Positions 1-60,682 of a stretch of DNA of 60,682 nt are shown piece after piece. Under the pieces are notes generated by a model, which had not been told where the DNA came from, made no database searches, and saw only the letters and a program-made list of their open reading frames with translations. A program made the translations under genes and the position numbers. The DNA lies in NCBI GenBank assembly GCA_029549985.1, contig JAKPIB010000027.1:1-60682 (forward strand), given 5' to 3'. Source of the stretch: Bacillota bacterium. GTDB lineage: Bacteria; Bacillota; Clostridia; Caldicoprobacterales; DTU083. How positions within the stretch are numbered: position 1 is the stretch's first letter; each line of letters starts with the position of its first letter.

Positions 1-264
1 GAGGTGATCGAAGGCCTTGACAGGACAGGTGAGACCCTGCTCATACAGGGCGTTATCGACTGCTTCTTTGAAGAAAACGGACACTGGGTGCTCGTTGATT
101 ACAAGACTGACCTGATAGAGACCGAAGCGGACATAGCAAGGGCAGTCAACAATTATCGCATACAGATCGACCTGTATACCGAAGCCCTGGAGAAGCTTAC
201 CGGCAAGCCGGTCGGGGAGCGGATCCTCTACCTGCTCAGTATCAACAGGGCTATAAGGCTATAG
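1..264 (+). CDS. addA: AddA (RexA) helicase-nuclease, C-terminal end only
   Basis: The reading frame is open from the first base and ends at a TAG at 262-264, so only the last 87 codons are present. They carry the RecB-family nuclease motifs in order: GVID, then VDYKTD, then QIDLY (the QxxxY motif). In AddA this C-terminal nuclease cuts one strand as the AddAB complex unwinds double-strand breaks before recombination. The GTG at base 4 is an internal codon, not a start. A hairpin terminator follows directly, so this is the last gene of its operon; addB would be expected upstream, outside the window. A lone RecB-like nuclease cannot be excluded from the fragment, but the spacing of motifs fits AddA well. 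Confidence 0.85.
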   Translation, partial: EVIEGLDRTGETLLIQGVIDCFFEENGHWVLVDYKTDLIETEADIARAVNNYRIQIDLYTEALEKLTGKPVGERILYLLSINRAIRL

Positions 265-270
265 GCTATG

Positions 271-304
271 AGGCCGTTCAGGGTATGTCCCGGACGGCCT
301 TTTG
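271..304 (+). terminator. Rho-independent terminator after addA
   Basis: GGCCGT at 272-277 pairs with ACGGCC at 294-299 and is followed by a short T stretch (TTTTG). It lies 7 bases past the addA stop. Confidence 0.7.
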
Positions 305-413
305 TTATGCCCTTGGCTTTTTTCAAGTGCCCATATTTTTTAACTTGTTTTCATACTAGTCCGCAAGCTCGCGTGACATATAAGTCCCTGGGTCCATATT
401 TGAAATTCGGTGG

Positions 414-443
414 TTGACAAAACCGGGATATGTCACATATAAT
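414..443 (+). promoter_or_regulatory. SigA-type promoter for the DUF6530-like gene
   Basis: TTGACA at 414-419 and TATAAT at 438-443 are separated by 18 bases, a near-perfect vegetative promoter. Transcription should start near 450, inside the repeat-rich stretch that holds the operator at 463-485. Confidence 0.8.
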
Positions 444-462
444 TAACTAGTAAATAAGTAAG

Positions 463-485
463 TTAGTAAATTAGTAATTTACTAA
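463..485. promoter_or_regulatory. Perfect inverted repeat, probable repressor operator
   Basis: TTAGTAAATT at 463-472 and AATTTACTAA at 476-485 are exact reverse complements separated by AGT. Extra AGTAA units lie just upstream (447-470). The palindrome sits a few bases past the predicted transcription start of the 514 gene, the usual place for a TetR-, MarR- or GntR-type repressor to bind. No regulator gene lies next to it. Confidence 0.55.
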
Positions 486-513
486 TAGCACATTAAATCG
501 ATCGGAGGTCAAA

Positions 514-996
514 ATGATGAAAATACCGACCACCCTCAAGCACAAGCCGGTGATCGTATCGGAAAACTATGAAAACGTCGACGGCAGGTATGCCTACAAA
601 ACGGATACCAAGGGCTTGTCCCTGGGGCTGGCGCAATGGAACGACAGGGGCAGGGTCGACATTTCGGCCAAGGTATGGCGACACACAGGAGAAAAGTGGT
701 CCAGGCAGTCTGAGGAGCTGCCCTTGCACAGGGTGCTGGATCTTGCCATACTTGTCTGCAGGACCATGCAGCATTTCCAGGAAGCCTACAGATACGAAAA
801 GCTGTATGATACACAGAAGCCTGTCATCGACAGGATAGGGCTGCAGGGAGATGCCATGACCGTTGCTGTCTGCACCGACAATGAGAAGATCGAGGAGGAC
901 ATCCGGTTATTCAGCCAGGCGCTGAGTGAAGACGGAGAGCTGATCGGCGAGCGCCTGAGGACCTTGTCAAGGATCTTGAAGGAAATGGGTTATTAG
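514..996 (+). CDS. DUF6530-like protein of unknown function
   Basis: A 160-residue soluble protein without signal peptide or membrane segment. The first about 90 residues (IPTTLKHKPVIVSENY, then DTKGLSLGLAQWN, VWRHTGEKWSRQSEELP) resemble the DUF6530 family as I remember it; the remaining about 65 residues are a more variable helical tail. Its function is unknown. GGAGG at 504-508 serves ATG 514 or ATG 517. A strong SigA promoter and a perfect palindromic operator stand just upstream, so expression is probably switched. The gene lies 2 bases ahead of a GIY-YIG-like frame, so the two are co-transcribed; I cannot say whether their functions are linked. Confidence 0.6.
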   Translation: MMKIPTTLKHKPVIVSENYENVDGRYAYKTDTKGLSLGLAQWNDRGRVDISAKVWRHTGEKWSRQSEELPLHRVLDLAILVCRTMQHFQEAYRYEKLYDTQKPVIDRIGLQGDAMTVAVCTDNEKIEEDIRLFSQALSEDGELIGERLRTLSRILKEMGY

Positions 997-998
997 AT

Positions 999-1348
999 AT
1001 GGACAGAAAAAAAGAGCTGAAAGAACAGTATAAGAACATGAAGCCCGATATGGGCGTTTTGATGGTCAAGAATGAGAAAAACAACAAATGCTACGTTGAA
1101 GGCACCCAAAACCTCAAGCCAAGCTCAACAGGATCAGGTTCAGCCTTGAGTTCGGAAGCTTCCCTGTCAGGGACCTCCAGGAGGAGTGGAAGGCATACGG
1201 GGAGCAAAGCTTCACTTTCCAGGTCCTCGAGCAGCTTGAGTATGACAAGGATGAGACCAGGACCGACTACAGCGACGACCTGGCCATCCTGGAGCTGATA
1301 TGGAAGGAAAGGCTGGCCGGCCAGGGCATGGCCATATATAAGGGATGA
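999..1348 (+). pseudogene. GIY-YIG nuclease-like protein, frameshifted
   Basis: Frame 1 starts at ATG 999 (RKKELKEQYKNMKPDMGVLMVKN...NLK) and runs on as a serine-rich nonsense tail to 1298. A shift by two bases near 1117-1122 restores a sensible continuation (KLNRIRFSLEFGSFPVRDLQ, then EEWKAYGEQSFTFQVLEQLE) ending at TGA 1346-1348. The joined product of about 115 residues has the layout of small GIY-YIG proteins. The catalytic signature is also weak: GVL stands where GIY is expected and YVE where YIG is expected. The gene is therefore probably inactive twice over, unless the shift is a sequencing error or is corrected during translation. It follows the DUF6530-like gene by 2 bases and is closed by a terminator at 1385. 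Confidence 0.65.
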
Positions 1349-1384
1349 GCTTTATTAACTCCGACCCGATACGGATCACTGAAG

Positions 1385-1418
1385 ACCGGATGGCTGCAGC
1401 TGCAGCCTCCGGTTTTTC
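1385..1418 (+). terminator. Strong terminator after the GIY-YIG remnant
   Basis: ACCGGA at 1385-1390 pairs with TCCGGT at 1408-1413, and the region between is itself a perfect palindrome (GGCTGCAG then CTGCAGCC). A run of five T follows. Confidence 0.8.
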
Positions 1419-1481
1419 ATATGCCTTGAATGAATTTAAGCACTTAGATGAGACCGTACATCACCAAACCCGAACATATGT

Positions 1482-1511
1482 TTGACAATAGGACCCCGGG
1501 TATGATATATT
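1482..1511 (+). promoter_or_regulatory. SigA-type promoter for the radical SAM pair
   Basis: TTGACA at 1482-1487 and TATATT at 1506-1511 are 18 bases apart, giving a start near 1518 and a short leader to the ATG at 1561. Confidence 0.65.
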
Positions 1512-1560
1512 AAAACCGTGAAAGCTATCCACATATTTTCAGGGCATGGGAGATATGTCT

Positions 1561-2952
1561 ATGGAGCTTAGGGACAAGATCGAAGTGCTGGCCGAGGCGG
1601 CCAAATATGATGTATCCTGCTCCTCCAGCGGCAGCAGCCGCAAGGGGGAAAAGGGCTCGCTGGGCAATGCCAGCCTGGGCGGCATATGCCATAGCTGGTC
1701 GGATGACGGCCGCTGCATATCCCTCCTTAAGATCCTCATGTCCAATAGCTGCATCTATGACTGCAAGTACTGTGTGAACAGATCCTCCAACGACATAAGG
1801 AGGGTGACCCTGACCTGCGACGAGCTGGTATACCTTACGATGAACTTCTACCGGAGGAACTATATCGAAGGCCTCTTTTTAAGCTCCGCCATTGTCCGTA
1901 GCCCGGACTACACCATGGAGCAGATGCTCAGGGTCGTGAAAGCCCTGCGCCAGGAGCAGCGCTTTAACGGATACATCCATCTGAAAGCCATCCCGGGCTG
2001 TGACTACCGCCTTATCGATGAAGCAGGGCGCTATGTGGACCGCATGAGCGTCAACATAGAGCTTCCCACCAGCAGCTCGCTCAAGTTGCTGGCCCCCCAG
2101 AAAAGCAAGGAGACCCTGCTGACCCCCATGGCTTATATAAAGGACCGGATCATGGAGCACAAGGATACATACAGGAGCAGGGGGCTGATAGATGGCAGCA
2201 GGAGCATAGCGCATAGCGACAGGTACACGAGCAGGCTGCAGGGCCATACCTCCGGGACCGGGAAAAAGGCTTTGGATTTTGTGCCTGCCGGCCAGACGAC
2301 CCAGCTTGTCATCGGCGCCTCGCCCGAAAAGGACCTGCATATCCTCAGGCTGTCCGAAGCCCTGTACAGGAAATTCAGCTTGAAGCGCGTCTATTATTCA
2401 GCCTATATGCCGGTCAACGACCATCCGGCCCTGCCCGTGCTGGACAAGCCGCCGCTCCTGCGGGAGCACAGGCTGTACCAGGCTGACTGGCTGCTGCGCT
2501 TTTACGGCTTTAGCGCAGGAGAGCTGCTGGATGAGGGCCACCAGGAGCTCGACAACGTACTAGACCCCAAGTCCGACTGGGCGGTCCGTAACTATCATCT
2601 GTTCCCGGTGGAGGTAAACAAGGCGGATTATGAGATGCTCCTTCGGGTACCGGGGATAGGCGTAAGGTCTGCCCAAAGGATCGTGAGCGCCCGCAGGGTC
2701 AAGCAGCTTGATCATGAAGACCTGAAAAAGATGGGCGTGGTGCTCAAACGGGCAAGGCATTTCATCGCCTGCGGGGGCAGGTACTATGGTGTCAGGGTCG
2801 GTGATCCGGACAGGCTGAGGCTCTTCCTTATGCCGGGCAATACGGCAGCAGCCCTGAAGATCGATGACGGTGAGCAGCTAAGCTTTTTAAACCATGTATT
2901 GCCGTCATCTGACCTGCAGGAGATGTTCATGCTGAAGGCGGGGGAGATATGA
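1561..2952 (+). CDS. Putative DNA modification/repair radical SAM protein (TIGR03916 type)
   Basis: A 463-residue protein. The cluster-binding motif CIYDCKYC (CxxxCxxC) lies near residue 64, and the conserved start KYDVSCSSSGSSR is typical of this family, which is distantly related to spore photoproduct lyase. The C-terminal third carries a helix-hairpin-helix (LLRVPGIGVRSAQRIVSARR), a DNA-binding element. The frame is open from ATG 1546, but GGGAG at 1548-1552 is best placed for ATG 1561. The gene overlaps the next one by 4 bases (ATGA), and that partner is the TIGR03915 family that usually accompanies it. The pair is thought to act on DNA with a uracil-DNA-glycosylase-like fold in some genomes, but the reaction is not established. 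Confidence 0.82.
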   Translation: MELRDKIEVLAEAAKYDVSCSSSGSSRKGEKGSLGNASLGGICHSWSDDGRCISLLKILMSNSCIYDCKYCVNRSSNDIRRVTLTCDELVYLTMNFYRRNYIEGLFLSSAIVRSPDYTMEQMLRVVKALRQEQRFNGYIHLKAIPGCDYRLIDEAGRYVDRMSVNIELPTSSSLKLLAPQKSKETLLTPMAYIKDRIMEHKDTYRSRGLIDGSRSIAHSDRYTSRLQGHTSGTGKKALDFVPAGQTTQLVIGASPEKDLHILRLSEALYRKFSLKRVYYSAYMPVNDHPALPVLDKPPLLREHRLYQADWLLRFYGFSAGELLDEGHQELDNVLDPKSDWAVRNYHLFPVEVNKADYEMLLRVPGIGVRSAQRIVSARRVKQLDHEDLKKMGVVLKRARHFIACGGRYYGVRVGDPDRLRLFLMPGNTAAALKIDDGEQLSFLNHVLPSSDLQEMFMLKAGEI

Positions 2953-3734
2953 CAAGGGCAGGCGGGAGAGTTATGACCGGATCAGACAGCCGGATACTGG
3001 AATATATTTATGACAGCACCTTCGAAGGCCTGCTCACCTGCATCTTCGAGGCCTATTACCGCCGTGAGGAGCCGGACCGCATCCTATGCGGGGAGACGGT
3101 CCAAAGGGACATGCTTTCCCGTACGGTCCATATAGAGACCGACCTCTCAAAGGCCGACAGGGTGCTTGAGTCTATCAGGGCCAGGATCTCCGGGGATGCC
3201 CTGGACAATGCATTCCATGCATATCTGTCCGAGTATGACGATATAGGTGTATGGATATACCGGTATCTGAAGCTTGGGTGGAAGGTCGGCCCCCTGGTGG
3301 ACAGCTACCTGCACGAAGTGCCGGTGCAAAAGGTCCATGAGACAGCAGGCAGGGTGCGCTATGAAGCCCACAGGATGCTTGGGCTTCTGCGGTTTCGGCA
3401 GCTGGAGGGCGGTGCCTACTATGCCCCGATGGGACCCGACCATAATGTCCTGTCCCTGATAGCGCCTCACTTTGCCGACCGCTTGTCGGACCAGAGCTGG
3501 ATGATCCACGATGTAAAGCGGGATATAGCCGCGGTGTACAACAAGCAGGACTGGGTCATAGCAGTGGTCCGGCAGAAAAAGGCCCTGCCCCTGCATGGGG
3601 ACGAGCTGGAGTTCCAGCGGCTCTGGAAGCAGTATTTTCAGAGCATAGCGATTGCCGGCCGGAAAAACCCCAGGCTCCAAAGGCAGCACATGCCCAGCCG
3701 GTATTGGAAATACCTCGTTGAAAAGCAGGCGTAG
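2949..3734 (+). CDS. TIGR03915-type DNA metabolism protein (DUF4130)
   Basis: A 261-residue soluble protein starting IYDSTFEGLLTCIFEAY after a short N-terminal tail, the hallmark of the TIGR03915/DUF4130 family. Members are nearly always encoded next to the radical SAM protein found directly upstream, and in some genomes are fused to a uracil-DNA glycosylase domain; that domain is absent here. The first ATG overlaps the upstream stop as ATGA; a second ATG at 2973 has a well-spaced GGGAG and may be the true start, which would remove 8 residues. Translational coupling and fixed gene pairing imply one complex or pathway in DNA repair or base modification. The biochemical role is unknown. Confidence 0.8.
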   Translation: MTRAGGRVMTGSDSRILEYIYDSTFEGLLTCIFEAYYRREEPDRILCGETVQRDMLSRTVHIETDLSKADRVLESIRARISGDALDNAFHAYLSEYDDIGVWIYRYLKLGWKVGPLVDSYLHEVPVQKVHETAGRVRYEAHRMLGLLRFRQLEGGAYYAPMGPDHNVLSLIAPHFADRLSDQSWMIHDVKRDIAAVYNKQDWVIAVVRQKKALPLHGDELEFQRLWKQYFQSIAIAGRKNPRLQRQHMPSRYWKYLVEKQA

Positions 3735-3777
3735 TCAGGTATAATATGTGTAAGACTGTCAGGCAGGGGGAGTTGCA

Positions 3778-5082
3778 ATGGTAGATTACATACGTGAAAT
3801 GCTGCTTCGGTATGAGTTCACAGGTGAAGGGAGTTATCAGGATCTCTGGGCTTCGGTCCTAGCATATGCGGCCGTCATCCTCTTTATACTCCTTTTGTGC
3901 GCAATAGTATACATATTCCTCAAAAAGGTCCTGTTCCGCCTGGTCAGGCTCTATGTGAGCAAAAGCAAGAACAAGTGGGACGACATACTCGTTGAAAAAG
4001 GGGTACTGAACAGGCTGGCAAGGCTCGTGCCTGCTATCATCATCTACCTTTTCGCGCCGGCTTTCCCGGCTCAGCAGGCTTACATCGAGCGTTTTGCCTT
4101 TGCCTTCCTCATACTAATGGCCCTCCTTGCCTTGTATCCGGTCCTGGACGGTATAGAGGCCATTTACCGCAGGCATGAGATATCGAAGGTCAGGCCTATA
4201 AAGGGTTTCATGCAGGTCATCAAGATCGTGATGACCGTCGTAGGCACGATCCTTATCCTGGCTGTCATCATGGATAAATCGCCCTGGGTCCTCCTTAGCG
4301 GCATAGGCGTGTTCTCAGCGGTGCTCCTGCTCATATTCCAAAACTCGATCCTGGGCTTTGTGGCAGGAGTCCAGCTTACCGGCAATGATATGGTCAGGGT
4401 GGGCGACTGGATCGAGATGCCCAAATACAACGCTGACGGCTATGTCATAGACATAACGCTGCACACTGTCAAGGTCCAGAACTGGGACAAGACGATAACC
4501 ATGATACCCACCCATGCCTTGATATCCGACTCTTTCAAAAACTGGCGGGGCATGTCGGAGTCCGGGGGCAGGAGGATAAAGCGCTCCATCTACATAGATA
4601 TGACCAGCATAAAGTTCTGCACGGAGGATATGCTGAAGCGCTTTGAAAGCATCAACTATCTGACCGACTACATCCGGCGCAAGCGCCAGGAAATAGATGA
4701 GTACAACAAGGCCCATGGCATAGATCCGGATATACTGGTCAACGGCAGGCGCATGACCAATATCGGGACCTTTAGGGCATATGTACAGGAATACCTGAAG
4801 AATCATCCAAAGCTGCGCAAGGACATGACGCTGCTGGTCAGGCAGCTCGATCCCGGCCCCAACGGCCTGCCCCTCGAGATATATGCCTTTACCGGCGACA
4901 CTGCCTGGGTCAACTATGAAGGCATACAAAGCGATATTTTCGACCACATCCTGGCCGTTGTGCCCCAGTTTGACCTAAGGATCTTCCAAAGCCCTTCAGG
5001 CGAGGACCTCAGGCTGCTTACAGATCTGAGACCTCCCAGGGATCATCACCCTGCCGGTAGTCCTTCAGAAAATCGCCAATGA
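3778..5082 (+). CDS. Mechanosensitive channel, MscS family (YbdG-like)
   Basis: A 434-residue membrane protein. About five hydrophobic segments fill residues 20-200, the last being the pore helix (LSGIGVFSAVLLLIFQNSILG). The cytoplasmic MscS beta domain follows (DMVRVGDWIEMPKYNADGYV, then TVKVQNWDKTITMIPTHALI). Length and layout match E. coli YbdG rather than small MscS. Such channels open under membrane tension and release solutes during osmotic downshock. AGGGGGAG sits 6-8 bases before ATG 3778. The gene starts 43 bases after the radical SAM pair, so it may share their transcript. Its last 65 bases overlap the convergent aminotransferase gene, which leaves no room for a terminator between them. 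Confidence 0.88.
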   Translation: MVDYIREMLLRYEFTGEGSYQDLWASVLAYAAVILFILLLCAIVYIFLKKVLFRLVRLYVSKSKNKWDDILVEKGVLNRLARLVPAIIIYLFAPAFPAQQAYIERFAFAFLILMALLALYPVLDGIEAIYRRHEISKVRPIKGFMQVIKIVMTVVGTILILAVIMDKSPWVLLSGIGVFSAVLLLIFQNSILGFVAGVQLTGNDMVRVGDWIEMPKYNADGYVIDITLHTVKVQNWDKTITMIPTHALISDSFKNWRGMSESGGRRIKRSIYIDMTSIKFCTEDMLKRFESINYLTDYIRRKRQEIDEYNKAHGIDPDILVNGRRMTNIGTFRAYVQEYLKNHPKLRKDMTLLVRQLDPGPNGLPLEIYAFTGDTAWVNYEGIQSDIFDHILAVVPQFDLRIFQSPSGEDLRLLTDLRPPRDHHPAGSPSENRQ

Positions 5083-6262
5083 GGTTCAGAGCTTCTCTCA
5101 GGTCTTCAAGGGGTGGCAGGAACACTATCCTGAAATGGTCGGGTTCAGGCCAGTTGAAGCCCGTGCCCTGGACCAGGAGCACCTTTTTGGCCCTGAGGAG
5201 ATCATAGATGAACCTCGTATCGCTCTTTATGTTGAACCTCCGGGTATCGATCTTAGGGAACACATAGAAGGCACCCTTCGGCTTCGTACAGGACAAGCCC
5301 GGGATGCTGTTTACGAGCTCATAGCACAGGTCGCGCTGCTGGCGCAGCCGGCCTCCGGTCGTGACCAGCTTTTCTATGCTCTGGTATCCGCCCAGGGCGG
5401 TCTGTATGGTAAACTGGGCCGGGACATTGCTGCACAGGCGCATCGAGGTGAGCATGTTCAGGCCTTCGATATAGCTTTTAGCGCATCCCTTGTTGCCGCT
5501 CAGGACCATCCAGCCGGCCCTGAAGCCTGCGATCCGGTGGGACTTGGACAGCCCGTTCATCGTGACGCACAATACTTCGTTGGTAAGGGATGCTATGGAT
5601 ACATGCTCCGCATCATCATATAGGATCTTGTCATAGATCTCATCGGCAAATATGATCAGCTCGTGCTCTACTGCTATCTTAACGATCTCTTCGAGTATCT
5701 CCACCGGGTATACTGCGCCTGTGGGGTTGTTCGGATTGATGATTACTATGCCCTTGGTCCTGTCGGTCACTTTCCGCTTTATGTCTTCGATGTCGGGGTA
5801 CCAGTCCGAGGACTCATCGCACAAGTAATGGACCGGGGTACCGCCCGAAAGGTTGACGGCGGCAGTCCACAGGGGGTAGTCGGGAGCCGGTACGAGCACT
5901 TCATCGCCATTGTCCAGCAGGCCGTTCATGGCTATCATGATGAGCTCGCTCACGCCGTTGCCGATATATATATCGTCTATGGTGACTCCCTCTATGTTTT
6001 TCTTCTGGCAGTACTGCATCACAGCCTTGCGCGCCGGGAAGATCCCCTTTGAGTGGCTGTAGCCCTGGGCGTCCCACAGGTTGTAGATGACGTCCCTGAT
6101 TATTTCGTTGGGGGCATCGAGTCCGAAGGGCGCCGGGTTTCCTATGTTCAGCTTGATTATCCTGTGGCCGTCTTCTTCAAGCCTTATTGCTTCATCCATT
6201 ACAGGCCCTCTTATGTCATACAGGACATGATCCAGCTTGGAGGATTTTCTATAGACTCTCAT
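5018..6262 (-). CDS. PLP-dependent aminotransferase, alanine transaminase type
   Basis: A 414-residue fold-type I class I/II aminotransferase. Visible motifs are NPNNPTGAVYP, the cofactor-binding ADEIYDKILYD, and the Schiff-base lysine in GLSKSHRIAGFRAGW. The N-terminal IRGPVMDEAIRLEEDGHRIIKLNIGNPAPF resembles E. coli AlaA and its Gram-positive relatives, which move amino groups between pyruvate, glutamate and alanine. Substrate cannot be fixed from sequence alone. GAGGAGG stands upstream of ATG 6262 (reading leftward). The gene is alone on the minus strand and converges on the MscS gene with a 65-base overlap. Confidence 0.88.
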   Translation of the reverse strand: MRVYRKSSKLDHVLYDIRGPVMDEAIRLEEDGHRIIKLNIGNPAPFGLDAPNEIIRDVIYNLWDAQGYSHSKGIFPARKAVMQYCQKKNIEGVTIDDIYIGNGVSELIMIAMNGLLDNGDEVLVPAPDYPLWTAAVNLSGGTPVHYLCDESSDWYPDIEDIKRKVTDRTKGIVIINPNNPTGAVYPVEILEEIVKIAVEHELIIFADEIYDKILYDDAEHVSIASLTNEVLCVTMNGLSKSHRIAGFRAGWMVLSGNKGCAKSYIEGLNMLTSMRLCSNVPAQFTIQTALGGYQSIEKLVTTGGRLRQQRDLCYELVNSIPGLSCTKPKGAFYVFPKIDTRRFNIKSDTRFIYDLLRAKKVLLVQGTGFNWPEPDHFRIVFLPPLEDLREALNLIGDFLKDYRQGDDPWEVSDL

Positions 6263-6357
6263 AGTAATGGCAGCCTCCTCATATTCGACTAAAATTATTC
6301 TTTCCAGTATATATCACCCATAACCCAAAATCAACATTTGAGCTCGTGAAGTTTTTC

Positions 6358-6386
6358 TTGCATTTGGTGCAGGTGTGCTGTATACT
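6358..6386 (+). promoter_or_regulatory. SigA-type promoter of the exporter leader
   Basis: TTGCAT at 6358-6363 and TATACT at 6381-6386 are exactly 17 bases apart. A start near 6393 gives a leader of about 400 bases ahead of the ABC exporter genes, far longer than needed for simple translation. Confidence 0.65.
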
Positions 6387-6470
6387 ATTTTTAGTGTGTA
6401 TAAACAGATGTTTACATATACTAAGGCAGCTGTCAGGCTGCAATGCAAACTATGAAGGGAGGAACGGGCC

Positions 6471-6578
6471 GTGACTTTGAATTGGACTGTGAAAACCAGA
6501 ATAAGCTTTGCAAAATCACCTAGTGCGTGCTACAACAGCATAACATCCGGCGCGTTCCCGGGTTTGTACATGGAGTAG
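6471..6578 (+). CDS. Candidate 35-codon leader peptide of the ABC exporter operon
   Basis: AAGGGAGG at 6455-6462 stands 8 bases before GTG 6471, and the frame reads 35 codons to TAG 6576-6578. The peptide starts MTLNWTVKTRISFAK, ends SGAFPGLYME, has no obvious domain and is basic near its start. Immediately after the stop come a hairpin and two terminators with matching arms. This placement is what is expected of a ribosome-sensing leader peptide such as the one reported ahead of B. subtilis bmrCD, also a heterodimeric multidrug exporter. No sequence similarity to that peptide is claimed. A competing short frame from ATG 6452 has no ribosome site. Confidence 0.5.
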   Translation: MTLNWTVKTRISFAKSPSACYNSITSGAFPGLYME

Positions 6579-6592
6579 GGCTGTTCACAGCC
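6579..6592 (+). promoter_or_regulatory. Small hairpin overlapping the leader stop codon
   Basis: GGCTGT at 6579-6584 is the exact complement of ACAGCC at 6587-6592. It begins one base after the leader TAG, so a ribosome paused near the end of the leader would cover it. Confidence 0.45.
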
Positions 6593-6611
6593 TGGATACC
6601 TGTCGACGTAT

Positions 6612-6652
6612 ACCATAGGGAATGAGCCATTTGCTAACCTATGGTTTTTTAT
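6612..6652 (+). terminator. Leader terminator 1 of the ABC exporter operon
   Basis: ACCATAGG at 6612-6619 pairs with CCTATGGT at 6638-6645 and is followed by TTTTTT. Its arms have the same sequences as those of terminator 2, so its right arm can also pair with the left arm of terminator 2. Confidence 0.75.
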
Positions 6653-6692
6653 TGTCTATTGCAGGGCAGATATACGCTGTAAAGCAGGGAGG

Positions 6693-6726
6693 ACCATAGG
6701 TAATACTCAGACCTATGGTTTTTTTA
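6693..6726 (+). terminator. Leader terminator 2 of the ABC exporter operon
   Basis: ACCATAGGT at 6693-6701 pairs with ACCTATGGT at 6711-6719 and is followed by seven T. It lies about 70 bases before the first exporter start codon. An AGGGAGG at 6686-6692 just before it has no usable start codon behind it. Confidence 0.78.
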
Positions 6727-6798
6727 TATATTTTCATATGCTGAAAGGAAACAACATAGAAGCCGGTCTATACCCGGCGAAGGCAGGAAGTGAATGAC

Positions 6799-8610
6799 AT
6801 GGGAAAAAGAATAAGACTCTTGTGGGATTTCATGAAGGGAAACAGGCTCATTTTTCTGGGAGCCATATTGCTGGTAGGGCTGTCCGCCCTGGTATCGATG
6901 CTGTCACCGCTCGTCATGAGCTTTACGCTGGACAATGTGCTGGGCGACAAGGAGATCGTCCTGCCGTCCCTTATAGACAGGCTGGTCACAGCCCTAGGGG
7001 GCATGGATACGTTAAAGCGCAACATCTGGATATGCGGTCTGACCTTGCTTGCGATCACGATAGTAAACGGTGCCTTTCAGTTTTTAAGGGGCAAATGGTC
7101 GGCCAGGGCCGCGGAAACGATCGCCCGGAACATGCGGGACCGGCTGTATGGCCATATCCAAAGCCTGCCCTATGATTATCATGTCAAGGCAGAAACGGGC
7201 GACCTGATCCAAAGGTGCACCTCGGACGTCGAGACAGTCAGAAGGTTTTTGGCCGTCCAGCTCGTGGAGGTCGGCCGTGCGGTTTTCATGCTGGCCTCAG
7301 CCCTGGTCATCATGGTCAATATCGACCTGCAGATGACCCTGGTATCCATGGCAGTCGTCCCCTTCATATTTTCCTTTGCCTTTGTATTCTTTATCAAGAT
7401 ACAAAAGGCCTTTCTCAAATCAGACGAGTGCGAGGGAAGCCTGTCGACCATGCTGCAGGAGAACCTGACCGGCATCAGGGTCGTCAGGGCATTCGGCCGC
7501 CAGGCCTGGGAGAATGCCAGGTTCGATGAAAAGAACAAAGAGCTCAGGGACCTGAACAACAGGCTCATTCGCCTTTTGGCGATGTACTGGTCATTATCCG
7601 ACGGCATAGCCCTCCTGCAGATAGGCGTAGTTGTGGTGCTGGGCGTGTTCCGTGCCTCAACGGGGGCCATAACCTTCGGCGAGATGACGGTGTTCACGAG
7701 CTATGTAAGCATGCTGCTGTGGCCTATCCGTCAGATGGGCAGGATCCTGACCGACATGGGCAAGACCCTGGTATCCATCGGCCGTATCGGGGAGGTCCTG
7801 GATACGCCTGTCGAGACCCAGGATGAGGACTGCCTGAAGCCCCCCATAGCCGGGGATATCGTGTTTGACAACGTGTACTTTGAATATGAGGAGGGCAACC
7901 CGGTGCTCAAGGGGCTGTCCTTCTGGGTGCGCGAGGGGCAGACAGTCGCTGTCCTCGGGGCCACGGGCTCCGGCAAATCATCCCTGGTCCACCTGCTGCA
8001 AAGGCTGTATGACTACAAAAGCGGGTCTATTACGATAGGCGGAGTCGAGCTTAAGAAAATAGACAAGAAATGGCTGAGGAAGCATGTAGGCCTGGTGCTC
8101 CAGGAGCCCTTCCTCTACTCCAAGACGATCAAGGAAAACATCTCCATAGCCAAAAAGGACGCAACAGATGCGGAGATCTATGAAGCCAGCCGAATAGCCT
8201 CGGTCCACAAGGTCATAGAGGAGTTCGAGCAGGGCTATGAGACTCCCGTGGGCGAGAGGGGTGTGACCCTGTCCGGCGGGCAGAAGCAGCGGGTTGCCAT
8301 TGCGAGGACGGTAATAAACAACAGCTCAATACTGATATTCGATGACTCCCTGAGCGCCGTGGATACGGAGACCGATGCCGCCATACGCAGGGAGCTCAGA
8401 AAGCGCAGCAAGGACGTGACTACGTTCATAATCTCCCACAGGATCACCACCCTGTCGGAGGCAGACCTGATACTGGTCCTGGAAGACGGGCGCCTGGTCC
8501 AGTCGGGCACCCATGAGGAGCTGGTGAACCAGCCGGGCCTGTACCAGCGCATCTGGTCCATACAGAACTCTCTGGAGCAGGAGCTGTCATCAGGCAGCCA
8601 GACAGGCTAA
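6799..8610 (+). CDS. ABC multidrug exporter half-transporter, subunit with degenerate ATPase site
   Basis: A 603-residue type IV exporter: six membrane segments in the first about 310 residues, then one nucleotide-binding domain. Motifs seen are Walker A GATGSGKSS, Q-loop VLQEPF, signature LSGGQKQR, Walker B ILIFDDSLSAVD and H-loop SHRITT. The catalytic glutamate after Walker B is replaced by aspartate (DDS instead of DES), as in the inactive site of heterodimeric exporters such as TM287/288 and BmrCD. The frame is open from GTG 6790, but AGGAAG at 6785-6790 favours ATG 6799. It is followed after 87 bases by its partner and preceded by an attenuator-like leader, which suggests induction by drugs that affect translation. 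The substrate is unknown. Confidence 0.88.
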   Translation: MGKRIRLLWDFMKGNRLIFLGAILLVGLSALVSMLSPLVMSFTLDNVLGDKEIVLPSLIDRLVTALGGMDTLKRNIWICGLTLLAITIVNGAFQFLRGKWSARAAETIARNMRDRLYGHIQSLPYDYHVKAETGDLIQRCTSDVETVRRFLAVQLVEVGRAVFMLASALVIMVNIDLQMTLVSMAVVPFIFSFAFVFFIKIQKAFLKSDECEGSLSTMLQENLTGIRVVRAFGRQAWENARFDEKNKELRDLNNRLIRLLAMYWSLSDGIALLQIGVVVVLGVFRASTGAITFGEMTVFTSYVSMLLWPIRQMGRILTDMGKTLVSIGRIGEVLDTPVETQDEDCLKPPIAGDIVFDNVYFEYEEGNPVLKGLSFWVREGQTVAVLGATGSGKSSLVHLLQRLYDYKSGSITIGGVELKKIDKKWLRKHVGLVLQEPFLYSKTIKENISIAKKDATDAEIYEASRIASVHKVIEEFEQGYETPVGERGVTLSGGQKQRVAIARTVINNSSILIFDDSLSAVDTETDAAIRRELRKRSKDVTTFIISHRITTLSEADLILVLEDGRLVQSGTHEELVNQPGLYQRIWSIQNSLEQELSSGSQTG

Positions 8611-8697
8611 ATAAATCCGGACAAAGCAGCACCGGACAGCGGCTATGCTGCCAAGGAGCAGCCAATTGGCTGTGCTGCATCGAAAGGAAAATGAAAC

Positions 8698-10539
8698 ATG
8701 AGTGTATTTGAAGAACAGGATTATACCAAAAAATTCGATATCGATCTGTGGAAACAGCTTCTGGCTTTTGCAAAGCCATATACGAAGGACCTCTTGCTGC
8801 TGGCCGGGGTCATGGTCCTGACCGGCGGCGTTGACGTAGTATTCCCCATGATGACCCGCTATGCGATAGACAATTTCATCATACCGGCCAGGTATGACGG
8901 TATCGGCATATTTGCGGCGGTATACGGCCTTTTGGTAGCTCTCCAGGCCTTCAATACCTGGAACCTGATCTCGATAGCGGGGAAAATAGAAGTCTATATG
9001 GTATATGACATAAGGAAGGCCGGCTTCAAGCATCTGCAGGAGCTTTCCTTCTCCTACTATGACAAGACTCCCGTCGGCTGGATCATGGCCAGGATGACAT
9101 CGGACGCCCAGCGCCTGGGTGAGATCATATCCTGGGGGCTTGTGGACATGGCCTGGGGCATCACCATGATGCTGGGTATAACGGCCGTACTGCTCGTCCT
9201 CAACTGGAAGCTGGCCCTTTTCGCCCTGAGCGTAGTACCCTTCCTGGTAGTCGTCAGCCTCTATTTCCAGAAGCGGATCCTGGAAGGCTACCGGCGTGTA
9301 CGCAAAACCAGTTCCAAGATCACCGGGGCTTTCAACGAGGGCATCATGGGCGCAAAGACCTCCAAGACCCTGGTAAGAGAGGAGCGCAACCTGGAGGAGT
9401 TCAAGGAGCTGACATCGGATCTGAAGGGCTCAGCTATAAGAGTGGCGGTTTTTTCTTCGATATTCTTCCCCATAGTGACCACCCTGGGCGGCATCGGCGT
9501 AGCACTCGTCCTGTGGCAGGGGGGCAGGGGCCTTTTGGGCCAGAGCGCCATGATCGGGGCTATAAGCTGGGGCACCCTGTATGTCTTCGTAAGCTACACT
9601 ACCCAGTTCTTTGAGCCCATACACAATATCGCCCGCATACTGGCTGAGATGCAGTCCGCGCAGGCATCGGCGGAGCGGGTCCTGTCAATGATCAATACGC
9701 CCCTGGAGATAGACGACCGGGAGGACGTAAAAGCAAAATACGGTGACTTTTTCGATCCAAAGAGGGAAAACTGGGAGCCTATCCGGGGCGATGTGACCTT
9801 TGAAAATGTAAGCTTTACCTACAAGGGCGGCGAAAAGGTGCTGGAGGATTTCAGCCTCGAGGTCAAGGCCGGGCAGACCATCGCCCTGGTCGGTGAGACC
9901 GGCTCGGGAAAGAGCACCATCGTGAACCTCCTTTGCCGGTTTTACGAGCCAACGGAAGGGCGGATCCTCATAGACGGAGTGAATTACAGGGAAAGGTCCC
10001 AGCTCTGGCTCCAGTCGAATCTGGGCTATGTGCTCCAGTCGCCACATCTGTTCAGCGGAACGATAAAGGATAACATCCGCTACGGCAAGCTTGACGCTAC
10101 AGACGAGGAGATCGAAGCGGCAGCACGGCTCGTCAATGCCCATGAGTTCATCAGCAAGCTTGAAAAGGGCTATGACACGGAGGTCGGCGAGGGCGGCGGC
10201 AGGCTGTCCACAGGCCAGAAGCAGCTCATATCCTTTGCCCGGGCGGTAGTAGCAAACCCGAAGATTTTCGTGCTCGATGAGGCCACATCCTCCATTGATA
10301 CTGAAAACGAGCAGATAATCCAGAATGCGATCAATAAGGTACTGGAGGGCAGGACCAGCTTCATAATCGCCCACAGGCTGTCAACCATCCGCTCGGCCGA
10401 CCGTATACTGGTTATATATGGCGGCAAGGTCATCGAAGAGGGCACCCATCAGGAGCTCATCAACCTGAAGGGATACTATTATCGCCTGTACACCAACCAG
10501 TTCCTCGAGGAAGAGGAAGCGAGGATCATAAACAGATAG
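8698..10539 (+). CDS. ABC multidrug exporter half-transporter, catalytic subunit
   Basis: A 613-residue half-transporter with six membrane segments followed by a nucleotide-binding domain. It has Walker A GETGSGKST, Q-loop VLQSPH, Walker B IFVLDEATSSID with an intact catalytic glutamate, and H-loop AHRLST, but its signature motif is altered (LSTGQKQ for LSGGQ). This is the mirror image of the upstream protein: in a heterodimer the altered signature and the upstream aspartate form one degenerate site, leaving one full ATPase site. The two genes are thus a matched pair. ATG 8698 follows a weak GAAAGGAAA site. A strong hairpin at 10540 begins at the stop codon. Confidence 0.88.
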   Translation: MSVFEEQDYTKKFDIDLWKQLLAFAKPYTKDLLLLAGVMVLTGGVDVVFPMMTRYAIDNFIIPARYDGIGIFAAVYGLLVALQAFNTWNLISIAGKIEVYMVYDIRKAGFKHLQELSFSYYDKTPVGWIMARMTSDAQRLGEIISWGLVDMAWGITMMLGITAVLLVLNWKLALFALSVVPFLVVVSLYFQKRILEGYRRVRKTSSKITGAFNEGIMGAKTSKTLVREERNLEEFKELTSDLKGSAIRVAVFSSIFFPIVTTLGGIGVALVLWQGGRGLLGQSAMIGAISWGTLYVFVSYTTQFFEPIHNIARILAEMQSAQASAERVLSMINTPLEIDDREDVKAKYGDFFDPKRENWEPIRGDVTFENVSFTYKGGEKVLEDFSLEVKAGQTIALVGETGSGKSTIVNLLCRFYEPTEGRILIDGVNYRERSQLWLQSNLGYVLQSPHLFSGTIKDNIRYGKLDATDEEIEAAARLVNAHEFISKLEKGYDTEVGEGGGRLSTGQKQLISFARAVVANPKIFVLDEATSSIDTENEQIIQNAINKVLEGRTSFIIAHRLSTIRSADRILVIYGGKVIEEGTHQELINLKGYYYRLYTNQFLEEEEARIINR

Positions 10540-10571
10540 TCGAAATGGCAGCTTAAATGTTGCCATTTCGA
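10540..10571. terminator. Long hairpin after the exporter operon, no T-run
   Basis: TCGAAATGGCA at 10540-10550 is the perfect complement of TGCCATTTCGA at 10561-10571. It directly follows the stop codon but lacks a T-run, so it may act as a weak terminator or protect the mRNA end. Confidence 0.5.
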
Positions 10572-10603
10572 TTATAAAGCTATTAGTCTTGCCAGTCTTT
10601 GCC

Positions 10604-10612
10604 TGGTATAAT
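10604..10612 (+). promoter_or_regulatory. Extended -10 promoter for the J-domain gene
   Basis: TGG followed by TATAAT (10607-10612) is an extended -10 element; no good -35 is visible. It lies inside the longest open frame of the next gene, showing that the real start is farther downstream. Confidence 0.55.
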
Positions 10613-10654
10613 ATAGGAAAATGCCAGTCGTGTATTGGAAGGGGGCTGGACAAG

Positions 10655-11092
10655 TTGGACGAGCGAAGTCTCAAGCAAAAGCTCAGGCAGCTTAAAAAGA
10701 TAGAGTACATCGTCAGATTCGGAACAGCAGAGCCTGGTGCCGAGCAGCGCAAATCAGCCCTTACCTGGGACACCTTCTTCTCAAGCAAGGGCGGCCTGAA
10801 GCCCAGGTACCCGATCGAAAGTCTCCTCATAATGAACGCAGAAGCCAGAAAAAGAGTATTTGCCGACTATTTGTATACCGTATATACCGAAGGATATAAG
10901 AGAAGGGGAATGCTTTTTCCCGAGGTCGATTACCGTACGTTTTTCGATTTCGATCTACCGCCCAATGCCACCAAGGAGGATATTAAGAAGCGCTTCAGGG
11001 AGCTTGCGAAGATAGTGCATCCCGATCATGGGGGCTCCAATGAAGCGATGGTGGCCTTGCTTGAGCAGTATCACAAGCTGCTTGATCAATGA
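10655..11092 (+). CDS. J-domain (DnaJ-like) protein
   Basis: A 145-residue protein ending in a J domain: LPPNATKEDIKKRFRELAKI, the HPD tripeptide in VHPDHGGS, and a closing helix. The HPD motif stimulates Hsp70 ATPase, so it should recruit DnaK to a specific client. The first about 80 residues are charged and helical and match nothing I recognise; the zinc-finger and substrate domains of true DnaJ are absent. The frame is open from 10589, but that part contains the promoter; TTG 10655, behind GGAAGGGGG at 10638-10645, is the best start. It stands alone between two terminator-like hairpins. Confidence 0.72.
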   Translation: MDERSLKQKLRQLKKIEYIVRFGTAEPGAEQRKSALTWDTFFSSKGGLKPRYPIESLLIMNAEARKRVFADYLYTVYTEGYKRRGMLFPEVDYRTFFDFDLPPNATKEDIKKRFRELAKIVHPDHGGSNEAMVALLEQYHKLLDQ

Positions 11093-11128
11093 AAGGTGGA
11101 GAAGACGGACATCATCTTCCACCTTTGT
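11092..11128 (+). terminator. Terminator after the J-domain gene
   Basis: AAAGGTGGA at 11092-11100 pairs with TCCACCTTT at 11118-11126; the left arm begins at the last base of the stop codon. Confidence 0.65.
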
Positions 11129-11164
11129 GCTTGAAAAAATATTACTGTAAAATAAATTGTATAG

Positions 11165-11193
11165 TTGACAGGTGCATATATATACAGTATACT
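11165..11193 (+). promoter_or_regulatory. SigA promoter of the lysine transport operon
   Basis: TTGACA at 11165-11170 and TATACT at 11188-11193 are 17 bases apart, placing the transcript start near 11200 just before the L box. Confidence 0.8.
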
Positions 11194-11229
11194 ATTACAA
11201 ACAAATCAATAAGGAACCTCACTCTTGCA

Positions 11230-11411
11230 GTGAGGTAGAGGCGCGGTGTTTAACAGTCTTTAGCAGAGCGTTGAGGCGTTATGAAGCTATTGAGAAGGAA
11301 ACATCGCCGAAGTGGGCAGTATGCCTCAGGTACTGTCTGCTGGGCCTGTAGTTAAGAGCTGCAGGACTGTCTCAGCAAATGTCCCGGTTTGCTGAGTTGC
11401 GCTATCTCATT
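11230..11411 (+). promoter_or_regulatory. Lysine riboswitch (L box) aptamer
   Basis: P1 is formed by the GTGAGGTAG stretch near 11230-11238 and CTATCTCAT near 11402-11410. Inside it are the conserved L-box core pieces AGAGGCGCGG (11237-11246), ATCGCCGAAGTGG (11303-11315) and GCTGGG (about 11339-11344), in the right order and spacing for the five-helix lysine aptamer. A terminator at 11448 completes an off-switch: lysine binding should favour termination. The genes downstream encode an amino-acid importer, so lysine uptake is the obvious target. Confidence 0.92.
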
Positions 11412-11447
11412 GGGAAGAGGGGGGTTAGGCATATGTGTATGCATGAT

Positions 11448-11472
11448 ACCTGAGTTCGCCTCAGGTTTTTTT
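11448..11472 (+). terminator. Lysine riboswitch expression-platform terminator
   Basis: ACCTGAG at 11448-11454 pairs with CTCAGGT at 11460-11466 around a TTCGC loop, followed by seven T. It lies between the L-box aptamer and the first transport gene. Confidence 0.85.
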
Positions 11473-11510
11473 GTTATCAAAAATGAAACAAATCGGGAAG
11501 GAGAATAACG

Positions 11511-12332
11511 ATGAGAAAAAGACTGACACTTATATTTACTATATTGATGCTGACTGCTCTTATGATCACGGGATGCGGTACCAGGACCGGATCCGATGAA
11601 GATGTTTTCAGGGTAGGGATGGAGTGCGGATATGCGCCCTTCAACTGGACCCAGCTCGACAGCTCAAACGGCGCTGTGCCGATCGAGGACACTGCCGAGT
11701 TTGCCGGAGGATATGACGTCGAGATAGCCAAGAGGATAGCGGAAGGCCTTGGGAAAAAGCTGGTCATCGTCAAGATGAACTGGGAAGGCCTTGAGCCGGC
11801 AGTCTCGTCTGGCGTTATCGATGCGATCATTGCAGGCATGTCGCCTACTGCGGAACGCAAGGAGACCATAGACTTTTCGGACAACTATTACAAATCGGAC
11901 CTGGTGATGGTAGTAAGAAAGGGCGGGCCTTATGAGAACGCCAAAACCCTTGCGGATTTCAGCGGAGCAAAGATCACAGCCCAGCTCAGCACCTTCCATT
12001 ATACGGTGATCGACCAGATCCCGGGGGTCGATAAGCAGACCGCCATGAAAGACTTCACAGCCATGAGGGTGGCCCTTGAGTCGGGCATAATTGACGGCTA
12101 TGTCTCGGAGCGGCCGGAGGGCGTGAGCGCAGAGGCGGCCAACAGCAACTTCAAGATGGTAGTGTTCGAGGACGGGTTCGTGACCTCGGATGACGATACG
12201 GCTATCGCGGTCGGGCTTAAAAAAGGCAGCGAGTACAGGGAAGCCATAAACGAGATCCTGGCCGGCATCTCGGAAGAAGAGCGGGTCAGGCTCATGGATG
12301 AGGCGATCAAAAACCAGCCTGCTTCCAACTAA
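11511..12332 (+). CDS. Amino-acid (probably lysine) ABC transporter, substrate-binding lipoprotein
   Basis: A 273-residue family 3 solute-binding protein. A lipoprotein signal ends in the lipobox MITGC with the acylated cysteine at residue 22. The mature part has the class landmarks FRVGMECGYAPFNW, GYDVEIAKRIAEGLG and IIAGMSPTAERKETIDFSD. It should sit on the outer face of the membrane and deliver a polar amino acid to the permease encoded next. AAGGAG stands 7 bases before ATG 11511. The lysine riboswitch upstream is direct evidence for lysine as ligand, though arginine or ornithine could also be bound. A terminator-like hairpin follows and should make this protein more abundant than the permease. 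Confidence 0.92.
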   Translation: MRKRLTLIFTILMLTALMITGCGTRTGSDEDVFRVGMECGYAPFNWTQLDSSNGAVPIEDTAEFAGGYDVEIAKRIAEGLGKKLVIVKMNWEGLEPAVSSGVIDAIIAGMSPTAERKETIDFSDNYYKSDLVMVVRKGGPYENAKTLADFSGAKITAQLSTFHYTVIDQIPGVDKQTAMKDFTAMRVALESGIIDGYVSERPEGVSAEAANSNFKMVVFEDGFVTSDDDTAIAVGLKKGSEYREAINEILAGISEEERVRLMDEAIKNQPASN

Positions 12333-12340
12333 CACAACTA

Positions 12341-12373
12341 AACCGGGTGCTCAAGCCGGCATTCGGTTTTTTT
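12341..12373 (+). terminator. Intra-operon terminator between binding protein and permease
   Basis: AACCGGGTGC at 12341-12350 pairs with GCATTCGGTT at 12359-12368 (10 pairs, two G-U), with a T-run at 12367-12373. Partial read-through would give excess binding protein over membrane subunits. Confidence 0.7.
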
Positions 12374-12390
12374 ATCGACGGGAGGCTACA

Positions 12391-13185
12391 ATGACTCTTG
12401 AAAAGCTATACAGTATAATACGTGACTTCTGGCCCATGCTGCTGCGTGGCGCCGGAGCCACTCTCCTTATATCCACGATCGGTACTCTTGTGGGCTTTGT
12501 CATAGGCCTGCTGGTGGGGGTCGTCCGTACGATCCCCATCCCCGAAAAGGGGGATAAGCGGGTGTTCAAGCGGGTATTGCTGAAAACGGTGAATGCCATA
12601 CTATCGGTATATATCGAGGTTTTCCGCGGGACCCCCATGATAGTCCAGGCCATGGTTATCTTCTATGGCACGGCTATGGCCTTCGGCATACAGATGGACA
12701 GGATGTTCGCAGGCCTGTTTATCGTTTCGATCAATACCGGTGCCTACATGTCCGAGATCGTGCGCGGCGGGATAATCTCCGTTGACAAGGGCCAGTATGA
12801 AGCCGCCCAGGCCATAGGCATGAACCATATCCAGACTATGACCTGCGTGGTCCTGCCCCAGGCTGTCAGGAACATCCTGCCGGCTACGGGCAACGAGTTT
12901 GTCATCAATATCAAGGATACCTCCGTTTTGAACGTGATCTCGGTAACGGAGCTGTACTTCCAGACCAGCACCGTGGCAGGCATCAGCTACAACACCTTCG
13001 GGGCCTTTTTCGTAACGAGCTTTATCTACCTGGCCATGACCTTTTCGGTGACCAGGATCTTAAGGCTCATCGAGAAAAAGCTTGAAGGGCCCGTAAACTA
13101 TGATGTCATCATGTACGCCAACCAGATGCAGGTGCTGCCGCCTGAGGAGATGGCCGCCAGGAAAAAGCGGAACAAATCAAGGTGA
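12391..13185 (+). CDS. Amino-acid ABC transporter permease (lysine system)
   Basis: A 264-residue HisM/GlnP-type permease with about five membrane segments. The coupling loop that contacts the ATPase is plain: [20 protein letters not shown], then [16 protein letters not shown]. The frame is open from 12298 through the terminator hairpin, but GGGAGG before ATG 12391 marks the true start. The stop overlaps the next gene region by a few bases. As there is only one permease gene, it should form a homodimer. It lies under the same L box as the binding protein but behind an extra terminator, so it should be made in smaller amounts. Confidence 0.92.
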
Positions 13186-13199
13186 AGGACGATTGCCAT

Positions 13200-13955
13200 A
13201 TGAGAGATATACACGATACCGAAACGATAGTTGAAGTCCGGCACCTGAGCAAGACCTTCGGAAACCACGAAGTGCTCAGGGATGTGAACTTTTCCGTCAG
13301 AAAAGGCGAGGTCGTATGCATAATAGGGTCATCGGGCTCGGGCAAATCCACCCTGCTCCGCTGCATAAATCTGCTGGAGAAGCCCAGCGGGGGTGTCATC
13401 CTCTACAAGGGGCAGAATATACTGGATAGCAGCATGAACATCTATGCCTACCGGACCAAGCTGGGCATGGTGTTTCAGCAGTTCAACCTGTTTGAAAACC
13501 ATAATGTGCTCAATAACTGCATTGTAGGCCAGCGGAAGGTGCTGAAGCGGTCACCGGAGGAAGCCCGGGAGATCGCCCTCAAATACCTCAAGGTCGTCGG
13601 CATGGACCAGTATATCAACGCCAAACCAAGGCAGCTCTCCGGCGGCCAGAAGCAGCGCGTGGCGATCGCAAGGGCCCTGTCCATGGAGCCCGATGTGGTG
13701 CTCTTTGACGAGCCGACCTCAGCCCTGGACCCGGAGATGGTCGGGGATGTCCTGGCTGTCATGAAGGAGCTGGCCCAGGCAGGCCTGACCATGCTGATCG
13801 TAACCCATGAGATGGAGTTTGCCAGGGATGTGGCTGACCGCGTCGTCTTTATGGATAACGGCGTGATTGAAGAGGAAGGGACTCCGGAGCAGATCTTCAA
13901 TAACCCGGTTAAGGAACGCACCAGGGAATTTTTGAGCCGGACCTTGAGAAGATAA
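13200..13955 (+). CDS. Amino-acid ABC transporter ATPase (lysine system)
   Basis: A 251-residue polar-amino-acid ATPase with Walker [11 protein letters not shown]-loop VFQQFNLF, signature LSGGQKQR, Walker [14 protein letters not shown] and H-loop VTHEM. It energises the permease encoded directly upstream. The frame also allows a GTG start at 13182 overlapping the permease stop; ATG 13200 behind AAGGA at 13185-13189 is slightly better placed. The middle segment ([20 protein letters not shown]) is a common variant in lysine and arginine systems of Bacillota. Confidence 0.92.
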
Positions 13956-13979
13956 ATACCAGAAGATTAGGGGTGCAAA

Positions 13980-15329
13980 ATGGAGAATAAGAGAGAACAC
14001 TATGGGCTTATTACAGCCACCGCAATGATAGTGGGCATCGTGATAGGCTCGGGCATCTATTTCAAAGGAGATGACATTCTCCTTGGCACGGGCGGGAATG
14101 TCCTGCTCGGCGTACTGGTTTTCTGCATCGGTGCATTCAGCATCATATTCGGCAACCTGACCCTGTCCGAGCTTTCGGTCAGATCAGGGAAAAGCGGCGG
14201 GGTCATAGGATTTTATGAAGGCTTTATATCAAAGCAGGTAGCTTCGGGATTCGGCTGGTTCCAGGCCACAGTCTACCTGCCGACCATAAATGCCGTCGTA
14301 TCCTGGGCCGCGGGCATCTATACCTGCCTGCTCCTGGGCCTTGATTTCACGCTGGAAAATCAGATACTCATAGGCTCTGCCTATATGGTCCTGATTTTCG
14401 CGCTCAACATCCTCTCTGTCAAGCTGGGTGGCTACTTCCAGAACCTCGCCACGGTGACAAAGCTCATACCCCTCCTTGTGATAGCGGCCGCGAGCTTGTT
14501 TTTAGGCCCCCAGGACCCACAGATCCCTGCGGATGTCGAGGTAGTGACCAAAACGGATGTGGGCTTTAAATGGCTGGCAGCCCTTGTCCCCATCGCGTTT
14601 TCATACGATGGCTGGATAGTGGCCCTGAGCATCACCGATGAGGTCAGGAAGCCCAAGAGGAACATGCCCCTGGCGCTGACCATGGGGCCCTTGATCGTCC
14701 TGGGAGTCTACCTTGTATACTTCCTGGGGCTCAACAACATGCTCGGCGCAGAGTTCATAATGTCGATGAAGGACAGCGCCGTGAACACTGCCGGCAACAT
14801 TTTGCTGGGCACACACGGAGCCACCATCATCAATGTGTTCGTCATAATCTCGATCCTGGGCGTCGTGAACGGCCTTACCCTGGGCAGCCTGAGGGTGCCC
14901 CAGACCCTGGCCAGCAAAAACATGCTGCCTGCATCGGGAAAAATCGAGAAGATCGATCAGAGGATCGAGCTCTCATGGGGCTCCTGCGCGATCTCCTTCG
15001 CGTTGACGGCCTTCTGGATGGTCATCCATTACATCACCCAGAAGCTTGGCATCCTGAGGGGAGACATAAGCGATATAGCCATAGTGTTCAGCTATGCGTG
15101 CTATGCCCTGCTTTATGTGAAGGTCATCAAAATGAAGCTGTCCGGTGAGATTAAAAGCGTGTTCAAGGGCATCATATGCCCTGTGTTCGCCCTGATGGGT
15201 TCATCCATCATCATAATTGGCGGCGTAGTTTCCAACCCCCTGTACGTGCCGATATTCATGGCGTTCTGCTTCCTCGTGGGCGTTATCGGCTATATGTACT
15301 ACAACAACAGAATAAAGAATGAGATATAA
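13980..15329 (+). CDS. APC-family amino-acid permease
   Basis: A 449-residue membrane protein with about twelve hydrophobic segments. The N-terminal ITATAMIVGIVIGSGIYFKG is the APC signature in which the GSGI turn contacts the substrate, and the overall look is of the LAT/SteT group of amino-acid exchangers. AGGGGTG precedes ATG 13980 by 5-6 bases. It starts only 24 bases after the ABC ATPase with no terminator between, so it is very probably the last gene of the lysine-riboswitch operon and may be a second lysine carrier or an exchanger. The substrate cannot be read from the sequence. Confidence 0.85.
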   Translation: MENKREHYGLITATAMIVGIVIGSGIYFKGDDILLGTGGNVLLGVLVFCIGAFSIIFGNLTLSELSVRSGKSGGVIGFYEGFISKQVASGFGWFQATVYLPTINAVVSWAAGIYTCLLLGLDFTLENQILIGSAYMVLIFALNILSVKLGGYFQNLATVTKLIPLLVIAAASLFLGPQDPQIPADVEVVTKTDVGFKWLAALVPIAFSYDGWIVALSITDEVRKPKRNMPLALTMGPLIVLGVYLVYFLGLNNMLGAEFIMSMKDSAVNTAGNILLGTHGATIINVFVIISILGVVNGLTLGSLRVPQTLASKNMLPASGKIEKIDQRIELSWGSCAISFALTAFWMVIHYITQKLGILRGDISDIAIVFSYACYALLYVKVIKMKLSGEIKSVFKGIICPVFALMGSSIIIIGGVVSNPLYVPIFMAFCFLVGVIGYMYYNNRIKNEI

Positions 15330-15379
15330 GGCATACTAACTGCACCTGATAATGCTGAAATGCAAAAGGTGCGTCCTGA

Positions 15380-16087
15380 ATGAGTGAAAGCCTTGTCGTA
15401 CTGGTCAGAGCTGTAATTGGTTTCTTTTCCCTCCTGATATTCGCGCGGATATTGGGTAAGGAGCAAATCAGTCAGCTCACTTTTTTTGATTATGTACTGG
15501 GCATTACCATAGGCTCCATGGCAGCGGACCTGACTACGGACCTGTCCAGCAAGGCATGGCCCCACTGGGTCGGCCTGTTCACCTGGGCAGCCCTTGGCCT
15601 GCTTATGGAGGTAATATCTATGAGATGGAGGTCTGCTGCGAGATATCTTGAGGGCGAGCCGACGATCGTCATAATGAATGGCAAGATACTGGAGCAGGCC
15701 TTGAAAAAGATGCGGATCAGGGTATCTGATATCATGGAGCTGCTGCGCAACCAGGGGGTCTTTGACCCTGGCCAGGTGGATTTTGCGCTGATGGAGCCAA
15801 ACGGACAGCTTTCCGTGCTGAAAAAGCCCGCCTTCCAGCCCCTGACCCCAAGGGACATGGGCATATCACCGCCTTTTGAAGGCATCAGCACCGACCTTAT
15901 ATATGACGGCATCCTGCTGGAGGAAAACCTGCGGCAGATGAACAAGGACAAGGCCTGGCTGATGGATCAGCTAAGTAAGCAGGGCATAAGGGATGTCTCG
16001 GAGGTTTTCCTGGCAACACTCAACGATGCGGGCAGCCTATATATCGACAAGTACGATGACCATATCAAAAAGGTCAGGGACATCTGA
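15380..16087 (+). CDS. YetF-type membrane protein (DUF421)
   Basis: A 235-residue protein with about three N-terminal membrane segments and a soluble part. Family landmarks are FARILGKEQISQLTFFDYVLGITIGSMAA and the soluble YLEGEPTIVIMNGKI ... VSDIMELLRNQGVF. YetF proteins are common in spore formers; their function is not settled, although related proteins have been linked to spore membranes. AAAGGTG precedes ATG 15380. The DUF4363 gene follows after 39 bases, the usual arrangement for this family. Confidence 0.85.
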   Translation: MSESLVVLVRAVIGFFSLLIFARILGKEQISQLTFFDYVLGITIGSMAADLTTDLSSKAWPHWVGLFTWAALGLLMEVISMRWRSAARYLEGEPTIVIMNGKILEQALKKMRIRVSDIMELLRNQGVFDPGQVDFALMEPNGQLSVLKKPAFQPLTPRDMGISPPFEGISTDLIYDGILLEENLRQMNKDKAWLMDQLSKQGIRDVSEVFLATLNDAGSLYIDKYDDHIKKVRDI

Positions 16088-16126
16088 GACAATGATGGCA
16101 TTTGTTAGGCGCGGAGGTGACCTGGT

Positions 16127-16492
16127 GTGAAGAAGCTTGTCACGATAGCTCTGCCCGTGCTGGCCATATGCCTGTTCATACTTGTCATGGTCAGCGGGAG
16201 CTTCCTGAAACGCCCCTTGGGCCAGGATGATGACGTGCCCGGCTCCATAGAACGCTTGAAGCGGATCGTCCTTGATGAGAGCTGGGACCAGGCCGATATC
16301 GCAGCCGATGAGCTTATCGCCGCCTGGGAGAAGGTGGTCCTAAGGGTGCAGTTCAGCGCAGAGCGGGACGAGATCAACAGCCTAAGCGATAACCTGGCCC
16401 GCCTGAAAGGCGCGGTCCAGGCCCGGGACAAGGCCGGTGCTCTGATGGAGCTTTATGAAGCCTACAGGCACTGGGAGGATCTTGGCAGGTAG
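16127..16492 (+). CDS. DUF4363-family membrane-anchored protein
   Basis: A 121-residue protein with one N-terminal membrane segment (about residues 5-23, ending LVMVSGSFL) and an exterior helical domain containing DESWDQADIAADELIAAWEKV. This matches DUF4363 proteins that are typically encoded after yetF-like genes. Start is GTG 16127, 7 bases behind GCGGAGGTGA. Its role is unknown; a joint function with the upstream YetF protein at the membrane is likely. Confidence 0.75.
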   Translation: MKKLVTIALPVLAICLFILVMVSGSFLKRPLGQDDDVPGSIERLKRIVLDESWDQADIAADELIAAWEKVVLRVQFSAERDEINSLSDNLARLKGAVQARDKAGALMELYEAYRHWEDLGR

Positions 16493-16500
16493 AAAATAAA

Positions 16501-16530
16501 TGAGGCAGATGACCTTCTGCCTCATTTTTG
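16501..16530. terminator. Bidirectional terminator between convergent genes
   Basis: TGAGGCAGA at 16501-16509 pairs with TCTGCCTCA at 16515-16523 and is followed by TTTTTG on the plus strand; the minus strand reads into AT-rich sequence. It closes the YetF/DUF4363 operon and overlaps the end of the CD3324-type gene. Confidence 0.75.
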
Positions 16531-16794
16531 TCTTGTATTCGAGATTATTTTACGGATGCTGTCCTCCGACAGGTGGTACCTGTCTACCAGGTCTCGGATC
16601 CGCAGGCCCTTCAGATACAGGCGGTATATTTCCTGGTTGCGCATCCTGATAAGCTTGCGTGTACCGTTGTTCTCGCCCCAGCCTGCCCTGGAGCTCTCCT
16701 TTTTCGGCACATAGATAAGCTCACCCTGAACGTATTTCTGGATCTCCTTCAAAAGCTCTTCGGGAAGCACATCTCTCCCGTTTTTGTAACCCAA
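16522..16794 (-). CDS. CD3324-family small HTH-like protein
   Basis: A 90-residue protein. The sequence VLPEELLKEIQKYVQGELIY, then GENNGTRKLIRMRN, then RDLVDRYHLSEDSIRKII resembles the CD3324 family: an N-terminal helical part and a C-terminal helix-turn-helix like the Mor activator. DNA binding is probable, targets unknown. The frame is open to TTG 16803, but AAGGAGG (16804-16810) is far better spaced for TTG 16794, giving LGYKNGRD as the start, which also matches the family's beginning. A 43-codon frame with its own strong ribosome site overlaps the start. The gene lies behind a promoter and three tandem terminators, so its expression looks tightly attenuated. Confidence 0.75.
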   Translation of the reverse strand: MGYKNGRDVLPEELLKEIQKYVQGELIYVPKKESSRAGWGENNGTRKLIRMRNQEIYRLYLKGLRIRDLVDRYHLSEDSIRKIISNTRQK

Positions 16795-16852
16795 TGACAA
16801 CAACCTCCTTAATGCATGAAAGGGATATAGCGTTATGAAATCTGTATGTCAT
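16721..16852 (-). CDS. Overlapping 43-codon ORF at the start of the CD3324-type gene
   Basis: ATG 16852 stands 8 bases behind AAGGAGGTG (16861-16869), one of the strongest ribosome sites in the window. The frame reads 43 codons (start MTYRFHNAISLS, end EGDPEIRSG) and overlaps the first 74 bases of the CD3324-type gene in a different frame. The ribosome site of that gene lies inside this ORF. It could be a regulatory ORF whose translation opens or occludes the downstream start, or a chance frame. No homology is recognised. Confidence 0.4.
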   Translation of the reverse strand: MTYRFHNAISLSCIKEVVVIGLQKRERCASRRAFEGDPEIRSG

Positions 16853-16894
16853 CCGGGTAACACCTCCTTCTTTTGAAAAATACAAGGGGTAAGT

Positions 16895-16928
16895 ATAAAA
16901 AAGCCGTGGACAGTTAACCATCCGCGGC
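16895..16928 (-). terminator. Minus-strand leader terminator A
   Basis: Read on the minus strand, GCCGCGGA pairs with TCCACGGC (one mismatch), followed by TTTTTTATA. It is the terminator closest to the CD3324-type gene. Confidence 0.7.
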
Positions 16929-16937
16929 GTTTGGGTA

Positions 16938-16965
16938 CAAAAAAAGCGCAAAACCATACTGCGCT
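16938..16965 (-). terminator. Minus-strand leader terminator B
   Basis: On the minus strand AGCGCA (16965-16960) pairs with TGCGCT (16950-16945), followed by seven T. The arms are identical to those of terminator C. Confidence 0.7.
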
Positions 16966-16970
16966 ATGGC

Positions 16971-16999
16971 AAAATAAAAGCGCAGCAGCCTGTTGCGCT
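16971..16999 (-). terminator. Minus-strand leader terminator C
   Basis: On the minus strand AGCGCA (16999-16994) pairs with TGCGCT (16984-16979), followed by TTTATTTTG. Because its arms match those of terminator B, its right arm can pair with the left arm of B instead. Confidence 0.65.
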
Positions 17000-17059
17000 A
17001 TCCTTGCACGATTATTGCGTTTAAAATAAACAGGCGATGGTTACAGGAATAGCAGCTAT

Positions 17060-17101
17060 TCAGTTGGTAAGATCCCTCCGGTTTGATCTGATAGTGTTCA
17101 C
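17060..17101 (-). CDS. Candidate 13-codon leader peptide
   Basis: On the minus strand AAAGGAG (17116-17110) stands 8 bases before GTG 17101, and the frame reads MNTIRSNRRDLTN then TGA at 17062-17060. It is rich in arginine and asparagine. A small hairpin (GAATAG / CTATTC) overlaps its stop, and terminators C, B and A follow. The order promoter, short ORF, hairpin, tandem terminators is that of a ribosome-controlled attenuator. Confidence 0.42.
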   Translation of the reverse strand: MNTIRSNRRDLTN

Positions 17102-17151
17102 GATCTGCACTCCTTTCACCTTAAATTTGGATATCAAATCCCTTTAGCCAG

Positions 17152-17180
17152 ATTATATCCAGTATTAGGAACAATGTCAA
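17152..17180 (-). promoter_or_regulatory. Consensus SigA promoter on the minus strand
   Basis: On the minus strand TTGACA (17180-17175) and TATAAT (17157-17152) are exactly 17 bases apart, a perfect consensus. It drives the leader with three tandem terminators toward the CD3324-type gene. Confidence 0.85.
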
Positions 17181-17385
17181 TAAAGCAAGCTGCTTCTATA
17201 GTCAGAAAGGGACGGGCTCGAACCCGTCCCTCTCCGGGTCTGCTAGTGGGCAGACCACCCTTCCGACATGATCAAAACTATCATCCCCCTTCCGTTGGAG
17301 AAGTGACCGGTCCTGGTATCATGATACATCCCTTCGATACGCAGGTTCAAAGGAAAAAACAATTAAATACATTCTTTCTGATGCC
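17181..17385 (-). ncRNA. Candidate structured RNA of about 180-200 nt
   Basis: No gene is evident here, yet the sequence folds densely. A closing stem is formed by TCAGAAAG (17202-17209) and CTTTCTGA (17374-17381). Inside are two perfect GC-rich hairpins, GGGACGGG/CCCGTCCC (17209-17230) and GGTCTGC/GCAGACC (17236-17255), an ATGAT/ATCAT hairpin near 17268-17284, and a self-complementary GTATCATGATAC (17316-17327). On the minus strand GGAAGGG occurs twice about 29 bases apart. Minus is preferred because AAGCA/TGCTT followed by TTTATT (about 17193-17181) could end the transcript there, immediately before the next minus promoter. I cannot match it to a known RNA family with confidence. Confidence 0.42.
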
Positions 17386-17413
17386 AAATGCCCTGTAAAT
17401 CGGAGATGAAACA

Positions 17414-17422
17414 TGATATACT
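17414..17422 (+). promoter_or_regulatory. Extended -10 promoter for hflK-hflC
   Basis: TGA followed by TATACT (17417-17422) forms an extended -10 element about 55 bases before the hflK start; the -35 region is poor. Confidence 0.45.
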
Positions 17423-17477
17423 CAGTATTGGACCGGGATTTCCAACAATATTTTACTTTGCGAAAAGGGGGTCTCAG

Positions 17478-18512
17478 ATGAACACGATTTCCATGAACCG
17501 GATCAGATTTGAAAAGAACCTCAAAAAATGGCTGCCTGTCATCATCATAGCCCTGATCGCCGTTATACTTGCTTCTTCGTCCTTATTCATAGTCGACACA
17601 GGGCACGCTGTGATCATCACGCGCTTTGGCAGGGTCGACAGGGTGGTCCAGGATGCAGGCATCAACTTCAAGCTGCCTTTGATCGAGAAAGCAGTGAGTG
17701 TTTCGCTTGAGAAGCGGCATCAGATAGAATACGGCTACAGGACCAAGAACATAAACACAACAGGCACCTCTCCCGAATACTACGAGGTAGCCGAGGAGCA
17801 GACCGTTATAGTCGAGGCTGAAGGCGACAACAGCTCCCTGGTCCTGACTGAGCTCATAGTCGAGTACCAGGTGTCCGATCCCTTAAACTACCTGTACAAG
17901 GTGGACAATCTGGAAAGCACCATCCGCCTGGTGCTGGAGGATACCCTGAGAAACACCCTCCAGTCCGTGACCCTGAACCAGGCCCTGACAGACAAGCAGA
18001 CCATAGACAATGAGATCAAGCCCGAGCTTCAGAGGGTGCTCAACTCCTATGAGGCCGGCATCCGCATAATAGAAGTCAAGACCCAGAACACATCCCTCCT
18101 GCCCTCGGTCGACGAGGCCTACAGGGAGATCGAAAAGGCCAACCAGTACCGCATGGCCCGCATAGAGGAAGCCCAGAAATACGAAAATACCGTGATACCC
18201 CAGGCTGAAGCGGAGGCAGCGCAGCTCATAGAGGAGGCCAAGGGCTACAAGGCTGCCAGGGTAGCCGAGGCAAGGGCTGAGGTGTCAGAGTTCCTGGCCC
18301 TGTATGAGGAGTACAGGAAAAACCCCTCGGTCATCAGGGAGAAGATATACACCGAGGCTATGCAGGCATTTTTAAGGAACAACAATGTAGTGATCGATAC
18401 TACCTCAGGAAACGATATCTTCAAGTTTTACAACATGGGAGATGACTCCGCCAGGGTACAACAGCAGTTGCAGGCCATAACCGGCGGGAAGGGAGGCAGC
18501 GGCAATGACTGA
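17478..18512 (+). CDS. hflK: HflK, membrane protease modulator (SPFH family)
   Basis: A 344-residue protein with one N-terminal membrane anchor (about residues 18-40) and an SPFH/band 7 domain (VDTGHAVIITRFGRVDRVVQ, then INFKLPLIEKAVSV), followed by a coiled coil (EEAQKYENTVIPQAEAEAAQ). With HflC it forms large cages on the membrane that surround FtsH and restrain its proteolysis. The frame is open from 17388, but AAAAGGGGG before ATG 17478 gives the proper start. The end overlaps hflC by 8 bases. The short Gly-rich C-terminus ([11 protein letters not shown]) is normal for HflK. Confidence 0.9.
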   Translation: MNTISMNRIRFEKNLKKWLPVIIIALIAVILASSSLFIVDTGHAVIITRFGRVDRVVQDAGINFKLPLIEKAVSVSLEKRHQIEYGYRTKNINTTGTSPEYYEVAEEQTVIVEAEGDNSSLVLTELIVEYQVSDPLNYLYKVDNLESTIRLVLEDTLRNTLQSVTLNQALTDKQTIDNEIKPELQRVLNSYEAGIRIIEVKTQNTSLLPSVDEAYREIEKANQYRMARIEEAQKYENTVIPQAEAEAAQLIEEAKGYKAARVAEARAEVSEFLALYEEYRKNPSVIREKIYTEAMQAFLRNNNVVIDTTSGNDIFKFYNMGDDSARVQQQLQAITGGKGGSGND

Positions 18513-19437
18513 TAAGATAAAAAGAGCCCTGATAATCGGCATCATTGTCCTAGTGGCCATCATTCTCCTGAACGAGTCGATGTATATCGTGAGAGAGGAT
18601 GAGGTAGCAGTCGTCAACCGTTTCGGCGAAGTAGTCGGGGTCACGATAAACCCCATGGATATGGAGGTCGTGGAAAACGGGCTGAAGACCAGGGGCATGG
18701 ATGTAGCCATCAGGACGACAAAAGGCCTGGCCTTCAAGCTGCCCTTTATCGAGACCGTTGAGAAGTTCAGCTCGAAGTACATGACCTACAAATCAGAAAC
18801 AGCGACTATAAACACCTACGACAGCAGGCGCATCGACCTGTCCATATATGCCCAGTACCGGGTGGTCAACCCCGCCTTGTTCAAGATGACCATGGGCTCT
18901 GTCTACAATGCCAACCGCCTGATGGATGACCGTGTGTATCCGGTCGTTATCCAGACGGCTAATACCTTGAGGTTCAATGAGTTCTTCCACAAGGACAAGG
19001 TGACCAATGCCCTGGAGTCCGGCAGGGAGGAGCTCAATAAGGCTCTGACCGCCCAATACGGAGTATATATCGTGGATATCGGCATATACCGCAAAAACTT
19101 CCCCCAGGCCAATATCGCTGCGATCGAGGAAAAAATGACCCAGGAAATACAAAAGGAATCGGAAAAGCTGATAGCAGAGGGCGAATCCCTCCTGCGCCGG
19201 AAAAAGGCCGAGACCGACCGCAAGAAGCAGGAGATCGTGGCAAATGCCGTGGAAGAATCAGCCATAATCAAGGCTGAGGCCGATGCTGAAGCTGCGCGTA
19301 TATATGAAGAAGCCCTGAAAATCGATCTGGAGTTCTACCGGTTCATAAACCGCATGAAGTCCCTGAAGGAAATGAAGGATACCACCGTATTCCTTGACGA
19401 ATCCAATGACTTTATAGACTATATAAACAACAGATAG
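18505..19437 (+). CDS. hflC: HflC, membrane protease modulator (SPFH family)
   Basis: A 310-residue SPFH protein with an N-terminal anchor ([20 protein letters not shown]), a band 7 domain ([30 protein letters not shown]) and the coiled-coil region ([18 protein letters not shown]) typical of HflC. It overlaps hflK by 8 bases, so the two are translated together as expected for partners in a fixed-ratio complex with FtsH. GGAGGC of the hflK end serves as ribosome site. A terminator at 19451 closes the two-gene operon. Confidence 0.9.
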
Positions 19438-19450
19438 GTTATGCCCACTT

Positions 19451-19483
19451 AACTGCCGGTTTTGCTCCGATCGGCAGTTTTTG
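19451..19483 (+). terminator. Terminator after hflC
   Basis: AACTGCCG at 19451-19458 pairs with CGGCAGTT at 19472-19479, followed by five T. Confidence 0.8.
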
Positions 19484-19528
19484 CATAAGATACGAGATGA
19501 TAAATATATAATTGAAAGGGTGGTTTAT

Positions 19529-20290
19529 ATGGCATTTATCCAATGCGATTTTTTCTCAGAGGTGCTGGGCCTGTCCTGCTCCATGAACGTGATCCTGCCC
19601 CAGGACCCAAGAGCCCGGCAGGAGCCAGGATCATCCAACGGCAGGTATAAGACTCTCTGGCTGCTTCATGGCTTGTCCGATGACCATACCATATGGATGA
19701 GGAGGACCAGCATCGAAAGGTATGCCGATGCCAAGGGCCTGGCTGTAGTCATGCCTGCGGTGAACCGCAGCTTTTACACGGATATGGCCAGGGGACTTAA
19801 ATACTTTACCTTTGTGAGCGAGGAGCTGCCCCGGATTGCCCGGTCCTTTTTCCCGCTCTCTGACAGACGGGAGGACAATTTCGTAGCCGGCTTGTCCATG
19901 GGTGGCTATGGTGCCTTCAAGCTTGCCCTGTCCTTCCCCGACAGGTATGCGGCCGGCGCGAGCCTGTCAGGCGCAGTCGATATCGCAGAGGTGGTAAGCC
20001 GCCTGGACAATGGGGAGATGGCCAACATTTTCGGCGATACGAGCAAGGTGAAAGGCACGGAGCACGACCTCTTCTACCTGGCTGAAAAGGTGGCTGCCTC
20101 AAAGGGTCCCAAGCCTCGGCTGTACCAATGCTGCGGGACCGAGGACTTCTTGTACGCGTCCAATATCAAGTTCAGGGATTTTGTGAGCAGGCTGGATCTG
20201 GACTATACATATGAGGAAGGCCCGGGCGTCCATGAATGGGGCTACTGGGACAAGATGATCCAGCGGGTCCTGGACTGGCTGAACGTTTGA
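19529..20290 (+). CDS. Esterase of the EstA/FrmB type
   Basis: A 253-residue alpha/beta hydrolase in the esterase D family. The nucleophile serine lies in [10 protein letters not shown], the acid is probably the aspartate in CCGTEDFLY, and the histidine is in [13 protein letters not shown]. Similar enzymes are tributyrin esterases or S-formylglutathione hydrolases; the substrate here is not known. GAAAGGGTGG precedes ATG 19529 by about 6 bases, which is preferred over the upstream in-frame ATG at 19481 lying in the terminator region. It has no signal peptide, so it is cytoplasmic. Confidence 0.85.
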
Positions 20291-20341
20291 CAGGACAAGG
20301 CGTTTTCATTCATACATGAGTAAGTGAAAGGAGCATCTATA

Positions 20342-21451
20342 ATGACTGCTGATGTATACCGGATCGACTTTGAAACCCTGGAATCATTCATGACTGATGT
20401 TTTCATAGGTGTAGGTGTGCCGGAGAAGGACGCCCGTATCTGCGCTGATGTGCTCATAACCTCCGACAAGCTTGGGATCGATTCCCACGGGATCGGCCGG
20501 TTAAAACCCATATATGTGGACAGAATACGGGAAGGCATCATCGATCCTGTAACCAGAATAGATGTAGTGAAGGACGGGCCTACTACCGCTGTGCTCGACG
20601 GCAACAACGGCATGGGCCAGGTCATCGCCAAGAAGGCCATGGAAATGGCGATAGACAAGGCAAAGGCCTATGGCATGGGCATGGTGGCGGTGAGGAACTC
20701 CAACCATTACGGGATAGCCGGCTACTATGCGCTGATGGCTACCAGGCAGGGGATGATCGGCATCACCGGTACCAATGCAAGGCCTTCCATAGCCCCGACC
20801 TTTGGCGTAGAAAACATGCTGGGCACCAACCCGCTGACCTTTGGCATGCCCACGGACGAGGAGTTCCCCTTCCTGCTGGACTGCGCCACATCCATAGCCC
20901 AAAGGGGCAAGATAGAGGTTTACAATAGGCTGGGCAAACCCCTGCCTGAGGGTTGGGTAATCGGAGAGGACGGCAGGCCGAGAACGGACACTGCCCAGGT
21001 ACTCAAGGACCTCGTGACAGGAGGCGCAGCCCTGACTCCCCTGGGTGGGATCGGCGAAGACCATGCAGGCTATAAGGGCTATGGGTATGCCACCGTGGTG
21101 GAGATACTCTCTGCAGCCCTCCAGGGCGGTGCCTTCCTCAAAGCCCTGTCAGGCATCGAAAACGGGAAAAAGGTCCCCTACAGGCTTGGCCACTTCTTCA
21201 TAGCTATCAACGTCGAGGCCTTTACCTCTCTGGACGAGTTCAAAAAGACAGCCGGGGATATCCTGAGGGAGCTGCGGGCTTCCAGGAAAATGCCCGGGGC
21301 AGAGCGGATCTATACCGCCGGCGAGAAGGAATACCTGGCCTGGCTGGAGCGCAAGGAAAAAGGCGTGCCTATAAATGAATCCCTGCAAAAAGACATGCTG
21401 ACGCTTAAAGCTGAGCTGGTCCTCACCAAATATCACTTCCCATTTGAATGA
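20342..21451 (+). CDS. Malate/L-lactate dehydrogenase-family oxidoreductase
   Basis: A 369-residue NAD(P)-dependent oxidoreductase of the Ldh_2 family (YlbC/AllD/ComC). Diagnostic stretches are LGIDSHGIGRLK, VRNSNHYGIAGYYAL with the catalytic histidine, TNARPSIAPTFG and the closing GIGEDHAGYKGYG. Members oxidise 2-hydroxy acids such as malate, sulfolactate or ureidoglycolate, so substrate assignment needs testing. AAAGGAG stands 8 bases before ATG 20342. It begins a run of four closely spaced genes (MBL hydrolase, GDPD, HD protein) that ends at the terminator at 23618. Confidence 0.87.
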   Translation: MTADVYRIDFETLESFMTDVFIGVGVPEKDARICADVLITSDKLGIDSHGIGRLKPIYVDRIREGIIDPVTRIDVVKDGPTTAVLDGNNGMGQVIAKKAMEMAIDKAKAYGMGMVAVRNSNHYGIAGYYALMATRQGMIGITGTNARPSIAPTFGVENMLGTNPLTFGMPTDEEFPFLLDCATSIAQRGKIEVYNRLGKPLPEGWVIGEDGRPRTDTAQVLKDLVTGGAALTPLGGIGEDHAGYKGYGYATVVEILSAALQGGAFLKALSGIENGKKVPYRLGHFFIAINVEAFTSLDEFKKTAGDILRELRASRKMPGAERIYTAGEKEYLAWLERKEKGVPINESLQKDMLTLKAELVLTKYHFPFE

Positions 21452-21479
21452 TGCAGATCAAAAAGGAGGTTAAGCGCTT

Positions 21480-22118
21480 ATGAAGATCAAATGGCTGGGT
21501 CATGCGTGCTTTCTCATCACGACTGCAGACGGGGTGAGGATACTTACCGATCCCTTTGAGGACTCGGTCGGTTACAAGGCGGTCGATGCAGAGGCGGATA
21601 TCGTAAGCACCAGTCACAATCATTTTGACCACAACAATGTGAAGGCGGTACGGGGCAGCTTCAGTCACTATTCCAGGCCCGGCGCCTACAGCGAAAGAGG
21701 AGTGGACATAAAAGGCACAGCTTCCTTCCATGACGGTGAAAAGGGCTCGAAACGGGGCACCAACGTGATCTTCACCTTCAGGGCCGACGGGCTTTCGGTC
21801 TGCCACCTGGGTGACCTGGGCCATGTACTGACGGATGAGCAGGTAAAGGATGTGGGCAATGTGGATATCCTCCTGCTGCCAGTAGGGGGCACCTATACGA
21901 TCGACAGCAAGCAGGCTCTTGAAGTCTCAAGGCAGCTTGGGCCAAAGGTGGTCATACCGATGCATTTCAAGACACCGGTGCTGGATTTCCCCATAGACGG
22001 TGTGGATAAGTTCCTCGAGCTGGCGGGTGGCGGTGAAAAAGCCGGAGCCCAGGAAGTCGAGATAACCAAAGATAACATCGATAAAATGCCGAAAATAATG
22101 GTACTGGAATACGAGTAA
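21480..22118 (+). CDS. MBL-fold metal-dependent hydrolase (YtkL/UPF0173-like)
   Basis: A 212-residue metallo-beta-lactamase-fold protein. The metal ligands are visible in TSHNHFDHNN (HxHxDH), CHLGDLGH and IPMHFKT. The overall form matches the UPF0173/YtkL group, whose substrate is unknown. AAAAGGAGG precedes ATG 21480. It lies 28 bases after the Ldh-family gene and 5 bases before the GDPD gene, so it is co-transcribed and probably co-translated with them. Confidence 0.85.
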   Translation: MKIKWLGHACFLITTADGVRILTDPFEDSVGYKAVDAEADIVSTSHNHFDHNNVKAVRGSFSHYSRPGAYSERGVDIKGTASFHDGEKGSKRGTNVIFTFRADGLSVCHLGDLGHVLTDEQVKDVGNVDILLLPVGGTYTIDSKQALEVSRQLGPKVVIPMHFKTPVLDFPIDGVDKFLELAGGGEKAGAQEVEITKDNIDKMPKIMVLEYE

Positions 22119-22123
22119 GAGCC

Positions 22124-22927
22124 ATGCCCGGGATCTTCAGCCGTGATGGGTTCCTGCTTTTCTCCCACAGGGGAGGGGCAGGCCTGTTTCCTGAAAACAC
22201 CCTCTATGCCTTTGAGCGATCCGTCCTGAGATACGGAGCGGATGCAGTAGAGCTGGATATACATATGAGCAGGGACGGAGAGCTGATAGTCATTCACGAC
22301 GACACCCTGGACAGGACAACGAACGGCAGCGGGCGGGTCTATGAAAAAACAGCGGCAGAGATCAAAAGATACGACGCCGGATACCGTTTCACTAAAGATG
22401 ATGGCAGGACATGGCCCTTCAGAGGCAAGGGCCTGACCGTCCCCCTGCTTTCCGAGGTGTTTATGCGCCTTAAGCCCTATAAGGCCGGGATAAACATAGA
22501 TATAAAGGAGCCTTACCCGGGCATAGAGCAGAAGCTTTACAAGCTGATCACAGGATCGGGCATGATGGACCGGGTGCTGGTGAACTCGGGCCACCCCTGT
22601 GTACTGAAACGGTTCAGAATGCTCAACGAGGCAGGCATCCCGACAGGCGCCGATGCCCTGGACTGCCTGGGTGCACTTGTTTTGAGCGGGCTCAAGCTCG
22701 ACAGGCTTTATGCTACTGCTGCCCAGGCCCTTCAGGTGCCCCTGCGCTTCAAGGGGAAGATAAGGGTCGTCACCAGGGATCTTATAAGGCTGTGCAGGGA
22801 AAAGAAGCTAAAGCTTCATGTGTGGACCCTGAATGACACAAGGGACATGGAGGAGATGCTCAGCCTGGGCGTTGACGGGATCATGACGGACTATCCCGAC
22901 AGGCTCTGCCGGCTTGTAAAGAGGTAG
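22124..22927 (+). CDS. Glycerophosphodiester phosphodiesterase
   Basis: A 267-residue GDPD-family TIM barrel. The catalytic set is clear: FSHRGGAGLFPENT, AVELDIHMSRDGELIVIHDD and DRTTNGSG, with LHVWTLND and GIMTDYPDR near the end. It hydrolyses glycerophosphodiesters from lipid turnover to glycerol 3-phosphate and an alcohol. There is no signal peptide, so it is the cytoplasmic UgpQ/YqiK kind. It follows the MBL gene by 5 bases. Confidence 0.9.
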   Translation: MPGIFSRDGFLLFSHRGGAGLFPENTLYAFERSVLRYGADAVELDIHMSRDGELIVIHDDTLDRTTNGSGRVYEKTAAEIKRYDAGYRFTKDDGRTWPFRGKGLTVPLLSEVFMRLKPYKAGINIDIKEPYPGIEQKLYKLITGSGMMDRVLVNSGHPCVLKRFRMLNEAGIPTGADALDCLGALVLSGLKLDRLYATAAQALQVPLRFKGKIRVVTRDLIRLCREKKLKLHVWTLNDTRDMEEMLSLGVDGIMTDYPDRLCRLVKR

Positions 22928-22965
22928 CTGCAACAGATAAACGATTTGGATGGAGGAATACGAAA

Positions 22966-23553
22966 GTGGACATGGACAGGCTGAAAAGGCAGATAGATTT
23001 CATAGTGGAAATAGATAAGCTCAAGCATATATTCCGGAGGACCCTGCTCATGGATATGTCAAGGAACGAAAACGATGCGGAGCATTCATGGCACCTGGCG
23101 GTGATGGCGATCCTGCTGAAGGAATATGCCGCCCAGGAGGTGGATCTGGAGAAGGTCATCAAGATGGTCCTTGTCCACGATCTGGTCGAGATAGACGCAG
23201 GGGATACCTTCTGCTATGATGAGAAAGCAAACCTGGACAAGCGGGAGAGGGAGCTGTGCGCTGCAGAAAGGATCTTCAACATCCTTCCCCCGGACCAGGC
23301 TGCCGAGATCAGGGCCCTTTGGGACGAGTTCGAGGAGTGCTCGACCCCTGAGGCCCTGTTTGCAGCGTCACTGGACAGGCTCCAGCCCCTTTTGCACAAT
23401 TACCATACAAAGGGGCATACCTGGAAAGGCGGCGTTACCAGCAGCAGGGTGTATGACCGCATGGCAAAGGTCAGGGAGGGGGCACCCGAGCTGTGGGCCC
23501 TTGTGGAAAGCATCGTCAGGGACAGCATCGAAAAGGGCTACCTGAAAGAGTGA
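22966..23553 (+). CDS. HD-domain phosphohydrolase (YfbR/HDDC2-like)
   Basis: A 195-residue HD protein. Metal ligands appear in AEHSWHLAV, LVHDLVEIDAGD and SLDRLQPLLHNY. The arrangement is that of 5'-deoxynucleotidases of the YfbR and HDDC2 group, which dephosphorylate deoxynucleoside monophosphates; this activity is inferred. GGAGG at 22952-22956 is 9 bases before GTG 22966, a better fit than the ATG at 22972. It is the last gene of the operon starting at 20342. Confidence 0.83.
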   Translation: MDMDRLKRQIDFIVEIDKLKHIFRRTLLMDMSRNENDAEHSWHLAVMAILLKEYAAQEVDLEKVIKMVLVHDLVEIDAGDTFCYDEKANLDKRERELCAAERIFNILPPDQAAEIRALWDEFEECSTPEALFAASLDRLQPLLHNYHTKGHTWKGGVTSSRVYDRMAKVREGAPELWALVESIVRDSIEKGYLKE

Positions 23554-23617
23554 GCGCTTGATGATCATATGGTATCAGGACGGACATAGCCTGATATCTT
23601 AGCGGACGCTGACATGC

Positions 23618-23656
23618 AAAGACCGGGATGGGGGTATGCCTGTTCCGGTCTTTTTT
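23618..23656 (+). terminator. Terminator of the Ldh-MBL-GDPD-HD operon
   Basis: AAAGACCGG at 23618-23626 pairs with CCGGTC and the following T-run (23645-23656). A second hairpin (TATCAGG/CCTGATA, about 23573-23600) lies just before it. Confidence 0.75.
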
Positions 23657-23671
23657 ATGCTCTCCCGGAGC

Positions 23672-23770
23672 CACCGGCTTTATCGCACGTTCGGCTTTGT
23701 TGCCCATCCGGATTATTGCCCATCCGAATTATTGCATATCCGGTTTTATTGTACAACCGGCTTTATCACA
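23672..23770. repeat. Six degenerate tandem repeats of 16-17 bases
   Basis: Units begin at 23672, 23688, 23705, 23721, 23737 and 23754, with the approximate consensus CATCCGGCTTTATTGCA. Copies differ from it at 1 to 5 positions. The block fills most of the 380-base gap between the HD gene terminator and ppa. No coding frame or promoter is convincing inside it; an AGGCTTG/AAGCCT hairpin follows near 23807-23821. Confidence 0.6.
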
Positions 23771-23933
23771 TCCAGGCACATATCGGGTCGATATTGCATC
23801 CCCTCAGGCTTGTCAAGCCTTTACGGTACCCTTATGTTTGATGAGGAATTTGGGACAATAATAAAATGTGGTCCGGACATTCGATTGAAGTCAGAAAGGG
23901 CTGATGATGAACCAATAAAGGATTGATGGCAAA

Positions 23934-24446
23934 ATGGGCGATATACTTACTGTTGATGTCTTTATCGAGATCCCAAAGGGGAGCAGGAACAAATACGAAT
24001 ACGACAGAAAGCTGGGCGTCATCCGGTTTGACCGCATGCTTTACTCCCCGGTACACTATCCCTGCGACTATGGCTTTATCACCAGGACCCTGTCCGAGGA
24101 CGGGGACCCCTTGGATGCGCTGGTGCTGGTGTGGGAGAGCACCTTCCCCGGATGCGTGATCGAATCCATCCCCCTGGGCATATTCCTGATGCGGGATGAA
24201 AAGGGCGATGATGAAAAGATCCTCTGTGTGCCAAGGCAGGACCCCCACTGGAACCATTTGGAGAGTCTTAATGACGTGCCCGAGCACCTCCTGGATGAGA
24301 TAGAGCACTTCTTTTCCATATACAAGGACCTGGAACAAAAAGAAGTCACCATAGCCGGATGGCGGGATAAAAACGAAGCTATCGCCGCAATATTGGCAGC
24401 ACAGCGCAGGTATGAGGAAATGCTTGGCCGGGAGGGGGCAAAATAG
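23934..24446 (+). CDS. ppa: Inorganic pyrophosphatase, family I
   Basis: A 170-residue soluble pyrophosphatase. The active-site signature DGDPLDALVL is present, along with FIEIPKGSRNKYEYD near the start and SPVHYPCDYGFI. It hydrolyses pyrophosphate released by biosynthesis. Family I is less usual in Bacillota than the manganese family II enzyme, though clostridia have it. AAAGGA lies about 11 bases before ATG 23934, rather weak. It stands alone, downstream of the tandem repeats, and has no clear terminator before the ABC promoter at 24469. Confidence 0.9.
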   Translation: MGDILTVDVFIEIPKGSRNKYEYDRKLGVIRFDRMLYSPVHYPCDYGFITRTLSEDGDPLDALVLVWESTFPGCVIESIPLGIFLMRDEKGDDEKILCVPRQDPHWNHLESLNDVPEHLLDEIEHFFSIYKDLEQKEVTIAGWRDKNEAIAAILAAQRRYEEMLGREGAK

Positions 24447-24468
24447 GAAAATAGAGTGGATTTCTGGA

Positions 24469-24497
24469 TTGACTTTTTATTTATACGTTTATATTAT
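24469..24497 (+). promoter_or_regulatory. Promoter of the zinc-ribbon ABC exporter
   Basis: TTGACT at 24469-24474 and TATTAT at 24492-24497 are 17 bases apart. A second -10-like TATAAT at 24520-24525 overlaps a palindrome and may be an alternative start site. Confidence 0.5.
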
Positions 24498-24513
24498 ACA
24501 ATAGTAAGCTATT

Positions 24514-24525
24514 TATACGTATAAT
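24514..24525. promoter_or_regulatory. Palindrome TTATACGTATAA, possible operator
   Basis: The 12 bases are a perfect palindrome, and the unit TTTATACGT also occurs at 24479-24487, 33 bases upstream. Together they flank the predicted transcription start of the ABC gene. Confidence 0.4.
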
Positions 24526-24554
24526 TTGCTATGAGTATCAGGGGGCGTTGTATT

Positions 24555-26831
24555 TTGCATCAAAAACTGAATGAGGTCAATCTTGACAAGTCGCAGGCCT
24601 TTCCGCAAAAGTGGAGCGAAAAGCTCCTAGATGTGATGAAGGCAGACGAGACACCGCTGATAGCGGTATCGACGGACTTAAGCCCGGAGGGCCGGTACGA
24701 GGTCCAGTGGGCTGTAGTGACCGACAAAAGGCTGTATGTGCTCTCAGGCAGCGGTGATGATGTAGGGATAGATGCATACGCCCTTGGCGACATAAACGAG
24801 GTAGCCGTCAGGGACTATTACGGTGCCGGGGCGATCGAGATCAAGACCGGTGACGGCACAAAGGAAATACTCAGGTACACCCGCCGCTACAGGAAGAAGC
24901 TCCAGAAGTTCGAACAGTATTTCAGGCGGGTCCTGGACGGGGAAGAGCTCGACATAAAGAAGCTGTTGGACGGCGCGGGACATGAGAACCTGCAGGGCGA
25001 GGACCGGTGCCCCAATTGCGGGACACCCTTTCGGAGGGGCACATCCTCATGCCCCAACTGTTCAAGCAAGACCGAGACCCTGAGAAGGCTCCTCACATAT
25101 CTCAGGCCCTACAAGCTGAAGGTCGCATTGATGCTGCTGACCACGCTTATCTTTACCGTTTTGAACCTGGTGCCGCCCTACCTGCAGAAAATCATGATAG
25201 ACAATGTGATGACCGTAGGCGGGTCAGGTCCCAGGTACGACCTCCTCGCACTTATAGTGCTCGCCATCCTGGCGGTCCATGTATTCAGCTCTGTGTTCAT
25301 GGGGCTCAGGAGCTATCAGCTCTCCTGGCTCGGCCAGAAGATCATATACGATCTGCGGTCGCAGGTATACAAGCATCTTCAGACCCTGGGACTGGCATAT
25401 TTCGACCGCAGGCAGACCGGTGCGATAATGAACAGGGTCACAGGGGACACCGCGTCCATACAGCAGTTCATAGTAAACGGCATCCAGGAGACCATCGTAC
25501 AGATCTTTACCCTGGTGATAATCGCCATAATTCTCTTCACCCAGGACTGGCAGCTTGCCCTCATCGTACTCCTGCCGACCCCCTTTATATTTTACGGGAC
25601 CAAGTATTTCAGCTACAGGATACACAAGGTCTATCACAGGATCTGGCGGCGCAGGTCCAACCTTAGCGCCGTGCTGGGCGGGGCGATCCCGGGCATCAAG
25701 GTCGTCAAGGCCTTTACCCAGGAGTACCATGAGACTCAGAAATTCGATGAAGCCCTGGACGACTACTTCAACGAAGAGGTAAGGGCCATAAAGTACAGGT
25801 CGGTGTTTTTCCCGCTCATATCAATGGCGACCTCCATAGGGGCCGTGCTTATCTGGGGCTACGGCGGCTACAGGGTGATCGGGCCTGCCGGGGACCTGAG
25901 CCTTGGTACCCTGACGGCCTTTATCGGCTACATGTGGCGCTTTTATCAGCCCATCCAGAGCCTCAGCCACCTGAGCGAGCAGTTTGAGAGCGCTACCACG
26001 GCTGCGGAGCGGGTATTCGAGATACTCGACCACAAGCCTGAGCTTGACAGGCTGGAAAAGGTGGGCGCAGAGGAGGATCTTAAGGGCGAGATAGAGTTTA
26101 AGAATGTCTCCTTCTACTACAATGTCGGGGAGGAGGTACTGAAGAACATAAACTTCCGCATAAGGGCAGGGGAGATGATAGGGCTTGTGGGCTCCTCCGG
26201 GGCGGGCAAGTCCACCCTGGTCAACCTCATACCCCGCTTCTATGAGGTCACCGATGGCGAGATATTCATAGACAACAGAAACATAAAGGATATGGACCTC
26301 AATGCCCTCCGGTCCCATATAGGGGTGGTGCTCCAGGAGCCATACCTCTTCTACGGCTCCATTGCTGAAAACATAGCCTACGGCCGGCCCTCAGCGACCA
26401 TGGAGGAGATAATCTGGGCAGCCAAGGCAGCCAACGCCCACAAGTTTATCATGAACTTCCCTGATGGCTATGATACGATCATCGGCGAGCGGGGCATAGG
26501 GCTGTCCGGCGGTGAAAAGCAGAGGATCTCGATAGCCCGGGCCATACTTAAGAACCCGAAGATACTCATACTGGACGAAGCTACCTCGTCTGTCGATACG
26601 GAGACCGAAAAGCTCATACAGGAGGCTATCGACAGGCTGATAAAGAACAGGACGACTATAGCCATTGCCCACAGGCTGTCCACCCTGAAAAACGCTGACA
26701 GGATCATCGTACTGGAAAACGGCGAGATCGTGGAAGAAGGCACCCATGATGAACTGATGAGCAAGGAAGACGGATTCTTCAGGCGTCTGGTCGAAATCCA
26801 GGCGGAGATAGCCAAGGCCAAGGTCGTATAA
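24555..26831 (+). CDS. ABC exporter with N-terminal PH-like region and zinc ribbon
   Basis: A protein of about 758 residues. The first about 150 residues form a soluble beta-rich region (VVTDKRLYVLSGSG), followed by a four-cysteine zinc ribbon (RCPNCGTPFRRG, then SCPNC). A standard exporter follows, with six membrane segments and a nucleotide-binding domain with Walker A GSSGAGKST, signature LSGGEKQR, Walker B ILILDEATSSVD and H-loop AHRLST, all intact, so a homodimer is possible. ATG 24531 opens the frame, but AGGGGG at 24540-24545 favours TTG 24555. The next gene encodes a DUF1854 protein. This pairing is known from the cyanophycin-associated ABC transporter annotation, but no cyanophycin genes occur here, so the cargo is unknown. 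Confidence 0.82.
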   Translation: MHQKLNEVNLDKSQAFPQKWSEKLLDVMKADETPLIAVSTDLSPEGRYEVQWAVVTDKRLYVLSGSGDDVGIDAYALGDINEVAVRDYYGAGAIEIKTGDGTKEILRYTRRYRKKLQKFEQYFRRVLDGEELDIKKLLDGAGHENLQGEDRCPNCGTPFRRGTSSCPNCSSKTETLRRLLTYLRPYKLKVALMLLTTLIFTVLNLVPPYLQKIMIDNVMTVGGSGPRYDLLALIVLAILAVHVFSSVFMGLRSYQLSWLGQKIIYDLRSQVYKHLQTLGLAYFDRRQTGAIMNRVTGDTASIQQFIVNGIQETIVQIFTLVIIAIILFTQDWQLALIVLLPTPFIFYGTKYFSYRIHKVYHRIWRRRSNLSAVLGGAIPGIKVVKAFTQEYHETQKFDEALDDYFNEEVRAIKYRSVFFPLISMATSIGAVLIWGYGGYRVIGPAGDLSLGTLTAFIGYMWRFYQPIQSLSHLSEQFESATTAAERVFEILDHKPELDRLEKVGAEEDLKGEIEFKNVSFYYNVGEEVLKNINFRIRAGEMIGLVGSSGAGKSTLVNLIPRFYEVTDGEIFIDNRNIKDMDLNALRSHIGVVLQEPYLFYGSIAENIAYGRPSATMEEIIWAAKAANAHKFIMNFPDGYDTIIGERGIGLSGGEKQRISIARAILKNPKILILDEATSSVDTETEKLIQEAIDRLIKNRTTIAIAHRLSTLKNADRIIVLENGEIVEEGTHDELMSKEDGFFRRLVEIQAEIAKAKVV

Positions 26832-26851
26832 GACAGGGGAGGTGCATAGAT

Positions 26852-27355
26852 ATGATCGATGCAGCAGTCGAAATGGAACTGAACTTCCTGGATCCGGAGG
26901 AGACAGAGCTCATGATAGACAGGTTTACGGGGCTCAACTACAGGAACAGGGCGACCGGGGAGGTTTATGAGGATGTCCAGGTAAAGCTGATGTTCCCACT
27001 GACGAACAAAAACCATTACCTGGTCGTATCCCATGAAGGCAGGGAGCTTGGCATCATCCAAAGCCTGGACAGCCTGGCCCCGGAGAGCCGGAGGGTGATC
27101 GACGAGGTACTGGAAAAGCGGTACTTTGTGCCGGAGATACTGCAGATACACAGAGTAGAGGAAAAGTACCGGCTCGTGCACTGGAAGGTGACGACCGACC
27201 GAGGGTCCATGGAGTTTTATACCAGGACCAGGAACGACATCATCGTAAAGGGCACCAGAGTCTACATCCGGGACATCGACTCCAACCGGTACTACATCAA
27301 GGACCACACGAAGCTGAGCCCCCAGAGCCAGCGTGAGCTAAGCTCGGAAATATAA
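26852..27355 (+). CDS. DUF1854 protein paired with the ABC exporter
   Basis: A 167-residue soluble protein with the DUF1854 features FLDPEETELMI near the start, VKLMFPLTNKNHYLVV and the C-terminal RNDIIVKGTRVYIRDIDSNR. It begins 20 bases after the exporter gene, behind GGGGAGG, so the two form one operon. DUF1854 proteins are regularly encoded beside this kind of extended exporter and are taken to be an accessory or regulatory subunit; that role is inference. There are no membrane segments. Confidence 0.75.
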   Translation: MIDAAVEMELNFLDPEETELMIDRFTGLNYRNRATGEVYEDVQVKLMFPLTNKNHYLVVSHEGRELGIIQSLDSLAPESRRVIDEVLEKRYFVPEILQIHRVEEKYRLVHWKVTTDRGSMEFYTRTRNDIIVKGTRVYIRDIDSNRYYIKDHTKLSPQSQRELSSEI

Positions 27356-27363
27356 ACGCATTC

Positions 27364-27450
27364 ATTGAAAAAACGCAGTGAAGGGCCTTAGAGCCTGTTG
27401 ATGGAGCGAAGGGAAAAGCGCATCACATGTTTGAGCGAAGCGGGTTTGAG
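27364..27450. repeat. 87-base direct repeat, copy 1
   Basis: Nearly identical (84 of 87 by eye) to 27528-27614. It contains the GAGCGAAGCG/AGCGAAGGG type of sequence often seen in dispersed intergenic repeats of clostridia, and begins 9 bases after the DUF1854 stop. No ORF is convincing. Confidence 0.75.
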
Positions 27451-27516
27451 TAAAGCAGGATAACTACAGGACCTTATATTGAACCAGCTATGATCGCTAA
27501 AGGTATAACGAATTGA

Positions 27517-27680
27517 GTTGAGTATATATTGAAAAAACGTAGTGAAGGGCATCAGAGCCTGTTGATGGAGCGAAGGGAAAAGCGCATCACATGTTTGAGC
27601 GAAGCGGGTTTGAGGCGCTCCGGAGCGAATCTTACAGGCTCTTTGGCCCGAAACATCAGTTTTTGATATATATACTCAAC
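27517..27680. repeat. Element with 13-base terminal inverted repeats carrying copy 2 of the 87-base repeat
   Basis: GTTGAGTATATAT at 27517-27529 is the exact reverse complement of ATATATACTCAAC at 27668-27680. Between them lie copy 2 of the direct repeat (27528-27614), a GCTCCGGAGC palindrome (27616-27626), and an internal pair AGAGCCTGT/ACAGGCTCT that brackets copy 2. The small size, inverted ends and lack of a gene suggest a MITE-like or folded-RNA element. Confidence 0.5.
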
Positions 27681-27717
27681 AACATATATACCAACAACCT
27701 ATATATTCAACACCCTC
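27667..27717. repeat. Three imperfect AT-rich repeats of about 16 bases
   Basis: The unit TATATA followed by a C-rich CAACAAC-type tail occurs three times in a row, ending at the stop codon of the minus-strand glycosidase gene. The first unit is also the right inverted repeat of the element above. Confidence 0.5.
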
Positions 27718-29000
27718 TAAATCAACTTGGTCACTATGAAATTATCCTGGATCAGCAGCCAGTTCTGCGGGAACTCCCGGCCGAGCACCCAGTAGAAGAA
27801 GCCCCGGATGCCGAGCTCCTTCACGAGGTCGAACTTGGCCTGTATGCTCCGCGCATCCTCGAACCAGACCTCATGGTCCCTGCCCTGGTTATCCGTGTAT
27901 AAGAAGAAGGGGGCCTGGGCGGTCGTATCATACTGTATATTGACGTTATATGAATCCGCCAGCATTATTGCCTCCTGGGGGCTTATGACCCTGGCAAAGG
28001 GGCCTCCCGGAACGAAGGGGAGGGTCCAGTCATACCCATACAAGGGTATGCCCATCATGATCTTGTCAGCAGGGACTACCGACAGGGCATATTCCATCAC
28101 CCTGCGCACCTCGTTTATAGGCGACACGGCCATAGGCGGTCCCCCGGACCAGCCCCACTCATAGGTCATAAAAAAGATGAAGTCATCTATCTCGCCATGG
28201 GCTGCATAATCATGCCCCTCATAGAGGGTCCCCGGCTGGTTGGCCGATACCTTTGGCGCCAGGGCTGCCGACAGGAGGAGCCCCAGGGGGCGGAGCCGTG
28301 CGGCTGCCCTTCTCATAAACTGGTTGTACCTTTCCCGGTTTTGAGCTCCCAGATATTCAAAGTCCACGTCCATACCGCCATAGCCCTTTTCCTGCATAAC
28401 TGCTATGGCATTCTCAAGTACTGTATTCTGAAGCGCTTCGCTGGAGAGGATGGCCGTGGCAAGCGCGTTGCTGAAGGTGCCCCCTTCGAAGTTGGTCAGA
28501 ACCATGAGGGGCATGGCCCGCTGCCTGAATGCAGCCTGGATGCTGGGCTCATCCTCGACCGGCGTAAGGGATCCATCCCTGTTGACCGCATAGCTGAAAA
28601 TATTCAGGTATGTCAAATGTATGCCCACCCTGTCAATTGTGGGAACCGTCCTGTCACCCGTAGCCCTGGGATCGATATAGGCCCCGGTTTCGATAGGAAG
28701 CCGCGGCTGTTGAGGTATGTAGAGCCTCAAGCCCACCGGCAGGTTGGCGGGATCGGTTATTCCGTTTATGCGCATCAGCTCAGTTACAGGTACGTCGTAC
28801 ATCCGGCCTATGGTAAAAAGCGACTCACCGGGCTGCACCCAGTGATAGCTGCCCCATATGGTGATCACGATCGTCTGGCCCGGGACCAGGCTTTCCGGAT
28901 TCGGGATCTCATTGGATGCGATGAGTTCTTCAATGCTTATGGAATACATCTGCGATATCGTAAACAAGGTATCCCCCGGCTGAACTACATGGATCTGCAT
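27717..29000 (-). CDS. LysM-GH18 spore cortex protein (YaaH/SleL type)
   Basis: A 427-residue protein. Two LysM domains (MQIHVVQPGDTLFTIS and HWVQPGESLFTIGRMYDV) occupy the first about 95 residues and bind peptidoglycan; a glycoside hydrolase 18 barrel follows with the catalytic pattern DVDFEYLG (DxDxE). This layout is that of YaaH and SleL, which cleave spore cortex fragments as N-acetylglucosaminidases during germination. There is no signal peptide, as expected for a protein deposited from the mother cell. The frame is open to 29021, but AGGCAGGTG favours ATG 29000, which also starts exactly at the LysM domain. The gene is good evidence that the organism makes spores. Confidence 0.87.
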   Translation of the reverse strand: MQIHVVQPGDTLFTISQMYSISIEELIASNEIPNPESLVPGQTIVITIWGSYHWVQPGESLFTIGRMYDVPVTELMRINGITDPANLPVGLRLYIPQQPRLPIETGAYIDPRATGDRTVPTIDRVGIHLTYLNIFSYAVNRDGSLTPVEDEPSIQAAFRQRAMPLMVLTNFEGGTFSNALATAILSSEALQNTVLENAIAVMQEKGYGGMDVDFEYLGAQNRERYNQFMRRAAARLRPLGLLLSAALAPKVSANQPGTLYEGHDYAAHGEIDDFIFFMTYEWGWSGGPPMAVSPINEVRRVMEYALSVVPADKIMMGIPLYGYDWTLPFVPGGPFARVISPQEAIMLADSYNVNIQYDTTAQAPFFLYTDNQGRDHEVWFEDARSIQAKFDLVKELGIRGFFYWVLGREFPQNWLLIQDNFIVTKLI

Positions 29001-29133
29001 AAATAACACCTGCCTTTTCATATCCTATATTAACTATATTCCGGAGCTTGACTTTGGATAACATGAGGGCGGAAAATTTTAGCTCATGTTTGCCAGACTT
29101 ATGTAATTGACGATAGATATAATCAAGGGCCGG

Positions 29134-29142
29134 TGATATAAT
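29134..29142 (+). promoter_or_regulatory. Extended -10 promoter for the tautomerase-ddl group
   Basis: TGA followed by TATAAT (29137-29142) is an extended -10 element about 60 bases before the tautomerase start. A TTGACG at 29107 is too far away to serve as its -35. Confidence 0.45.
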
Positions 29143-29203
29143 AAATAAGGAAATCTGCCTGATTGGCTAAAGCCCGGGACATTACAGGGGAGGGGGAACA
29201 AGG

Positions 29204-29431
29204 ATGCCTCATATCATCATAAAGATGTATCCGGGGAGATCGGAGAATCAAAAAGTCGAACTGGCTTCCCGAATCGTTGATGCCGTAATGGACATCCTGA
29301 AGGTAGACATAAGGAGCATCTCCCTGGGCATAGAAGAGGTCAAGCCGGAGGATTGGGCTGAGGAAGTGTATATACCTGATATATTGAAAAAGGGCGAGAC
29401 CTTGTACAAGCGGCCGGGATACAGGCCGTAA
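29204..29431 (+). CDS. Small tautomerase (4-oxalocrotonate tautomerase family)
   Basis: A 75-residue protein starting MPHIIIKMYPGRS, so proline 1 is available as the catalytic base after removal of methionine, as the family requires. The segment SLGIEEVKPEDWAEEVY matches the PptA-like branch of the superfamily. The natural substrate is unknown. AGGGGAGGGGG precedes ATG 29204. It lies 42 bases before the D-Ala-D-Ala ligase gene, probably on the same transcript, though no functional link is known. Confidence 0.8.
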   Translation: MPHIIIKMYPGRSENQKVELASRIVDAVMDILKVDIRSISLGIEEVKPEDWAEEVYIPDILKKGETLYKRPGYRP

Positions 29432-29473
29432 AACGAGTATCCGCAGACAGGAGCCAAACCGGAGGTGTTTGTT

Positions 29474-30574
29474 TTGTATAAATTGAGAGTTGCCGTTATT
29501 TTCGGCGGCAGATCCGCAGAGCATGAGGTATCGCTGCAGTCGGCCAAAAACGTGCTTTCAGCCTTGAACAAGGAAAAATACGAGCCTGTACTTATCGGCA
29601 TCGACAAGTCTGGCCGTTGGTTTTTGATAGAGGATACGAACGCTTTTCTGAACGATGATGATCCGAAGCACATAGCCTTGAGCAGGTCAACGAGACAGGT
29701 GGCGGTCGTCCCGGGTGGAGATGAAACCAAACTTATAGATATCAGCACAAATACGAGCCTGGGCAGGATAGATGCGGCCTTTCCGATACTCCACGGCCCC
29801 TTCGGAGAAGACGGCACCGTACAGGGCCTTTTGAAGCTTGCCAACATACCCTTTGTGGGCGCAGGCGTGCTGGGGTCAGCTCTGGGTATGGACAAGGACG
29901 CGATGAAAAGGATCCTGAGATCTGAAAATATACCGATCGCGGACTTTCTGACCTACAGCTTTACAGACCGGGACAGGATAAGCTTCAGCGATGTTGAGGC
30001 TGCCCTGGGCATGCCGGTTTTCGTAAAGCCTGCCAATATGGGCTCGTCCGTCGGCATCAGCAAGGTATCGGATAAGGAAGAGCTCAGAAAAGCTGTAGAC
30101 GATGCCTTCTTGTATGACACCAAGATAATCATCGAGGAATATATAAAGGGCCGTGAGATCGAATGCTCAGTCCTTGGGAACGAGGATCCGATCGCATCGA
30201 TACCCGGTGAAATACTGCCCCGGAGGGAGTTTTACTCCTATGAGGCCAAGTACATAGACGAAAACGGAGCAGTCCTTGAAATACCTGCAAAGCTGGATCA
30301 GGACGTGATAGAGCGGGTGCGGGGCCTGGCTGTGGCCACCTATAAAGCCCTGTGCTGCGAGGGCCTGGCCCGGGTGGATATGTTCCTCAAGGACAACGGT
30401 GAGATACTGATAAATGAGATAAATACCCTGCCCGGATTTACCAGGATCAGCATGTACCCCAAGCTTTGGGAGATCAGCGGGCTGCCCTATGACAGGCTGC
30501 TTGACAGGCTCATTGAGCTGGCCCTGGAGCGGTATGACCGGGAGCGCTCACTGGTGACTACGGTCGAGATTTAG
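29474..30574 (+). CDS. ddl: D-alanine-D-alanine ligase
   Basis: A 366-residue ATP-grasp ligase. Landmarks are VIFGGRSAEHEVSL, HGPFGEDGTVQGLL, FVKPANMGSSVGISK, the omega loop FYSYEAKYIDENG and LINEINTLPGFT. The tyrosine-containing omega loop points to a D-Ala-D-Ala product rather than D-lactate as in VanA. It provides the dipeptide end of the peptidoglycan precursor. GGAGGTG at 29461-29467 is placed for TTG 29474; the GTG at 29465 lies inside the ribosome site. A GC-rich hairpin follows the stop. Confidence 0.9.
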   Translation: MYKLRVAVIFGGRSAEHEVSLQSAKNVLSALNKEKYEPVLIGIDKSGRWFLIEDTNAFLNDDDPKHIALSRSTRQVAVVPGGDETKLIDISTNTSLGRIDAAFPILHGPFGEDGTVQGLLKLANIPFVGAGVLGSALGMDKDAMKRILRSENIPIADFLTYSFTDRDRISFSDVEAALGMPVFVKPANMGSSVGISKVSDKEELRKAVDDAFLYDTKIIIEEYIKGREIECSVLGNEDPIASIPGEILPRREFYSYEAKYIDENGAVLEIPAKLDQDVIERVRGLAVATYKALCCEGLARVDMFLKDNGEILINEINTLPGFTRISMYPKLWEISGLPYDRLLDRLIELALERYDRERSLVTTVEI

Positions 30575-30580
30575 GGAGAG

Positions 30581-30602
30581 CCGGGCCAAAGGCCTGGCCC
30601 GG
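30581..30602 (+). terminator. GC hairpin between ddl and the GH78 gene, no T-run
   Basis: CCGGGCCA at 30581-30588 pairs with TGGCCCGG at 30595-30602. Without a T-run it is at most a weak terminator. Confidence 0.4.
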
Positions 30603-30637
30603 AAGAGTACAGTGATACAAAGGAAGGAAGAAATTTG

Positions 30638-33001
30638 ATGGCACCATCAAAAGGAAAAACCGCTTACTGGATCGGTGTACCCGAGGAAGCGTATCAAGCC
30701 ACCGGAATAAGTGTCAGCAGGCGGAAAAATGAGACTGCCTATTTCAGGACGGAGTTCAACCTGAACCAGCAGGCAAGCTTGCAGTTAAGGATCAGCGCAA
30801 ACAGCAGATACAGGCTCTGGGTAAACGATATACCAGTGAATTCAGGCCCGCTTAAAGGGGATAGATACTACCACTACTATGATGTCCTGGATGTATCCGA
30901 GCACCTGAGGGTCGGACACAACATACTGGCTGTCAAGGTGGTCGCATATCCTGCCTATGAATCAGGCGCGGCCAGGAATCAAGGACCCCTTTCGGTCGTT
31001 ACCAACGGCGGCGGCCCCTGCCTCATGGTGGAGGGGGTCTGCAAGGCCCGCAACGGCCGGGCAGTGGCTGATATCACCACAGGCCATGACAACTGGACCG
31101 TAAGCCTCGACGAGGCCATCCAGTGGGCCGTTTTCAGCGAAACCCACTGGATGGGGGCTATGGAGCATGTTGACGGCAGGAAGCTGCCCTCTGGATGGAC
31201 CAACAGCAAGAGCCCCGAGGGCCAATGGTTCAATGCCGAGCGCCTGTGGCCGGCTGCAGGCAACCCATCGGACAACGCCTATGGCATAATACCGCCATAT
31301 CCCCTGCATGAAAGGCCGGTCCCGCTCCTGTATGAGACCAGGCGGCTTTTCAAGCAGCAAGTGCCCTCCAAGAACGCCGGGAGACAGGGAATATTCTTCC
31401 CATCCCTCGACAAGGAGAGCCCTGTAAAGCTGGCGGCTTCAAGCAAGTACCGGATCATCCTCGATGCCGGCGAGCTGACGACCGGCTATTTCAGGCTACC
31501 CGTATTCGGCGGCAGCGGCAGCAGGATAGCCATACGCTATGCCGAATGCTTTGTGCAGGACAAGGGAGGAGAGCTGGTCAAGGGCGTCAGGGATGATGAA
31601 AGCGGCATCATCCACGGCCATGAGGATGTTTACCTGCCCTCGGGAAGGGAGGAGATCTATGAGCCCTTCTGGTTCAGGACCTTCAGGTTTGTCCAGATCG
31701 ACATCGACACCGGCTCAGAGCCTTTGTATGTAAAGCCTCCGGTATACCTGGAGACAGGCTATCCCCTGGATGTAAAGTCGTCGATCCATTCCAGCGATGA
31801 ATGGGCAAACGGCATATGGGACATCAGCCTGCGCACATTGAAGCGCTGCATGCATGAGACCTATGAGGACTGCCCCTATTACGAGCAGCTCCAGTATGCC
31901 ATGGACACCCGCCTGCAGATCCTGTTCACATACATGGTCAGCGGCGATGTCCGCATGGCCCAAAAGGCAATGAGGGACCTGCACAGCTCCTTGCTGCCCA
32001 ATGGCCTCCTGCAGTCCCGCTATCCTTCCAATGAGCCCCAGGTGATACCTACTTTCAGCCTGTACTTTATCATGATGGTGGAGGATTATTACTGGCAGAC
32101 AGGCGATACGAGCCATATAAGGCAATACCGGGCTGCCATCGACGGTATCCTTGAATGGTTCAGCGGCAAGATCGGACGATTTGGCATGATCGAGGATCTT
32201 GGCTACTGGCCCTTTGTGGACTGGGTCGAGGGCTGGGCCAGGGGTGTGCCAAAGGCAGCTCTAAAGGGGCCTGCGACGATACACAATCTTCTGTATGTAG
32301 CCGGGCTCCAGTCGGCAGCAAGGCTCAATGAGCTGACCGGCAGGACCTATATGGCGGAGGAGTATCTGAAGCGGGCCAGGGACATCCTGACCGCCATAGA
32401 AGAGAACTGCTGGAGCAACAGGCATGGCCTGTTCAAGGAAGGCCCCGGCATATCCGAGTTCAGCCAGCATACCCAGGCCTTTGCCGTCCTGACAGGGCTC
32501 GTAAAGGGCAAACGGGCAAAAAGCATACTCAAAAAGTGCTTTGCTGTGGATAATATATATACCTGCTCCTATGCCATGCGGTTCTACCTGCTGAGGGCAC
32601 TGGAAGCAGCAGGGCTATACGAACGGAGCATAGGTGTCTGGGATAGCTACAGGAAGCTGCTGGAGGACCACCTGACCACCTGCCCTGAGGATGACATAAT
32701 GGTAAGGAGCGACTGCCACGGGTGGAGCGCCCTGCCCCTGTATGAATTCACCCGCTGCATCCTGGGCGTAAGCCCGCTCCTGCCCGGCTGGGAGAAGATA
32801 CAGATAAAGCCCCATACCCTGGATCTCAATGACTGCTCGGGCAGCGTAGTGACCCCCAAGGGCATCGTCAGGGTATCCTGGACCAACAAGCGGGGCGTGT
32901 TCTCCATACAGGGGACTGCTCCTGAAGGCGTCCCGTTGGAGCTCCATCTCCCGGATGGCACGACTCAGATCTACATAAACGGCGGCGCATTTGAATACTA
33001 G
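30638..33001 (+). CDS. Glycoside hydrolase family 78 (alpha-L-rhamnosidase-like)
   Basis: A 787-residue protein: an N-terminal beta-sandwich (ISANSRYRLWVNDIPVNSGP) followed by an (alpha/alpha)6 barrel and a C-terminal beta domain. The catalytic region reads ETYEDCPYYEQLQYAMDTRL, the family 78 position of the general acid, and DCHGWSALPLYEF is the expected later motif. No signal peptide is present, so it acts inside the cell on imported rhamnosides or oligosaccharides. AAGGAAGGAAG precedes ATG 30638 by 7 bases. No sugar transporter is nearby, which leaves its substrate open. Confidence 0.82.
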   Translation: MAPSKGKTAYWIGVPEEAYQATGISVSRRKNETAYFRTEFNLNQQASLQLRISANSRYRLWVNDIPVNSGPLKGDRYYHYYDVLDVSEHLRVGHNILAVKVVAYPAYESGAARNQGPLSVVTNGGGPCLMVEGVCKARNGRAVADITTGHDNWTVSLDEAIQWAVFSETHWMGAMEHVDGRKLPSGWTNSKSPEGQWFNAERLWPAAGNPSDNAYGIIPPYPLHERPVPLLYETRRLFKQQVPSKNAGRQGIFFPSLDKESPVKLAASSKYRIILDAGELTTGYFRLPVFGGSGSRIAIRYAECFVQDKGGELVKGVRDDESGIIHGHEDVYLPSGREEIYEPFWFRTFRFVQIDIDTGSEPLYVKPPVYLETGYPLDVKSSIHSSDEWANGIWDISLRTLKRCMHETYEDCPYYEQLQYAMDTRLQILFTYMVSGDVRMAQKAMRDLHSSLLPNGLLQSRYPSNEPQVIPTFSLYFIMMVEDYYWQTGDTSHIRQYRAAIDGILEWFSGKIGRFGMIEDLGYWPFVDWVEGWARGVPKAALKGPATIHNLLYVAGLQSAARLNELTGRTYMAEEYLKRARDILTAIEENCWSNRHGLFKEGPGISEFSQHTQAFAVLTGLVKGKRAKSILKKCFAVDNIYTCSYAMRFYLLRALEAAGLYERSIGVWDSYRKLLEDHLTTCPEDDIMVRSDCHGWSALPLYEFTRCILGVSPLLPGWEKIQIKPHTLDLNDCSGSVVTPKGIVRVSWTNKRGVFSIQGTAPEGVPLELHLPDGTTQIYINGGAFEY

Positions 33002-33007
33002 CGGAAA

Positions 33008-33056
33008 CAAAAACCCCTCCCGGCTGCTTTATAAAAGCTGCCGCGAGGGGTTTTAC
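33008..33056. terminator. Bidirectional terminator between GH78 and yrzB-like genes
   Basis: AAACCCCTC pairs with GAGGGGTTT and the inner CGGC-GCTTT pairs with AAAGC-GCCG; A-run on one side and T-run on the other serve both convergent genes. Confidence 0.8.
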
Positions 33057-33084
33057 CGGCTTGCGCCTGTTTCAGATCACCTGA

Positions 33085-33408
33085 TTACTCCTCATCGTCA
33101 TCGAATTCGACGTCAAAATCGAGGTCTGCGCCGTCTTCCTGGAGGAAGGCGACTATCTCATCAAGCTTGTCCTCGTCAACGGGGACGAACTCCTCGGTGT
33201 CACCGTCGGTCACGACCTTCATGATGATCAGCTCGACCTCTTCGTCGCATCCGCATTCGCCATCATGCTCATGGTCATGGGCACACTGCTCTGCGTCAGC
33301 AAGCAGGGCGTATTCTTCTCCTTCATACTCAAAGTAATCCAAAACCTCTAATGTAATCTCCTGACCGTTTTCGTCAGTGAAAATCAACAGATCTCTGTCA
33401 TCGTCCAT
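33085..33408 (-). CDS. DUF1292 protein (YrzB-like)
   Basis: A 107-residue very acidic protein. The start MDDDRDLLIFTDENGQEITL and the segment LDYFEYEGEEYALL identify the DUF1292/UPF0473 family, which is conserved in Bacillota and usually linked with yrrK and yrzL; neither is next to it here. Its function is unknown. Between residues about 40 and 52 there is a His/Cys-rich stretch (CAHDHEHDGECGCDEE) that could bind a metal, an insertion not typical of the family. AAGGAAGGA stands before ATG 33408 on the minus strand, which is preferred to the longer frame from 33465. Confidence 0.82.
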   Translation of the reverse strand: MDDDRDLLIFTDENGQEITLEVLDYFEYEGEEYALLADAEQCAHDHEHDGECGCDEEVELIIMKVVTDGDTEEFVPVDEDKLDEIVAFLQEDGADLDFDVEFDDDEE

Positions 33409-33510
33409 TGGAATGTCCTTCCTTTCATGATTAATAGCTCTATTGTATCTTATCTTTTCTCCCATTACAATGATTTACTCAAAAAAATGTGATATTATTA
33501 ATACAACGAG

Positions 33511-33888
33511 CTATTCATACAAGGTGAGAAGGGGCCTTTGGACGGGCTTCTCCCTGTAGCAGGGATGGGGATAGACTATGTCCTGGGTGCGCCTGACGAT
33601 GATCTTCTCAAGGGTGAAACCCTGATGCTTGCTGTCTCTGCAGTAAAAGCATTTGACGACATCGCCGTTTTTCAGGTCAAAGCGCTTGGGCTTGCTCTCA
33701 TTTGGCGCATATGATTTCACAAGATAAAACTTGCGCGCAAAATCCGGACCGAGCTGGTCAAGCTCAGACTTCAATGAAAACTGGCAGATATAGACCCGCA
33801 TGCTGCCGACCTTGCGGTACAAGTGCTTTACTGCGACATGATCGTACAGGACTCTCCTGTATTCCTCGTATATGTTAACCCATCTCAC
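33511..33888 (-). CDS. Hypothetical protein of 125 residues
   Basis: I do not recognise this protein. It is soluble, basic and has no signal or membrane segment. It contains FDLKNGDVVKCFYCRDS and VYPHPCYREKPVQ, so three cysteines are present, two of them as CFYC. GGGGTGA lies before ATG 33888 on the minus strand at a suitable distance. It is 102 bases from the YrzB-like gene in the same direction, with a T-rich gap between, and divergent from the PspC gene. Codon use is like that of its neighbours, so it is probably a real gene. Confidence 0.6.
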   Translation of the reverse strand: MRWVNIYEEYRRVLYDHVAVKHLYRKVGSMRVYICQFSLKSELDQLGPDFARKFYLVKSYAPNESKPKRFDLKNGDVVKCFYCRDSKHQGFTLEKIIVRRTQDIVYPHPCYREKPVQRPLLTLYE

Positions 33889-34048
33889 AACAGGTCACCC
33901 CTTGAATGGTATAATTGCTGAATACGTGATATTTTCATTATTGCCCGCGTATTTCCTTTTATTTCCCTTTGTGTTTTTTTGTTGAATATCGTAAAAAGAT
34001 GATGTAATGGGTCTTTTGCTCATGACCTGAAGAAAAGGAGGACTGGTA

Positions 34049-34435
34049 ATGAAAAAGCTGTATCGTTCCGACAGGCAAAAGGTCTTTGCCGGAGTATGCG
34101 GAGGCCTGGCCGAATACTTTGATGTGGATGTTTCGATCATCCGCCTCATCTGGCTGCTTTTGTTCCTGTTCTGGGGCACGGGGCTTTTGGCATACATCGT
34201 GGCTGCCCTGGTGATACCCAGGAACCCCTATCCCTTTGAGCCGGTAGAAGAGGGCGGGGGCATGATGGCCAGGAACAATGCGGTCATCCTAATAGGCATC
34301 GTACTTATCTTGCTCGGGGCTCTGGCCCTGTTCAACGTTATCGTGCCGGGCTTCCTCAAAAAGTTTTTCTTCCCCGGCCTGCTCATCCTGTCAGGCCTTC
34401 TGATCATCGTTTCATCCATCAGGGACCGCCGGTAG
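34049..34435 (+). CDS. PspC-domain membrane protein
   Basis: A 128-residue protein. Residues 1-60 form a PspC domain (LYRSDRQKVFAGVCGGLAEY, then DVSIIRLIWLLLFLF) with one membrane segment; two further membrane segments follow (VILIGIVLILLGALALF and FPGLLILSGLLIIV), as in LiaI/LiaF-type proteins. PspC proteins sense or respond to membrane stress. AAGGAGGA precedes ATG 34049. No liaRS or pspA gene is beside it, so its partner is unknown. Confidence 0.85.
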   Translation: MKKLYRSDRQKVFAGVCGGLAEYFDVDVSIIRLIWLLLFLFWGTGLLAYIVAALVIPRNPYPFEPVEEGGGMMARNNAVILIGIVLILLGALALFNVIVPGFLKKFFFPGLLILSGLLIIVSSIRDRR

Positions 34436-34529
34436 GCTCCGGGCTGCCTGGAAGGCATATTGTTCTTTCATTTAAGATGAGCATCTGACAAATTGATACG
34501 CTTTGAATGAACAAATACAAAGCAAATGA

Positions 34530-34560
34530 AAAGCACCGGTCAAGTTGGACCGGTGCTTTA
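34530..34560. terminator. Bidirectional terminator between pspC-like and NDH-2 genes
   Basis: AAAGCACCGGTC at 34530-34541 is the perfect complement of GACCGGTGCTTT at 34548-34559, a 12-pair stem between convergent genes. Confidence 0.8.
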
Positions 34561-34608
34561 TATTTACATGCTTATATGCTATGGCTTAAGGGATCCGTAA
34601 ACCTACTG

Positions 34609-36414
34609 CTACCATTGCCAGCCCTTGAACAGGTTTATGCTCCTGTTCTTCTGGAAGTGCCGCAGCTGGTTCTGCAGCCAGGGCATCAGGTAGTGGTCAA
34701 CGCCCAGTACTCTGCCGCCGCCCGCAAACATCGCAAAGGAGGCCCAGATATACCACCAGTCATACAGGCCGGTGCTTAGCAGGAAGTTGATGTTCAGGCC
34801 TATTGAAACGATGGATGCCAGGAAGGTGAACAGTCCGAGCAGGAAGGCAACCGCGAGCAGGATCTCGGTCACGACGATTATCTGCTGGAAGATCATCTTG
34901 TTGGGCAGGACCACGTTTTCAATGACCCACTTGTACCAATCCGGAGTATACTGTCCCAGCAGGGGGACCCCGCCGCCGGCAGCGCCTGAAGCTGCTCCGG
35001 TAGCTCCGGAGGTAGCTCCGCTGGACTCTGCTGCTTCAAGTACGAGCATCGGCTTTGTCCACCAGCCGGACTCTATCTTGCCAAGGCCGGACATCAGCCA
35101 CTTGTAGCCGAGGTAGATCCTCAAGGGGAACAGCCAGAACCTGAAGCTGCGCTCTCTTGCATGGCTGATGACGGACTCGAGGAAGAAGCCGTACTTTCTC
35201 TCTGTGTGGAACAGCTGGTGATTCAGGTATTCCCAGCACAGCTCCAGACCGCCTATGCCAAAGAGGTAGTGCATGTTCACAAAATGCTTCATCACGATCG
35301 CCAGGAAGCCGGACAGCCTCGGCACGCCCTTAAGCTCGGCCACGCCGTAGAGGGATCCGATCGAAACCATGACACCGTGGAGGTTGGATTTCAGCTTGTG
35401 CTTTTCCTTGCCGAGTATCTCGGCTGCGATGTTGGCCGCTGCGACCTCACCGGACTGCAGGGCAGTCTCTACGAGGGGTGGCAGAACCTCGCCGTTTTCT
35501 TCAACAAACTCCATGTTGTCGCCCACTGCATAGACGTAGTCGTATTCGACTGTCTGGCAGAACTGGTTGACGACTATGCGGTTGCGCTTGCCGACTGTGA
35601 CGCCCAGCTCCTTGACGAAGCCGTTGGTCTGGATACCGCCGGTCCAGATCAGGGTCCTGGTAGCGATAGTGGTCCCGTCCTTCAGAGTGAAAGACCGGTC
35701 TGTAACCTCGGTGATAGGAGAATTCACGCGGATCTCGACACCGCGCTTTTCCATGTACCTGACAGCCTTTTTGATGGATTTCTCCGTCAGGGTCGGCAGG
35801 ATCGTCGGCAGAGCCTCTACCACGATCAGCCTGACCTCGTGGCGGGCAACATTGTACTGACGGCACAGGGTCTTTGTCCATTCCATGAGCTCGCCCATGG
35901 TCTCGATGCCTGTAAAGCCGCCGCCGCCTACTGCAAAGGTCAGGAGCTCTTTACGCTTGTCCTCGTCCTCTTCCTTGGAAGCAAGCTTGAACATATTCTC
36001 CACATGATCGTGGATTTTTTTGGCATCCTCCAGGGACCACAGAGTGAATGCGTTCTCCTGGATGCCGGGGATACCGAAGTATGCGGGCTCGCTGCCCACA
36101 CCGGTGATAAGGTAGTCGAATGCGTATTCAGCTTTATCGGAATACAGTTTTTTCTCCTTCAGATCAGCCTTTATGATCTTGTCCTGCACGAATTTGACCT
36201 TGGTATACTGAAGCACGTGCTCGATGGATACCTGAACGCCGCTGGGGCCTACCCTGTGTCCGGCTACTTCATGAAGCTCGGTAAGGAGTGTGTGGTAGTT
36301 GTTCTGGTCGATGAGCAGGATTTCAACATCATTTTGCTTTTTCAGTTTCTTGTGCAGGGTCTTTGCAGCTTCCAGGCCAGCGTACCCGGCACCTAGAATA
36401 ATGATGCGCCTCAT
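34609..36414 (-). CDS. Type II NADH dehydrogenase fused to a DoxX-like membrane domain
   Basis: A 601-residue protein. Residues 1 to about 440 are a flavin NADH dehydrogenase: FAD site RIIILGAGYAGLEA, NADH site VGGGGFTGIETMGEL, and the second FAD motif YAVGDNMEF. After that come amphipathic and hydrophobic helices, a low-complexity linker of Ser, Gly, Ala and Thr (about residues 465-485), and a four-helix DoxX-like membrane domain ending in GRVLGVDHYLMPWL. NDH-2 passes electrons from NADH to quinone without pumping protons; the fused domain may anchor it or bind quinone. AGGAGG precedes ATG 36414; the frame continues upstream but without a ribosome site. A quinone side-chain gene group lies divergently next door. 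Confidence 0.88.
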   Translation of the reverse strand: MRRIIILGAGYAGLEAAKTLHKKLKKQNDVEILLIDQNNYHTLLTELHEVAGHRVGPSGVQVSIEHVLQYTKVKFVQDKIIKADLKEKKLYSDKAEYAFDYLITGVGSEPAYFGIPGIQENAFTLWSLEDAKKIHDHVENMFKLASKEEDEDKRKELLTFAVGGGGFTGIETMGELMEWTKTLCRQYNVARHEVRLIVVEALPTILPTLTEKSIKKAVRYMEKRGVEIRVNSPITEVTDRSFTLKDGTTIATRTLIWTGGIQTNGFVKELGVTVGKRNRIVVNQFCQTVEYDYVYAVGDNMEFVEENGEVLPPLVETALQSGEVAAANIAAEILGKEKHKLKSNLHGVMVSIGSLYGVAELKGVPRLSGFLAIVMKHFVNMHYLFGIGGLELCWEYLNHQLFHTERKYGFFLESVISHARERSFRFWLFPLRIYLGYKWLMSGLGKIESGWWTKPMLVLEAAESSGATSGATGAASGAAGGGVPLLGQYTPDWYKWVIENVVLPNKMIFQQIIVVTEILLAVAFLLGLFTFLASIVSIGLNINFLLSTGLYDWWYIWASFAMFAGGGRVLGVDHYLMPWLQNQLRHFQKNRSINLFKGWQW

Positions 36415-36696
36415 ATAAAACCTCCTGTAATTTGATTTTGGCAGCCACCTGATCAATAGCTGTATAAATGCTATATATTTAACAAAAACATACAAATAAT
36501 ACAATAACTAAGCGGTATAGCTGTCCGTTGATATTTTATCAGTGCAGGGCGTAATTTGCAATGGTATTTGTGATGATTTAGACGTTATTTATCGAATGAC
36601 CCTGATCTGCGTCAACTCTTTAACAAGTCCTTCACAATGCCGGGTCGATATGATAATATATTAGGGAAATTCGGGCCCAAAGGAGCTGTCTTAGGA

Positions 36697-37089
36697 ATGT
36701 CATTCCACATCAAGCCAGGTGATGTGCTGGTATATTGTTTCGTTTTACTGCTGGTAGGCGGCAGCTTTTTTGGCCTTTGGAGCATGGGCGCCGGAGCTGA
36801 CCGGGTCCGGATCAGGATCGAGCTGGACGGGGAGCTTGTCGGCACCTACGACTTTCCGGATGATGACGGGGTGACCGAGGTAAAGGTCGACGCAGGGGCC
36901 GGGCGATACAACCTGGTCACGATCACGAAGACCGGGGTCTACATCCGGGAGGCGAACTGTCCCGATCAGTTGTGTGTAAAATGGGGAAAGATATTAAGGC
37001 CGGGTCAGACCCTTATTTGCCTGCCACACAGGGTGGTCGTAAGCATAACTGGGGAGGAAGACGATACTTTGGACGGTATTTCGTCTTAA
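36697..37089 (+). CDS. NusG domain II-containing exported protein
   Basis: A 130-residue protein with one N-terminal membrane segment (DVLVYCFVLLLVGGSFFG) and an outside domain of the NusG-II type (VYIREANCPDQLCVKWGKIL, then GQTLICLPHRVVV). The three cysteines in CPDQLC and ICLPH are family features and could bind metal or form a disulfide. The frame is open from 36637, but AGGAG at 36681-36685 supports ATG 36697. It is followed after 16 bases by a Gx transporter gene and then a polyprenyl synthase, a recurring gene set in clostridia, often tied to flavin- and quinone-dependent electron transfer. Confidence 0.82.
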   Translation: MSFHIKPGDVLVYCFVLLLVGGSFFGLWSMGAGADRVRIRIELDGELVGTYDFPDDDGVTEVKVDAGAGRYNLVTITKTGVYIREANCPDQLCVKWGKILRPGQTLICLPHRVVVSITGEEDDTLDGISS

Positions 37090-37105
37090 GACTGGTGGGC
37101 AAAGC

Positions 37106-37609
37106 ATGAGCAAAACGAAAAAAATGGTATATGTGGCCCTGATAATATCCCAGGCGCTGGTACTGCACTATATAGAGAACCTCCTGCCCCCGCTGCCTGC
37201 CGGCGCAAGGCTGGGGCTTGCCAATATAATGACCCTGATCACCCTCAATATCTTCGGGTTTAAGGAAGCGCTGACTGTGACTGTCATAAGGTCGACCCTG
37301 GGCCCGCTTCTCGGCGGGAGCCCCACGGCAGTCATCTACAGTATGTCCGGCGGACTATTGAGCTGCCTTGTGATGTCGGCCATCCATTACTATGCCCCCG
37401 GACATTTCAGCCTGTTGGGGATAAGCACTGCGGGCGCGGTCTTCCACAACATCGGGCAGCTTCTTGCAGCATCGATAGTTTACGGGACAGCCGGGATCAT
37501 ATTCACCTACATGCCTGTATTGCAGTTTTTTGCGGTATTGACGGGTAATTTTACAGGGCTGGCTGCAAAGTATATATTGAAATATTTGAAAACCAATCCA
37601 CTTGGATAA
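37106..37609 (+). CDS. Gx transporter-family membrane protein (heptaprenyl diphosphate synthase component I type)
   Basis: A 167-residue membrane protein with about five hydrophobic segments. The motifs LPPLPAGARLGLANIMTL and GFKEALTVTVIRSTLGPLLGG identify the Gx/Hpre_diP_synt_I family, small ECF-type substrate-binding-like proteins often encoded with polyprenyl synthases. The name reflects this linkage; an enzymatic role is unproven. It lies between the NusG-II gene and the polyprenyl synthase gene with short gaps, so the three are one operon. Confidence 0.85.
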   Translation: MSKTKKMVYVALIISQALVLHYIENLLPPLPAGARLGLANIMTLITLNIFGFKEALTVTVIRSTLGPLLGGSPTAVIYSMSGGLLSCLVMSAIHYYAPGHFSLLGISTAGAVFHNIGQLLAASIVYGTAGIIFTYMPVLQFFAVLTGNFTGLAAKYILKYLKTNPLG

Positions 37610-37635
37610 CTAATCGGGGAGAGTGACCTGTTTTT

Positions 37636-38604
37636 ATGCTGATATGGAAAAGGCATGTTGATATATACGATGAGCTGGCTCTGGTCGATACATGCATCAG
37701 GAGCAGCCTGAAGTCCAACCTGCATATCCTGAACGATACGCTGAGCGATCTTCTGGCCACCGGGGGCAAAAGGCTGAGGCCTGCCCTGGTCCTGCTATCG
37801 GCCCAGTTCGGCAGGTATGACAGGGACAAGCTGGTGCCGTTGGCTTCGGCCATTGAGATAATGCATATGGCAACGCTTGTCCATGATGATGTCATTGACG
37901 ATGCAAGGCTGAGAAGGGGACGCCCGACGACCCGCAGCCGTTTCGGCAACAATGTGGCGGTCTTTACGGGTGATTTTTTATTTACGAAAGCCTTTACCCT
38001 GATCACCCAAAGCACCACGCCTGAAAACATGCACCTTCTGGCTCTTGCGATCAAGGCTATCTGCGAGGGCGAGATCGAGCAGTATGAATCCCGGTTCAGA
38101 TCAAGTGTGTCCATCAGGCATTACCTGAAGCGGATAGCGAGAAAGACGGCCATCCTCTTTGAGCTGAGCAGCTATGTGGGCGCAGTGGAGGCAGGCTGCA
38201 GCAAGCAGACCTCCAGGCTGCTTCGCAAGCTTGGCTTTGATTTCGGCATGGCCTTTCAGATAACCGATGACATCCTGGACTTTACCGGCCAGCAGGCTGT
38301 GATGGGCAAGCCCCTGTGCAGTGATTTCAGGCAAGGCGTCTATACCCTGCCGGTCATCTATACCGCAAGGGATCCCAGGTACAGCGAACAGATGCGTGCC
38401 TACATGGTGAAGGACGACCTTACCGAGGAGGATATAGCCGGTGTCGGACGGCTCGTGGAGCAAAGCGGCGGGCTTGAATACGCAAAAAACCTTGCCATGA
38501 CCTATGTGGGCAGGTGCAGGTCCTACCTGGACCAGCTCCCGGACAAGCCTGCAAAGGGCGCGCTCAGCGAGCTCCTGGAGGAATTGGTCGAAAGAAAATA
38601 TTGA
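37636..38604 (+). CDS. Polyprenyl (heptaprenyl-type) diphosphate synthase
   Basis: A 322-residue trans-isoprenyl diphosphate synthase with the first aspartate-rich motif DDVIDDARLRRGRPTTR and the second DDILDFTG, both intact. It condenses isopentenyl units onto an allylic primer; chain length is set by residues before the first motif (MATLVH), which suggests a medium-length product such as the menaquinone side chain. It follows the Gx gene by 26 bases. The divergent NDH-2 gene would use the resulting quinone. The ribosome site (GGGGAG) is somewhat distant from ATG 37636. Confidence 0.88.
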   Translation: MLIWKRHVDIYDELALVDTCIRSSLKSNLHILNDTLSDLLATGGKRLRPALVLLSAQFGRYDRDKLVPLASAIEIMHMATLVHDDVIDDARLRRGRPTTRSRFGNNVAVFTGDFLFTKAFTLITQSTTPENMHLLALAIKAICEGEIEQYESRFRSSVSIRHYLKRIARKTAILFELSSYVGAVEAGCSKQTSRLLRKLGFDFGMAFQITDDILDFTGQQAVMGKPLCSDFRQGVYTLPVIYTARDPRYSEQMRAYMVKDDLTEEDIAGVGRLVEQSGGLEYAKNLAMTYVGRCRSYLDQLPDKPAKGALSELLEELVERKY

Positions 38605-38617
38605 TTCAAAATTCTTC

Positions 38618-38646
38618 TTTACAAAGTCCGGGGGATTGGCTATAAT
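38618..38646 (+). promoter_or_regulatory. SigA promoter of tRNA-Ala
   Basis: TTTACA at 38618-38623 and TATAAT at 38641-38646 are 17 bases apart, 23 bases before the tRNA. Confidence 0.75.
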
Positions 38647-38669
38647 AATATTTGTCTTTGAAAACCTAC

Positions 38670-38746
38670 GGGGGTATAGCTCAGTTGGCTAGAGCGCTTG
38701 ACTGGCAGTCAAGAGGTCAGGGGTTCAAGTCCCCTTATCTCCACCA
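38670..38746 (+). tRNA. tRNA-Ala (anticodon GGC), CCA encoded
   Basis: A full cloverleaf: acceptor GGGGGTA with TATCTCC, D arm AGCTCAGTTGGCTAGAGC, anticodon stem CTTGA/TCAAG with loop CTGGCAG (anticodon GGC), and T arm AGGGG TTCAAGT CCCCT. The genomic CCA end is at 38744-38746. It reads GCC and GCU alanine codons. Confidence 0.95.
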
Positions 38747-38749
38747 AAT

Positions 38750-38788
38750 AACCGCTTGAACCGGTATCGGCAATCAGGCGGTTTTTTA
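38750..38788 (+). terminator. Terminator after tRNA-Ala
   Basis: AACCGCTTGA at 38750-38759 pairs with TCAGGCGGTT at 38774-38783 (one G-U), followed by six T, starting 4 bases after the CCA end. Confidence 0.85.
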
Positions 38789-38935
38789 TTAATTTTTTAT
38801 AGAAAATTCATACAAATTTCATATAATTTTGTCCCTATACCGTTATATAATGTATTTATACTTTAAATCTTTAAATGCACAAATGCACTTGGTTTGAAAA
38901 TAAGCGTCTTTCAGCGGAGGTAAGGGGTTGATAAA

Positions 38936-40765
38936 GTGGAAGGATTGCTCAGCAAGCTTGAGCAGATCGATCGAAGATCGGAGCTTAGCGAAAATGAGAT
39001 AAATACATACAGGCGTATTTTCCTGGCAGGGATCCTGCTGGCATTTGCCCTGGCAGCCTTCATTACGGCCAGCCAATCCCGCATCACCTTCATCGGGATA
39101 TTCGCCTTGTCTTTATTAGCCTATTCCGCAGTCGTTTACATCCTGTCATCCAAAAATGATTTTGTGCGCAAAAGGATCGATTACTTCCTGTACAGCGCAT
39201 TCTTCTACATTACCGCCTTTAGCGCCCATGTTTGGTTCGTGAATGATTTCGACGAGCTGGAATCCCTGTTTTACCTGCTTGTCGTCTTTTATATAATCAT
39301 CTCCTTCAACAGTGTCCGAGGCCTTATAGCATACCTGCTCTTCACTCTTGCCATAACGCTGACCGGGCTCGTCTTCTCATTCCGGTACGACGAGGAGCTC
39401 AACGCGGTCCTGATACTGATAGTCCTGGTCACATATACGGCAATAGCCCTGTTCAACCTGTACAACAGGCTCAAGTACCACCAAAGACTGCTGAGCAGCT
39501 ATGAGGATTACCAGTACCTCCTGGATTCCCTGCCGGAGTCAATAATCGTGCAGCAGGATATGAAGATCGTGTATGTGAACCCGGCGACAGTCAGGATGCT
39601 GAATAAAAACAGCAAGGAGGACCTCATAGGAAAGCCGCTTCTGAGCCTTGTCGACCCAAGCGAACGTGATGAGCTTGAAAAGATACTGGGCAATTGGACC
39701 GGGGACAAGCAGGGGATATTTGAGCGTTCGTTGAAGCTGGCTGACGGCAGTACGCTGGAGATAGAGTTTTCAGTCGCCTCATCGACCTTCAGGGGAAGCC
39801 CTGTCGTCCTTGTTATGAGCAAGGATATATCAAAACGCAAATCCATGGAAAAAGCCCTGGCCGAAGCGGAGTACAAATACAGGAGCCTGGTGGAGGGCTC
39901 ACTGTCAGGCGTATACATCTACCAAAACGGTTCGATCATCTATGTGAACCCATATATCACGGATCTGTTCGGTTACGGCCTGCATGAGATCAACAGGACA
40001 GGCATGTCGAACATCTGCCATCCGGAGGACAGGCGCCTGCTGCAGGACATGATCAGGAGGCTTGAATCCGGCCTGTCCGACTTTGAGTCCGAAGAGCTCA
40101 GGATATTGACCAGGGACGGCAATATGCTCTACATCCAGGTCAAGGCTGCCAACAGCACCTTCAACGACAAGCCTGCGATCATAGGTACTGTGATCGACAT
40201 AACCGAGCGCAAGATGTCAGAGGAAAAGATAGGCTATCTGGCCTACCACGACAGCCTGACCGGCCTTCCGAACAGGTATTTCATCAAGGGCTATATCGAC
40301 AAGGTTATCGAGGAATGCAAAATAAGCGGGTCGACCTTCAGCATCATGTTCATCGACCTGGACCGGTTCAAAACCATAAATGACACCATGGGCCATGACT
40401 ACGGGGACGAGCTTTTGAAGCTGGTAGCCGAAAGAATGAAAAAGTGCGTGCGCAAGGGGGATGTCATTGCCCGCTATGGCGGAGATGAGTTTGTGATCGT
40501 GCTTCGCAAGGTAACAAATGATGATATAAAGAAGGTCGCGGGCAGGATCCTGGAGGACACCGGCAAGCCCTTCGTGCTTGACGGGGCTGAGATATATGTC
40601 ACGCCCAGCATTGGGATAAGCTCATATCCCAAGGACGGAGATGACGCCAATACCCTCATCAGGTATGCGGATACGGCCATGTACCTGGCCAAGGGCCAGG
40701 GCAAGAACACCTACAGGTTTTTCGTCTCAGACCCGCCCGTGGGGCTTTTTGGCAGGCACGGCTGA
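38936..40765 (+). CDS. Membrane diguanylate cyclase with two PAS domains
   Basis: A 609-residue protein. About six membrane segments lie between residues 25 and 170, then two PAS domains (about 190-300 and 315-425), then a GGDEF domain (HDSLTGLPNRYF ... FIDLDRFKTINDTMGHDYGD ... RYGGDEF). The active-site GGDEF is intact and the product-inhibition site RKGD lies five residues before it, so it should make cyclic di-GMP under feedback control. The membrane part and PAS domains are the sensors; their ligand is unknown. Start is GTG 38936 behind AAGGGG; GGAGG at 38916-38920 is a little far. No c-di-GMP riboswitch or EAL gene is seen in the window. Confidence 0.9.
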   Translation: MEGLLSKLEQIDRRSELSENEINTYRRIFLAGILLAFALAAFITASQSRITFIGIFALSLLAYSAVVYILSSKNDFVRKRIDYFLYSAFFYITAFSAHVWFVNDFDELESLFYLLVVFYIIISFNSVRGLIAYLLFTLAITLTGLVFSFRYDEELNAVLILIVLVTYTAIALFNLYNRLKYHQRLLSSYEDYQYLLDSLPESIIVQQDMKIVYVNPATVRMLNKNSKEDLIGKPLLSLVDPSERDELEKILGNWTGDKQGIFERSLKLADGSTLEIEFSVASSTFRGSPVVLVMSKDISKRKSMEKALAEAEYKYRSLVEGSLSGVYIYQNGSIIYVNPYITDLFGYGLHEINRTGMSNICHPEDRRLLQDMIRRLESGLSDFESEELRILTRDGNMLYIQVKAANSTFNDKPAIIGTVIDITERKMSEEKIGYLAYHDSLTGLPNRYFIKGYIDKVIEECKISGSTFSIMFIDLDRFKTINDTMGHDYGDELLKLVAERMKKCVRKGDVIARYGGDEFVIVLRKVTNDDIKKVAGRILEDTGKPFVLDGAEIYVTPSIGISSYPKDGDDANTLIRYADTAMYLAKGQGKNTYRFFVSDPPVGLFGRHG

Positions 40766-40874
40766 ACCTTGAGGCTTAAGGCCTCCTCAAATACCAGGAT
40801 ATTGACATATAACACATAGGTGCCGGCAGGCATATCATGGTATAAGGTTCAATATCTTTGAGGAGGTCTGAAGA

Positions 40875-41564
40875 ATGGCATATTACAACAGCTACTACTA
40901 TACTCCCTGTACAAACTGTGGCAACACCTACCAGCCATATTCCCCGTCATACTCATATATGGGAGAGCCGCCCATTGTATCGCCTGAGCCGCCCTACCAT
41001 TATCCGCCCGGACATAAACCCTATCCACCAAAGCCGGAGCCCTATCCGCCGAAACCCTATCCGCCCAAGCCCGTCTGCCCTGAGGTGATGAATGACTACT
41101 ATACCTATCCTCAAAACCTCATTCCGGCCCTTGAGCTGATATGCGAAGCAGTTGCTGATGAGCGGCAGGATGAAATGTTCTATGAATATATGATCAAGCT
41201 CGCTCCGACCAAGGAGGAAAAGGAAATGATAGCCGGCATCCGGGACGATGAGCGCAAGCACAACAACCTGTTCAGGCACATATATTGCGAGCTTACCGGT
41301 GAAGTGCTGCCGGCAGCAACGGACGGAGAGCAGAAGCGGCCCAAAACATACTGTGAGGGTATCAAAGAGGCATTCATGGGCGAGCTGGCTACTGCACAAA
41401 AATATCGCAGGATACTGTATGCGATGCAGGACCGCCGTCATATAAACATGCTGGTGGAGATCATCACTGATGAGCAGAAGCATGCAGCCAAATGGGACCA
41501 TCTCTTTGTGGTGAACTGCTGCTTTGATTGCCGCCAGGACCACAAGAAAAAATGTGACATTTAA
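40875..41564 (+). CDS. Ferritin-like protein with proline/tyrosine-rich N-terminus
   Basis: A 229-residue protein. The first about 70 residues are a Pro/Tyr-rich, probably unstructured or surface segment containing repeats of PYPPKP and a CTNC pair. Residues about 75-215 form a four-helix ferritin-like bundle with repeated metal-ligand helices: CEAVADERQDEMFY, GIRDDERKHNNLF, MGELATAQKYRRI and ITDEQKHAAKWDH. This suggests a di-iron site. The tail has further cysteines (CCFDCRQD). Similar proteins occur in clostridial spores, so a spore-coat or oxygen-protection role is possible but not shown. GAGGAGG precedes ATG 40875. Confidence 0.72.
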   Translation: MAYYNSYYYTPCTNCGNTYQPYSPSYSYMGEPPIVSPEPPYHYPPGHKPYPPKPEPYPPKPYPPKPVCPEVMNDYYTYPQNLIPALELICEAVADERQDEMFYEYMIKLAPTKEEKEMIAGIRDDERKHNNLFRHIYCELTGEVLPAATDGEQKRPKTYCEGIKEAFMGELATAQKYRRILYAMQDRRHINMLVEIITDEQKHAAKWDHLFVVNCCFDCRQDHKKKCDI

Positions 41565-41574
41565 CTGATCTGCC

Positions 41575-41609
41575 ACCGCCATCTCACAAGCATCGGGATG
41601 GCGGTTTTT
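41575..41609 (+). terminator. Terminator after the ferritin-like gene
   Basis: ACCGCCATC at 41575-41583 pairs with GATGGCGGT at 41597-41605, followed by five T. Confidence 0.8.
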
Positions 41610-41818
41610 CCTGCCTTGAAACAGGCGGCCTTCGTCCCATGATTGCGGCAGGGGAAAGGGGTCAGGAAATAGTTTCAGAAATACACCCATTCATTGTCTC
41701 CACATATACTGTAATATAGGGAGCATGCTAAAGCAGTATATATCCGGTACGTTCACCGATTTACCGATAGTGTGGCAGCATGGCTCCGTATCTTACCATA
41801 TTAAAGGAGGTATAGGTG

Positions 41819-41995
41819 ATGAGTTTCTTCAACAAGGACGATGACAGCCTCTTGTTCTTTTTCCTGCTCCTCGTCATCTTCTTCTGCAACTGCGGTTTGT
41901 TCAGGGATGGCAGCGAATTGCTGTTCTTCTTCCTGATCCTCGTCATCCTGTTTAGCGGGGACAGAGTCATCCGCGGCTTCGGTGCAGAGGCATAA
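41819..41995 (+). CDS. 58-residue duplicated hydrophobic protein
   Basis: A very small gene: AAAGGAGG at 41803-41810 is 8 bases before ATG 41819, and the frame ends at TAA 41993-41995. The protein holds two near-identical membrane-like segments, DDSLLFFFLLLVIFF and GSELLFFFLILVILF, separated by CNCGLFRDG. The internal duplication at protein level and the strong ribosome site argue that it is real. Proteins with this LLFFFLLLVILF look occur in spore-forming clostridia and are presumed to be spore or membrane components; function is unknown. A terminator follows at 42015. Confidence 0.7.
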   Translation: MSFFNKDDDSLLFFFLLLVIFFCNCGLFRDGSELLFFFLILVILFSGDRVIRGFGAEA

Positions 41996-42014
41996 GCTTG
42001 ACACTTAAGCCGAT

Positions 42015-42050
42015 AAAAGAGGGAGTCACGTAAAGTGGCTTCCTCTTTTT
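42015..42050 (+). terminator. Terminator after the 58-residue protein gene
   Basis: AAAAGAGGGAGTCAC at 42015-42029 pairs with GTGGCTTCCTCTTTT at 42035-42049 with minor mismatches and runs into T residues. Confidence 0.7.
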
Positions 42051-42135
42051 ATGATCAAACTTCCACTGGATTCATATTTTCAAATAGTATAGAATAATAT
42101 ACAGGTAGAACAAGCTAAGGATCGGAGAGAAGGCT

Positions 42136-43281
42136 ATGAAGGTACTGTTTTTGTCTGTGAATGCCGGAAACGGGCATAACCAGACGGCAAGAGCAGTAAT
42201 GGAATGCTTGGAAGAGAAGCACATCGAATGCAGGATGATCGACACATTTGAATACATAAACCCTGTCATCAGCGAATCCATCAACAAGGGTTACCTTATA
42301 TCCACAAAGCTGACTCCCGGATTCTACGGCAAGCTGTATCGCCTGGCGGAAAAGCTGGATAAAAGCGACGCAAAGCTCAAGCTCAGCAAATGCACGAACC
42401 TCATCTGGGGCAAAAAGCTCAAGGGCTTTATCGAAGGCTACAACCCTGATGTGGTGGTCTGCAGCCATCCCTTTGCCGCCCAGGTGGTGACCTATATGGA
42501 GCGTGGGGGTCATAACTTCCTGACCATAGGGATAGTCACCGATTTTACTATCCACCCCTTCTGGGGAGACACAAGGCTCGACTATTATGTGATCGCAAAT
42601 GAGCTCCTTATGCATCAGGCTGAGATGAAGGGCCTTGACCCCAAACAGCTCCTGCCTACAGGCATACCCATCATGAAAAAGTTTGCTTCCCGTATACCGG
42701 CACAAGAGGCCCGGGCCGCCCTTGGCATAGAGGACAAAAGCACGGTGCTGGTCATGAGCGGCAGCATGGGCTATGGCAATATAGTTAAGATCATAGAGAA
42801 GCTGGACGAGATGGATCTGGACTTTCAGATCCTGTCCGTCTGCGGCCGGAACAAGGCAATAAAAAAACGGATAGACAATCTTGAAATGCGTAAAAAGATC
42901 TATAACTACGGCTTTGTGAACAATGTTGAGCTGATGATGGACGCCGCAGACTGCATCCTGACAAAGCCGGGCGGGCTCACGGTGTCCGAATGCCTGGCCA
43001 AGGGCATCCCGATGGTGATGGTCAATCCGATACCAGGCCAGGAGGACCGCAACGTAGAGTTTCTCCTGAACAACGGCGTCGCCATGAAGGAATCCAAGAC
43101 CTTTACCGTTGATATGGCCGTGCATCAGATACTCACCGACCATGAGAACACCATGCGGATGAAGGAGAGGATAAGCAGCCTTGCGCGCCCCCATGCAGCC
43201 CAGGCCCTGTGCGATTTCATCCTGAGCCGGGAAGGGCTTGTGGAGGCGGCCAACGCTACGACCTCGGAAACCCACTCATAA
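42136..43281 (+). CDS. Diacylglycerol glucosyltransferase, UgtP/MGDG-synthase type
   Basis: A 381-residue GT28-type glycosyltransferase. The N-terminal MKVLFLSVNAGNGHNQTARA is the glycine-rich acceptor-domain motif of MGDG synthases and UgtP, and the donor-site motif DCILTKPGGLTVSECLAKG with NPIPGQEDRN follows near residue 280. It should transfer glucose or galactose from a UDP-sugar to diacylglycerol at the membrane face, making glycolipids that also anchor lipoteichoic acid. GGAGAGAAGG precedes ATG 42136. A terminator at 43304 makes it a single-gene unit. Confidence 0.85.
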   Translation: MKVLFLSVNAGNGHNQTARAVMECLEEKHIECRMIDTFEYINPVISESINKGYLISTKLTPGFYGKLYRLAEKLDKSDAKLKLSKCTNLIWGKKLKGFIEGYNPDVVVCSHPFAAQVVTYMERGGHNFLTIGIVTDFTIHPFWGDTRLDYYVIANELLMHQAEMKGLDPKQLLPTGIPIMKKFASRIPAQEARAALGIEDKSTVLVMSGSMGYGNIVKIIEKLDEMDLDFQILSVCGRNKAIKKRIDNLEMRKKIYNYGFVNNVELMMDAADCILTKPGGLTVSECLAKGIPMVMVNPIPGQEDRNVEFLLNNGVAMKESKTFTVDMAVHQILTDHENTMRMKERISSLARPHAAQALCDFILSREGLVEAANATTSETHS

Positions 43282-43303
43282 GTCATACAAGTTACACCAT
43301 ATC

Positions 43304-43327
43304 ATCCCGGCGAGCCCGGGATTTTTT
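43304..43327 (+). terminator. Terminator after the glucosyltransferase gene
   Basis: ATCCCGG at 43304-43310 pairs with CCGGGAT at 43316-43322, followed by TTTTTT. Confidence 0.85.
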
Positions 43328-43387
43328 CATGCTCCGGCCATTCCGCGCCTGCTCTCGGGCAAAATGTCAACAGGCATGTATAAAAGC

Positions 43388-43417
43388 ATTGACAGAAAAA
43401 ACATAAGGCGCATATAA
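43388..43417 (+). promoter_or_regulatory. SigA promoter of the metal efflux operon
   Basis: TTGACA at 43388-43393 and TATAAT at 43412-43417 are 18 bases apart; transcription should start near 43424, just ahead of the ArsR operator. Confidence 0.85.
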
Positions 43418-43425
43418 TATAAGTG

Positions 43426-43449
43426 AACATATGAACAATCGTTCATATG
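43426..43449. promoter_or_regulatory. ArsR/SmtB-type operator
   Basis: ACATATGAAC at 43426-43435 is the exact reverse complement of GTTCATATGT at 43440-43449, separated by AATC. The TGAAC-GTTCA core and the position over the transcription start match SmtB/CzrA/CadC-type operators, presumably bound by the repressor encoded at 43473. Confidence 0.8.
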
Positions 43450-43472
43450 TAATGGAGGATGGAGGAAGGAAG

Positions 43473-43835
43473 ATGTCTGATAGGGATATAGATACCTGTG
43501 ATCTTCAGTGCATACATGAGGAGACGGTGAACAAGGTAAGAAAAGCCTTGTTGTCCGAAGAGACCATAATGGACCTGCAGAATCTCTACAAGGTCCTGGG
43601 GGATGGGACACGGCTTTCCATTATGAACGCCTTGTCCCTGGCCGAGATGTGCGTGTGTGATGTGGCAGCCGCCCTTGGAATGAGCCAGTCGGCGGTCTCC
43701 CACCAGCTCAGGGTGCTCAAGGCCGCACGCCTTGTCAAGTATCGCAGGGAAGGGAAGCAGGTATACTATTCGCTCGACGATGACCATATAACCCAGCTGC
43801 TCGCCGTCGGGCTGGAGCACGTAAGACATCAGTAG
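43473..43835 (+). CDS. ArsR/SmtB-family metal-sensing repressor (CadC/CzrA-like)
   Basis: A 120-residue winged-helix repressor. The recognition helix region is MSQSAVSHQLRVLKAARLV. Cysteines at the N-terminus (DTCDLQCIHEE) and in the ELCVCD-like helix (EMCVCDVA) match the thiol metal site of CadC-type sensors of cadmium, lead or zinc, and DDDHI lies in the C-terminal helix site. GGAGGAAGG supports ATG 43473; the longer frame from 43431 overlaps the operator and is rejected. It lies 9 bases before a heavy-metal ATPase gene and should repress both until metal binds. Confidence 0.88.
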   Translation: MSDRDIDTCDLQCIHEETVNKVRKALLSEETIMDLQNLYKVLGDGTRLSIMNALSLAEMCVCDVAAALGMSQSAVSHQLRVLKAARLVKYRREGKQVYYSLDDDHITQLLAVGLEHVRHQ

Positions 43836-43844
43836 GAGGAGCCT

Positions 43845-45884
43845 ATGCTTAAGATCGATACAAGCGAAAAGAAGCTGACAATGAAAGAACCGGGTTGTGC
43901 CTGCGCGCATGCCCATACCCATGATCACCATGAAGAAGAGGAGAGGGAGGCCTTCTTCAGCCTGGACAGGATCCTCCTCATCGCAGGCATGGTCATTTTC
44001 ATAGGGGCACTGGTCATCCAGCAGGATGTGGCAAAGCTTATCCTGTTTCTGGCCGCATACCTCCTGATCGGCGGAGAGGTGCTCCTCAGTGCCGTAAGGA
44101 ACATCATCAGGGGGCGGATATTCGATGAAAATTTCCTGATGAGCCTTGCCACGATAGGGGCTATCGCCATCGGTGAATACCCGGAGGCAGTGTCGGTGAT
44201 GCTGTTTTACCGCATAGGCGAAGAATTTCAGGATGCTGCGGTAAACCATTCAAGGCGGTCCATCAGGTCCCTGCTCAACATAAAGCCCGACAGGGCCAAC
44301 CTGCTCACGGACGGCCGCATCATCACGGTGCACCCGGAAGAGCTAAAGGCCGGCGATACCATAATCGTAAAGCCCGGTGAGCGCGTGCCTGTCGACGGCA
44401 TCGTGCTTGAGGGCAGGTCAGAGCTGGATGTATCGGCCCTGACAGGGGAATCCCTGCCAAAGAGTGTACTGCCTGGCAGCGAGGTATTGAGCGGGTCCAT
44501 AAATGCTGCCGGTACCCTGACCCTGAGGGTGCAGAAGGCCTTTGCCGAATCGACCGTATCCAGGATCCTGGAGCTTGTTGAGAATGCCTCCGGCAAAAAG
44601 GCGCCTGTTGAGCAGTTCATAACCAGGTTCGCAAGGGTCTATACCCCCATAGTCGTAGCCGCGGCTGCGGTGATCGCCTTCGTGCCGCCCCTGGTAGTAT
44701 CCGGTGCGGTATTCTCAGACTGGTTGTATCGCGGACTCATATTCCTCGTCATATCCTGCCCCTGCGCCCTGGTCATATCAATACCCTTAAGCTTTTTCGG
44801 CGGCATAGGGGGCGCTTCCCGCAAGGGCATACTGGTAAAGGGAGGGGGCAGCCTGGAAGCCCTGAAGGATGTCGATACCGTTGTGTTCGACAAGACCGGC
44901 ACCATCACCAGGGGAGATTTCAAGGTGTCCAGGATAATGCCCGCCAATGGCATCGGAGAAGCGGAGCTTTTAGGGCTGGCAGCCCATGCCGAGTATCACT
45001 CGAACCACCCGATCGCAAGGTCCATACTGACAGCCTACGGCAAGGAGATCTCCAGAGATGCGGTAAGCTCCCATGAGGAACTGACCGGCATGGGTATAAG
45101 GGCAGTGGTCAGGGGCAGCAGCGTGCTGGCCGGCAATACAAGGCTTATGATAAGTGAGAATGTAAGGCCTGCCTGGGATGCAGTACCGGCCGGACAGCAG
45201 GGCATTGCTCCACACGAAGCCGGGGATGACCTGACCCGCAGGATGTGGGACGATACGATAACCGAGCTGTCGGCCGCAGACGCAGCCGATGATACGATGG
45301 TCCATGTGGCCCGGGACGGGGTCTACTGCGGATACCTGGAGATCGCAGACGATCTGAAGGTGGGAGTGGATTCTGCGGTAAAGGAACTGAAGGCCCTGGG
45401 CGTAAACCGTACAGTAATCCTGTCAGGAGACCGGGAAAGGACTGTGGCCAATGCGGCGCAAAAGGCAGGCATCAGCGAGTACTATCCTGAGCTCCTGCCC
45501 CATCAGAAGGTCGAACGGATCGAAGAGATAATGAAGGGCAAGAGGAAAGGCAAGACAGCCTTTGTAGGTGACGGGATCAACGATGCCCCTGTGCTTGCCA
45601 GGGCAGATGTGGGCATAGCAATGGGGGCCATTGGCTCCGATTCGGCGATAGAGGCTGCGGATGTCGTTCTGATGACCGATGAACTGTCAAAGGTGGCCGA
45701 GGCCATAACCATCGCAAGGAAGACAAACAAGATCGTAGTTCAGAACATCTCCATGGCCCTTGCCATAAAGATCCTGGTGCTGCTTTTAGGCAGCGCCGGC
45801 CTGGCCGGCATGTGGGAGGCCGTTTTTGCAGACGTGGGCGCAGCCCTGCTGGCAGTGTTCAACTCCATGCGGGTGCTCAAATAG
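43845..45884 (+). CDS. Heavy-metal P1B-type ATPase (Cd/Zn/Co efflux, CadA-like)
   Basis: A 679-residue P-type ATPase. Features are the actuator LTGES, membrane metal site SCPCALVIS (CPC), phosphorylation site DKTGTITRG, EYHSNHPIA (the HP motif) and hinge GDGINDAP. A normal heavy-metal domain is missing; instead the start has a short Cys/His-rich tail, CACAHAHTHDHHEEEE, likely a metal-loading segment. The nucleotide domain carries an extra stretch of about 50 residues (after LAGNTRLMISENV) rich in Asp, Ala and Trp that I do not know from CadA. GGAGGAG precedes ATG 43845. With its repressor it forms a standard resistance operon for zinc, cadmium or lead. Confidence 0.9.
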   Translation: MLKIDTSEKKLTMKEPGCACAHAHTHDHHEEEEREAFFSLDRILLIAGMVIFIGALVIQQDVAKLILFLAAYLLIGGEVLLSAVRNIIRGRIFDENFLMSLATIGAIAIGEYPEAVSVMLFYRIGEEFQDAAVNHSRRSIRSLLNIKPDRANLLTDGRIITVHPEELKAGDTIIVKPGERVPVDGIVLEGRSELDVSALTGESLPKSVLPGSEVLSGSINAAGTLTLRVQKAFAESTVSRILELVENASGKKAPVEQFITRFARVYTPIVVAAAAVIAFVPPLVVSGAVFSDWLYRGLIFLVISCPCALVISIPLSFFGGIGGASRKGILVKGGGSLEALKDVDTVVFDKTGTITRGDFKVSRIMPANGIGEAELLGLAAHAEYHSNHPIARSILTAYGKEISRDAVSSHEELTGMGIRAVVRGSSVLAGNTRLMISENVRPAWDAVPAGQQGIAPHEAGDDLTRRMWDDTITELSAADAADDTMVHVARDGVYCGYLEIADDLKVGVDSAVKELKALGVNRTVILSGDRERTVANAAQKAGISEYYPELLPHQKVERIEEIMKGKRKGKTAFVGDGINDAPVLARADVGIAMGAIGSDSAIEAADVVLMTDELSKVAEAITIARKTNKIVVQNISMALAIKILVLLLGSAGLAGMWEAVFADVGAALLAVFNSMRVLK

Positions 45885-45983
45885 CGGAAGCTGCTCCCAT
45901 CAGCCAAAGCTGTCCCAAAGCAAGCGCATTTTAGCTGACAAGAAAGCCTCTGCAAGTAACAACGGCATTATATAGCTCATAAT

Positions 45984-46012
45984 ATACAGCAGGATATATC
46001 CTGCTGTATTTT
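45984..46012 (+). terminator. Terminator of the metal efflux operon
   Basis: ATACAGCAGGA pairs with TCCTGCTGTAT around a TATA loop, followed by TTTTTT. Confidence 0.88.
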
Positions 46013-46110
46013 TTAAGCTGATTTTCCTTGCTGCATCTGTGTATCCTGTGCTGTATTAGGTAAACTGCTCATCCTGGACTGCATATGATACTAGATAGGA
46101 GGCTGGCCAT

Positions 46111-46350
46111 ATGCATGATCATCATATTTATCAAAACCGGAGGGTGCTCCGCCTTTGGTCACGGGGGCCGGATGTGGCCTACGTGCAGACCGCGCTGACC
46201 GGGGCGGGCTATAACGTGGGGCCCATAGACGGAATATACGGCCCCAGGACCATGCAGGCAGTCATCGATTTCCAATTGGACAACGGCCTGGTGCCCGACG
46301 GCATAGTAGGCCCGATGACCTGGGCCGCGATAGATGAGATCTACCCGTAG
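46111..46350 (+). CDS. Small peptidoglycan-binding protein (PG_binding_1)
   Basis: A 79-residue protein made almost entirely of one peptidoglycan-binding fold: GPDVAYVQTALTGAGYNVG, then IDGIYGPRTMQAVIDFQ and GLVPDGIVGPMTWAAID. There is no signal peptide and no catalytic domain, so it may be a spore cortex or coat component deposited from the mother cell, or a free adaptor. AGGAGG precedes ATG 46111. Three hairpins follow: AGATCTCT/AGAGAGATCT (46349-46375), the palindrome TATCAGCGCTGATA (46377-46390), and a terminator. Confidence 0.83.
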   Translation: MHDHHIYQNRRVLRLWSRGPDVAYVQTALTGAGYNVGPIDGIYGPRTMQAVIDFQLDNGLVPDGIVGPMTWAAIDEIYP

Positions 46351-46395
46351 ATCTCTGCTTTCATAGAGAGATCTGCTATCAGCGCTGATATGCTT

Positions 46396-46426
46396 GAGCC
46401 TGTATAACAGCAGGCTCTGTTTTTTG
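46396..46426 (+). terminator. Terminator after the peptidoglycan-binding protein gene
   Basis: GAGCCTG at 46396-46402 pairs with CAGGCTC at 46411-46417, followed by TGTTTTTT. Confidence 0.75.
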
Positions 46427-46543
46427 TATTATAGAAAAGCACATAAATATATGGTATTATTACATAAAATGGTTGGGAAGCGATCGAGGAGGTTGCACAA
46501 GCATAGGATGTGGCAGCATATCTCATGAAGGGATGGTGCGGGG

Positions 46544-47173
46544 ATGAGAATAAGGAAACCTACTGATTTCAGGTATCTGCTTTGTACATTTTTATTGCTG
46601 CTGCCGGTAATGATCATACTATCATTTTTCAGCGCAGATACATATTCGATCATCAGGAACACCACGAGCCATCTGGGGGCACAGGGCGCACCCAATGCAT
46701 GGATCATGAACATGACCTTTATCCTTGTCGGGATCTCATGCATACTGGAGGCCTGGCTCCATTTGAGGAGGTACTGGTTCCTGCTTTTATTGCTATGCAT
46801 TTTCGGGCTGAACCTTGTCCTGGTAGGTATATTCAGCCATGCGCCAATAGTTGAAGGTGCCGTGTATGATGCCCTGGAGGACCGGCTGCATTCGATCTTC
46901 GCATCGATCGCGGGCTTTTCGTTCACTGCTTTTGCGATCTCATCAGCCTTTATTGAAAAAACGACAAGGCATCGGGCGGCAGATATGTCCGTCGGCCTTA
47001 CCGCTGCGCTCCTGTCCTTGCTGATGGCATGTCTGCCGGATTACGCGGGACTATGGCAAAGAGTGCTCTTTACAGTCTCATTTATCTGGCTTATCCTGCT
47101 GCTTGAAAGGACAAGAGCTGCCTCATCATTGAAAAAGGCTGCCCATCAGGGCAGCCTTTCTTTACAGGACTGA
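46544..47173 (+). CDS. DUF998-like six-helix membrane protein
   Basis: A 209-residue integral membrane protein with about six hydrophobic segments. The pattern FFSADTYSIIRNTTSHLGAQG between segments 1 and 2 and FSHAPIVEGAVYDALEDRLHSIFA in the middle resembles DUF998 proteins, whose role is unknown. GAAGGGATGG lies before ATG 46544, a moderate site. The last codons (KKAAHQGSLSLQD) are formed by the bidirectional terminator that begins inside the gene. Confidence 0.68.
   Translation: MRIRKPTDFRYLLCTFLLLLPVMIILSFFSADTYSIIRNTTSHLGAQGAPNAWIMNMTFILVGISCILEAWLHLRRYWFLLLLLCIFGLNLVLVGIFSHAPIVEGAVYDALEDRLHSIFASIAGFSFTAFAISSAFIEKTTRHRAADMSVGLTAALLSLLMACLPDYAGLWQRVLFTVSFIWLILLLERTRAASSLKKAAHQGSLSLQD
47132..47162. 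terminator. Bidirectional terminator inside the gene end
   Basis: AAAAAGGCTGCC at 47132-47143 pairs with GGGCAGCCTTT at 47149-47159 around CATCA. It encodes the C-terminal residues of the plus-strand gene and closes both it and the convergent hemerythrin gene. Confidence 0.75.
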
Positions 47174-47176
47174 CAG

Positions 47177-47578
47177 CTATAGAGTCTGCACATATTCGCC
47201 TATTTTCCGGTCCATGGTCCTTATGTGATTGGTGATCCAGTCAACGACAAACTTGTTGGCATTGATTATGACCAAAGCGTTGCCGCCGGACTTTTCATAC
47301 TCGCTTTTCAGCCTGGCGAGCTCATTGATAAAGTGCGCATGCGCCCTCTTTTGAGCCTCTATCTGAGGGTAGCCGATTTCCTCCATATAGGCTTCTTCAT
47401 CACCAAAGTGCTGCTTTGTATATTCATCAAGGAAATCAAACATGGTGCTTATGTATTCCTTTGCTCTCCGTTCTTTTCCGGCCTCGAAAAGCTGATTGGC
47501 TCTTTCAAACAATATTTTGTGCTGGTCATCGATAAGCGAAACACCGACTGACAGGTTAGGAGTCCATTCTATCGGCAT
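47177..47578 (-). CDS. Bacteriohemerythrin
   Basis: A 133-residue four-helix bundle with the di-iron ligand pattern of bacteriohemerythrin: DDQHKILFERANQL, EYTKQHFGDEEAYME, KRAHAHFINEL and NHIRTMDRKIG. Such proteins bind oxygen reversibly and in anaerobes are thought to buffer or deliver oxygen. TAAGGAGGG stands before ATG 47578 on the minus strand; the longer frame to 47737 is AT-rich, non-coding in look, and rejected. It is a single gene divergent from the two-component system. Confidence 0.9.
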   Translation of the reverse strand: MPIEWTPNLSVGVSLIDDQHKILFERANQLFEAGKERRAKEYISTMFDFLDEYTKQHFGDEEAYMEEIGYPQIEAQKRAHAHFINELARLKSEYEKSGGNALVIINANKFVVDWITNHIRTMDRKIGEYVQTL

Positions 47579-47775
47579 ACAAACCCTCCTTATATACTGA
47601 CTTGATATATAGATTTTATAGGTTTTGACATATATATTCAATAGCTTTTTGGAAAATATCGCTTTATGTCGGCAGTTTTCATGATTTTGCTTGCAAGCCC
47701 CTGCGGCATCTAATAGAATTAACATGATCATAAGCAAGGATTTTGTCAGATGGTCATGTAAATGGAAGAGCGGAG

Positions 47776-48495
47776 ATGAATATACATATGAATATCCTGA
47801 TCGCAGACGATGAAAATGACATCCGGAACCTAGTCAAATTAAGCCTTGAGGAAAACGGGTTCACCGTCCTTACGGCGCAAAACGGGAAGGAAGCCTGGGA
47901 GATATTTTCATCCCGGGATGTACACCTAGCCATCCTTGATGTGATGATGCCCATAATGGATGGATTCAACCTCCTGCGCAAGATCCGGGAATGCAGCACT
48001 ATCCCGGTCATCTTCCTGACCGCAAGGGCGGATGACATGGACAAGGTGCTGGGACTGGGGCTCGGGGCGGACGATTATCTCGTGAAACCCTTTTCCATTG
48101 CCGAGCTGATAGCCCGTGTAGGCGCACAGCTGCGACGGAGCAATGAGTATCAGTCACCAAAGGAAAGCTCCGGTGCATGCATCACCTATGGAGACCTGGC
48201 CATAGACAAGGAGAAATGCTGCGCCTTCAAGGGTGGAAAACCGATCGAGCTGGGTGCAAAGGAGTACAAGCTCCTCCTGCATTTTATGGAGCACCCGGAG
48301 AAGGTTTTCACAAAGCGGCAGCTTTACCAGGCAGTATGGGACGAGGACTACTACTTCGACGACAATACCATAATGGTGCATATCAGCCGGATCAGGAACC
48401 GGATCGAGGATGACCCGCAGGACCAGAAGTACCTGAAAACCATTCGCGGCATAGGCTACAAGCTCCATTATACCGGTAACGGCCATGAGAAGTAA
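47776..48495 (+). CDS. OmpR-family response regulator
   Basis: A 239-residue regulator. The receiver has the acid pair IADDEND, phospho-acceptor LAILDVMMPIMDG, switch threonine FLTARAD and lysine LVKPF. The winged-helix DNA-binding domain follows (ELGAKEYKLLLHFMEHPEKV ... VHISRIRNRIEDD ... IRGIGYKL). ATG 47776 and ATG 47788 are both possible starts; neither has an ideal ribosome site. The kinase gene overlaps its end by 11 bases. A likely binding site is the pair of GATTTAAGATA repeats spaced 11 bases apart at 49879-49900, just after the kinase gene. Confidence 0.92.
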   Translation: MNIHMNILIADDENDIRNLVKLSLEENGFTVLTAQNGKEAWEIFSSRDVHLAILDVMMPIMDGFNLLRKIRECSTIPVIFLTARADDMDKVLGLGLGADDYLVKPFSIAELIARVGAQLRRSNEYQSPKESSGACITYGDLAIDKEKCCAFKGGKPIELGAKEYKLLLHFMEHPEKVFTKRQLYQAVWDEDYYFDDNTIMVHISRIRNRIEDDPQDQKYLKTIRGIGYKLHYTGNGHEK

Positions 48496-49885
48496 GCTTT
48501 CCAACCAGTTCCTAAGAAATTTCCTGATGATTTTCCTGCTGACGATACTGGATACGGTATTGGCTTTTGTGCTCCTCTCCTTTGCCAGCGGGCTGATAGC
48601 GGGATCTCTGGCTAAAAACCGGTATCCTGCCAGTGCCATCGTCAGAGATGATTACAATGAGATCGACGCTACTGCCGTCGTTGAAAACGGCGGAGGGGTG
48701 CAGGTGGTGGACAGGGACTACCGTGTCGTTTATTCCAGAGGCCTTGACACCATCGGAAAGGACAGGCTGACGGTTGAAGAGTTCACGGCTTTACTGACGG
48801 AAAGCAAGGATAAACCCTACCATTACGATATCCTCTATCATCCCGAGGGCGGGTTCTGGCTGATCGTCACCTTTCCTACCTCTATCCGGCTGGACTTTGC
48901 CCTGGTATACAACAAGGCGGCAGCAGCCGGTGATTATGCCCGGGCGGGAGGGGCGATCGCCCTTGTCGTCCTTATCTACCTTTCGGTCCTTGCTCTGTTC
49001 GCTTTTATCTATTCGAGGATCACGGCAGCGAGCATAACCGTTCCCTTGCGCAAGCTCTGTGACGGTACAAGGCTCCTGCGGGAAGGGGATTATTCGGTCA
49101 GGGTGGATCTGCGCCTCAGGAATGAGTTTGCAGAGCTTCAGAACACCTTCAACGACATGGCAGCCAGGATCGAGCATGAGATCTCCATGCGCAAAAGGTC
49201 CGAGGAGGACAGGCGGCGGCTGATCCTTGACATCTCCCATGACCTTAAAAACCCCATGTCCAGCATACAGGGCTATGCCGAGCTGCTCATCAGGAATCCG
49301 GGCATACCGGAGCAGGAGCGGGATGAATACCTGGAGACCATCCAAAGCAACAGCAAAAGGGCCAACCGGCTGCTTACCGAGCTGTTTGAGCTATCGCAGC
49401 TGGACAGCCCGGAGTTCTCCTTGAAGCTTGTAAAGACAGATATCTGCGAGTTTCTCCGGCAACTATGCGGTGAGCTCGTGCCGCTGCTGGAGCGGGAAGG
49501 CTTCAGATATGAATTCGATATCCCTGAGGACAGTGTTTTTGTGATGCTGGATCCCGACAGATTCAACCGGATCATTCAAAATCTGGCAAGCAATGCGATG
49601 CGCTACAATCCCAGAGGGACACAGGCCACGGTAAGCCTTGCGGTGCAGGATGACCAGGTCCTTATCGATTTCAGTGATGACGGGGTCGGGATACCGGACG
49701 AGCTTGCAGACACGATATTCAACCCCTTCGTCCGGGCGGATGATTCACGCAACTCAAGGACCGGCGGCAGCGGATTGGGGCTTTCCATAGCGAAGAAGAT
49801 CGCAAAGGCGCACGGAGGCGATCTGGTGCTCCTCTCAGGCAGCAGCCGGGGCAGCACCTTCAGGATCACGATACCCACGATTTAA
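48485..49885 (+). CDS. Membrane sensor histidine kinase
   Basis: A 466-residue kinase. Two membrane segments (about residues 12-40 and 158-180) enclose an extracellular sensor of about 115 residues, followed by a HAMP domain (RITAASITVPLRKLCDGTRL), the H-box DISHDLKNPMSSIQGY, and the ATPase domain with N-box LASNAMRYN, G1 DDGVGIPDE and G2 GGSGLGLSIAKK. It phosphorylates the regulator encoded just upstream, with which it overlaps by 11 bases. The sensed signal is unknown. Its stop codon lies inside the first regulatory repeat at 49879. Confidence 0.92.
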   Translation: MRSKLSNQFLRNFLMIFLLTILDTVLAFVLLSFASGLIAGSLAKNRYPASAIVRDDYNEIDATAVVENGGGVQVVDRDYRVVYSRGLDTIGKDRLTVEEFTALLTESKDKPYHYDILYHPEGGFWLIVTFPTSIRLDFALVYNKAAAAGDYARAGGAIALVVLIYLSVLALFAFIYSRITAASITVPLRKLCDGTRLLREGDYSVRVDLRLRNEFAELQNTFNDMAARIEHEISMRKRSEEDRRRLILDISHDLKNPMSSIQGYAELLIRNPGIPEQERDEYLETIQSNSKRANRLLTELFELSQLDSPEFSLKLVKTDICEFLRQLCGELVPLLEREGFRYEFDIPEDSVFVMLDPDRFNRIIQNLASNAMRYNPRGTQATVSLAVQDDQVLIDFSDDGVGIPDELADTIFNPFVRADDSRNSRTGGSGLGLSIAKKIAKAHGGDLVLLSGSSRGSTFRITIPTI

Positions 49886-49900
49886 GATAGATTTAAGATA
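49879..49900. promoter_or_regulatory. Direct repeat GATTTAAGATA x2, probable OmpR-type regulator site
   Basis: Two exact 11-base copies stand head to tail at 49879-49889 and 49890-49900. An 11-base period is one helical turn and is the pattern for tandem binding of OmpR/PhoB-family regulators. The site lies about 35 bases before a TATAGA -10 candidate (49933-49938) and ahead of the lipoprotein gene. Confidence 0.6.
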
Positions 49901-49960
49901 CACATCAGCTGTATGAAAGGTTCGATCGCTACTATAGAGATGAGCCTGGAATTCAGCTGA
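49890..49960 (+). repeat. Promoter cassette, copy 1 (before the lipoprotein gene)
   Basis: This stretch aligns over about 70 bases with 50581-50651 (before the methyltransferase gene). Shared blocks include GTATGAAAGGT and the CCTGRAATWCAGC tail. Both copies stand between a GATYTAAG element and the start codon of a gene, so they look like duplicated regulated promoters. Confidence 0.55.
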
Positions 49961-49985
49961 TTTTTTTATTGGAGGAGATGATCAT

Positions 49986-50378
49986 ATGAAGCTTATGCCT
50001 TATGGTAAGATGCTGCTGTTGACAGCCGCCATCCTGGCGCTCCTTACCTGCTGTGCGCCAAGGGGCAGCATAGTGATCCTCGAGGATCCGAGTGGTACAC
50101 GAGCCATAATGGACTTTTGCGGATGGAGCTTAAAAAACAAGTGCGAGCTTTCACTTGACAAGGGCGATGTGCTGCAAGTGGAGGTCAACTGCAAATACGG
50201 GGATATCGCACTTGACATAAGCGGCAGAAAGGGCAGTGAGCCCTATATGGGGAGGAAACTGAAGTCAACCACCTTTACAGTTACGGTGTCTGAAACGGAT
50301 ACATATGCGATCCTGATCGCCGGTAAAAATGCGACCGGCAAGGTCCTGGTAAAAGCGCTGCCGGGTAAAGGGAATTGA
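49986..50378 (+). CDS. Small lipoprotein of unknown function
   Basis: A 130-residue protein with a lipoprotein signal ending LALLTCCAP, so a cysteine near residue 22-23 is acylated and the protein is held on the outer membrane face. The mature part begins GSIVILEDPSGTRA and looks like a small beta-sandwich (VLQVEVNCKYGDIALDISG, then FTVTVSETDTYAILIAGK). I do not recognise a family. GGAGGAG precedes ATG 49986. It follows the two-component genes and the direct-repeat site, so it is a likely target. A decayed paralogue lies at 52457. After its TGA the same frame stays open to 50531 and would encode a hydrophobic helix. Confidence 0.72.
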   Translation: MKLMPYGKMLLLTAAILALLTCCAPRGSIVILEDPSGTRAIMDFCGWSLKNKCELSLDKGDVLQVEVNCKYGDIALDISGRKGSEPYMGRKLKSTTFTVTVSETDTYAILIAGKNATGKVLVKALPGKGN

Positions 50379-50580
50379 CGGGGCCATAAGCTGGCTGGGT
50401 TTAAAAGGACAAACACAGGAAGTTGGACAAGGCTTGCGGCCATTTTTGCTGCAGCCACCATCAGCCTGTCCGTACAGGTCATATTGATACACCTTGCTTC
50501 TTCACTTTTCATGATGTTCGGCTTGTACTGATCATCCAGGATTGCATGCTATGCAAACAGGTTCCCAACGAATCAAGGCA

Positions 50581-50651
50581 GATCTAAGGCTTATGTCAGT
50601 TGTATGAAAGGTCCTGCTGATATGCTGATTGTGGACCTGAAATACAGCCTG
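50581..50651 (+). repeat. Promoter cassette, copy 2 (before the methyltransferase gene)
   Basis: See the copy at 49890-49960. Here the regulator element is the single and less perfect GATCTAAGG at 50581-50589, followed by the shared TGTATGAAAGGT block at 50601-50612. The 296-base gap 50379-50674 otherwise holds only an in-frame open stretch to 50531. Confidence 0.5.
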
Positions 50652-50674
50652 ACCCAATCAGGAGGTGATGAACG

Positions 50675-51226
50675 ATGAAGTATGGACCGACTCATCTGGA
50701 GATATTTTTGACAAGGCTGGCATTCTTCTTCTGCAGCAGATCCGTCTACAAAGCCTTTGCCGACCGCCTGCCCCTGACAGGCGGGGAGAAGGTGCTTGAT
50801 TTCGGGTGCGGCATGGGAACGGTCGCGTACTATGCAGCCAAAAGGCTGCACCGGGGGCACCTGACATGCCTGGATATCTCCGAGCGCTGGCTGGATGCCT
50901 GTCGCAGGACCCTGCGGAAGTATGGGAATGTTGATTATCTGCTGGCAGGTTCACCTGCGCTCGCAAAGGAAATCTATGATGTCGTCTACTGCCACTTTGT
51001 TTTGCATGACATCACGGATGATGAGCTGGAGAGGGTCATCCCGGCGCTGGCGGGAGCCCTCAGGCCAGGCGGTGTGCTAGCATTTCGCGAGCCGCTCTGT
51101 GATACTGATAAAGTAAGCCTGATAAAAGACCTGGCAGAACGAAGCGGATTGTTTACCAGGGACAACCGCATAACCGATATACCGATGATGGGGAATGCCC
51201 TGGAATGCCTATACATCAAGAAATAA
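50675..51226 (+). CDS. Class I SAM-dependent methyltransferase
   Basis: A 183-residue methyltransferase with motif I VLDFGCGMGTVAYYA, motif II LTCLDISERWLD and motif IV YDVVYCHFVLHDI, then LRPGGVLAFREP. It resembles UbiE/COQ5-like small-molecule or lipid methyltransferases. The N-terminal segment (LEIFLTRLAFFFCSRSVY) is hydrophobic enough to touch the membrane, which would suit a lipid substrate; this is inference. AGGAGGTGATG precedes ATG 50675. It is the second gene after the two-component system that has the duplicated promoter cassette. Confidence 0.82.
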   Translation: MKYGPTHLEIFLTRLAFFFCSRSVYKAFADRLPLTGGEKVLDFGCGMGTVAYYAAKRLHRGHLTCLDISERWLDACRRTLRKYGNVDYLLAGSPALAKEIYDVVYCHFVLHDITDDELERVIPALAGALRPGGVLAFREPLCDTDKVSLIKDLAERSGLFTRDNRITDIPMMGNALECLYIKK

Positions 51227-51239
51227 AGGAGGTTTAACC

Positions 51240-52454
51240 TTGATCTGGATAGTATTGTTTTTCATATTGATCGTCCTGGCAGTCGTTACGTTTGTCACAC
51301 TCCTGGTCCGGACGGCGCATTGTGCCCTCATCGGCAGGAAAAAAAGGATCACCCCAAAGCATCTTGTTCGTCTGAAAAGGTCAATGATACTCTTTGCAGT
51401 CGCCATGATACTGAACGCAGGCTTGATCACCTTGTCCCAGCTTACCGCTTCCACGCCGCCCATCGTCGATGAAAAGGGCAATAGGCCTGAAAACAGCATA
51501 GCAGAGCTTATAAGGCTGGACCTGAATGGCAGGAAGCAGTGGATCAGTATAAGGGGCTGGGATAGAACCGCGCCTGTCCTGCTCTTTCTGGCTGGTGGCC
51601 CGGGAGGCACCCAGATGGCTGCGGTGCGGCATGAGCTGGCGGAGCTGGAGAAGCATTTTGTCGTGGTCAACTGGGATCAGCCCGGCTCCGGCAAGTCCTA
51701 TAATGCCGAGAGGATCAAAAATATAACGGCCCGGACCTATATCCAGGATGGCCACTCCCTGACGGAGTATTTGAAGGAGCGCTTTTCCCAGGAAAAGATC
51801 TACCTGATAGGCGAATCCTGGGGCAGTGCCCTGGGGATCTTTCTGGTTGATGAGTACCCGGAGTCCTATCACGCATTCATCGGAACGGGGCAAATGGTAG
51901 ACTTTGCCGAAACTGAGCGGCTCGACTACGCAAAGGCCATGGAGATCGCCATGTCCAGGGGAGATACCGGCCTTGTACAAGGACTCGAAGCCAATGGCAT
52001 GCCGCCCTACTACGGAAAGGATGTGACCTGGAAAAGCGTAGTGTACCTAAATTATCTAAGCGCATACATGGCTGCCGACCCCAGGATCCAAAACCCCGGC
52101 TACAATACTCTTAGGGATATCGGGTCTTCCGAGTATGGGCTGCTGGACAAGATCAACTTTTTCCGTGGCATCATCAATACCTATAACCATGTGTACCAAC
52201 AGCTGTATGACATCGATATGAGAAGGGATCATGCGAAGCTGGACGTGCCCGTGTATTTCTTCCTGGGCCGGCATGACATCAATGCACCTACAGTGCTGGC
52301 CGAGGAATATGCGCAGGTACTGGAAGCACCCGTCAGAGAGATCGTATGGTTCGAGCATTCCGGCCACAGCCCATGGATAAACGAGAGAGAGAAATTCATA
52401 TATGAGCTGCTTGCACGCTTTCTGCAAAATGAAAAAGATAATAAGGAGGAGTAA
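51240..52454 (+). CDS. Membrane-anchored alpha/beta hydrolase (proline iminopeptidase-like)
   Basis: A 404-residue protein. Two N-terminal membrane segments (about residues 2-24 and 50-70) precede an alpha/beta hydrolase domain with the oxyanion-site GGPGGTQMA, nucleophile GESWGSALG, acid GRHDINAP and histidine HSGHSPW. The layout of HGGPGG/GESWGS is that of proline iminopeptidases and related S33 hydrolases. Start is TTG 51240, 7 bases behind AAAGGAGG; the longer frame from 51195 overlaps the methyltransferase end. It lies 13 bases after the methyltransferase stop, so the two are one transcript. The substrate is unknown. Confidence 0.8.
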   Translation: MIWIVLFFILIVLAVVTFVTLLVRTAHCALIGRKKRITPKHLVRLKRSMILFAVAMILNAGLITLSQLTASTPPIVDEKGNRPENSIAELIRLDLNGRKQWISIRGWDRTAPVLLFLAGGPGGTQMAAVRHELAELEKHFVVVNWDQPGSGKSYNAERIKNITARTYIQDGHSLTEYLKERFSQEKIYLIGESWGSALGIFLVDEYPESYHAFIGTGQMVDFAETERLDYAKAMEIAMSRGDTGLVQGLEANGMPPYYGKDVTWKSVVYLNYLSAYMAADPRIQNPGYNTLRDIGSSEYGLLDKINFFRGIINTYNHVYQQLYDIDMRRDHAKLDVPVYFFLGRHDINAPTVLAEEYAQVLEAPVREIVWFEHSGHSPWINEREKFIYELLARFLQNEKDNKEE

Positions 52455-52456
52455 AA

Positions 52457-52653
52457 ATGCATCCGATCATTTTTCTACCGATGTTCATGGGCGTGCTTAT
52501 ATTTGTTGCACATTTCTTTGGACCGAAGGGCAGCATCGAGATCCTAAAGGACCCTGACGGCACAAGCTATCCCTCAACAAAGGTCATGTGCTGCAGATCG
52601 GGGTCGTCCATAAAAACGGGAAAATAGACCTTACTGTCACCAATGCTATATGA
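52457..52653 (+). pseudogene. Decayed paralogue of the 49986 lipoprotein
   Basis: AAGGAGGAG and ATG 52457 are intact. The frame gives a hydrophobic start and then PKGSIEILKDPDGTSY, parallel to PRGSIVILEDPSGTRA of the lipoprotein at 49986. After that about 15 residues are missing and the frame shifts: frame 1 stops at 52627, while the +1 frame continues LNKGHVLQIGVVHKNGKIDL, parallel to LDKGDVLQVEVNCKYGDIAL, and stops at 52651-52653. The N-terminal cysteine of the lipobox is also lost. It starts 2 bases after the hydrolase stop, so it is transcribed with it. Confidence 0.7.
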
Positions 52654-52985
52654 AGACCATTTGCATTCTGTTGAATTATGCTTTACTCCGGAGATTAAAG
52701 TTGCACCTGATAATGAATACGCACCCTTGGATCGAAAATGGATACGATGACCTCCACTATTTATGGTGCCTGTCCAGCCAGGCTTACTTCTGAATATAAA
52801 GGAAGACGATTCGAAGGACCTGAAATGGGGATGACAGGCCTGATTTACAAGGATGAGGATATGTTCAGTTTTATCTGTTTCCGTACGATAGTTATGAAGA
52901 TGGTATAATATCGCTTGATGAAAGCGGGAAAGTAAAGGTGACAGTAATAAACCTTTACATAAATATACGGAGCATAAAGTAACCC
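52654..52985 (+). pseudogene. Decayed coding remnants
   Basis: Short open pieces in different frames still look coding, for example VPVQPGLLLNIKEDDSKDLK (near 52767-52830) and FYLFPYDSYEDGIISLDESG (near 52870-52930), but frameshifts and stops separate them. The stretch is more AT-rich than the flanking genes. It may be the rest of the degraded lipoprotein locus or a second lost gene; I see no intact gene between 52654 and 53015. Confidence 0.45.
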
Positions 52986-53015
52986 CCGGAAGATTCAGCG
53001 GTAGCTATATAAATA

Positions 53016-54245
53016 TTATACGACCTGGAAGATGTAAAACTTAAGGTAGTCAGTCTCCGGGACGTTCCACAGGATGGGATGGTCCGGGGCCTGCTGGCGG
53101 GCTTCGATCTGCCTCAATGATACGGCTGCATCCATTGCTGCTTCGGCCAGCACCTTGCGGAACAGGTCGTCCGTCATGAAGTGGCTGCAGCTGCAGGTGG
53201 CCAGGTATCCGCCCCGGGGGAGGAGCTTCATGGCCTTCAGGTTTATCTCCTTGTACCCCCGGGCCGCAGAGCGGACCGTATCGCGGGATTTGGTAAAGGC
53301 AGGCGGGTCAAGGATGATAAAGTCATAGTCCCGGCATTTCTTGTCTGCCAGATCCGTCAGCAGGTCAAACACGTCCTCGCACAGGAAATCCATTCTCCCG
53401 TCCAGCCCGTTGCGCATGGCGTTTGCTTTTGCCATGTCAATGGCCGATTGTGAGATATCCACGCAGGTGACATGGTCCGCCCCGCCCAAAGCCGCATTCA
53501 GGCCAAAGGAGCCGGTATGGGTGAAGCAGTCCAGTACCCGCTTGCCCCTGGCGATCCGGGCCACGGCTGCCCGGTTGTACTTCTGGTCCAGGAAAAAGCC
53601 GGTTTTCTGCCCGTTTTCAACATCCACCAGATATCTTACGCCGTTTTCGTTTATTTCTGTTATGGCTGACTCCGGCACAGGCAGGTGATCGGACCGGTAC
53701 CAGCCCTTATACTCCGGCAGGCCTTCCCGTCCGCGCAAGGCCAGGTCGTTGCGTTCATAGATGCCGGTGATAGTCTCGCCCAGGCCGGCAAGCACCTCCA
53801 ATAGGGCGCGGTATACCGTATCCTTGACAAGCTCCATGCCCAGGCAGGCGATCTGCACTGACAGGATGCTGCCATAGCGGTCTACTGTCAGCCCGGGCAT
53901 CTGGTCGGCTTCACCGTGGATCAGGCGGCAGCAGGCGAAGTCTCCGCCCGGCATGACAGTCTTGCGGTATAACACGGCATACTCCACACGGCGGCGCCAA
54001 AAGCGGTCGTCGAATACATCGTTGGCGTTGCGGGAGATGAGACGGACTGTGATCTTGCTGGCGCTGTTGAAAAAGCCCGTGCCCATGAAGGCATTGCCGG
54101 CAAACACATCCACCAGGCCGCCATTTTGGGGCACGCCCTCTATATTGCGGATCTCTTCCCCGTATATCCATGGGTGTCCTTTTCTTACACTGCGCTCCGC
54201 CTTGGGGGATATCATGACTTTCGGATACTGCCGCTGCTGTTTCAC
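53016..54245 (-). CDS. Class I rRNA large-subunit methyltransferase (RlmI/YwbD-like)
   Basis: A 409-residue protein: an N-terminal PUA RNA-binding domain (VRKGHPWIYGEEIRNIEG), a middle domain, and a Rossmann methyltransferase with FFLDQKYNRAAV, VLDCFTHTGSFGLNAA, VDISQSAIDMAKAN and the catalytic FIILDPPAFTKS. The group methylates cytosine at C5 in 23S rRNA (RlmI) or related sites. The frame is open to ATG 54296, but that part contains the TATAAT promoter; GTG 54245 behind AGGAAAGG gives the more sensible KQQRQYPKVMISPKAERS start. It is a single gene, divergent from the purine operon. Confidence 0.85.
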   Translation of the reverse strand: MKQQRQYPKVMISPKAERSVRKGHPWIYGEEIRNIEGVPQNGGLVDVFAGNAFMGTGFFNSASKITVRLISRNANDVFDDRFWRRRVEYAVLYRKTVMPGGDFACCRLIHGEADQMPGLTVDRYGSILSVQIACLGMELVKDTVYRALLEVLAGLGETITGIYERNDLALRGREGLPEYKGWYRSDHLPVPESAITEINENGVRYLVDVENGQKTGFFLDQKYNRAAVARIARGKRVLDCFTHTGSFGLNAALGGADHVTCVDISQSAIDMAKANAMRNGLDGRMDFLCEDVFDLLTDLADKKCRDYDFIILDPPAFTKSRDTVRSAARGYKEINLKAMKLLPRGGYLATCSCSHFMTDDLFRKVLAEAAMDAAVSLRQIEARQQAPDHPILWNVPETDYLKFYIFQVV

Positions 54246-54284
54246 CTGCGTCACCTTTCCTGAATGGATCTTTTCATGGGCTTG

Positions 54285-54313
54285 ATTATACAACATTTTT
54301 ACGCCGCCTACAA
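54285..54313 (-). promoter_or_regulatory. Promoter of the rRNA methyltransferase gene
   Basis: On the minus strand TTGTAG (54313-54308) and TATAAT (54290-54285) are 17 bases apart. Its place within the upstream open frame shows that the coding start is farther in. Confidence 0.6.
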
Positions 54314-54357
54314 CGAGGCATCATATAGTCCCGCTTATGACGATAGGGAAAAACTTA

Positions 54358-54386
54358 TTGACAAACATGCCACCAAACAATACAAT
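54358..54386 (+). promoter_or_regulatory. SigA promoter of the purB-purA-guaA operon
   Basis: TTGACA at 54358-54363 and TACAAT at 54381-54386 are 17 bases apart. The leader to purB would be about 210 bases and contains a terminator at its very start. Confidence 0.7.
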
Positions 54387-54400
54387 TTATGCGGATGAAC

Positions 54401-54456
54401 AAAGGCGTTCATCATGCCGTGCTTTTTACATGGTATGATGAGCGCTTTCGTTTTTT
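54401..54456 (+). terminator. Attenuator-like terminator in the purB leader
   Basis: AAAGGCGTTCATCATGCC (54401-54418) pairs with GGTATGATGAGCGCTTT (54432-54448) through about 16 pairs with two G-U and one bulge, then CG and six T. It lies only about 10 bases after the predicted transcript start, with purB downstream, so transcripts should often end here unless something prevents folding. Confidence 0.6.
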
Positions 54457-54604
54457 GTGGAAGCCATTGGATAGCGAACATAATCGTACAGATTTTAGCA
54501 AATATAGGCTTGGAAGGCTTGGGTCTTGCAGCTATCAAACAAACAAGTTTAAGGGAAAATATGAAGACGAAGCAGCGCAAAGAAAGTATTGGAGGAGGAC
54601 AGGC

Positions 54605-56026
54605 ATGCGCAACAGATACGAAAACCCGCTCTGCGAAAGATATGCAAGCAGGAGGATGCAGGAGATATTCTCCCCCGACAGGAAGTTTTCCACCTGGAGG
54701 AAGCTGTGGGTCGCCCTGGCTGAGAGCCAGAAGGAGCTGGGCCTTGATATCTCGGACCGGCAGATCGAGGCCATGAAGGACCATATATATGACATCAACT
54801 ACGATGTTGCGGAAGAGCGTGAACAAGAGGTCCGCCACGATGTTATGGCCCATATCTATGCCTACGGGGTCCAGTGCCCGGAGGCCAGGCCGATCATCCA
54901 TCTGGGCGCGACTTCAAGCTATGTGGGGGACAACACTGATCTCATTTTGATGAGGGAGGCCCTTTTACTGATAAGAGAGTCCCTTGCCGGAGTCATCTTG
55001 GCCCTTGCCCGCTTCGCACTGAAATACAAATCGCTTCCCATGCTTGCATACACGCATTTTCAGCCAGCACAGCCCACCACTCTCGGCAAGCGTGCGGCCA
55101 TGTGGCTGCAGGACCTGGTCAGCGATATGGAAACCCTGGAGTTTGTTATGCCTCAGATAAAGCTGCTTGGCTGCCGGGGAGCGACCGGTACTGCCGCCAG
55201 CTTCCTTGAGCTGTTTGACAGCGATGCTGAAAAGGTGGTCCGCCTGGAAAAGCTGATCGCGCAGAAGCTGGGCTTCGATGCTGTTTTTGATGTCAGCGGG
55301 CAGACCTATCCCCGCAAGCTTGACTACAATGTGCTGTCATGCCTGTCCGGCATAGCACAGAGCGCATGGAAGTTTTCCAATGACATCCGCCTTATGTCGC
55401 ACCTGAAAGAGGTGGATGAGCCCTTCGAAGAGAAGCAGGTCGGGTCCTCCGCTATGGCTTACAAGCGGAACCCCATGCGGAGCGAGCGCATCTCCTCCCT
55501 GTCAAGGCATGTGATCTCTCTGGCCCAGGGGGCGGCCATGACCGCTTCCACCCAGTGGCTTGAGCGCACCCTTGACGATTCGGCGGCACGCCGCATCTAC
55601 ATACCGGAGGCCTTCCTTGCCGTAGACGGCATACTATCTCTGTACAGGAATGTGATAGGCAATATGAAGGTTTATCCGGCAATGATGAATAAGCATCTGG
55701 AAGATGAGCTGCCCTTCCTGGCGACCGAGAACATCCTGATGCACTGCGTCAAAAAGGGCGGCGACAGACAGGTGCTGCATGAGGCCATCAGGGAGATCGC
55801 AGTATCTGCCGCCAGGGACATAAAGGAGACCGGGGCGAAGAACGATCTCATCGAACGGATCCTGAAAGACGGCAGGTTCGGTATGACCCGGGCTGAAATG
55901 GAAGGCCTGTTGAGTGCAGATAGGTTCACCGGGATGGCAGAGCGGCAGGCAGAAGAATATGCCAATAAGATCCTGGACCGCTTTGGGGGAGAAAGGACAA
56001 GCGAAGAAGCTGAGATCAATGTATAA
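54605..56026 (+). CDS. purB: Adenylosuccinate lyase
   Basis: A 473-residue member of the fumarase/aspartase superfamily. The signature loop GSSAMAYKRNPMRSE and the catalytic histidine region HLGATSSYVGDNTDL and YTHFQPAQPTTLGKRA are present. It acts twice in purine synthesis: SAICAR to AICAR, and adenylosuccinate to AMP. GGAGGAGG at 54592-54599 sets ATG 54605; the longer frame from 54389 runs through the attenuator and is rejected. purA follows after 14 bases. Confidence 0.93.
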   Translation: MRNRYENPLCERYASRRMQEIFSPDRKFSTWRKLWVALAESQKELGLDISDRQIEAMKDHIYDINYDVAEEREQEVRHDVMAHIYAYGVQCPEARPIIHLGATSSYVGDNTDLILMREALLLIRESLAGVILALARFALKYKSLPMLAYTHFQPAQPTTLGKRAAMWLQDLVSDMETLEFVMPQIKLLGCRGATGTAASFLELFDSDAEKVVRLEKLIAQKLGFDAVFDVSGQTYPRKLDYNVLSCLSGIAQSAWKFSNDIRLMSHLKEVDEPFEEKQVGSSAMAYKRNPMRSERISSLSRHVISLAQGAAMTASTQWLERTLDDSAARRIYIPEAFLAVDGILSLYRNVIGNMKVYPAMMNKHLEDELPFLATENILMHCVKKGGDRQVLHEAIREIAVSAARDIKETGAKNDLIERILKDGRFGMTRAEMEGLLSADRFTGMAERQAEEYANKILDRFGGERTSEEAEINV

Positions 56027-56040
56027 GGAGCTGAGTAAAC

Positions 56041-57315
56041 ATGCTTACGGCAATAGTCGGAATAAACTGGGGTGATGAGGGCAAGGGAAGGATGGTGGAC
56101 CTGCTTGCTTCCCAGTATGATATAGTGGTGAGGTATCAGGGCGGCAACAACGCCGGGCATACGGTGGTGAACGACAAGGGTAAATTCATCCTCAACCTGC
56201 TCCCCTCGGGGATCCTGCATCAGGGTACCGTGAACGTCATGGGCCCTGGCATGGTGATAGACATAGAGCACCTTTGCAGGGAGATAAACAGTTTTGTCGA
56301 AAAAGGGGTAGAGATCGGTCCGGAAAATCTGAAAATCAGCCACGGAGCCACGATCTGCTTCCCCTACCATGTACGCCAGGACATCCTTGAGGAAGAACGG
56401 CTGGGGGACAGAAAATACGGGTCCACCAGGCGCGGCATCGCACCTGTGTATGCCGACAAATACATGAAAAAGGGCATGCGCATGGGCGATCTGCTCTATC
56501 CTGGCACCCTGAGAGACAAGCTCGAAAATATCGTGGAGTGGAAAAATCTGCTCATCCACAGGGGCTATACGGACAGAAGCATCGATACCGATGATATGCT
56601 CAGGTGGCTTAAGACCTACGGCGAGCCTCTCCTGCCCTTTATCTGCGATGTTTCGGAATACCTTGACAAGGCGGCCGGAGAAGGCAAAAACATACTGTTC
56701 GAGGCCCAGCTTGGGGCCCTGAGGGATATAGATTACGGGATCTATCCCTACACGACCTCATCCACCACCCTTGCCTCCTTTGCGACCACCGGTGCAGGCA
56801 TACCGGGTGCAAGGCCGGACAAGGTCATAGGGATAATGAAGGCATACTCCAGCTGCGTCGGTGAAGGCCCCTTCGTAGCAGAGCTGTTCGGTGAAGAAGG
56901 CAGCAGGCTCCGGGAAGCAGGAGGGGAGTACGGGGCTGCGACCGGAAGGCCGCGCAGGGTGGGCGCCTTCGACGTCCCCGCGTCACGCTACGGCATAAAG
57001 GTCCAGGGTGCAAATGAGATCGCGCTAACGAAGCTGGATGTGCTATCATATATGGAGAAAATACCTGTCTGTGTAGCCTATGAGATCGACGGGGAAAGGA
57101 CGGACCGTTTCCCGACAGGGGACAGGCTGCTCAAGGCAAGGCCCGTGTTTGAGCGTGTGGACGGCTGGCAATGCGATATATCTTCCTGCCGCAAAAAGGA
57201 GGACCTGCCCCCTGCAGCCGCCGCCTATATCAGGCTCATCGAAGAGATGACGGAGTGCAGGATCCGCTATGTATCGGTGGGGGCACAGCGGGACGCATAC
57301 ATCGAAATGGATTGA
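56041..57315 (+). CDS. purA: Adenylosuccinate synthetase
   Basis: A 424-residue GTP-dependent synthetase. Motifs are [12 protein letters not shown] at the start, GGNNAGHTV, the switch loop [13 protein letters not shown], and [13 protein letters not shown] near residue 300. It joins IMP and aspartate, the step before PurB. ATG 56041 follows AAGGAGC and lies 14 bases after purB. Residue R after GDEGKG, where many enzymes have K, is a tolerated variant. It is placed between purB and guaA, so both the AMP and GMP branches are driven by one promoter. Confidence 0.93.
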
Positions 57316-57326
57316 GAGGAAAACAA

Positions 57327-58859
57327 ATGAACAACGAACTGGTATTGATACTGGACTTTGGCGGACAGTACAATCAGCTGATCGCCAGGAGAGTAAGGGA
57401 GCTTAATGTATATTGCGAGGTCGTGCCATATACCATCCCAGTAAGGGAGGTAAGGGAGCGAGCCCCCAAGGGGATCATCTTTACCGGCGGGCCTGCCAGC
57501 GTATATACAGATAAAGCGCCAAGATGCGATGAGGAGATCTTCACTCTGGGCATACCGATCCTGGGTATCTGCTATGGGGGCCAGCTTATGGCCGAAGCCC
57601 TTGGCGGCAGGGTCAACAGGTCCAAAAGCGGGGAATACGGCAAGACAGCCCTCAGGGTAAACGGAGCATCCCCCTTGTTCAAGGGGCTGGCGCAGGATTC
57701 CGTCTGCTGGATGAGCCACAGGGACTACATAGAGAGGGTACCTGAGGGCTTTGTGACCACAGCTTCCACCAATGGCTGCCCCGTAGCAGCGATGGAGGAT
57801 GAGGACCACAGGCTCTTTGCGGTCCAGTTCCATCCTGAGGTGGAGCACACTGAAATGGGGAGGGAGATCCTCAGGAACTTTCTCTATGGGATATGCCACT
57901 GCACCGGAAGCTGGACGATGAGGTCCTTTATAGAAAAGGAGATCCAGGCCATCCGTGAAAAGGTTGGGGACAAAAAGGTCCTGTGCGCCCTGTCCGGGGG
58001 TGTGGATTCTTCTGTGGCGGCTGTGCTGGTGCACAAGGCCATAGGCAGCAATCTGACCTGCATCTTTGTGGATCACGGGCTGTTGAGGAAAAACGAGGGC
58101 GACTGGGTCGAAGACCTTTTCAGAAACAAGTTCAACATGAATTTCATCAGGATAAACGCAGGCGAGCGCTTTCTTGGCAGGCTCAAGGGAGTCGAAGACC
58201 CGGAAAGGAAGCGGAAGCTCATAGGAGAGGAGTTTATCCGGGTATTTGAAGAAGAGGCCGGGAAAATAGGCGAAACAGACTTTCTGGTCCAGGGGACCCT
58301 GTATCCGGACATCATCGAAAGCGGTACAGATACCGCTGCGGTCATAAAGAGCCATCACAACGTCGGCGGCCTGCCCGAGGACATGCAGTTTGAGCTGATC
58401 GAGCCTTTGAGATACCTGTTCAAGGACGAGGTTAGGGCGGTAGGGTCAGAGCTGGGCCTGCCTGACGAGATCGTATGGCGGCAGCCCTTCCCGGGGCCGG
58501 GCCTGGCAGTCAGGGTACTGGGCGAGGTAACGGCAGAAAAGCTTGAAATCGTCAGGGAAGCGGACGCCATCGTTCGTGAGGAGGTCAGGAAGGCTGGGCT
58601 GGAACGCAGCATCTGGCAATATTTCGCAGCCCTGCTGAACATCAGGAGTGTCGGAGTCATGGGGGATGAAAGGACCTATGCCAACACAGTCGCCATCCGC
58701 GCCGTGACCAGCTCTGATGCGATGACTGCCGACTGGGCCAGGATACCCTATGAGACCCTGGACAGGATCTCCGTAAGGATCGTCAATGAGGTAAAAGGCG
58801 TCAACCGCGTCCTGTATGATATCACCTCCAAGCCGCCGGCGACTATCGAGTGGGAATAA
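57327..58859 (+). CDS. guaA: GMP synthase (glutamine-hydrolysing)
   Basis: A 510-residue enzyme. The N-terminal glutaminase has [18 protein letters not shown], nucleophile [11 protein letters not shown], and [10 protein letters not shown]; the synthetase has the ATP pyrophosphatase loop [14 protein letters not shown], and the C-terminus ends [11 protein letters not shown] as is standard. It converts XMP to GMP. GAGAGGAA precedes ATG 57327; the longer frame from 57171 overlaps purA in another frame and is rejected. It is the last gene of the operon and is followed by a terminator. Confidence 0.95.
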
Positions 58860-58869
58860 ACGAGTTCGG

Positions 58870-58907
58870 GCCGGAAACCCATCCGCGACGAGGGTTTTCG
58901 GCTTTTT
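58870..58907 (+). terminator. Terminator of the purine operon
   Basis: GCCGGAAACCC at 58870-58880 pairs with GGGTTTTCGGC at 58892-58902 with one G-U pair, followed by five T. Confidence 0.85.
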
Positions 58908-58965
58908 CTATTTTAAACATGCATTTCACCTGGTTGATTACCCGATAGAGTTGACATGTTTGATA

Positions 58966-58974
58966 TGTTATAAT
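58966..58974 (+). promoter_or_regulatory. Extended -10 promoter
   Basis: TGT followed by TATAAT (58969-58974) is an extended -10 element. TTGACA at 58951-58956 is only 12 bases away, too close to serve as a normal -35. Confidence 0.5.
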
Positions 58975-59073
58975 TTATTAATGATAGCAAATCAAGCATA
59001 AGTATGTTGATTCCTGTAAATCAAACGGCAACCATTGAGCACTTCGTATGGAACGGGGAATGGAGGGGATCGA

Positions 59074-59424
59074 TTGAACAAAACTACAAGGGGACATGAG
59101 GCGAATGCACTTCCCGCATTGAAGGCCAAAAGAGAGCTAAGACGCGGTGTTCTCATGCTTATAGCAGCCCTGATCATATCATTGATGTTCATAATTCTTG
59201 GTATTGTTCTACGGAAACACTCAGCCGGCGCATATGATCAAACATTAGATATACTGCTTGCTGTAGCTTGTGTTGTATCGGTCCTGCTGCTCCCGATAAA
59301 CATACTAATGAAGAACAAGTATACCGCTAAGTGGAATGTTATGAAATTATCGGATCTGCAGCAATATTTCCTTTCTCATCGGGAGGATGCAGGAAAGACG
59401 TCAGCGCTTAAAATGAAGGGATGA
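59074..59424 (+). CDS. Small hypothetical membrane protein
   Basis: A 116-residue protein I do not recognise. It has a charged N-terminus, two membrane segments (GVLMLIAALIISLMFIILGI and LDILLAVACVVSVLLLPINI) and a basic C-terminal tail (KWNVMKLSDLQQYFLSHRED). GGAGGGG at 59062-59068 lies 5 bases before TTG 59074, which is preferred over an upstream TTG at 59035. It has its own extended -10 promoter and no obvious partner. The sequence is more AT-rich than that of the purine genes before it. Confidence 0.62.
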   Translation: MNKTTRGHEANALPALKAKRELRRGVLMLIAALIISLMFIILGIVLRKHSAGAYDQTLDILLAVACVVSVLLLPINILMKNKYTAKWNVMKLSDLQQYFLSHREDAGKTSALKMKG

Positions 59425-59520
59425 AATATATATTGATGCTGACGACTAAGTGATAGGTGTATATGATCAAAAGCGGGAATGTATGGACTTATAGAGATGC
59501 GTTTTGAAGGGGAAATATAT

Positions 59521-60096
59521 ATGATGATAGAGAAAGTCACCGCAGAGGATGCGTCCGAGCTGCTTTCTATATACGAGCCCTATGTCCGGGATACTGCCAT
59601 AACCTTTGAATATGATGTGCCGACCCTGGAGGAGTTCCGCGGCAGGATAATAAGCATTTCTTCAAAATATCCCTACATAAAGGCCGTAGAAAACGGCGAG
59701 ATACTGGGCTATGCATATGCTCATGCCTTCAAGGACCGCAAGGCCTATGACTGGTCAGTGGAAACGACAGTTTATGTAAGGCAGGGCAGGCATGGAAGGG
59801 GCATAGGCAGGCTGCTCTATAACGAGCTGGAAAAATCGCTCAAGAGCATGGGGATACTGAACATGAATGCCTGCATAGCCGTTCCGGAGAAGGAGGACGA
59901 GCACCTCACGGATGACAGCTATCGCTTCCACCTGAAAATGGGGTTCTCTCTTGCGGGCAGATTTCATAAGTGCGGATACAAGTTTGGCACCTGGTACGAT
60001 ATCGTCTGGATGGAAAAGCTGATCGGAGAGCATGACAGCCATCCGCCTGCTGTGCGTTTCGGGCAGTGGGCTATCAATAGTGATGATGCATATTGA
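59521..60096 (+). CDS. GNAT acetyltransferase, phosphinothricin acetyltransferase-like
   Basis: A 191-residue N-acetyltransferase. The start IEKVTAEDASELLSIYEPYV and the segment TAITFEYDVPTLEEFRGRI match the PAT/YwnH group, and the acetyl-CoA loop is RQGRHGRGIGRLLY. Members acetylate small amines, including amino-acid analogues such as phosphinothricin or methionine sulfoximine; the true substrate is unknown. AAGGGGAAA precedes ATG 59521. A longer frame from 59479 has no better site. Confidence 0.85.
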   Translation: MMIEKVTAEDASELLSIYEPYVRDTAITFEYDVPTLEEFRGRIISISSKYPYIKAVENGEILGYAYAHAFKDRKAYDWSVETTVYVRQGRHGRGIGRLLYNELEKSLKSMGILNMNACIAVPEKEDEHLTDDSYRFHLKMGFSLAGRFHKCGYKFGTWYDIVWMEKLIGEHDSHPPAVRFGQWAINSDDAY

Positions 60097-60135
60097 TCAG
60101 AAGATCAATGACGGCGGGGAGACAAATGTATGTAA

Positions 60136-60163
60136 GGGGCACATGATCAGGTGTGCCCCTATT
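60136..60163 (+). terminator. Hairpin after the GNAT gene
   Basis: GGGGCACA at 60136-60143 is the exact complement of TGTGCCCC at 60152-60159. The following T-run is poor (TATT), so termination strength is uncertain. Confidence 0.5.
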
Positions 60164-60301
60164 CCAGCCGGGTGATGTCTTCCTTGATGTCATTTGGCTG
60201 CATGGACAAGCGCTGTTTGAGTTTGGTAGTATATTGGCTAGGGTAGGAAGGCATCACTTGTATCCAACAAGGCAACTACAGAAGTCCAATGAGGTGGGAA
60301 T

Positions 60302-60682
60302 ATGGTGTTTGATATCAAAACAACGAAGGATCAGCAGTTCATAAACATAACCAGCCATGTAAGGAAGGCTGTCAGCGACAGCGGGGTGAAGGACGGCATC
60401 GTGACAGTCTTCGTACCCCATACTACAGCCGGTGTGACGATAAACGAAAACGCCGACAGTGATGTGGTCGCGGACATACTGTCTGGGCTGAACAAGGCAT
60501 TTCCCCTACATGGTAGCTATCTGCACTTTGAGGGCAATTCTCATGCCCATATAAAGGCATCCCTCATGGGCTCATCATGCACCGTAATCATAGAAAATGG
60601 CGCCCTGAAGCTAGGCACCTGGCAGGGTATATATTTCTGTGAGTTCGATGGCCCAAGGAACCGTAAGGTATACATTAAAATC
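60302..60682 (+). CDS. YjbQ-family protein, partial at the window end
   Basis: The frame opens at ATG 60302 behind GAGGTGG and is still open at the last base, so 127 codons are seen and only a few are missing. Family landmarks are FVPHTTAGVTINENADSDV, YLHFEGNSHAHIKASLMGSS and GTWQGIYFCEFDGPR. YjbQ proteins are annotated as secondary thiamine-phosphate synthases from weak in vitro activity; the main role is uncertain. It starts 205 bases after the GNAT gene and is probably a separate unit. Confidence 0.88.
   Translation, partial: MVFDIKTTKDQQFINITSHVRKAVSDSGVKDGIVTVFVPHTTAGVTINENADSDVVADILSGLNKAFPLHGSYLHFEGNSHAHIKASLMGSSCTVIIENGALKLGTWQGIYFCEFDGPRNRKVYIKI

Follow-up and report, generated by a model that had tools for sequence, protein, structure and literature searches.

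The closest described systems are two leaders of Bacillus subtilis. In the vmlR leader, a ribosome stalled on the uORF prevents formation of an anti-antiterminator, within an arrangement that also comprises an antiterminator, an intrinsic terminator and a translational layer (PMC9226507). The bmrB-bmrCD leader combines an ORF, a terminator, an antiterminator and an anti-antiterminator to sense translation-inhibiting antibiotics (PMC4191407). Here we analyzed a 60,682-nucleotide stretch of DNA from a Bacillota bacterium of the Caldicoprobacterales (contig JAKPIB010000027.1), hereafter the window. It contains, before a CD3324-family gene, a long UTR that is conserved in distant Bacillota as a probable genetic sensor: ribosomes on up to three tiny uORFs would control the switching-on of this gene, and in relatives of a ribosome-assembly gene, in response to disturbed protein synthesis. 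Leader and gene lie on the minus strand, as do all features below unless a plus sign is given; the region is flanked by a divergent gene on the hflK side and by a convergent pair of genes.

The regulatory region consists of two modules, leader A (17378-17205) upstream of leader B, plus a third reading frame, uORF-C (16852-16721), downstream. A preliminary description of this DNA had drawn the region about 200 nt too short, leaving out leader A and uORF-C and with them two of the uORFs. The predicted fold of the leader, at -107.6 kcal/mol, is better than those of dinucleotide shuffles (z -3.7, 1 of 100). No Rfam 15 covariance model matched it at the gathering cut-off, in the window or in nine relatives, and a relaxed search reached only 21-22 bits where the cut-offs are 56 and 95, with no credible match. 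Also, we found no published account of such a leader system in the open-licence literature on CD3324, RsgA leaders and uORFs with a Shine-Dalgarno sequence (SD) before the stop. On the loci compared, the leader is a regulatory RNA of wide conservation, without an entry in Rfam.

Indeed, about 80 relatives from Paenibacillus, Clostridium and the window's own family keep the design of the leader. Protein searches led to the same family, with 80 named loci that are mostly from Paenibacillus, plus Clostridium tagluense and an uncultured Clostridia contig, and five plasmids carry CD3324. In about 85 loci, from both Bacilli and Clostridia, the uORFs, the terminators and a switch strand that we call Y are retained, with the proviso that these loci are related sequences and their counts are not numbers of independent events. 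RNA models R1 and R2 find nearly only CD3324 loci, and a third model, R3, was no more sensitive. Weak matches of R1 (L170, L171, L173) and R2 (L181), which fall inside or beside ordinary genes, were judged to be due to chance.

Leader B has a perfect TTGACA-17-TATAAT promoter (17180-17152, 12/12 match), as the preliminary description had claimed. The SD-B region, AAGGTGAAAGGAG (17122-17110), provides both the SD of uORF-B and the 5' strand of a predicted anti-antiterminator, P1; it is a conserved block that pairs with Y. The 13-codon frame with a good ribosome site noticed earlier is uORF-B (MNTIRSNRRDLTN, 17101-17060), which begins with GTG, has AAAGGAG 8 nt upstream of its start and carries an internal SD, GGAGGG (17079-17074). 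A uORF-B with an SD, its translation being predicted, was present in 37 of 38 parsed loci, and in the locus alignments it often ends in GAGGTG-N9-stop. Strand Y, TAACCATCGCCTG (17043-17031), has two possible partners, SD-B to form P1 and the loops of the terminators to form the antiterminator. The three hairpins with T-runs claimed earlier are there too, even if a simple hairpin scanner flags only two of them: two copies of terminator T1 with arms AGCGCA/TGCGCT (16999-16971 and, from the hairpin scan and with loop GTATGGTTT, 16965-16938), and T2 (16928-16897, hairpin scan). The loop of the first T1 copy, AACAGGC, can pair with GCCTGTT at Y, and that of T2, GGATGGTTA, is complementary to TAACCATC of Y; GGATGGTT in T2 is kept in most Clostridia loci. 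Across the alignments, the conserved blocks are SD-B AGGTGAAAGGAG, AACTGAATA, Y AACCRTCACCTGA and T1 as CACGAT-loop-ATCGTG-T7.

Some of what had been noticed is peculiar to the genus of the window (L001, L002). The hairpin at the stop of uORF-B (AATAG-CTG-CTATT) is seen in this genus only. The same holds for the doubled AGCGCA/TGCGCT hairpin, in place of which other relatives have a single CACGAT..ATCGTG hairpin. The proposed pairing between the middle arms of the two copies is seen in the leader fold of the window, and even dominates it, but it is specific to this genus and not the conserved switch. Elsewhere in the window, the leader of an ABC exporter gene at 6470-6726 (+) contains a leader ORF with a GTG start and a tandem pair of terminators whose arms are identical (CCATAGG/CCTATGG), in the same style as the doubled T1, and it resembles bmrB-bmrCD; a lysine riboswitch (Rfam RF00168, 104.6 bits) lies at 11228-11412 (+), upstream of an amino-acid ABC transporter operon.

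We propose that leader B works by ribosome-mediated transcription attenuation of the vmlR/bmrB kind, and we put the probability of this reading at about 0.62. The predicted parts of an attenuator are in place, with a uORF and its SD upstream of the gene and an intrinsic terminator between the two. By default, SD-B would pair with Y (ACC-R-TCACCTG) as an anti-antiterminator, so that T1 (and T2) would form and transcription would stop. A ribosome on the start of uORF-B would block the pairing of SD-B with ACCRTCACCTG; the freed Y would then capture the terminator's 5' side together with its loop, letting RNA polymerase read through. Such occupancy of the start could come from slow initiation or early elongation, or from a queue behind a ribosome held at the uORF-B stop. 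Whether transcription continues would depend on where the ribosome stands or on how fast it translates, the inducing signal presumably being disturbed translation.

The evidence for the parts, for their conservation and for pairings that exclude one another comes from comparison and folding. P1 is found in compensatory forms (GGTGA/TCACC, GATGA/TCATC, GCTGA/TCAGC), and when partners were swapped between loci, none of 20000 permutations was as good as the own partners for P1 and only 3 of 20000 were for the antiterminator, all loci being treated regardless of their relatedness. In the window itself, own energies of P1 and antiterminator were no better than the swapped means, and three loci (L070, L071, L078) are without a good P1. 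Among 18 loci folded as free RNA, most showed P1 and T1. When the uORF-B start was masked, Y shifted from SD-B to the 5' side of the terminator in about 12 of the 18, before the 3' arm of the terminator is made, and T1 was lost even at equilibrium in four (L005, L006, L021, L024); in about a third, masking the start left Y not freed for the antiterminator. With only the stop masked, P1 persisted in most of them. This difference points to occupation of the start, by one ribosome or by a queue that extends to it, as what would cause readthrough. Together, swap tests and masked folding indicate that antiterminator and anti-antiterminator are mutually exclusive pairings, weakly so in the window. 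The suggestion of attenuation in the preliminary description is thus supported, in a translation-controlled form, by the conservation of uORFs, of terminators and of alternative pairings that change in a compensatory way. That description had also named relatives devoid of promoter and terminators as evidence against it; our comparison brought no such refutation, and a correctly placed T1-type hairpin was found in 85 of 90 CD3324 loci, two of the other five being cut by contig ends.

Leader A opens with a 26-bp dyad, GAAAGAATGTATTTAATTGTTTTTTC (17378-17353), just upstream of a -35 and a putative binding site of CD3324. Its family consensus, GAAAGAATCGTTATAACGATTCTTTC, is kept from Paenibacillus to the family of the window; in 33 aligned loci this centre averages 8.4 complementary pairs out of 13, compared with 3.3 at other centres. 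This aligned test replaced a loose scan for GGAAAG-N-CTTTCC, which did no better than on shuffles. A palindrome search of eight whole genomes, allowing up to 3 mismatches, gave matches at the CD3324 locus only, although such a search misses diverged dyads like the one carried by L143. The dyad is followed by a promoter-like site, TTGAAC-18-TATCAT (17350-17321, 9/12 in a consensus scan), whose position after the dyad is conserved in relatives, and by uORF-A, MIVLIMSEGWSAH (17284-17243), with an internal SD, GGGTGG (17259-17254), before its stop; the R1 match covers it (17327-17190, E 2e-15). The stop codon lies between the arms of a hairpin, GGTCTGC/GCAGACC (17256-17237), that covary in relatives (GGTCTGT/ACAGACC, TCTGC/GCAGA, TTCGC/GCGAA), and the terminator that ends the module, AGGGACGGG/CCCGTCCCT with a short T tail (17231-17205), has stem changes on both sides in relatives as well. 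Within the first ~40 nt of leader A in the Paenibacillus loci, GTAGCCGGCCGGCTAAC before SD-A may resemble the helix near the 3' end of 16S rRNA; RNAalifold pairs GCCRGC with the internal SD.

In two loci, leader A with its dyad and terminator has no CD3324 gene behind it (L143, 1501-1641; L144, 1501-1635), and in genomes G202 and G231 it lies 2.6-2.7 kb from that gene. Because it stands alone in some genomes, P. psychroresistens among them, leader A may be a separate small RNA, with a predicted length of about 110 nt. Leader-A-like RNAs (MITMRWLEV-stop, MITKRWLKG-stop) also occur directly before a CBS-domain gene in L172 and L174, where the CD3324 gene 2.6-2.7 kb away carries another type of leader.

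uORF-A and uORF-B share an internal SD, placed 8-9 nt before the stop codon and about as strong as the one at the start site. In uORF-B the mean energy with the anti-SD of 16S rRNA peaks at -6.6 kcal/mol, with the 3' end 9 nt before the stop, versus -7.1 for the start SD, and 0 of 100 codon shuffles reached the observed mean. In uORF-A the peak is -10.1 at -8 from the stop. Since leader A loci were chosen partly by this very motif, and uORF-B loci by protein and T1, it is uORF-B that gives the unbiased test. All 33 parsed uORF-A have AGG/GGG 14-15 nt before the stop: AGGTGG stands at 14 nt in 23 loci (frame 1) or at 15 nt in ten (frame 0), and nearly the same RNA is read as EVVSA-stop or RWSAL-stop depending on the frame. 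This two-frame reading speaks for the RNA, and not the peptide, as what functions at the terminating ribosome, and selection in uORF-A seems to act on RNA. The peptides of uORF-B also differ widely between clades, while the spacing from SD to stop is constant. With the same placement towards the last sense codon as a start SD has towards the start codon, the internal SD probably keeps a ribosome in place for longer during or after termination. More speculatively, and with clear reservations on our side, this could be a new class of leader, in which the SD before the stop retains, in an initiation-like geometry, a ribosome that is terminating or has just terminated, or else the 30S subunit, so that the RNA would read the state of recycling or of the 30S and not a peptide; it would drive a regulon of CD3324 and RsgA paralogues, leader A being an RNA target that stands by itself.

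uORF-C (MTYRFHNAISLSCIKEVVVIG...) overlaps the start of the CD3324 gene in the +1 frame. The same overlap was found in 42 of the 42 loci where a third uORF could be identified, in 37 of them in the +1 frame. Within CD3324, 35 of 45 loci have a +1-frame stop at the same position, where uniform synonymous codons would give 6.5. Several different amino acids are encoded at this place. The window is an exception, its uORF-C ending 36 nt later. Running out of frame over the start of the gene, uORF-C would add a translational layer. The gene itself (16794-16522) has a conserved SD, AAGGAGG (16810-16804), and a TTG start (16794-16792). Its product had been described as a 90-residue protein of no known function, which is not wholly so: it matches NF040785 over its full length (116 bits, curated cut-off 65) and Pfam Mor PF08765 (28.4 bits, cut-off 24.9), and its AlphaFold model has a confident C-terminal helix-turn-helix (HTH) at a mean pLDDT of 76. 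The best structural matches of this half include Mu C (Z 7.4) and Mor (Z 6.8), although values of Z below 8 are not decisive. CD3324 looks like a Mor/C-type HTH protein, and these matches are consistent with an activator without being a proof of it; it is predicted to bind, probably, the dyad before leader A. The B. subtilis member is what we take to be YraL.

Leader B is found before other genes as well. It precedes RsgA paralogues in C. tagluense (L165), in G300 (L180) and, by eye, in G003 from the window's family (L198, MTALYEVIVS-stop, GAGGTG-N9-TAA), and in G420 a small basic ORF and an ABC-exporter-like ORF (L163, named by eye). The RsgA genes above cut-off with long matches number three in C. 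tagluense, three in G300, two in G003 and one in the genome of the window, and rsgA follows CD3324 in L075 and L078. Such targets, RsgA paralogues and an ABC-exporter-like gene, point to a translation-stress regulon. Slowed translation as the inducing signal, already surmised in the preliminary description, is plausible, and is strengthened by the position of leader B before RsgA paralogues. Also in G003, a leader-B-like RNA (MFVKNIRVVLS-stop; L167, 1501-1698) precedes a small ORF of undefined kind (MMLETNIKMISPPIGELIYDLENYCRQ...). Most distant members of the CD3324 family (L098-L127) carry leaders of other types, also with short uORFs by eye, which suggests that the family is generally under leader control. 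These are several unrelated types with switchable hairpins and uORFs such as MLNPIVFVA-stop, MKFSSARYA-stop or ..HAKP..ILCMG..; the latter leader has CCTTATTT facing the gene SD AAATAAGG, and another shows GTTGGCC/GGCCAACG/CGTTGGCC.

Could the sensor be the peptide itself? uORF-A and uORF-B would then encode drug-dependent stalling peptides of the erm type, read through the Arg-rich uORF-B of the window family or the VVSA-stop/VVFA-stop ends of uORF-A. It is true that uORF-A peptides end alike within each clade (EVVSA-stop, RWSAL-stop) and that several uORF-B peptides hold R-x-R motifs. But a conserved peptide was not found in either uORF, the nucleotides of uORF-A giving different peptides in its two frames and uORF-B varying between clades around an unchanged SD-to-stop spacing, so that we find peptide arrest improbable.

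A switch operated by protein would leave the uORFs a secondary role, with CD3324 or another protein on the leader RNA or the DNA dyad controlling termination or initiation. The strong conserved dyad and the predicted DNA-binding nature of CD3324 speak for it, but a DNA dyad alone cannot account for conserved uORFs, SDs and alternative RNA pairings, and we regard this explanation as quite unlikely. Finally, the hairpins could be chance structures and terminators of neighbouring genes devoid of regulatory role, given that short hairpins are common by chance and that the region separates a divergent gene from a convergent pair. This is hardly credible: the elements sit between a consensus promoter and their own gene, and they are kept, complementary switch strands included, in unrelated gene neighbourhoods.

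Read as a ribosome-operated attenuator, the leader connects the behaviour of ribosomes on tiny ORFs with an uncharacterised family of regulators, CD3324, and with paralogues of RsgA, a GTPase of 30S maturation, and it suggests extra RsgA copies and CD3324 as parts of one response to disturbed translation. The SD before the stop is a searchable mark, and offers a route to ask if bacteria sense termination, recycling or subunit state beyond elongation arrest.

The logic itself is known from vmlR and bmrB; what sets the present system apart is its arrangement in tandem modules, with SDs at a fixed place before the stops and a third uORF that overlaps the gene start, together with the dyad and the target genes. 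Leader B shares with vmlR the uORF, anti-antiterminator, antiterminator, terminator and further translational layer at the gene start, but vmlR has a single three-codon uORF, whereas here there are three longer ones, two with internal SDs before their stops, in tandem modules with a DNA dyad and with CD3324 and RsgA paralogues as targets (PMC9226507). It has the same set of elements as bmrB-bmrCD, and in G420 it also precedes an exporter-like ORF; in bmrB, however, the terminator lies within the leader coding region and the model is slow translation of an ORF on the scale of 54 codons, while here the ribosome would act at the start of a uORF of 13-21 codons, and an SD before the stop is undescribed for bmrB (PMC4191407). 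CD3324 resembles Mor/C of phage Mu in its Pfam Mor score above cut-off, its HTH alignment and the dyad just upstream of a -35, but it differs in that its members are chromosomal proteins of ~90 aa with no match in a phage collection. At the prfB frameshift site, an internal SD acts on the ribosome at a stop codon and, being too close to the P site, leads to +1 frameshifting. The uORFs described here have in common with prfB an internal SD that would act at the stop, but theirs has the spacing of normal initiation, and the uORF simply ends.
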